IMG/VR virus record: IMGVR_UViG_3300005095_000366
Location: 1-23,342 of that record
Origin: a virus
Reading direction: 5' to 3' (one strand)
DNA: 23,342 nucleotides
Shown here: in pieces, positions 1-23,342 of the stretch
How the letters are laid out: every line of letters begins with the position of its first letter
Numbering within the stretch: the first letter of the stretch is position 1
Notes under the pieces: model-generated
Database searches by the model: none
What the model saw: the letters and a program-made list of their open reading frames with translations, nothing else
Told to the model about the DNA's origin: nothing
Program-made: the position numbers and the translations under genes

Positions 1-68
1 TCTTTATAAGTTAGAAAAAATCTTCTTAATAAAATATAATATTTATTTTAATATATAATTATAAGATT
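1..68. other. AT-rich left edge
   Basis: No gene is supported here. One frame is open from base 2 to a TAA at 56-58 (about 18 codons) and could be the tail of an upstream gene, but it is too short to judge. A TATAAT at 35-40 could serve as a -10 box for the next gene; no convincing -35 lies at the right distance. Confidence 0.3.
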
Positions 69-242
69 ATGATTTTTAAAGATAAAAATTGAAAAGAAAT
101 AAAAATTTGAACAAAAGTAAAAAATATAAAATTAAATAAGATTTTTACTTTTTCAGATGAACATAAAAAAGTACATAATTTTTTTAATTGTCCTGAAAAA
201 GATAAAGAGACAATTATATTAGATAGACTTATTATTTTATAA
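69..242 (+). CDS. Small hypothetical protein (57 aa)
   Basis: This open frame of 57 codons from ATG to TAA contains two in-frame TGA (Gly) codons near the N terminus. The product is Lys-rich (MIFKDKNGKEIKIGTKVKNI at the start) with a KNGKEIKIGTKV stretch that looks like a short beta hairpin. I do not recognise the family. It is followed 17 bases later by the next gene on the same strand, so the two may be co-transcribed. Coding is supported by codon use like that of its neighbours and by reading cleanly only under the UGA=Gly code. Confidence 0.6.
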
Positions 243-259
243 TTTAACATAAAACAAAA

Positions 260-862
260 ATGGAAAAAAGAATAAAAGTAAAAATGAGAGGTGTTGAAGT
301 TGAAAAATTAATGGAAGATACAAGTAATAAAAACATAAGAATTAAATGGTGTAAATATTTATGAAATGAACCAGCTGAACTATATGATGATTCTAAAATA
401 TATGAATATGAATTAATGTTTAGATGTTCAGAATGAACAACAACTAAAGAAATTAAAGATTATATAGATAGTTTTAAATGAATTGAGCCAAAAAATAAAA
501 AAGAATATATAGCTCAAATTCATGTATATGAAACAGTGCATTGATTATATAATACAAATACTAAAAACTTTTCTTTACAAGAATTAAAAGAACATTTTAA
601 AAATATAAAGAAAAAAACAATTTGGGAAGATACAAGTAAAAAAACCTGAAAAAATACTTATGAAGTTTGATGAGAAAAATATTGAATAGCAATAAAATTT
701 ATTGTAAATCTTGAAAATGAAGAAATTATAAAAATTTGAATAAAAGAAACTATAAAAAAGAAATTAAGTAAAAAATTATTAAAAGAACTTATTTATTCTT
801 ATAGAAATTTTAAAGAAGTATTAGATTTATTTGATAACTTTATAAATAATGAAACTAAATAG
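260..862 (+). CDS. Hypothetical protein (200 aa)
   Basis: This 201-codon frame ending in TAG has about ten in-frame TGA codons, so it is shredded under the standard code. The protein is soluble-looking and mixed alpha/beta, with no membrane segment or signal peptide. The C-terminal third (roughly residues 145-200) is rich in Lys and predicted helix. I see no catalytic motif and do not recognise the family. Its 3' end overlaps the next start by 14 bases, a typical phage operon arrangement. Confidence 0.75.
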
Positions 863-1070
863 AAAAAATCTTGAAAAAATTTGAGTATTAAAACCAGTCA
901 AAATAAAAGATTTTAATGAATTTATATTAAAAAATTATTCAGATTTTTTAAATGAAAATTATTTACATGTATGATGATTAGAATTTAAAAATAAAAAAAC
1001 TTGAGAAATAAAAGATATAGATGAAGTAAAAGAAGAAATGATAAAAGATTTATTAGAAAAAATTAAATAA
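849..1070 (+). CDS. Small hypothetical protein (73 aa)
   Basis: The start ATG lies inside the previous gene (14-base overlap), suggesting translational coupling. The 73-residue product has four in-frame TGA codons, including a GlyGly pair in the segment HVGGLEF. It ends in a helical charged tail, EVKEEMIKDLLEKIK. A similar EEMIKDLL segment follows the Tad2-like core in the gene at 10832-11257, which may be coincidence in such Lys/Glu-rich sequence. No family is recognised. Confidence 0.6.
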
Positions 1071-1093
1071 AAATATTACTAATTATTTTAAAA

Positions 1094-1372
1094 ATGACTA
1101 ATTTAGAAAAACTATTAAAAAATAAAAAATTCTCTTATGAAATAGATTGAGAATGACAAATAACAGTAAAATTTTTTAAACATTCTTTTCTCTTGATTAA
1201 AAATGATTATGATGAGAATAGAAAACAAACTGAATGGTGGATAACTATTTTATGGGATAAAAATAGCAATTTATCAAAACAAAAAACCAAAAAAGCTTTT
1301 ATAAATTTTATAAAAATTTTAAAAGAAAATAATATAAAATATGTTTTTGATGAATTATTAGACTTTAATTAA
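1094..1372 (+). CDS. Small hypothetical protein (92 aa)
   Basis: This 93-codon frame ends in TAA and has two in-frame TGA codons near residues 19 and 21. The product has an N-terminal helix, a central stretch of likely beta strands with an aromatic TEWWITILW segment, and a C-terminal helix ending in FDELLDFN. That alpha-beta-beta-alpha look resembles many small phage accessory proteins, but no family is recognised. It lies 7 bases upstream of the next gene and probably shares its transcript. Confidence 0.6.
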
Positions 1373-1379
1373 TTTTTTT

Positions 1380-1559
1380 ATGGAAACTAGAGATTTAAAA
1401 TTAAATGATTTTCATAAATATATAATTGAATTATGAAAAATACACAAGGAACTAGCTAAAACAGATCTAAAAAATAAAGAAATTTTTGAAACTCTTAAAT
1501 CTGTGCATGAATGGATAGAGAGATTTAAGAAAATAAAAAAATATAATTTGCCTTTTTAA
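1380..1559 (+). CDS. Small helical hypothetical protein (59 aa)
   Basis: A 59-codon frame starts with METRDLKLNDFHKYIIELGK and ends in TAA. It is almost entirely helical and charged, with one in-frame TGA at about residue 19. Nothing identifies its function. It sits in a row of small ORFs that ends at the promoter at 1821, a region of the kind that often carries early host-takeover genes in phages; that role is inference only. Confidence 0.5.
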
Positions 1560-1580
1560 AATATTTCTTAAAAGAAAAAT

Positions 1581-1834
1581 ATGATTTTACAATATATTGA
1601 TTGAATTAATATTTCAAAAGATAAAAAAGAAATATTAATAAAAAATGGTATGAAGCAGATATATTATTGAGACAAATAAAAAATACTTTTGATAGTATGG
1701 ATTATTTAAAATTAAAAATTCAATTTCAAAATGAATCTAAAGAAATTTTTACTTTATTGAAACTTTTCTGAATTTATCCAAATAAAAGTCTTATTTGTAA
1801 AATAAAAAGAAAAAATAATTTTGACATAAAATAA
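1581..1834 (+). CDS. Split small ORF, possible -1 frameshift
   Basis: Frame 0 starts at ATG 1581 and stops at TAA 1677-1679 (32 codons). The -1 frame is open from 1625 to TAA 1832-1834 and has no good start until ATG 1697. The two frames overlap at a run of six A's within A-AAA-AAT (1640-1646), which fits the X-XXY-YYZ pattern of a -1 slippery heptamer. Joining them there gives one coherent protein of about 84 residues, continuing KKWYEADILLRQIKNTFDSM. This could be programmed frameshifting, a broken gene, or a sequencing error in the A run. The product is unrecognised. Confidence 0.45.
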
Positions 1835-1851
1835 AAAATAAATATTATAAT
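1821..1851 (+). promoter_or_regulatory. Sigma70-like promoter P1
   Basis: There is a perfect TTGACA -35 box at 1821-1826. The -10 is either TATTAT at 1843-1848 (16-base spacer) or TATAAT at 1846-1851 (19-base spacer). The stretch from the -35 to the start of the -10 is the same as in the promoter at 7755, which argues that both are real. Initiation would fall about 25-30 bases upstream of the ATG at 1883. Confidence 0.75.
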
Positions 1852-1882
1852 AATACATATTTTATTTTTTTAAAAAAAGCTT

Positions 1883-2182
1883 ATGGATTTACAAATATGA
1901 TATTTTATACTTTTTATCTTTCTAATTTGATATATTGTTTTTCTTGAAATTCAATATTGAAAAAAGATAAAGGACAATAAATTTTTGCAAGAAGAATTAA
2001 ATAAAATTCATCAAGATAAAGAAAAATATATTTCTTATTGTGATAAAAGAATTGAAAACTTTAAAAAACAAATTAAAAGCAAAAATAAAAGTTTAAATAA
2101 TTACAGACAAAAACTTTTTAGGAGAAATAAAAGAATTAAAAATTTATTATCTAAATTAAATAAAAAATGAAGCCAAAAATAA
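1883..2182 (+). CDS. Single-pass membrane protein with coiled coil (99 aa)
   Basis: The first gene behind promoter P1 starts at an ATG preceded by AAAAAAAGCTT. Residues 5-22 form one hydrophobic segment (GYFILFIFLIGYIVFLE) and are followed by a Lys/Glu-rich heptad region (about 30-60) and a strongly basic C terminus with an RRNKR stretch. This is the shape of a membrane-anchored coiled-coil protein. Inner spanins look like this, but the position ahead of the replication genes, far from the lysis genes, argues against that. No specific family is recognised. The 3' end overlaps the next gene by 16 bases. Confidence 0.7.
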
Positions 2183-2415
2183 TTTTACAAAAAGAACTTA
2201 AAGAAGAATTAAAAACAAATATTATTGAACTTGAAAATTTTTGATTTACTCATAAACAAATTTGAGAAATTATGTGAGATTATAAACAAGTAGTTTCTAA
2301 TCTTAAAAATAATCCTGATTATCCTTTATGAATTGAAAAAGCAAAAAGACTTTTAGAAAATATAAATAATTTCAAACAAAAAGAAGAATATAAAAATTTA
2401 ATAAATAAAAGTTAA
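2167..2415 (+). CDS. Small helix-turn-helix-like protein (82 aa)
   Basis: It starts inside the preceding gene, in another frame. Residues about 27-60 read FTHKQIGEIMGDYKQVVSNL followed by KNNPDYPLG, which resembles a helix-turn-helix of the Xre/Cro or terminase-small-subunit kind: a short helix with QIGEIMG, then a recognition-like helix QVVSNLKN. The Gly residues in that motif are encoded by TGA. A role as a transcription regulator or DNA-binding accessory of the adjacent primase-helicase is plausible but unproven. It ends 5 bases before the primase gene. Confidence 0.6.
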
Positions 2416-2420
2416 GAAAA

Positions 2421-4685
2421 ATGGATGCAATAACTAAATTAAAAACAGAAGTTAATTTAGTTGAACATATTTCTAAAAGATTATGACAAAAAGGAATAAA
2501 TGAAACTCAATGAGTTAGATTTAAAGCTCATGAAAAAGATAAAAACCCAAGTTTGCTTGTTTATAAAGACCAAAATAAAGGTTATATGGATTACTCTTGA
2601 GTTTTAGGCTGATGATCAATAATTGATTTTGAGTTAAAATTTACAGGAAAAGACAAAAAAGAAGTTATTAAAGATTTATGTGCTATGTATAATATAGAAT
2701 CTGAAAAAAAAGAATTTAAAAAATCTCCAAAAAGAACTGAACTTGTAGAAAAATTTGAATCATATAAGATGAAAAAATCTTGTCCTTGATTTGAAAGATT
2801 TTTACAATTAAGATGAATAAAATATGATTTTATAACTGAAAATAAAGATTTTATAAATAAACTAGCACAAGAGTTTTGATTTGCTGAAAATATTTGGATT
2901 AAAGATAAAATTTATAAAGATTGTATTATATTCCCTTGTTATAAAAATGATGAAATTTGTTGAGCTAAATTAAGAACTATAGACTGAACACCTTTTTCTT
3001 TTGGTTGAAAAGAGATTAAAAGTGTTTCAGTTTGAAAACCTTATTGAACTTGATTAATTTATGAAAAAGAAGAAATTTCAAGTAAATTTGTTTTAATTGT
3101 AGAATGAGAAACAGACTATTTAATTTTAAAATTACTTTGATTTAAAAGTGTTATTTGAAACTTATGATGAGTCTCTGCTCATGCTGATGAAATTCAAAAA
3201 CTTACAAAAAATGTTGATAAAATTATTTGTCTTTATGATAATGATTGACCTTGATTAAATGCTACTTATAGTCTACAAGATAAAATTTGAAGACCGATAA
3301 GAAAAGTTATTTATCCAAAAATTGACTGATTAGATAAATATGATATTAATGATTTATATAATCAAGGTTGGAGAAAAGAAGATTTTATTGAATTAATTAA
3401 AAACTCTGTTCTTTTGGATGAATTTAAAAAAGATGAGATTATAAAACAAAATCCTTTATATGAAGATAGAATTTTTTACCACAATATTAAAATGGAGTAT
3501 TTTGATATAAAAGATTTTTCTTTTAAAAGTTTATATTCTATAGCTAGACATTTTTGACAAAAACCTAAAGAATTTGATGAATTAAGATTAAAATGAGAAA
3601 TACCAACTTATGATTGAATTTGTTATTTTGATTGATGAAAAAAATGACTTTATAATTTATTAGATAAAAAAGATATTATAAAACCTAGCAATAATCCAAC
3701 AGTGCATGAAGATATACAATTTTTAATAAAAAATATTTGCTGATGAAATAAAGAAAATATGGAGTGGTTATTAAAAGCTATTTTATATAAATATACTCAT
3801 CTTAATGATGTTTTGATCCCTGCTGTTGTTTTCCATTGAGTTGGTTGAACTTGAAAATGATTATTTATAAAATTATTATCAAAAATATTTTGAGAAAATA
3901 ATACTCAAATTTGATTAACTCAAGAAAGTATAGAATCAAGATTTGCTACTTATACTTGACAAAAATTAATTGTAGAGTTTAAAGAATTATCTGTTGATAA
4001 TACTGCAAAATGAAAAAAGAACATGCAAAAGTTGAAAACTTTCATTATGGAAGATAAAATAATTATTGAGAAAAAAGGACAAGACCCTATTTCTACTGAA
4101 AATATAGCTTGGTTTATAATGAGTTCAAATGAAAATAAGCCTATTCAACTTGATTCTTCTGATAGTTGAAATAGAAGATTTTCAATAATCAAAACTTGAA
4201 CACCAATTTGATTAGAAAAATGATGAAAAATAGCAGAAGCTATAAAAGACAAAAAAAATGTAGAAAATTTTTTAGCATATCTTTTTAAAAAATATCCTGA
4301 AATTCCAAAAGCAAAAAATATTTTACCTTTAGATAATGAAGATAAAAGAGAATTAGAATTACTTTCTGAATCTGTTTGAAATTTATTTTTTAAATGGTTT
4401 GAAGAAAAATACCCAAATGTAAAATATATAACAAACAAAGAAAGAAATTTTTTCTTGAACTTATATAGAGAAGAAATAGGAGAAGATGACTATATAAATA
4501 ATGATAGATATAAAATAAATTATTTTAACAATAGTTTATCTGTTAGATATAAAGTTATTGCAACAACTATAAAATGAAAAAAATTTAGATGATATAGAAT
4601 TGAAAAAGAAGTTGAATGAGATTGATTATTACCTGAATGAGAAATAAAAAGAATAATACAAAGTAAAAATGATTTAGTTTTTTAA
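2421..4685 (+). CDS. Primase-helicase (TOPRIM plus SF3/D5-like ATPase, 754 aa)
   Basis: This is a bifunctional replication protein that would make primers and unwind DNA at the phage fork. The N terminus (about 33-70) has the layout of a CHC2-type primase domain (RFKAHEKDKNPSLLVYKD) but lacks the zinc cysteines. A TOPRIM domain follows, with VEGE at 227-230 and DND at 273-275. The C-terminal half holds a helicase ATPase with a Walker A GVGGTGKG at 473-480, where four of the five glycines are TGA-encoded, then acidic and sensor-like motifs (LIVEFKELS; FIMSSNENKP; GNRRFSII) as in D5/SF3 phage primase-helicases. About fifty in-frame TGA codons destroy the gene under the standard code. It is the central gene of the P1 operon. 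Whether it primes without zinc is not clear. Confidence 0.9.
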
Positions 4686-4696
4686 CAATAAAAAAA

Positions 4697-5053
4697 ATGT
4701 TTGATTTTGTTTTAAAAGAATGTATTGAAAAATGAATAAAAATTTTAAATAAACCAAAAAGTTTTTCAGATGAATTATCTTTTGTTATTTTTAAATTAAA
4801 ACATAATAATTTTGATATAAAATTAATTAATAATTTTAAAAATAGAGATTGATGAGAAATTCAAACTACATATAAAAATAATTATTGTAAATTCATAGTA
4901 ACATATAATACTATTTATATTGAAAAATTTAATATAGATTATACTTGAGAAGAATTTTTAGAAAAAATTTACTTTAGTGATATTAAAATTTTTCAAGAAA
5001 ATTATTCTTGAATATTACAAAGTGTACAAAATATTTTATTAAAATGAAAATAA
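4697..5053 (+). CDS. Hypothetical protein (118 aa)
   Basis: This 119-codon frame lies between the primase-helicase and the SF2 helicase, 11 bases after the former and overlapping the latter's longer start by 10. The product is soluble and mixed alpha/beta, with central likely beta strands (EIQTTYKNNYCKFIVTYNT) and a C-terminal helix (SGILQSVQNILLKGK). No catalytic motif is seen. Its location suggests a replication accessory role, which is inference only. Confidence 0.7.
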
Positions 5054-6423
5054 AAATGAATATTTTAGAAATAAAAGATTTTTTAACAATAAGAAAAAAA
5101 GTTTATAATCATTTTTTAGATAGAATGACTGATAAAGTTATAAGATATTATAACTGAAAATATTTACCACCTACTATTGATTATGTTATTGATCCAACTT
5201 GAATAAAAAATATTCCTGAAATAGAAAAAACTATAAATTTAAAAATAAAAGAAATTCCTGAACAAGAAAAAATAAAATTTAAAGAAAATATTGAAATTCA
5301 AAATAAAGTATTAGAACAAATAAAAAAAAGAAATGAGAAATATAATTATAGATGTTGATTAATAGAACTAAAAACTTGAAAATGAAAAAGTCATGTTATC
5401 TTAGATATAACTAAATATTATAATACTAATACTTTAATTTTAGTTCATAATGTAAAAACATTGTGAGAAATGTGTGAAAAGTTTAAAAAATTTACAAATA
5501 TAGAACCAGCTCAATACTGATGATGAAAAAAAGAATTGTGAAAAATAACAATAATGACTAAAAAAAGTTTTACTTTAGATTATAAAAAATTTTCTGAAAA
5601 ATTTTCTTTAGTCTTGATTGATGAAGCACCTGTACAATTTACAAAAAAATTTTGGACTGCTTTAAATATTTTTTTTAATTGACAAAAATGAGTTGCTTTA
5701 TATTGATTAAGTTGAACACCATACCAAGATATTTTAGACCAAAAAGATTTAGAAAAATATTTTTGATTAACAATAAAAGTAAAATGACAAGAAAATAATT
5801 GATATAATATAATCCCTAATTTTACTTTTTATGATTATCATTTTAATTGAAGATATGAATATGAAAATCCTGCAGAAATGAGAACTGCTATAAGTGAAAA
5901 TCAAACAAGATTAAAAGAACAAATTAAAAATATTAAAGAATTATTTAAAAATTCTAAATGTTTATTAATTTTAACAGATAGAAAAAATGAAGTTTTTAAT
6001 TTTGAAGAACAAATAAAAAAAATATTTTCTGAAAAAATTTTTATGTTTCCTATTCATGGAGACACAAAAATTAAAGATGATGAAAAAAATATTAAAAAAG
6101 CTAAAGAAAAAATATTAAATTGAGAAAAAATAATAATTTTTTGAACAATACAAAAAGTTTGAATTTGAGTTGATATACCTTTTATAGATACAATTTTTTT
6201 AGCAAGTGCTATAAAATTCAAAGCTACAGTGATTCAAGCAATTTGAAGATGATTAAGAAAATTTAAAGATAAAAATAAAGTTCTAGTTTGAGTTTGGAAT
6301 GATTTACCAATTTTAAACAACCAAAGAAGAGAAAAAATAAAAACTATAACTTCTGAATATTGAATAAAAAAAGAAGATATAGAAATAAATAAAATCTGAA
6401 AAAAAGAAAGAATTAAATTTTAA
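5044..6423 (+). CDS. SF2 DNA/RNA helicase (459 aa)
   Basis: This is an ATP-dependent helicase of superfamily 2, the group of phage UvsW-like and DEAD/DEAH enzymes. With the start at 5044, motif I is KTGKGKS at 110-116, motif II is DEAP at 193-196, motif III is LSGTP just after residue 220, and motif VI is QAIGRGLR at 398-405 with both arginine positions present. Glycines in motifs I, III and VI are encoded by TGA. A second in-frame ATG at 5056 sits directly after the previous stop in the TAAAAATG context common here and may be the true start (455 aa). The length is short for a full UvsW, and no extra domains are seen. It probably acts in replication restart or recombination with the RecU-like and Rad50-like proteins. 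Confidence 0.88.
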
Positions 6424-6434
6424 TTTTAAAAAAT

Positions 6435-7310
6435 ATGTCAAAAATACATAAAATAAATGATGATTGTATAAAAACAATGAAAAAATTAAAAGATGAGTCA
6501 ATTGATGTTTGTATTACTGATTGTCCTTATATAGTAAAATGATGATGAACAAGAACTATATTAATTGATGAGAATTGAAATGAAATAAATAAAAATTGGG
6601 CAAAAACAGATCCAAAAGGTTGCTTAAATAGATGATATAAAGAAATTAAAGTTCCTAGCAGTAATACTAAATGTAATGATAAATGGAAGAAAAAATGAGA
6701 AACAATAGTAAATTCTAATGTTAGAGATTGAAAAATGTTTGAACATAATGACTTATCTTTTGCTGATTGGCTTCCTGAATTATATAGAATTATGAAAAAT
6801 TGAACTCATACTTATATAATGATAAATGCAAGAAATCTAAAAGAATTACAACTTGAAGCTGAAATTTGTGCTAATACAGAAGAAGAAAAAGAAAAAATTA
6901 GAAATTGAAAAAGAGTAAAAAAGAAATGATTTATTTTTCAAAATCTTCTTGTTTGGAATAAATGAAATTTTACACCAAATAAATATTATATGCAAGGAGC
7001 TGAATTTATTCTTATGTTAAGAAAATGACCAGCAAGAAATATAAATGATATGTGAAGTACAAATATTATAAATGTAAAAAATATAATTTGAAAAAAGCAG
7101 CATCCAACAGAAAAACCAGCTGAATTATATGAATATATGCTTAAAAATTCAATAAACCTACCAAGTGAAGAAAATCCTAATCCTACTAATTGGATTATTG
7201 ATCCTTTTGCTTGATGTTGACCAATAATTGAAGCATGAAAAAAATATAATTGCAATATTGTTGCAATTGAAATTGATAAAGAATATTTTGAAATATTAGA
7301 TAAAAGATAA
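6435..7310 (+). CDS. Beta-class DNA methyltransferase (291 aa)
   Basis: This is an S-adenosylmethionine-dependent DNA amino-methyltransferase (N6-adenine or N4-cytosine). The catalytic motif IV comes first, TDCPY at 28-32, and the SAM-binding motif I near the C terminus, DPFAGCGPIIEAG from about 256, followed by the acidic motif II (VAIEID). This order defines the beta class. Motif IV is DCPY rather than the usual (D/N/S)PP(Y/F); the missing proline is unusual. No restriction enzyme lies beside it, so it is probably an orphan enzyme protecting phage DNA from host restriction. Specificity cannot be read from the sequence. It lies 3 bases upstream of the RecU-like gene. Confidence 0.87.
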
Positions 7311-7313
7311 AAA

Positions 7314-7721
7314 ATGAAAAACCTAAATTTTAATATAAAATGAAATTTTACTTTAGAAAGTAAATTTACAACTGCTTTTTTAAAAGAATTTACAAAAGAT
7401 AAAAAATGATGGGCTTTTAAAATTCCTGATTTAATTAGAACAATTAAACCTTTTGATTTTTTTTGAATAAATAAATGATGAGTTTATTTTTGTGAAGTAA
7501 AAATGATTGATTGAGATATTTTTAATTTTTCTATTTTAAGAAATAATCAATATACTGCACTTAAAAGAATTTATTTATTAATTGATAATTTTTGTTTTAT
7601 AAATATGTTTTCTATTGTTTTAATTTATTCAAAAAAATATAATACATATAAAATTATAAATTTTAAAGATATTCTAAAAGCTGAAAAACAAGGGAAAAAC
7701 TTTATAAAATTAAACTTTTAA
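7314..7721 (+). CDS. RecU-like Holliday-junction/PD-(D/E)XK nuclease (135 aa)
   Basis: The product looks like a minimal RecU-type resolvase. It has KPFDFFG (Asp48), then a strand ending FCEVK (Glu61, Lys63) that supplies the E-x-K of the PD-(D/E)XK fold, then LRNNQYTALKRI, which matches the RecU region around its conserved Gln. At 135 residues it is shorter than cellular RecU (about 200), as phage versions often are. It would cut branched recombination or replication intermediates before packaging. It is the last gene before the second promoter. A different member of the same nuclease superfamily (VRR-NUC or Hjc type) remains possible. Confidence 0.72.
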
Positions 7722-7754
7722 GAATAAGTTTTATAAAAAAAGTCAAAAAAAGTT

Positions 7755-7782
7755 TTGACATAAAATAAAAAATAAATATACT
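7755..7782 (+). promoter_or_regulatory. Sigma70-like promoter P2
   Basis: TTGACA lies at 7755-7760, with a 16-base spacer and TATACT at 7777-7782. From the two T's before TTGACA through AATAAATAT the sequence is identical to promoter P1 at 1821. Transcription would begin near 7789, which is the 5' foot of the first structured RNA element, and would run through the tRNA-like gene into the operon at 8098. Confidence 0.8.
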
Positions 7783-7786
7783 AATC

Positions 7787-7848
7787 TTGTAAATAAGATA
7801 AGACCTAAAGACATTACTTTTAAAGTAGCTATTGGCACTTATTTACAA
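7787..7848 (+). ncRNA. Structured RNA element E1
   Basis: An 11-base perfect inverted repeat, TTGTAAATAAG at 7787-7797 and CTTATTTACAA at 7838-7848, closes a 40-base interior. That interior holds a small hairpin (TTACTT/AAGTAG around 7814-7828) and the unpaired-looking segments GACCTAAAGACA and CTATTGGCA. It begins at or just before the predicted transcription start of P2. No T-arm is visible, so it is not a tRNA, and I do not recognise a riboswitch class. No coding frame covers it. It may be a 5' protective or regulatory structure. Confidence 0.5.
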
Positions 7849-7855
7849 AATATAT

Positions 7856-7949
7856 GGGAGAGTAGCTTAATGGGTAAAGTTTATCATCCTTAGAACTGCT
7901 CATGATGATATGAAGACAGTTGTTGCAGGTTCAAATCCTGTCTCTCCCA
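7856..7949 (+). tRNA. tRNA-like gene with aberrant anticodon arm
   Basis: A perfect 7-bp acceptor stem (GGGAGAG at 7856-7862, CTCTCCC at 7942-7948, discriminator A7949), a normal D arm (GCTT/AAGT with a GGGTA loop) and a standard T arm (GCAGG, loop TTCAAAT, CCTGT) identify a tRNA. CCA is not encoded. Between the D and T arms there are 44 bases instead of about 23, and no 5-bp stem with a 7-base loop exists. AACTG (7894-7898) and CAGTT (7917-7921) could be a Met/Ile-type anticodon stem with CTCAT at the loop start (anticodon CAT). Two extra segments, TATCATC (7882-7888) and GATGATA (7904-7910), are perfectly complementary, so the arm could form an H-type pseudoknot. No U33-UCA sequence is present, so it is not an obvious UGA-decoding Gly tRNA. 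Confidence 0.7.
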
Positions 7950-7951
7950 GC

Positions 7952-8030
7952 TTTATATTTTACACCTTGATTATAAAATCAAGATGTTGCCGAAGCTTAC
8001 AACTTTATAGTTGTAGGTGTAGAATATAAA
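7952..8030 (+). ncRNA. Structured RNA element E3 (three-way junction)
   Basis: A 15-bp outer stem (7952-7966 with 8016-8030, one G-U pair) encloses two 7-bp hairpins: CTTGATT/AATCAAG with loop ATAA (7966-7983) and TACAACT/AGTTGTA with loop TTAT (7998-8015). They are separated by the 14-base joint ATGTTGCCGAAGCT. GTTG in the joint could pair instead with the CAAC of the second hairpin, so a switch is conceivable. GAAGCTT at 7992-7998 is also complementary to AAGCTTC at 8043-8049 downstream. It follows the tRNA-like gene by two bases. It is neither a typical terminator (no T run) nor a recognised RNA family. Confidence 0.55.
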
Positions 8031-8097
8031 AAATCTACATAAAAGCTTCCAGTCAAGAAGTAAAACTGATTTATTTTATAACATAATTTTATATATT

Positions 8098-8826
8098 ATG
8101 AGTTTAACAGTTAGTGAAAAAAGTGCTAAAAGGGAAATTATCCCTGAATGAGTTTATCCAGCAAGATGTATTAGTGTTATAGATTTATGAACACAAAAAC
8201 TTACTTTCAATAATAAAGAGAAAGAAGTTCACCAAGTTAGATTTGATTTTGAAATCCCTTCTTTGGAAGTTGAATATGAAGATCAAGAAACTTGAGAAAC
8301 AGTAAAAACTTGTAGAGTGATTTGAATTAATCTTACTGCTAGTTTATCTTGAAAAGCTAAACTTAGAAAACTTTTAGAAAGTTGGAGATGAAAAAAATTC
8401 ACAAAAGAAGAATTAGAATGATTTAATTTGTGAAAAATAGTTTGAAAAACTTGTCAAGTTCAAGTTATACATTCAGAAGATTGACAATATGCTAATCTTG
8501 AGAATGTAATGCCTTTAATGAAAGGTATTGAAGTTCCAACAACTGATAGAAAACCATATATTTTTGAAATTCAAACAAATGAAAAATGAGAACCTGTTTG
8601 ATTTGATGAAGATGTTTTTGAAGAACTTCCTGAATGGATTCAAGAAAAAATTCAAGAAAGTAAAGAATTTAAAAAACTTTATTGAATAGAAGACCTTGAT
8701 GAACAAGAAAAAGCTATTGAAAAAGAAATTGAAGAAAAAAAACAAGCTAAAAAAGAAACTGCTACACCAAAAGAAGAACCTAAAAAAGAAGTTTCAATTG
8801 ATGATGCAGAAGATATTTTTAAATAA
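8098..8826 (+). CDS. Phage ssDNA-binding/replication accessory protein, NGO0469-like (242 aa)
   Basis: The N-terminal two thirds match what I recall of the phage NGO0469-like family: GVYPARCISVIDLGTQ near residue 23, KVRFDFEIP-like strands, then a segment LSGKAKLRKLLESWRGKKFT and GKTCQVQVIHSEDGQYANLE. This is an OB-fold-like protein usually found in replication modules and thought to bind single-stranded DNA. The last 60 residues are a charged linker ending in the acidic tip DDAEDIFK, which recalls the protein-interaction tail of SSB proteins. It is the first protein gene after promoter P2 and the structured RNAs, 68 bases past E3. The family assignment is from memory of motifs and should be confirmed by profile search. 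Confidence 0.7.
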
Positions 8827-8853
8827 TATTTTATTTTTATAAAAACAAGTAAA

Positions 8854-8979
8854 ATGAAAACATATCAAAAAAATGCTAGAAGAAGAATTTTTGAAAGAGA
8901 AATAACAAATTTCTTTTATGTAAATAGATATTGATTTTTACTTGTTTTTCTAATTATTTTATTTTATACAATTAAATAA
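8854..8979 (+). CDS. Small basic membrane protein (41 aa)
   Basis: A 41-codon frame (ATG to TAA) has a basic N terminus (MKTYQKNARRRIFERE) followed by one hydrophobic segment from about residue 27 to the end (GFLLVFLIILFYTI). The topology is that of a one-pass inner-membrane peptide with a cytoplasmic basic head. It is wedged between the SSB-like and Rad50-like genes, 27 and 7 bases away. Such peptides in phages can be inhibitors or superinfection factors, but nothing here specifies a role. Confidence 0.6.
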
Positions 8980-8986
8980 AAAAGCT

Positions 8987-10309
8987 ATGAATACTGAAAA
9001 TGATATTTTCAAGGTTGAATCTAATTTTGAAAAACAAAAAAGTAAAATAAAAAATCTAAAAATTAATTTTATAGATATTAAAGATTTTAAAAATATAGAA
9101 AATATTAATACTGCTCTTTATGATTGGAATGTTATTTGATGATATAATTGAAATTGAAAATCTTCTTTTGTTGAAGCAATTTTAACTGCAATTCAAGGAC
9201 AAAAATTTTTTGGACAAGGTTCTGTTTCTCCAGCATCACTTGTTAAAAAATGAGAAAATAAAGCTGTTATAAAATTATCTATAGAATGAGAAGAAGTTGA
9301 GCTTAAATTGACTAGAGAATTTTCAAAATGAACTGCAAAAAATCCAGCATGAAAAACAAAATTAATTGCTGAATTAAATTGAAAAAAAATATCTCAAAAA
9401 GATTTAGATAGTTTATTAAACTCTCTTACTCTTGATCCACTGAAATTATGACAACTTACAATTTCAGAACAAATAAAAGAAATTAAAGAAACTGTAAAAC
9501 TAGATACTTCTGAAATTGATAAAGAAATTAAAGAAGTTGAAAATCAAAGAAAAGAATTAAGAACTTTAAAAATTTATAAAAATAATCTTTTTGAAGAATT
9601 TGCAAAAAATTATAAACCTGTAAAAAAAGAAAAAAAATCTATAAAAGATTTATTAGAAAAGAAAGAATTATTACAAAAGAAAAATGAAACTGTTGTAAAA
9701 TTCAAACAAAAACAAGAAGAAATTGAAGAATTAAAAAGAAAATTAGTACAAGCAGAAAAAGAACTTGAAGAAATCAAACAAGAGTGAAAAGATTTAGTAG
9801 ATAAGATTAAAAAAGAAAATATTTGAACTCTTGAAGAGATTAATAAAGAAATTGAAAATATTGAAGAATACAATAAAGAAGTAGAAAAATATGATGAGTA
9901 TTTAAAAATTAAAAAAGAAAGAGATGAAGCAGAAAAAGAGTTTAATGAAATAGAAGAAAAATTAAAAGAATTAAGAAAAAAGAGAACTGAAATTATTGCT
10001 AATTCTGATTTACCTGATTATATGGAAATATCTGATGAATTATGAATTTTGGTTGACTGAATAGAATATAAACTTTTAAATACTGCTAGAAAAATTGAAG
10101 TTGCAATTGATTTAATTCTTATCTCTGGAAGTCCTTTAAGAATGATTAGGATAGAACAAGGATGAGAATTAGATATAAAAACTTTAGAAAAAATTAAAAA
10201 TAAAATTTTAGACAATAATTTTCAAATTTTTATTGAAAGACCTATAATTGATAAATTTGATTCAATAGTTATTGATGAATGAAATTTAACTTTACCAACT
10301 AATAAATAA
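8987..10309 (+). CDS. Rad50/SbcC-like ATPase (440 aa)
   Basis: This is an SMC-type ATPase of the kind that works with an Mre11/SbcD nuclease on DNA ends. Walker A is GGYNGNGKSS at about 51-60, preceded by NVI and followed by FVEAILTAIQG as in SbcC and phage T4 gp46. Three of its four glycines are TGA-encoded. Residues from about 165 to 345 are a Lys/Glu-rich coiled coil, and the C terminus holds a likely Walker B strand, SIVIDEG. It is much shorter than SbcC (about 1000 aa), and I do not see a clear ABC signature motif, so it is a compact form. No Mre11-like nuclease is in the window. The start follows AAAAAAGCT. Confidence 0.8.
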
Positions 10310-10313
10310 AGCT

Positions 10314-10829
10314 ATGTTAGAAAAAATAACAAAAATGTTTTGATTATCTCAAGAAGAAAGATTAGAAGAAATTAAAAAACTTTCAAAAGAAGAATTAAGT
10401 TTAATTTTAATAACTTTTTTACAAGTAGAAAATTGAGATTTTCAAGCAATAAAAAATATTCTTGATAAAAATATGGAAAAACAAGAAAATTGAGAAATTT
10501 TAACACCTAAACTTTATTGAAGTTTAAAAAGTTTAGAAAAATATTTAAAGAAATTATTAAAAGAATTAGAACAACCAACTAAAGATGTTGTTGAAGCTGA
10601 TCCTTCTGAATTCCCTGAATTTTCTATATCTGTTAGAAAAACATTTGATTTTAAAGAAAATAAAGACTATTTTGAAGAATATCAAAAATTAAAAGAACTA
10701 GAATCTAAACTTAAAACTGCATCAGAAATGAATTTAAAATGAGAAACTTATGTTGATGCTGATTGAGTTATTGTTGAACCTGTTCCTGTAAAATTTAATG
10801 AAATTTTAACTTATAAACCTAAAAAATAA
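10314..10829 (+). CDS. Hypothetical protein of the recombination module (171 aa)
   Basis: The gene starts 5 bases after the Rad50-like gene with the same AAAGCTATG start context. The product is mostly helical, with an N-terminal helical bundle (SQEERLEEIKKLSKEELSLI), a middle Lys/Leu-rich region and a C-terminal part with likely strands (ETYVDADGVIVEPVPVKFNE). There is no membrane segment or obvious active site. Its tight packing between the ATPase and the Tad2-like gene suggests early or middle expression. The family is not recognised. Confidence 0.7.
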
Positions 10830-10831
10830 TT

Positions 10832-11257
10832 ATGAACACAATAGAAAACCTAAAAAATTTATCATTCTCAAAAGTTTTAGAATTTTTAAAAGCATGAGAA
10901 AAAGCTAGAAGAAAAGATTGGAATAAAGATACATATATAAAAGTTCAATATCCAACTGAAAAAAGTAAAATGAATCAACCTTATTTTTATTGTTATTGTG
11001 AATGAAATCTTGCACCAACTTTTCTTGATAGTGATGATTTACTTGCAGAAGATTGGGAAATAATTATAGATAAAAAAGAATTCACAAAAGAAGAAATGAT
11101 AAAAGATTTATTAAAAGAAGTTCCTGAAAAACATAAAGAAGAAGTAAAAAAGATAATTGAATTATTTTTAGAAAATTCTAATTTAAACTTAAAAGATTTA
11201 CATATTATTATAAAAACTTGAATTAAAAGAACAAATAAAGATTTTAACCAAAAATAA
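10832..11257 (+). CDS. tad2: Tad2-like anti-Thoeris protein (DUF2829), 141 aa
   Basis: Residues about 8-75 have the DUF2829 pattern: LSFSKVLEFLKAGEKARRKD then WN, a hydrophobic strand pair with PYFYCYCEGNLAPTFLDSDD, and the closing LLAEDWEII. Known Tad2 proteins begin with an ALEALKxGxKVxRxGW helix-turn and end with DxLAxDWE. Tad2 binds the cyclic ADP-ribose-type signal made by the Thoeris defence system and so prevents host suicide. Here the core is followed by about 60 extra helical residues (KEEMIKDLLKEVPEKHKEEV and on), making it longer than the roughly 90-aa SPO1 protein. The neighbours are the recombination genes. The family call rests on recognised motifs, and activity is inferred. Confidence 0.78.
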
Positions 11258-11259
11258 AA

Positions 11260-12534
11260 ATGGAAGATTTAAAATTTGAATGAGAGTCTATAAATGCTCT
11301 CAATATAATGGAAAATACAAATAAAAATTTATATTTAACTTGAAAAGCATGAGCTTGAAAATCAACTTTAGTAAATTTTTTTATCTCAAAAACAAAAAAG
11401 AAATTTATTTTATTATGAACAACTTGAATTGCTGCTATTAATATTGGTTGACAAACTATACACTCATTTTTTAATTTAATACCTTGACAAAGAACAAACA
11501 TAAAACAAGCAACAAAAGAAATTGTTAAAGATACTGATATTTTTATTATAGATGAAGTTTCTATGATGAGAGCAGACCTTTTTGATAAAATAAATACAAT
11601 TATGAAAATGATTATGTGAAATGATGAATTTTTATGATGAAAACAATTTGTTTTTGTTTGAGATTTACTACAACTCCCACCTGTTCCTGAAAGAGATGAA
11701 GAATTAAAAAAATACTATAATGAAAAATATAAATGACTTTTCTTTTTTGATTGAAATTCTTTTATAAGAGAAAAGTTTGAAGTTATAGAATTAAAAAAAG
11801 TTTATAGGCAAGAAGACCCAAAATTTATAAATATGCTTAATAGATTAAGAATTTGAGATAAATCACAAGATTTACTTGATTATTTTAATAATAGAGTTGT
11901 AGAAAAAGACCAAATAAACCCAAAATCAATTGTTGTAGCAACTACAAATTATATTGTAAATACTAAAAATAATTTAGAACTTGCTAAACTTCCTTGAAAT
12001 ACTGAATTTTCAAAAGCAATTGTAAAATGAGAATATCCAAAAGAAGACTTCCCAACAGAAGAATTAATTAAAATGAAAGTATGAGCTAGAATAATGTTTA
12101 CAACTAATGAAAATTTAACTTTTGCTTTTGCTAATTGAACTTTATGAACAATTACAAAAATAAATAAAAATTCTAGTTGATTCATAACAACTGTTGAAGT
12201 TACTTTAGATGAATGAATAACTATAGAAGTAAATAAAAAAACTTGGCAAAAAACAGATTGAGAAGATGAGTTTTGAGAACCTATAATAACTTGAACTTTT
12301 ACTCAATTCCCTTTTAAACTAGCATTTGCTATAACAATACATAAAAGTCAATGAAAAAGTTTTGATAATGTTGTTATAGATTTATGAACTTGAGCTTTTG
12401 TAGATTGACAAGTTTATGTTGCAATATCTAGATGCAGAAGTTATGAATGATTACAACTTCTACAACCAATAAGAAAAAAAGATATTTCTATTTCTACTCA
12501 TGTACTTAGATTTTTAAAAACTCAAAATGATTAG
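11260..12534 (+). CDS. Dda/Pif1-like SF1B helicase (424 aa)
   Basis: This is a 5'-3' DNA helicase of the Pif1/RecD2/T4 Dda group. Motif I is GKAGAGKST at 28-36, motif II is IIDEVSMM with the DE at 98-99, motif III is VGDLLQLPPV, and near the C terminus are IHKSQGKSFDNVVIDLG (motif V) and YVAISRC (motif VI). This set is diagnostic, and an Src-homology-like beta domain before motif V (TFAFANGTLGTITKI) fits Dda. All the motif glycines are TGA-encoded. It likely helps restart replication and remove bound proteins. It begins 3 bases after the Tad2-like stop, and its TAG overlaps the next gene. Confidence 0.9.
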
Positions 12535-12733
12535 TAAAATAAAAAATAAAATTTCTAAAATAAATGAAACTATTTCTGAACTTGCTTTTAAAAAAGAAAC
12601 TGCTTGTAAACTAGATTTTAATTTTGAAATTATTCAAATAGATTTTGAAATTGAACTTTTAGTTTGACAAAGAAATTTTTTACAAGAACTTTTAGAATTT
12701 GACAAACAAGAAAAAGAAAATAAACTAAATTAA
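12527..12733 (+). CDS. Small hypothetical coiled protein (68 aa)
   Basis: It starts inside the helicase gene (8-base overlap) in a different frame. The product is helical and charged, with MISKIKNKISKINETISELA at the start and FLQELLEFDKQEKENKLN at the end, and one TGA codon. No family is recognised. The overlap suggests translational coupling with the helicase. Confidence 0.55.
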
Positions 12734-12762
12734 ATATTTTAAATATATAACCAAATAAAACT

Positions 12763-13173
12763 ATGTTAATAATTGAAACTAATAATTGAATTTATCAAAC
12801 AGAAGAAACAAAAGAAAATATTGAAAACCAAATTAAAAAAGGTTGAGATATTATTTTTAAGTGAATGACTAAAGAAGTTAGTTTAAAAGAGTGAGAAGTA
12901 CAAAGCTGTACTGAAACTATAACTCTTTATCCTGATACAAAAATTCTTGCAATTAAAGAATATACAGACTTATGAGAACCTAAAAAAGCAAAACAATTAA
13001 CTCTTGAAGAAGAGCTAAATTTAATTGAAAAAGAAATTGAAGAAAAAGAAGAAAGAAAAGAAGCTTTAGAAAAAGCTTTAGATGATGAAGATTTTATAAA
13101 ATATAGAGAACATAAAATAAAATCTTTAGAATATCAAAAGAAATTTTTAGCAAAATGAAAAAAAGCTGTTTAA
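12763..13173 (+). CDS. Hypothetical protein with C-terminal coiled coil (136 aa)
   Basis: This is the last gene of the P2 operon, with start context AATAAAACTATG. The N-terminal half looks like beta strands (GGDIIFKGMTKEVSLKEGEV), and residues about 85-130 are a Glu/Lys coiled coil (LTLEEELNLIEKEIEEKEER). Seven or more TGA codons are in frame. The family is not recognised; a role at the border between replication and head genes cannot be deduced. Confidence 0.65.
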
Positions 13174-13175
13174 TA

Positions 13176-13203
13176 TTGATTTTCAAAAAAATAAAAGTAT
13201 TAT
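13176..13203 (+). promoter_or_regulatory. Possible weak promoter before portal gene
   Basis: TTGATT at 13176-13181, a 16-base spacer and TATTAT at 13198-13203 parallel the arrangement of P1, with A-rich spacer sequence. It overlaps the hairpin at 13193. A promoter here would let the head genes be expressed independently of P2, but the match is weak. Confidence 0.3.
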
Positions 13204-13233
13204 AAAGTAAACTTATTTTATAATACTTTTTTT
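13193..13233 (+). terminator. Hairpin/terminator between early and head genes
   Basis: A perfect 14-bp stem (13193-13206 with 13217-13230), a 10-base loop and a run of seven T's (13227-13233) have the form of an intrinsic terminator, though the stem is almost all A-T. The portal ATG is only 4 bases after it, so it might equally act as a 5' hairpin on the portal message. Confidence 0.6.
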
Positions 13234-13237
13234 ATTT

Positions 13238-15178
13238 ATGGATTTAATTGAACAAATAAAAAATAATTATGTTGATTTACAAAAAATAGTTGATGATCAA
13301 TATCAAAAATGATTAAATCATGTTTCTATTCAAAGAGTAGAAAAAAGACAGATTCATAATGAACTTTTTAAAAAACCAAAAGTCAAATGAGCTATTGCAT
13401 CTAGAACTCTATGGAGATATATGAAATTATGGATGGCTATTAATGTTCTTGATTGAACTCTTGTAGAATTTACACCACTATGAAAAAATATTATTTCTGA
13501 ATTTGCAAGTAATGTAAATAAAGTTTATAACTATGATTATAAAGCTATGTCTATGTTTGATATAGATTGGCAAGTAAAATGGAATGTATGACTTTATTGA
13601 TTATGATGTAAAGCTTTTGTTGGTTGGGATTCAATAGATAAGCATCCTGTAGTTCAATCAGTTGATCCATTATCAATAATTCCTGATCCACAATATCAAC
13701 ATGCTAAAGATATGAGATTTATTTGATTTGAACAAAGAGCAAATATTTATGATTTAACAGAAGATAGATGATTTTTTTGAGTAGATGAAATAATTAGAAG
13801 AAAATGAGAAGTTTCAATTGAACTAGATGAAACTAGAAGTTCTTTATTAAATGCAAATAGTTATCCTGTGGAAATTAGTGATGACTGAATGATAGATATT
13901 TACTATCATTACATTTCATATAAATGAAAAAAATTCTTGACTGTTTGGGTATGAGACAGAAAAATTTTAATTAAAATTGTAGAATTAAAACCAAAAACAA
14001 AAGCTGAAAAATTAGATAATAGAAAAATAACTTTTCCAGTAGAATTTTATAGAAGTAATCCAATTGCTAATTTATTCTTTTGAGCTAGTTTTTGGGATGA
14101 AATATGACAATATGCTAATGCTGAAACTGTTTTAGATAATTTAGAACTAATTTTGGCAAGAAAAATTGCTATGTGAGAAGATAAATTTGTTGATACTTCT
14201 ATTTTAGATATAAAAACTTTAAAAAATAAAACTCCTTGATGAAGATATATTCCTATTAAACTTGAAGACAATAGAGATATAAGAGCAAGTATTTTTTCAA
14301 TTCCACAAGATAATCCTTGACAACTTCCACAATATGTTTGACAAAAAATGTGAAGAAAAATTGAAGAAACAACTGCTATATCTGATGTTGCTTTTGGTGT
14401 TTCTCCTAATTGAAACCAAACAAAAGCAGAAATTCAAACTTTACAACAAAATCTTAATACAATTCTTGCCTACTCTGTAACTATGTTGATGAGAAGTGAA
14501 AAAAGATGTGCTGAAATATGGTATAGTTACTATGTTTATAATCTTCCAGCAAATTCAAAAAAATTTATTGCTGTGACAAAATGAAGTTGACCAAGTGATA
14601 TTTTTGAATTTAAGAAAAAAGATTTTGCTATTGATTGTCCTGTATTAATTGAAGTAAAAAGTAAAGCTCAAGAAAAACAAAGAAAAGAGAAAAAATTTGC
14701 AAGATTTCAAGTTATAATGTGAACTATCTTGCCTAATACTCAACCTTGAAGTTATGCTTATAATGCAATTATGAGAGAATATTTAACTTTATGAGATTTA
14801 GAAAGAGATGAAGTAACTAAATTCTTGCCTTATAGTGTAGATGAAATTGATGCTATGGAGTGATTAACTCTTTTAGAGAATTGAGAAAAACCAGCAAGTC
14901 CAAAAGAGTGACAAGATTATGATATTTTCATAAATTATTATTCTTATGCTAGGGATGATGAAAAATGATACAAACAACAAATTATAAGAGAATATATTGA
15001 AGCTAAAAAAGTACAAGAACAACTTAAAAAACAACAAGCCTTAATGTGATGAATGGAACAAATGATGTGATGAGAAGAATGATGAAAAACTGATAATATT
15101 GCTCAAGCTCAAATGTGAAATTCATTAATTCAACAAGATTCTAATAAAATGCCTAGTGTACAAGATTTACAAGCTTAA
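13238..15178 (+). CDS. Portal protein (646 aa)
   Basis: The portal is the dodecameric ring at one capsid vertex through which DNA enters and leaves. The length, the position just before the small, scaffold and capsid genes, and typical portal features support the call: SVDPLSIIPDPQYQHAKDMR (a conserved portal wing motif style), GEDKFVDTSILDIKTLKNKTP, then SDVAFGVSPNGNQTKAEIQ with a following long helix and a C-terminal Gln/Met/Gly-rich tail. About 40 of its glycines are TGA and only two are GGN. No terminase gene precedes it, which is unusual. It could resemble P22- or SPP1-type portals; I cannot separate these by eye. Confidence 0.82.
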
Positions 15179-15189
15179 CTAAAAAAACT

Positions 15190-15474
15190 ATGGAAAAATT
15201 TAAAATTCAAGCAATAATTGATTTAACAAAAACAGATACATGGAAATATATAAAAGAACTTTTTTCTGAAAAAGAAGAAAAAGTTTTAAAATATATGAGA
15301 ACTTTAGATTTAGAAGATGAAGAACAAAAAAAGACTTATAAAAAAATGAATGAAAATCTAAATGCTTTTGCTTCCTTGATTGATGAAATAGAATTTTTAA
15401 ACAAACAAAAAGAACAAAATCAAGAAATTGAAGAGTATAATAAAGAACTTGAAGAAGTTCTTTTGCCTAAGTAG
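15190..15474 (+). CDS. Small coiled-coil protein (94 aa)
   Basis: This is one of the few genes with no TGA codon, because the protein has no glycine. It is highly charged and helical throughout, with a likely coiled coil from about 25 to 90 (MNENLNAFASLIDEIEFLNK, NQEIEEYNKELEEV). It lies between portal and scaffold-like genes, 11 bases after the portal stop, so a head-assembly accessory role is plausible. It ends in TAG, which overlaps the start of the promoter-like sequence at 15477. Confidence 0.75.
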   Translation: MEKFKIQAIIDLTKTDTWKYIKELFSEKEEKVLKYMRTLDLEDEEQKKTYKKMNENLNAFASLIDEIEFLNKQKEQNQEIEEYNKELEEVLLPK

Positions 15475-15476
15475 TC

Positions 15477-15506
15477 TTGACAAATAAAATATAAAAAATA
15501 TATTAT
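15477..15506 (+). promoter_or_regulatory. Sigma70-like promoter P3
   Basis: TTGACA at 15477-15482 is followed by an A/T spacer and either TATATT at 15499-15504 (16 bases) or TATTAT at 15501-15506 (18 bases). The composition closely resembles P1 and P2. It lies in the largest gap of the head operon and would raise expression of the scaffold-like and capsid genes. Confidence 0.65.
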
Positions 15507-15594
15507 ATATGATGTTTTATAATCATCTTTAAAAAATTATATTTTTGAGTTTTAAGAACTCATAAAAAATCTTATTTTCTTAACCAAAGATAAA
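15507..15594 (+). other. Structured leader before scaffold gene
   Basis: No gene fits here. A 6-bp hairpin, TGAGTT (15546-15551) with AACTCA (15557-15562) and a 5-base loop, is followed by A's rather than T's, so it is more likely an mRNA leader structure than a terminator. A short GATG/CATC pairing lies at 15511-15527. Confidence 0.35.
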
Positions 15595-16140
15595 ATGGTA
15601 CACAAAATTGATGAATTGAATAGTGAAAATATAAATGAACTATCAATTGAAGAATTAAAACAAATTGCTTTACAATGAAAAGAAGAACTTGTAAAAGCAA
15701 GATGAGTTATTTGAAATTTAAACAAAAACTTAAAAAAAGAACCTGAAAATAATTCTTGAACAGAATTAAAAACAGAAGAAGATATTAAAAATTTTCTTGC
15801 CAAACAAGAGAAAGAAAAACAATTAAATTCTTTTCTTGAAAGTAATCCTGCTTTTAGTGATTTTAAAGATGACTTAACTAAAGCACTTGATACTTGATTA
15901 TTTTCTTCTTTTGAAGAAGCATGAAAATTTTTAGCTGAAAAGAATGAAACTTTACAAAACAATTTAAACACTAATCAAGCTTGAATTAGTAATTGAACAT
16001 CTAGTTCACAAGACTTTTCTTGAAAAATAGATTTTGATACTTATAATTCATTATCTAAAGAAGAGCAAAAAGTCTATGAACAAAAAAGTGAAGAATTATA
16101 TTGATGATTAACTTTTTCAGATGCTCAAACTGATGAATAG
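15595..16140 (+). CDS. Probable scaffolding protein (181 aa)
   Basis: The gene sits directly before the major capsid gene, the usual place of the scaffold. The product is acidic, helical and low in hydrophobics. An N-terminal coiled coil has IEELKQIALQGKEELVKARG, a middle helical region runs from about 65 to 125, and a disordered Ser/Gly/Asn stretch (SNGTSSSQDFSG) follows. Scaffolds guide capsid assembly and then leave. No sequence family is recognised, so the call is by position and composition. All of its roughly eleven glycines are TGA. The stop TAG is 37 bases before the capsid ATG. Confidence 0.6.
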
Positions 16141-16177
16141 CTTGAATTATATATAATATTTTTTAACTAATATAATT

Positions 16178-17056
16178 ATGGCTAATAATTTTGCAGCAAT
16201 TATACAAAAAGTTTACTCTAAAAATCTACAAGAACATTTAAGAAAAAATTTTGTAGGTAAAGAAATTGCAAACACTAAATTTGATTGAAGTTTTATAGGT
16301 GCTGATACTATTAACTTCCCTAGACAAGCTAAAGTTACTATTTGAACTTTAACTGATTTTAATGAAAGTCTAAATGAGCAAGATTTAACAACAGATAATG
16401 AAACATTTTCATTAACTGAAATTAGATATTTTGCTTATAGACTTACTATAATTGATAAAATTGAAACTTATATTGATCCTAATCATCAAACATATAAAGA
16501 TATTAGAGAAGGATTTTCTAATGAATATGATAAAGCAATTTTTGGTCAATATCAAAATGCTGGATATGTTGTTGATGACTGAAATATGGAAGTTGCAAGT
16601 AATGGTGGTGCTGGTAATCCAATTATTTTGGATAAAGATAATGTTTATGATTTAATCACTGCTATTAATGAAGTTCTTGATAATGCTTCTGTTCCTGATA
16701 ATGATAGATTTGTTGTTTTTTCTCCAAAAGAAAAAAGATTATTAAATAAATCTCCTTTCTTAACTAGAAGTACAACTGATTGAGATAAAACAGTTAGAAA
16801 AGGATTCATGGGTGATGTAGATAATACAAAAATTCTATGGTCAACTAATCTTGTTTCTGCTGGTTGAATTAAACATATTTTAGCTGGACAAGGTAAACCA
16901 ATTTCTTTTGCAAGTAATCTAAAACCTCAAGTTTTTGTTTGAGACATTAAGGATTCTGATAATTTTACTTATCAAGTAAAAGGTGCAACTAAGTTTGGTG
17001 TAAAAACTTTTACTGAATGAAGTGAAAGACTTGTAAATGTAGAAGTTCAAGACTAA
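16178..17056 (+). CDS. Major capsid protein (292 aa)
   Basis: The product has the look of an HK97-fold coat protein: an N-terminal helix (ANNFAAIIQKVYSKNLQEHL), a strand-rich segment with TINFPRQAKVTIGTLTDFNE, ETFSLTEIRYFAYRLTIIDK, a central spine-like helix region (YKDIREGFSNEYDKAIFGQY), later VFSPKEKRLLNKSPF and C-terminal strands. It would form the icosahedral shell. The codon choice is striking: 15 glycines use GGN and 7 use TGA, the reverse of neighbouring genes, as expected for the most highly expressed virion protein. A TATATAAT just upstream (around 16150-16157) could be a -10 box, but no clear -35 accompanies it. Confidence 0.85.
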
Positions 17057-17059
17057 TAT

Positions 17060-17087
17060 TTAAAGAGAGCCTAAAAACTCTCTTTAA
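17060..17087 (+). terminator. Hairpin after major capsid gene
   Basis: A perfect 10-bp stem, TTAAAGAGAG (17060-17069) with CTCTCTTTAA (17078-17087), and an 8-base loop are followed a few bases later by TTATTTTTT. It probably acts as a partial terminator or mRNA 3'-end stabiliser for the capsid message. Confidence 0.65.
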
Positions 17088-17113
17088 TATCTTATTTTTT
17101 AAATAAAAAAACT

Positions 17114-17788
17114 ATGGCTACTCCTGTAAATGAACAAACAGATATTCAAGCAAAAATGAAAAAGTTAGCAGAAAATAGAAAAACTTTTTGATTAACTTCA
17201 AATAAGTTTGGTAGAGTAATTATGATTAATAAAGAAATTTATAATCATATGCTTAAAAATAATGATACTCTTAGAGATGCTAATGGTCTTAATGATGTTT
17301 TTGCTGTACTATCTAAAGATGAGCTTAAAGTTATAACTAAATATAATAAAGCTCCTGTAAAAGCTCCAATTTCTACTCCAAAAGATGAGAGAAAAGAAAT
17401 TGAAGAAGAATTAAAAAAGAAAAAAGCAGAACTTAAAAAAGAAGTTGATAAAATTTATATCAAAAAAGTTTCTCAATTAAGAAATTTTATGAATAAATTC
17501 TTAAAAGATGAAATTGATGATGAAAAAACTGGTCTTAATGATGAAGTTTTAGCATGATTAAGAAAAGTTAAACCAACTAAGGTTGTTGATAATTCTGAAA
17601 TATTAGCTGAAAAAGATGCTGAAATTGAAAAATTAAAAGCAGAACTTTTAAAAGCTAAAAAATCTCAACCAAAGAAAACAAAAGCAGCTAATAAAAATAC
17701 TGATGTTGCTCCTGAATCTGAAAATGTTGAAGTTGCTAAAACAGAAGACAAAAAGGATCAAGGACAAGAAGAAGATATTTTTGCTTAA
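17114..17788 (+). CDS. Virion-region protein with coiled coil and acidic tail (224 aa)
   Basis: The start context is AAAAAAACTATG. Residues 1-80 seem globular (KTFGLTSNKFGRVIMINKEI; DVFAVLSKDELKVITKY). Residues about 95-125 and 155-180 are Lys/Glu coiled coils, followed by a disordered tail rich in Lys, Ala and Asn and ending EEDIFA. Like the capsid protein it uses GGN (4) more than TGA (2) for Gly. Being next to the capsid gene suggests a virion component such as a head decoration or completion protein, but no family is recognised. It is the last rightward gene, ending just before a bidirectional terminator. Confidence 0.7.
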
Positions 17789-17792
17789 TAAA

Positions 17793-17820
17793 AAAAAGAT
17801 AGTGTAAAAACTATCTTTTT
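17793..17820. terminator. Bidirectional terminator between convergent operons
   Basis: An 11-bp perfect stem (17793-17803 with 17810-17820) and a 6-base loop GTAAAA have A's on one side and T's on the other, so it can stop transcription from both directions. The stop codon of the leftward lysozyme-like gene lies inside the hairpin. Confidence 0.85.
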
Positions 17821-18524
17821 ATTTTGCCTGTAAAATATAATTGTTCATATTCTATAATTAAATTTTTATCATTTTCAATTTTGTTTAATAAAGTTACATA
17901 ATTTTTTCTATTTCAACTTGCCCATCCCCACTTATATTTTCAATTCTTTTGCTTAAATCAATAAATAAAAGTAAAAGGATTTTTTTTATAATGATATTTA
18001 AAATATTTATCTGCAAAAATTTCTCTTTCTTGTTTGAAACTTTTAAAAGCAAAATGTCAATATTTTCAATTTCTATAAGTTTTTATTCACAAACAACTTT
18101 TTTGTTTTCTGCACATTTCACTTTTTCAAGCTCAACTTTCAAAAACATAAACTCCATGCATTCTTATAGCACAACTTACAACTGCTAATTTTTTTCTTAT
18201 ATAAAATGGTATATTTTTTGTTTTTTTATATTTATCAAAAGATTTTTGACAAACTTCAAGTCTTTCTAGCCTTATTTTGTCTCTAATTTCTAAATTTGGC
18301 TTTATTTTGAGTTCTGTTGCATTTGTTTTTGAAATAGATATAAAACCATTCCAAGTTCACAAACTAATCATTATATAAAGAATAAATCAAATTATTGTAA
18401 AATATTTTATGTATTTGTCAATAATTTTAGTAAAAAATCATTTTTTTGATTCTAAATATTCTTTTGCATACATTTCTTTTAAATCTATAGTAAGATTTTT
18501 TTTATTTTTGTTTTTTGTAATCAT
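17811..18524 (-). CDS. Membrane-anchored lysozyme/glucosaminidase-like endolysin (237 aa)
   Basis: Residues about 41-65 form one weakly hydrophobic segment with Gly, Ser and Thr (YFTIIGFILYIMISLGTWNG), like the signal-anchor-release helix of SAR endolysins. The C-terminal domain has AIRMHGVYVFESGAGKSEMC (Glu129 a likely catalytic acid), then CLGIKTYRNGKYGHFAFKSF, the ESGxGxS...GIK...F..y layout seen in glucosaminidase and lysozyme-like peptidoglycan hydrolases. Four cysteines at 92, 118, 138 and 144 could form disulphides outside the membrane. It would degrade host peptidoglycan at lysis. It has its own small operon with the 58-aa ORF upstream, read from the promoter at 18804-18833. The family assignment is by motif only. 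Confidence 0.65.
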
Positions 18525-18571
18525 AATATTAATTATTAGTAATAAAATAGTAATGTTATAGTATCAATTGA

Positions 18572-18748
18572 CTATGAATTGATAATGTCTTGCTCCCAAG
18601 AAGTTAAAAAATCCATATTAAAATCTTTTAACTCTTCTTGAGTTTCTTTAAGAATATTTTTATATTCTTTTATAGTAAATTTCATTTTTCATAATTTTAC
18701 TATATTTCTTCCAATTCTTTCAGGAAGTATTTGTTTTTGTTTTTGCAT
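18572..18748 (-). CDS. Small hypothetical protein (58 aa)
   Basis: This is the first gene after the leftward promoter at 18804-18833, with about 50 bases of leader. The product starts MQKQKQILPERIGRNIVKLG and is charged and helical, with one TGA and one GGA glycine. Its stop lies in an 8-bp inverted repeat (18562-18569 with 18577-18584), which could separate it from the lysozyme-like gene 47 bases on. It may be a lysis regulator or antiholin by position, but nothing in the sequence shows this. Confidence 0.6.
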
Positions 18749-18803
18749 AATCTTTATAGATTAAAAAATAAATTAAATAGTTGTTTTTCTCAACTACACA
18801 AAA

Positions 18804-18833
18804 ATTATAACATACTTTATTTTATTTTGTCAA
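18804..18833 (-). promoter_or_regulatory. Leftward sigma70-like promoter P4
   Basis: On the minus strand there is a perfect TTGACA (plus 18828-18833), an 18-base spacer and a perfect TATAAT (plus 18804-18809). It drives the 58-aa ORF and the lysozyme-like gene, and lies just past the terminator of the larger leftward operon. Confidence 0.8.
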
Positions 18834-18846
18834 AAATTTTACACAA

Positions 18847-18881
18847 AAAAACTAGACTTTTTTAGTTATAGTCTAGTTTTT
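18847..18881. terminator. Terminator of the long leftward operon
   Basis: An 11-bp stem (18847-18857 with 18871-18881) containing ACTAGAC/GTCTAGT and a 13-base loop are followed on the minus strand by further T's, the form of an intrinsic terminator. It ends the operon whose last gene stops at 18894 and insulates it from promoter P4. Confidence 0.85.
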
Positions 18882-18893
18882 GTTTATTTAAAG

Positions 18894-19061
18894 CTATTTT
18901 TTATCTTGTTCATAAGGACTAAAAATTGCAGAAGTTTCAATAAAATATTTAATTTCACACTCTTTCTTTTTACAGATAGGTATTCATTTTATATCTAAAT
19001 CAACTTTTATATAATGAGTAGCTTTTCAACCACAAAAAGCACATTTTACTTCTTTAGTCAT
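18894..19061 (-). CDS. Small zinc-ribbon protein (55 aa)
   Basis: The product has two Cys pairs, CAFC at residues 7-10 and CKKKEC at 30-35, separated by about 20 residues with likely strands (THYIKVDLDIKGIPI). This is the layout of a zinc ribbon. Such small proteins can bind nucleic acid or be structural; I cannot say which. Its start overlaps the end of the SLH protease gene by 16 bases, so it is probably translated with it. Confidence 0.65.
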
Positions 19062-19948
19062 TTTAAATATTCATTAAAATTATATAAAACTCAAATAGTT
19101 TCTCCCCTTGTAATAGAATTATTTGGTCTAAAAGTTCAATCATCATATCAATGTATAATTCAATTTTCTTTAGCCCATTTTATAGCTTCATAAAAAGGTG
19201 CTCATTCTTGAACATCAGAAAATATTTCATCAAATTCATCTTTATAAAAGAAAACATATCAACTTATAAAATAAGTTCACTCTTTTACTAATTTTACTAA
19301 TTTTTCATTTACATAAGAATTATATTTTTTTCTATCAATATAATTATCTATATTCATTCAAAAATTATATCTTATGCAGTGTCAACCAGTTATTTTTGAT
19401 CCACAAGAAACAAAACAATCTCTGTCTAAAACTCAATTATCTTGAGAATCAATATAGTGTTCTTTGGTAGTTCTATATCAAATAACTATAGTTTTTCTAG
19501 CTTCATATAATTTTTTAATAATTTCTAAATCTTTTTCACTTTTTAAATCAATTCTAAAAGAAACTAGTTTTTTTTCAGGAAATTTTTTATTCCAATAATT
19601 TCTTACACAATCAACAGCTTTATAAATATATCATCCATAATCTTCTCTCCAACCATAATATTTTTCAGCTATATCACAAATTTCTAAAATTTCTTTTTCA
19701 GAAAAATTATATCCAGTCAAATCAGAAACAGCTCAAAAACTTCAAAATAAAGTACATGCATTTCTAGTCCTATTCAATTTAGCTTGATTGTAAAATATTT
19801 TTGGTGTTTCAGGCTTTATATTATCTAAATAATCTTCTAATTTATCCTTTTCTAAATTTCATAGTAAAAAATCATTTTTACTAATTGTATTTTGGTCTAA
19901 AATTGCTCATCATTCTAGTTCCAAAAATTCTTTTTCTAAATTATTCAT
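19046..19948 (-). CDS. Papain-like cysteine protease with SLH domain (300 aa)
   Basis: Residues about 58-235 look like a papain-fold (C1-type) peptidase. There is a catalytic-style Cys65 in RTRNACTLFGSFGAVSDLTG followed by a helix, then a strand with IVIGYRT, and a His190 in the segment SCGSKITGGHCIRYN with Asn195 nearby. Residues 242-287 are an S-layer homology domain: FSDVQEGAPFYEAIKWAKEN then GIIHGYDDGTFRPNNSITRG. SLH domains bind the S-layer or wall-linked polysaccharide. The protein could be a virion or secreted enzyme acting on the host surface. No signal peptide is seen, so it would have to leave at lysis or ride in the particle. The catalytic residues are inferred by pattern. Confidence 0.78.
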
Positions 19949-19960
19949 TTTTTAAAAAGG

Positions 19961-20446
19961 TTATTTAATTAAATAATTATTTTCTTCCAAGATAAAGGCA
20001 AGTTTTCAAGGACTTATAAAAATACTATCATAAATACATAAAAAACAAGCTTCTTGCAAGGCTCTTGAAACAATTTCACTACAAAAATAATCTCATTTTC
20101 TTCTTAAAATATTAAGATTTAGAGTTTGTGCAAAAATTATTCAAAACCAATTATATCAATTTCAATTTTGTTTTACACAAAAATCATAAATTTTTTTATA
20201 TTCTTGATCATCAACTTGTATTTCTATAAAATCCCAGTGATTTTTTTTAGGTTCAATTTTTTTGAACCTAACTCATCAATCAATTTCACTACTTGAAAAA
20301 AATAATCAATTTTCAAAAACTAATTCTACATGAGAATATTTTGAATATCTTTTTGGTAGTTTAGATAAAAACCTTTGCTTAAATCTAATTATTTTTCAAA
20401 ATGTAGTTTTTGAATTTTTATATAAAGCAATTTTTATTGTTTTCAT
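19961..20446 (-). CDS. Permuted NlpC/P60-like (YiiX-type) cysteine hydrolase (161 aa)
   Basis: The pattern is that of a permuted papain-fold hydrolase: an N-terminal strand-turn with His39 in RYSKYSHVELVFENG, then EIDGGVRFKK, then WDFIEIQV, and a C-terminal helix starting FCSEIVSRALQEA with Cys122 as the probable nucleophile. The order His before Cys is what marks the permuted families (YiiX/LRAT-like). Members cleave amide or ester bonds in peptidoglycan or lipids. It lies between the holin-like and SLH-protease genes, so attack on the host envelope is the natural inference. Confidence 0.72.
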
Positions 20447-20447
20447 A

Positions 20448-20783
20448 TTATTTTATTTGATATTTAATAAGTTCTCAAACTTTTTCTATTTTTTCTCAAA
20501 TTATTTTATGCCCTTTTTCTATTTTTTCAGCAATTTCTTTATGAGCTTGAACATGAGTATCATCTCAAGTTTTTATAATTTTTGAAATTTCTCAAACAGA
20601 CTTTAAGAATTCTAAATCTTTTTTTTCTTGCATTATTCTTTGCAATTCAAGATTTTTTTCATATGTTTTTACATATTCTTTTATTCAAAATTTTCATAAC
20701 TTATAAACTCAATATAAAGTTAATATAAAGAGTCAAGCAGTCATTCATTTGTCAGAGAATATTTGTAGTAAAAATTGTTCCAT
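20448..20783 (-). CDS. Holin-like membrane protein with coiled coil (111 aa)
   Basis: One membrane segment at about residues 13-33 (GMTAGLFILTLYGVYKLGKF) is followed by a long amphipathic, charged coiled coil to the C terminus (KNLELQRIMQEKKDLEFLKS; EIAEKIEKGHKIIGEKIEKV). This is the shape of BhlA/UviB-type or similar one-pass phage holins. It sits among envelope-active genes, one base away from the NlpC/P60-like gene. Holins permeabilise the inner membrane to time lysis. No family motif confirms it, so a tail or virion membrane protein remains possible. Confidence 0.55.
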
Positions 20784-20794
20784 AAACCTTTTTA

Positions 20795-21163
20795 TTATTT
20801 TTTAAATTCAATTATATCTTTAAGTAAAATTATATCTTTAGGAGATATTTTTATATCTTTTACAGGGATAACTATTTTTTTAATATCAATATCTTGATTT
20901 AAAATAGAATTTAGTTCATCTGTAAATTTTTTCATCTTTTCTTGATTGTCTAAATCTAATATTTTTCAAGTTTTTTCATCAACTTCAAAAATATCTTTTA
21001 AAAGTTTTTGTCTAACTTTTTCAATTTGTCAAAATTCTTTTTCAAACTTTTCTATATATTCAACCAAAGAAAGAGAAGTTATTGCATCCATTTTTTCATT
21101 TAATAGATTGCTTAAAGGGTTATCTTTTCTACTAAAAAGATTAAAAATAATAGCTTTTTTCAT
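20795..21163 (-). CDS. Hypothetical helical protein (122 aa)
   Basis: A 123-codon frame encodes a mostly helical protein with two TGA glycines. The middle (YIEKFEKEFGQIEKVRQKLL) may form a coiled coil, and the last 40 residues have an Ile/Lys repeat (DIDIKKIVIPVKDIKISPKD) suggestive of strands. No family is recognised. It lies 11 bases upstream of the holin-like gene and 63 bases after the GC-rich hairpin at 21227-21253, so it may start a separate transcript. Confidence 0.65.
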
Positions 21164-21226
21164 ATTTTCTAAATTATAAAAATAAAATTAAAATATTTTT
21201 GTAGCTTAATTTTTTGTTTTATTTAA

Positions 21227-21253
21227 GGGGAAGAAAAGCTATAAAACTCCCCC
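21227..21253 (-). terminator. GC-rich hairpin within leftward operon
   Basis: GGGGAAG (21227-21233) pairs with CTCCCCC (21247-21253) over 7 bp with one G-U and a 13-base loop. It is the most GC-rich hairpin in the window. On the minus strand it follows the stop of the 48-aa ORF and is trailed by TTAAATAAAACAAAAAATT, so it may terminate partially or stabilise the 3' end of the upstream messages. Confidence 0.6.
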
Positions 21254-21260
21254 TGTAAAA

Positions 21261-21407
21261 TTATTCCTTGTCTAGTTTATCAATTTCAGTAAAAATTTCC
21301 ATATCTTCTTGAGATATTTTACATTCAATAACTCAAGAATTAGGTAGACAAGCATTATAATCTAATATTGTATATCAGAATATATTTAATATAAGTTCTA
21401 AAATCAT
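21261..21407 (-). CDS. Small hypothetical protein (48 aa)
   Basis: A 48-codon frame begins MILELILNIFGYTILDYNAC and ends KLDKE, with two TGA glycines and two cysteines. The N terminus is hydrophobic but short for a membrane span. Nothing identifies its function. It lies between the 99-aa ORF (25 bases upstream) and the GC-rich hairpin downstream. Confidence 0.5.
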
Positions 21408-21431
21408 AATAAGATTATTAAAGAAATAAAA

Positions 21432-21731
21432 TTATTTTTCTAATTTTTCTTGATTATCAATATTTTCTTGTTCTTCTTTATAAAGTCTATAACTTTCTTT
21501 AATAACAAAATCCAAAATTTCTTCTTCATCTGTCATTTCAGAGATTTTATCAATATTATCTCTAACAACTTTATTAAATTTGTAATAAATTTCTTTTCAG
21601 ATTTTATTTAATCTTTTTTCTAATTCATTTTGAGCAACTTTTTTTTCTGCTCATTCTATAATTTGGTCTATATCTAAACCATTATTTTTTGCTTCTATAA
21701 GTAAAGCAATATCATTTCTATCTAAAGCCAT
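21432..21731 (-). CDS. Hypothetical helical protein downstream of tail fibre (99 aa)
   Basis: The product begins MALDRNDIALLIEAKNNGLD and is helical, acidic and probably coiled (KKVAQNELEKRLNKIGKEIY; EEEILDFVIKESYRLYKEEQ). It follows the tail-fibre gene by 22 bases on the same strand. A fibre chaperone or tail-assembly role would fit the location, but no family is recognised. Confidence 0.65.
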
Positions 21732-21753
21732 ATTTTTATTTTTAAAAATTAAA

Positions 21754-23342
21754 TTATGCAGGTGCTATTTCTGTAACTGTTCAACTTCAACCTTTATATT
21801 TTAAAGCTCAATCTTCTACATATAATAATCAATTTATCATTTCTATTTGTCAATATTTATTAAATCATAAATAATATCAACTATCATAATCCATATTTAA
21901 TATTTTTGTTCAATAATATGTTAATAAACTATTATTTCACATTAATCTGAATTTATAATTTGATGTGTATGCTATTCAAGTTGTTCAATCTCAATGAACT
22001 TCATATTTAAATATTCAAAAACTAGGGTATCTATCATCATAATAACTTCAATAATATATTCTACTAGCAGTTCAACTAGTTCAACTTGTTGTCATATTTG
22101 AATAAAAATATCATCAATAATTATAAACAAAATCTTGAACTGTATTATTATCAGCAGTATTGTCTATTTTAATATTATTACTAACTGTAAGATGAGCTTT
22201 ATTTCAGACATAAAAACAACTATCTTGGCTAGTATCTAATCTAAATATTATATTTTTAGCTTGAACATTTGCATTATGAATATAAAACATTGTATCAGCT
22301 CCTGTTCATCATACATCAACTTCTTTAGTTACAGTTATTCCAGTAAACCATATAGAGTATACATTATATCTACTAGTTTCTCAAAGTCCTAAGCTAGGAC
22401 ATTGGTATACTATAACATTATCAACTACAACATTTTCAGGATTATCTTCATTTCATCTAAAACCTACTTTTCATCATTGCATTACTGTATAAGTAAATTT
22501 TATACTTTCATTATAAGTTCAATCAGCTAAATTTATTGTAGTATCACAATTTCTAGTATCAGTTATTAAACTAATAGCTTTTGCTATTGTCTTAACTGGT
22601 CTATCACTTACTAGTCAATCATTATTGTCATCTCAATTTGTTGGGTCTACATATATATTTTTTGTTGTATAATCATTTTTTAGTCAAATTATATTTGATA
22701 AAACTCTTGTTTTATTTACTGTTTTATCTGAATAAAAAATAGTTTCATTTAATATGGTTCAATCACTAGCTTTATTTCTTATATAAGTATTTCAATCAAT
22801 TGAATTTAAGGTTGTATTATGTCATTCAGAAGAAGTTATTTCTAGAGTTCAATAATCATTTGATTTTATAATATGATTTAATATATGGAGTTCATCTTCA
22901 AAAGTCTTAACTCAACTTATACTTTCATCTCAAGTTTTATGGACTACATCAGTGTCATTTGCTTTTTTGTCTAATTCATCTTTTGCAAGTTTCTCACTAA
23001 TATAATGAGTATCATCAGGAGTAGACTGAAAAGCTGTTAATAGATTTGATTTTGTTTGATAAATACTTAAATCAGGTTTATTTATGAGATTATTATAGTC
23101 TTTTACTGCTCAATCTTCTATTCAATCTAATTTGTCTTTTAAACTTGTTGTAAAAGCTTCTTCAATTAAGTCAAGAATGGATTTATTGCTATGAGTATGA
23201 GAATTCTGTATTGCATTTGTTATATCTTCATTTGTTTGGTCATAAGTATCAAGTAAATCTTTATTTGAATGAGTGTGTAAACTTGATAAATCAGGTAAAT
23301 CAGTTAAAGAATTATAACTTTTTTCAGATAAATCAGCTAAAT
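21754..23342 (-). CDS. Tail fibre / receptor-binding protein, 5' end missing (at least 529 aa)
   Basis: The frame is open from the right edge to TAA at 21754-21756, with over thirty in-frame TGA codons. The visible N-terminal part has two HTHSNK-type repeats (LHTHSNKDLLD and SHTHSNKSILD), KLDGIEDGA, YNNLINKPDL and VHKTGDESISGVKTF, all common in tail fibres. The middle holds IYVDPTNGDDNNDGLVSDRP and KTIAKAISL, the entry to a pectate-lyase-like right-handed beta helix. The C-terminal third is Tyr/Gly/Asn/Ser-rich and ends GSGTVTEIAPA. This protein would recognise the host surface. The start lies outside the window. Confidence 0.88.

Follow-up and report, generated by a model that had tools for sequence, protein, structure and literature searches.

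A tRNA-like element with an apparently remodelled anticodon arm in a candidate leader RNA of a phage that reads UGA as glycine

Results

Layout of the locus

The window analysed here is the whole of virus record IMGVR_UViG_3300005095_000366, a 23,342-base contig. Translation of the window yields long genes once TGA is read as a sense codon. Glycine positions of P-loop motifs are occupied by TGA, and codon counts give 49 TGA per 1000 codons, whereas GGN codons together account for about 8; thus the phage uses code 25, in which TGA specifies glycine. AUA is also abundant (37.8 per 1000 codons). Code 25 is found in Absconditabacteria, Gracilibacteria and many phages that infect them (PMC10746230), and we infer from the genetic code alone that the host belongs to this group.

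The RNA region lies between a sigma70-like promoter and a phrog_862-like gene in a cluster of replication and recombination genes, forming a leader of about 300 nt (Table 1). The promoter is one of four equally good sites within positions 1-13000, and the aligned position in a related record, L002, reads TTGCAA-16-TATAAT. Just 3' of the promoter is a closed hairpin with a comparable counterpart at the same place in L002, the homology of the two interiors being weak. The features are tightly packed: 4 nt separate the inverted repeat of the hairpin from a tRNA-like element, and a further 2 nt separate that element from the first stem (P1) of a three-way junction, which gives it the look of a module inserted into the structured leader. 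The protein encoded downstream shares 58.5% identity with its homologue in L002 and 29% with that in a second relative, L035. Elsewhere, the window encodes a protein with a Tad2-like domain (Thoeris anti-defence 2; 10832-11257, Pfam E 3.8e-14) and, on the minus strand, a 300-aa protein with a C-terminal S-layer homology domain (19046-19948, Pfam E 2.1e-15), perhaps a wall-binding lysis or tail protein.

Table 1. Coordinates of features in and around the leader
Feature	Position	Strand	Evidence
Sigma70-like promoter TTGACA-16-TATACT, preceding the RNA region	7755-7782	+	11/12 consensus matches
Hairpin just 3' of the promoter, closed by TTGTAAATAAG/CTTATTTACAA	7787-7848	+	Inverted repeat 93% over 14 nt; fold z -1.96
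tRNA-like element; acceptor, D arm, T arm and A73 intact, no encoded CCA	7856-7949	+	Rfam RF00005, 49.3 bits
Helix A, 5' strand TATCATC	7882-7888	+	Pairs with 7904-7910 GATGATA, adding -5.5 kcal/mol to the tRNA core
Helix A, 3' strand GATGATA	7904-7910	+	Sequence
Extended anticodon-arm hairpin AACUGCUCAUG[AUGA]UAUGaAGaCAGUU, includes helix B	7894-7921	+	Minimum free energy fold
Three-way-junction RNA: P1 7952-7965/8017-8030, P2 7966-7972/7977-7983, P3 7999-8004/8009-8014	7952-8030	+	Kept in L035
Possible alternative hairpin GTAGA 8019-8023/TCTAC 8034-8038, would exclude the P1 3' strand	8019-8038	+	By eye in the window and L035
phrog_862-like gene, function unknown, downstream of the leader in the replication/recombination cluster	8098-8826	+	PHROG E 5.9e-17

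A three-way-junction RNA recurs in a diverged relative

The predicted junction recurs in L035 (4826-4923), upstream of the homologous gene, with 26 of 26 pairs kept, six of them with both bases changed. When the partner strand is slid out of register in this comparison, the fraction of paired cells falls to 41-51%. Two sequences are few, yet for so diverged a pair the alignment makes a clear case that the junction is conserved. In L002 an outer stem with further compensatory changes can be drawn by eye around a much larger insert; a model of the junction (R1) finds no match there. Across a 1.26-Mb set of related loci the model returned L035 alone, one of its own source sequences, and a pattern search for the end of the leader returned only the contig of L002. 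Comparison of the junction with Rfam gave no family beyond chance-level matches, and the GOLLD and ROOL models had no match in the RNA region of the window. The 3' strand of P1 could pair instead with a downstream UCUAC, an arrangement that suggests a switch. The conserved stretch that contains the junction covers 7952-8044 in the window, and AAGCTTCC...AAGAAGTAAAACTG is also conserved in L002. GAAGCTT in a junction loop (about 7992-7998) is complementary to AAGCTTC (8043-8049) and may form a pseudoknot.

A complete tRNA core surrounds an altered anticodon region

The Rfam tRNA model RF00005 spans the 94-nt element end to end at 49.3 bits (gathering score 29), and this is the single tRNA match in the whole record. 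The acceptor stem (7856-7862/7942-7948) consists of seven Watson-Crick pairs, with A73 at position 7949. The T arm (7925-7941) contains one G-U pair and the loop UUCAAAU, the D arm occupies 7865-7880, and the elbow bases G18G19/UUC are retained. In an unconstrained fold the D arm is populated at only about 0.19, because its strands can pair elsewhere. An earlier sequence-only reading had described intact acceptor, D and T arms, which these results support, and its coordinates and letters agree with the sequence. Default ARAGORN called no tRNA at this position. Base composition sets the element apart from its surroundings, with a GC content of 48% in the non-anticodon parts and 34% in the anticodon region, compared to 19-24% in the flanks and 22% in the genome. 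Elsewhere in the window there is no sense copy of the element of at least 12 nt and no antisense copy of at least 11 nt.

The 44 nt between the D and T stems (7881-7924) contain two perfect helices in A-B-A'-B' order, helix A of 7 bp and helix B of 5 bp (AACTG 7894-7898/CAGTT 7917-7921), with joints of 5, 5 and 6 nt, just as the sequence-only reading had it. Helices of this kind at least this long were found in 16 of 5000 dinucleotide shuffles of the 44-mer (0.3%) and in 38 of 3329 44-mers sampled from the window (1.1%); these scans counted any knotted arrangement of that length, and so correct for where the pattern lies but not for which kind of pattern was looked for. The knotted pairing is uncommon, not overwhelming, given that the pattern was picked by eye.

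That the two helices form an H-type pseudoknot, as had been proposed from the sequence, was not established. With the three tRNA arms held fixed, helix A alone contributes -5.5 kcal/mol and helix B alone -2.9 kcal/mol, while extension of helix B into an 11-bp hairpin contributes -7.6 kcal/mol and gives the nested minimum, in which the CAU triplet (7901-7903) is base-paired within the stem. In the nested ensemble with the arms fixed, helix B is populated at about 0.85 and helix A at about 0.15. The preference for the extended hairpin over helix A is one of nearest-neighbour energy among nested folds; in a rough hand estimate the knot comes out close to the extended hairpin under some penalties and well above it under others. 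A third option is an imperfect 12-nt quasi-palindrome around AACTG (7882-7893/7899-7910, 83% complementary). The pseudoknot is one of at least three possible structures of the anticodon region.

The encoded RNA lacks a usable anticodon loop

The 44 nt offer no 5-bp anticodon stem with a 7-nt loop containing U33 unless sequence is excised, and the ordinary anticodon arm is therefore absent from the element as encoded. A tRNA intron normally lies at 37/38, and its removal leaves a canonical arm. Exhaustive excision of single segments from the 44 nt gave no 5-bp stem with a U33 loop and a class I variable loop of 4-5 nt; the best single excisions leave a 14-nt variable region and need the insertion to lie at 31/32 or 32/33. 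A single-intron model therefore gives no support to the earlier suggestion that inserts are removed during processing. Removal of two segments yields, among its best outcomes, a CAU loop with G37. When introns were allowed, ARAGORN called a Met-CAT tRNA in which 12 nt are inserted at 31/32 and the variable region is 14 nt long, consistent with the earlier view that a CAT arm has been remodelled. The likeliest ancestral anticodon is CAU, and in a phage with so many AUA codons a tRNA-Ile2 would be a good fit. As encoded, however, the RNA has no usable anticodon loop, and decoding is unlikely.

Several other identities were considered and rejected. A UGA suppressor would need a loop in which U33 precedes a UCA anticodon, and the arm has none. 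The loop letters of CTTAGAA fit a tRNA-Leu UAG, but the flanking stem needs an 8-nt insertion to close. Permuted tmRNA calls from relaxed ARAGORN were low-threshold noise. For an attP remnant, the whole tRNA including its 5' half is present, and no integrase was seen among the genes looked up.

The element is found in a single record

No homologous tRNA-like element was found in any related record. L002 shares the gene order of the window without the element, and the whole records of L002 and L035 gave no tRNA match. Exact and gapped DNA patterns of the element found nothing in viral and genome contigs, a distant blastn search of phage records returned short fragments alone (mostly the T arm and acceptor of ordinary tRNAs), and a search of genome contigs for relatives via the helicase found none. 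Nearly all tRNA matches in a set of 47 phage records, related or sharing the helicase, were ordinary, and those looked at included two unusual tRNAs. One, in a jumbo phage (L140, 1501-1632; phage record G037), has a normal anticodon arm and about 60 extra nucleotides in its variable loop.

The other, in L011 (5443-5535), resembles the window element in its length (93 nt), its intact acceptor and T arm and its enlarged, 12-nt anticodon loop. It lies about 470 nt upstream of a match to a phrog_862-like gene, a position that may be coincidence; no tRNA is annotated upstream of phrog_862-like genes in the Manatee Spring and Pelagibacter phages, as a general rule would require. Unlike the window element, the L011 tRNA is GC-rich, carries a class II variable arm and a different arm sequence, and has no three-way junction. 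The two are likely independent.

Discussion

We tentatively favour, with somewhat less than even confidence, a phage-borne non-decoding tRNA-like domain within a leader RNA, used most simply as a processing signal. The acceptor is perfect, the T stem nearly so and the elbow bases are kept, while the 44 nt cannot be arranged into a normal arm and the nested fold buries CAU. In addition, the strong promoter has its L002 counterpart, the neighbouring features are closely spaced and the GC content of the element exceeds that of the genome. Retention of the tRNA core without a decoding arm, together with an arm resembling that of mascRNA and the tight packing of the leader, favours such a domain.

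The closest parallels are mascRNA and menRNA, of human MALAT1 and MEN-beta, in which a tRNA-like core with its elbow and a longer-stem anticodon arm are likewise carried within a longer transcript (PMC11693755). In these RNAs a compact loop caps the longer stem of the anticodon arm, RNase P and RNase Z carry out processing, and mascRNA is uncharged (PMC11693755). The window element keeps the elbow bases and the acceptor-T stack and has a longer stem with a compact loop, which makes it mascRNA-like by analogy, with no kinship implied. The human RNAs, however, are nuclear lncRNAs with a reduced D arm, whereas the phage element has a full one. A second comparison is GOLLD, a large structured phage RNA that sometimes has tRNAs in a linker region (PMC12286853); the window likewise places a tRNA-like element next to a structured phage RNA, although GOLLD often exceeds 800 nt and is covered by an Rfam model. 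Ordinary phage tRNAs share with the element an Rfam score above threshold, the CAU triplet and, in this case, an AUA-rich phage, but differ in having the standard anticodon arm; default ARAGORN rejects the element.

RNase P and 3'-end enzymes recognise tRNAs via the elbow and acceptor, so the element would be cut on either side. It would be transcribed from the promoter at 7755-7782 as part of the leader of a replication-gene operon and would fold into an acceptor-T stack and a D/T elbow, with a long closed hairpin or a pseudoknot in place of the anticodon arm. Cleavage on both sides by RNase P and 3'-end enzymes would part the promoter-proximal hairpin from the junction leader and downstream mRNA, freeing a stable tRNA-like RNA. 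This RNA would be uncharged and may confer some benefit on the phage. Against such a domain, the element exists as one copy with no homologue among related records, so nothing shows selection, and its absence from L002 and L035 means that the leader does not depend on it. Moreover, a genuine tRNA that had broken recently would look the same.

Such a break is the second reading, which we consider a doubtful but serious possibility: a CAU tRNA gene (Met, or Ile2 reading AUA) would have been broken and would now be functionless, after template switching or slippage copied CTCATGATGATA in inverted form to a site upstream of AACTG. The quasi-palindrome around AACTG and the slippage-like GATGATATGA fit this route, the damage is confined to one arm, and relatives L002 and L035 do not have the element. 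Heavy AUA use gives a reason for once carrying an Ile2 tRNA, and a recent inverted duplication explains the same facts without function. Three points weigh against it, none of them strongly: everything outside the arm is still intact, the ancestor's variable loop would have been only 3 nt, and small phage genomes shed dead sequence.

A true H-type pseudoknot arm with a special role, as a mimic, decoy or ribosome-binding element, appears improbable. The perfect helices, the workable joints and the small share of shuffles that do as well argue for it, but a stronger nested hairpin competes, helix A is a minor species in nested folding and related records hold no homologue. Anticodon nucleases read the anticodon loop, which is the very part that the element is missing, and this weakens the earlier proposal of a nuclease decoy.

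Least probable of these readings, and very unlikely in our judgement, is a CAU tRNA that decodes, either after its inserts are excised or in spite of them, as in the ARAGORN fold with stem TATCA/TGATA, loop CTCATGA and a class-II-like variable region. This fold was found with introns allowed, its stem begins at the canonical distance from the D stem, and the phage is rich in AUA; however, it is just -1.0 kcal/mol better than the bare core and its insertion falls outside 37/38. CAU tRNAs carry A37, where this element has G, and class II variable arms belong to Leu, Ser and Tyr tRNAs. The bacterial tRNA introns known to us are self-splicing and far larger than these inserts.

Returning to the non-decoding domain, we regard a broader proposition as unlikely: some UGA-glycine phages would carry a composite leader, built of a promoter-proximal hairpin, an optional tRNA-like domain with a knotted or closed arm, and a three-way junction, in which the tRNA-like domain would be a functional, non-decoding module for processing or host interaction. 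The three-way-junction RNA, with its compensatory changes and its place outside Rfam, is itself a candidate for a new structured leader. If the tRNA-like element is a broken tRNA, it provides a clear example of anticodon-arm loss through inverted duplication. If it is functional, it would represent a tRNA fold kept by a bacterial virus for its elbow and acceptor alone, comparable to human mascRNA, and the case would come from phages whose hosts decode UGA as glycine.
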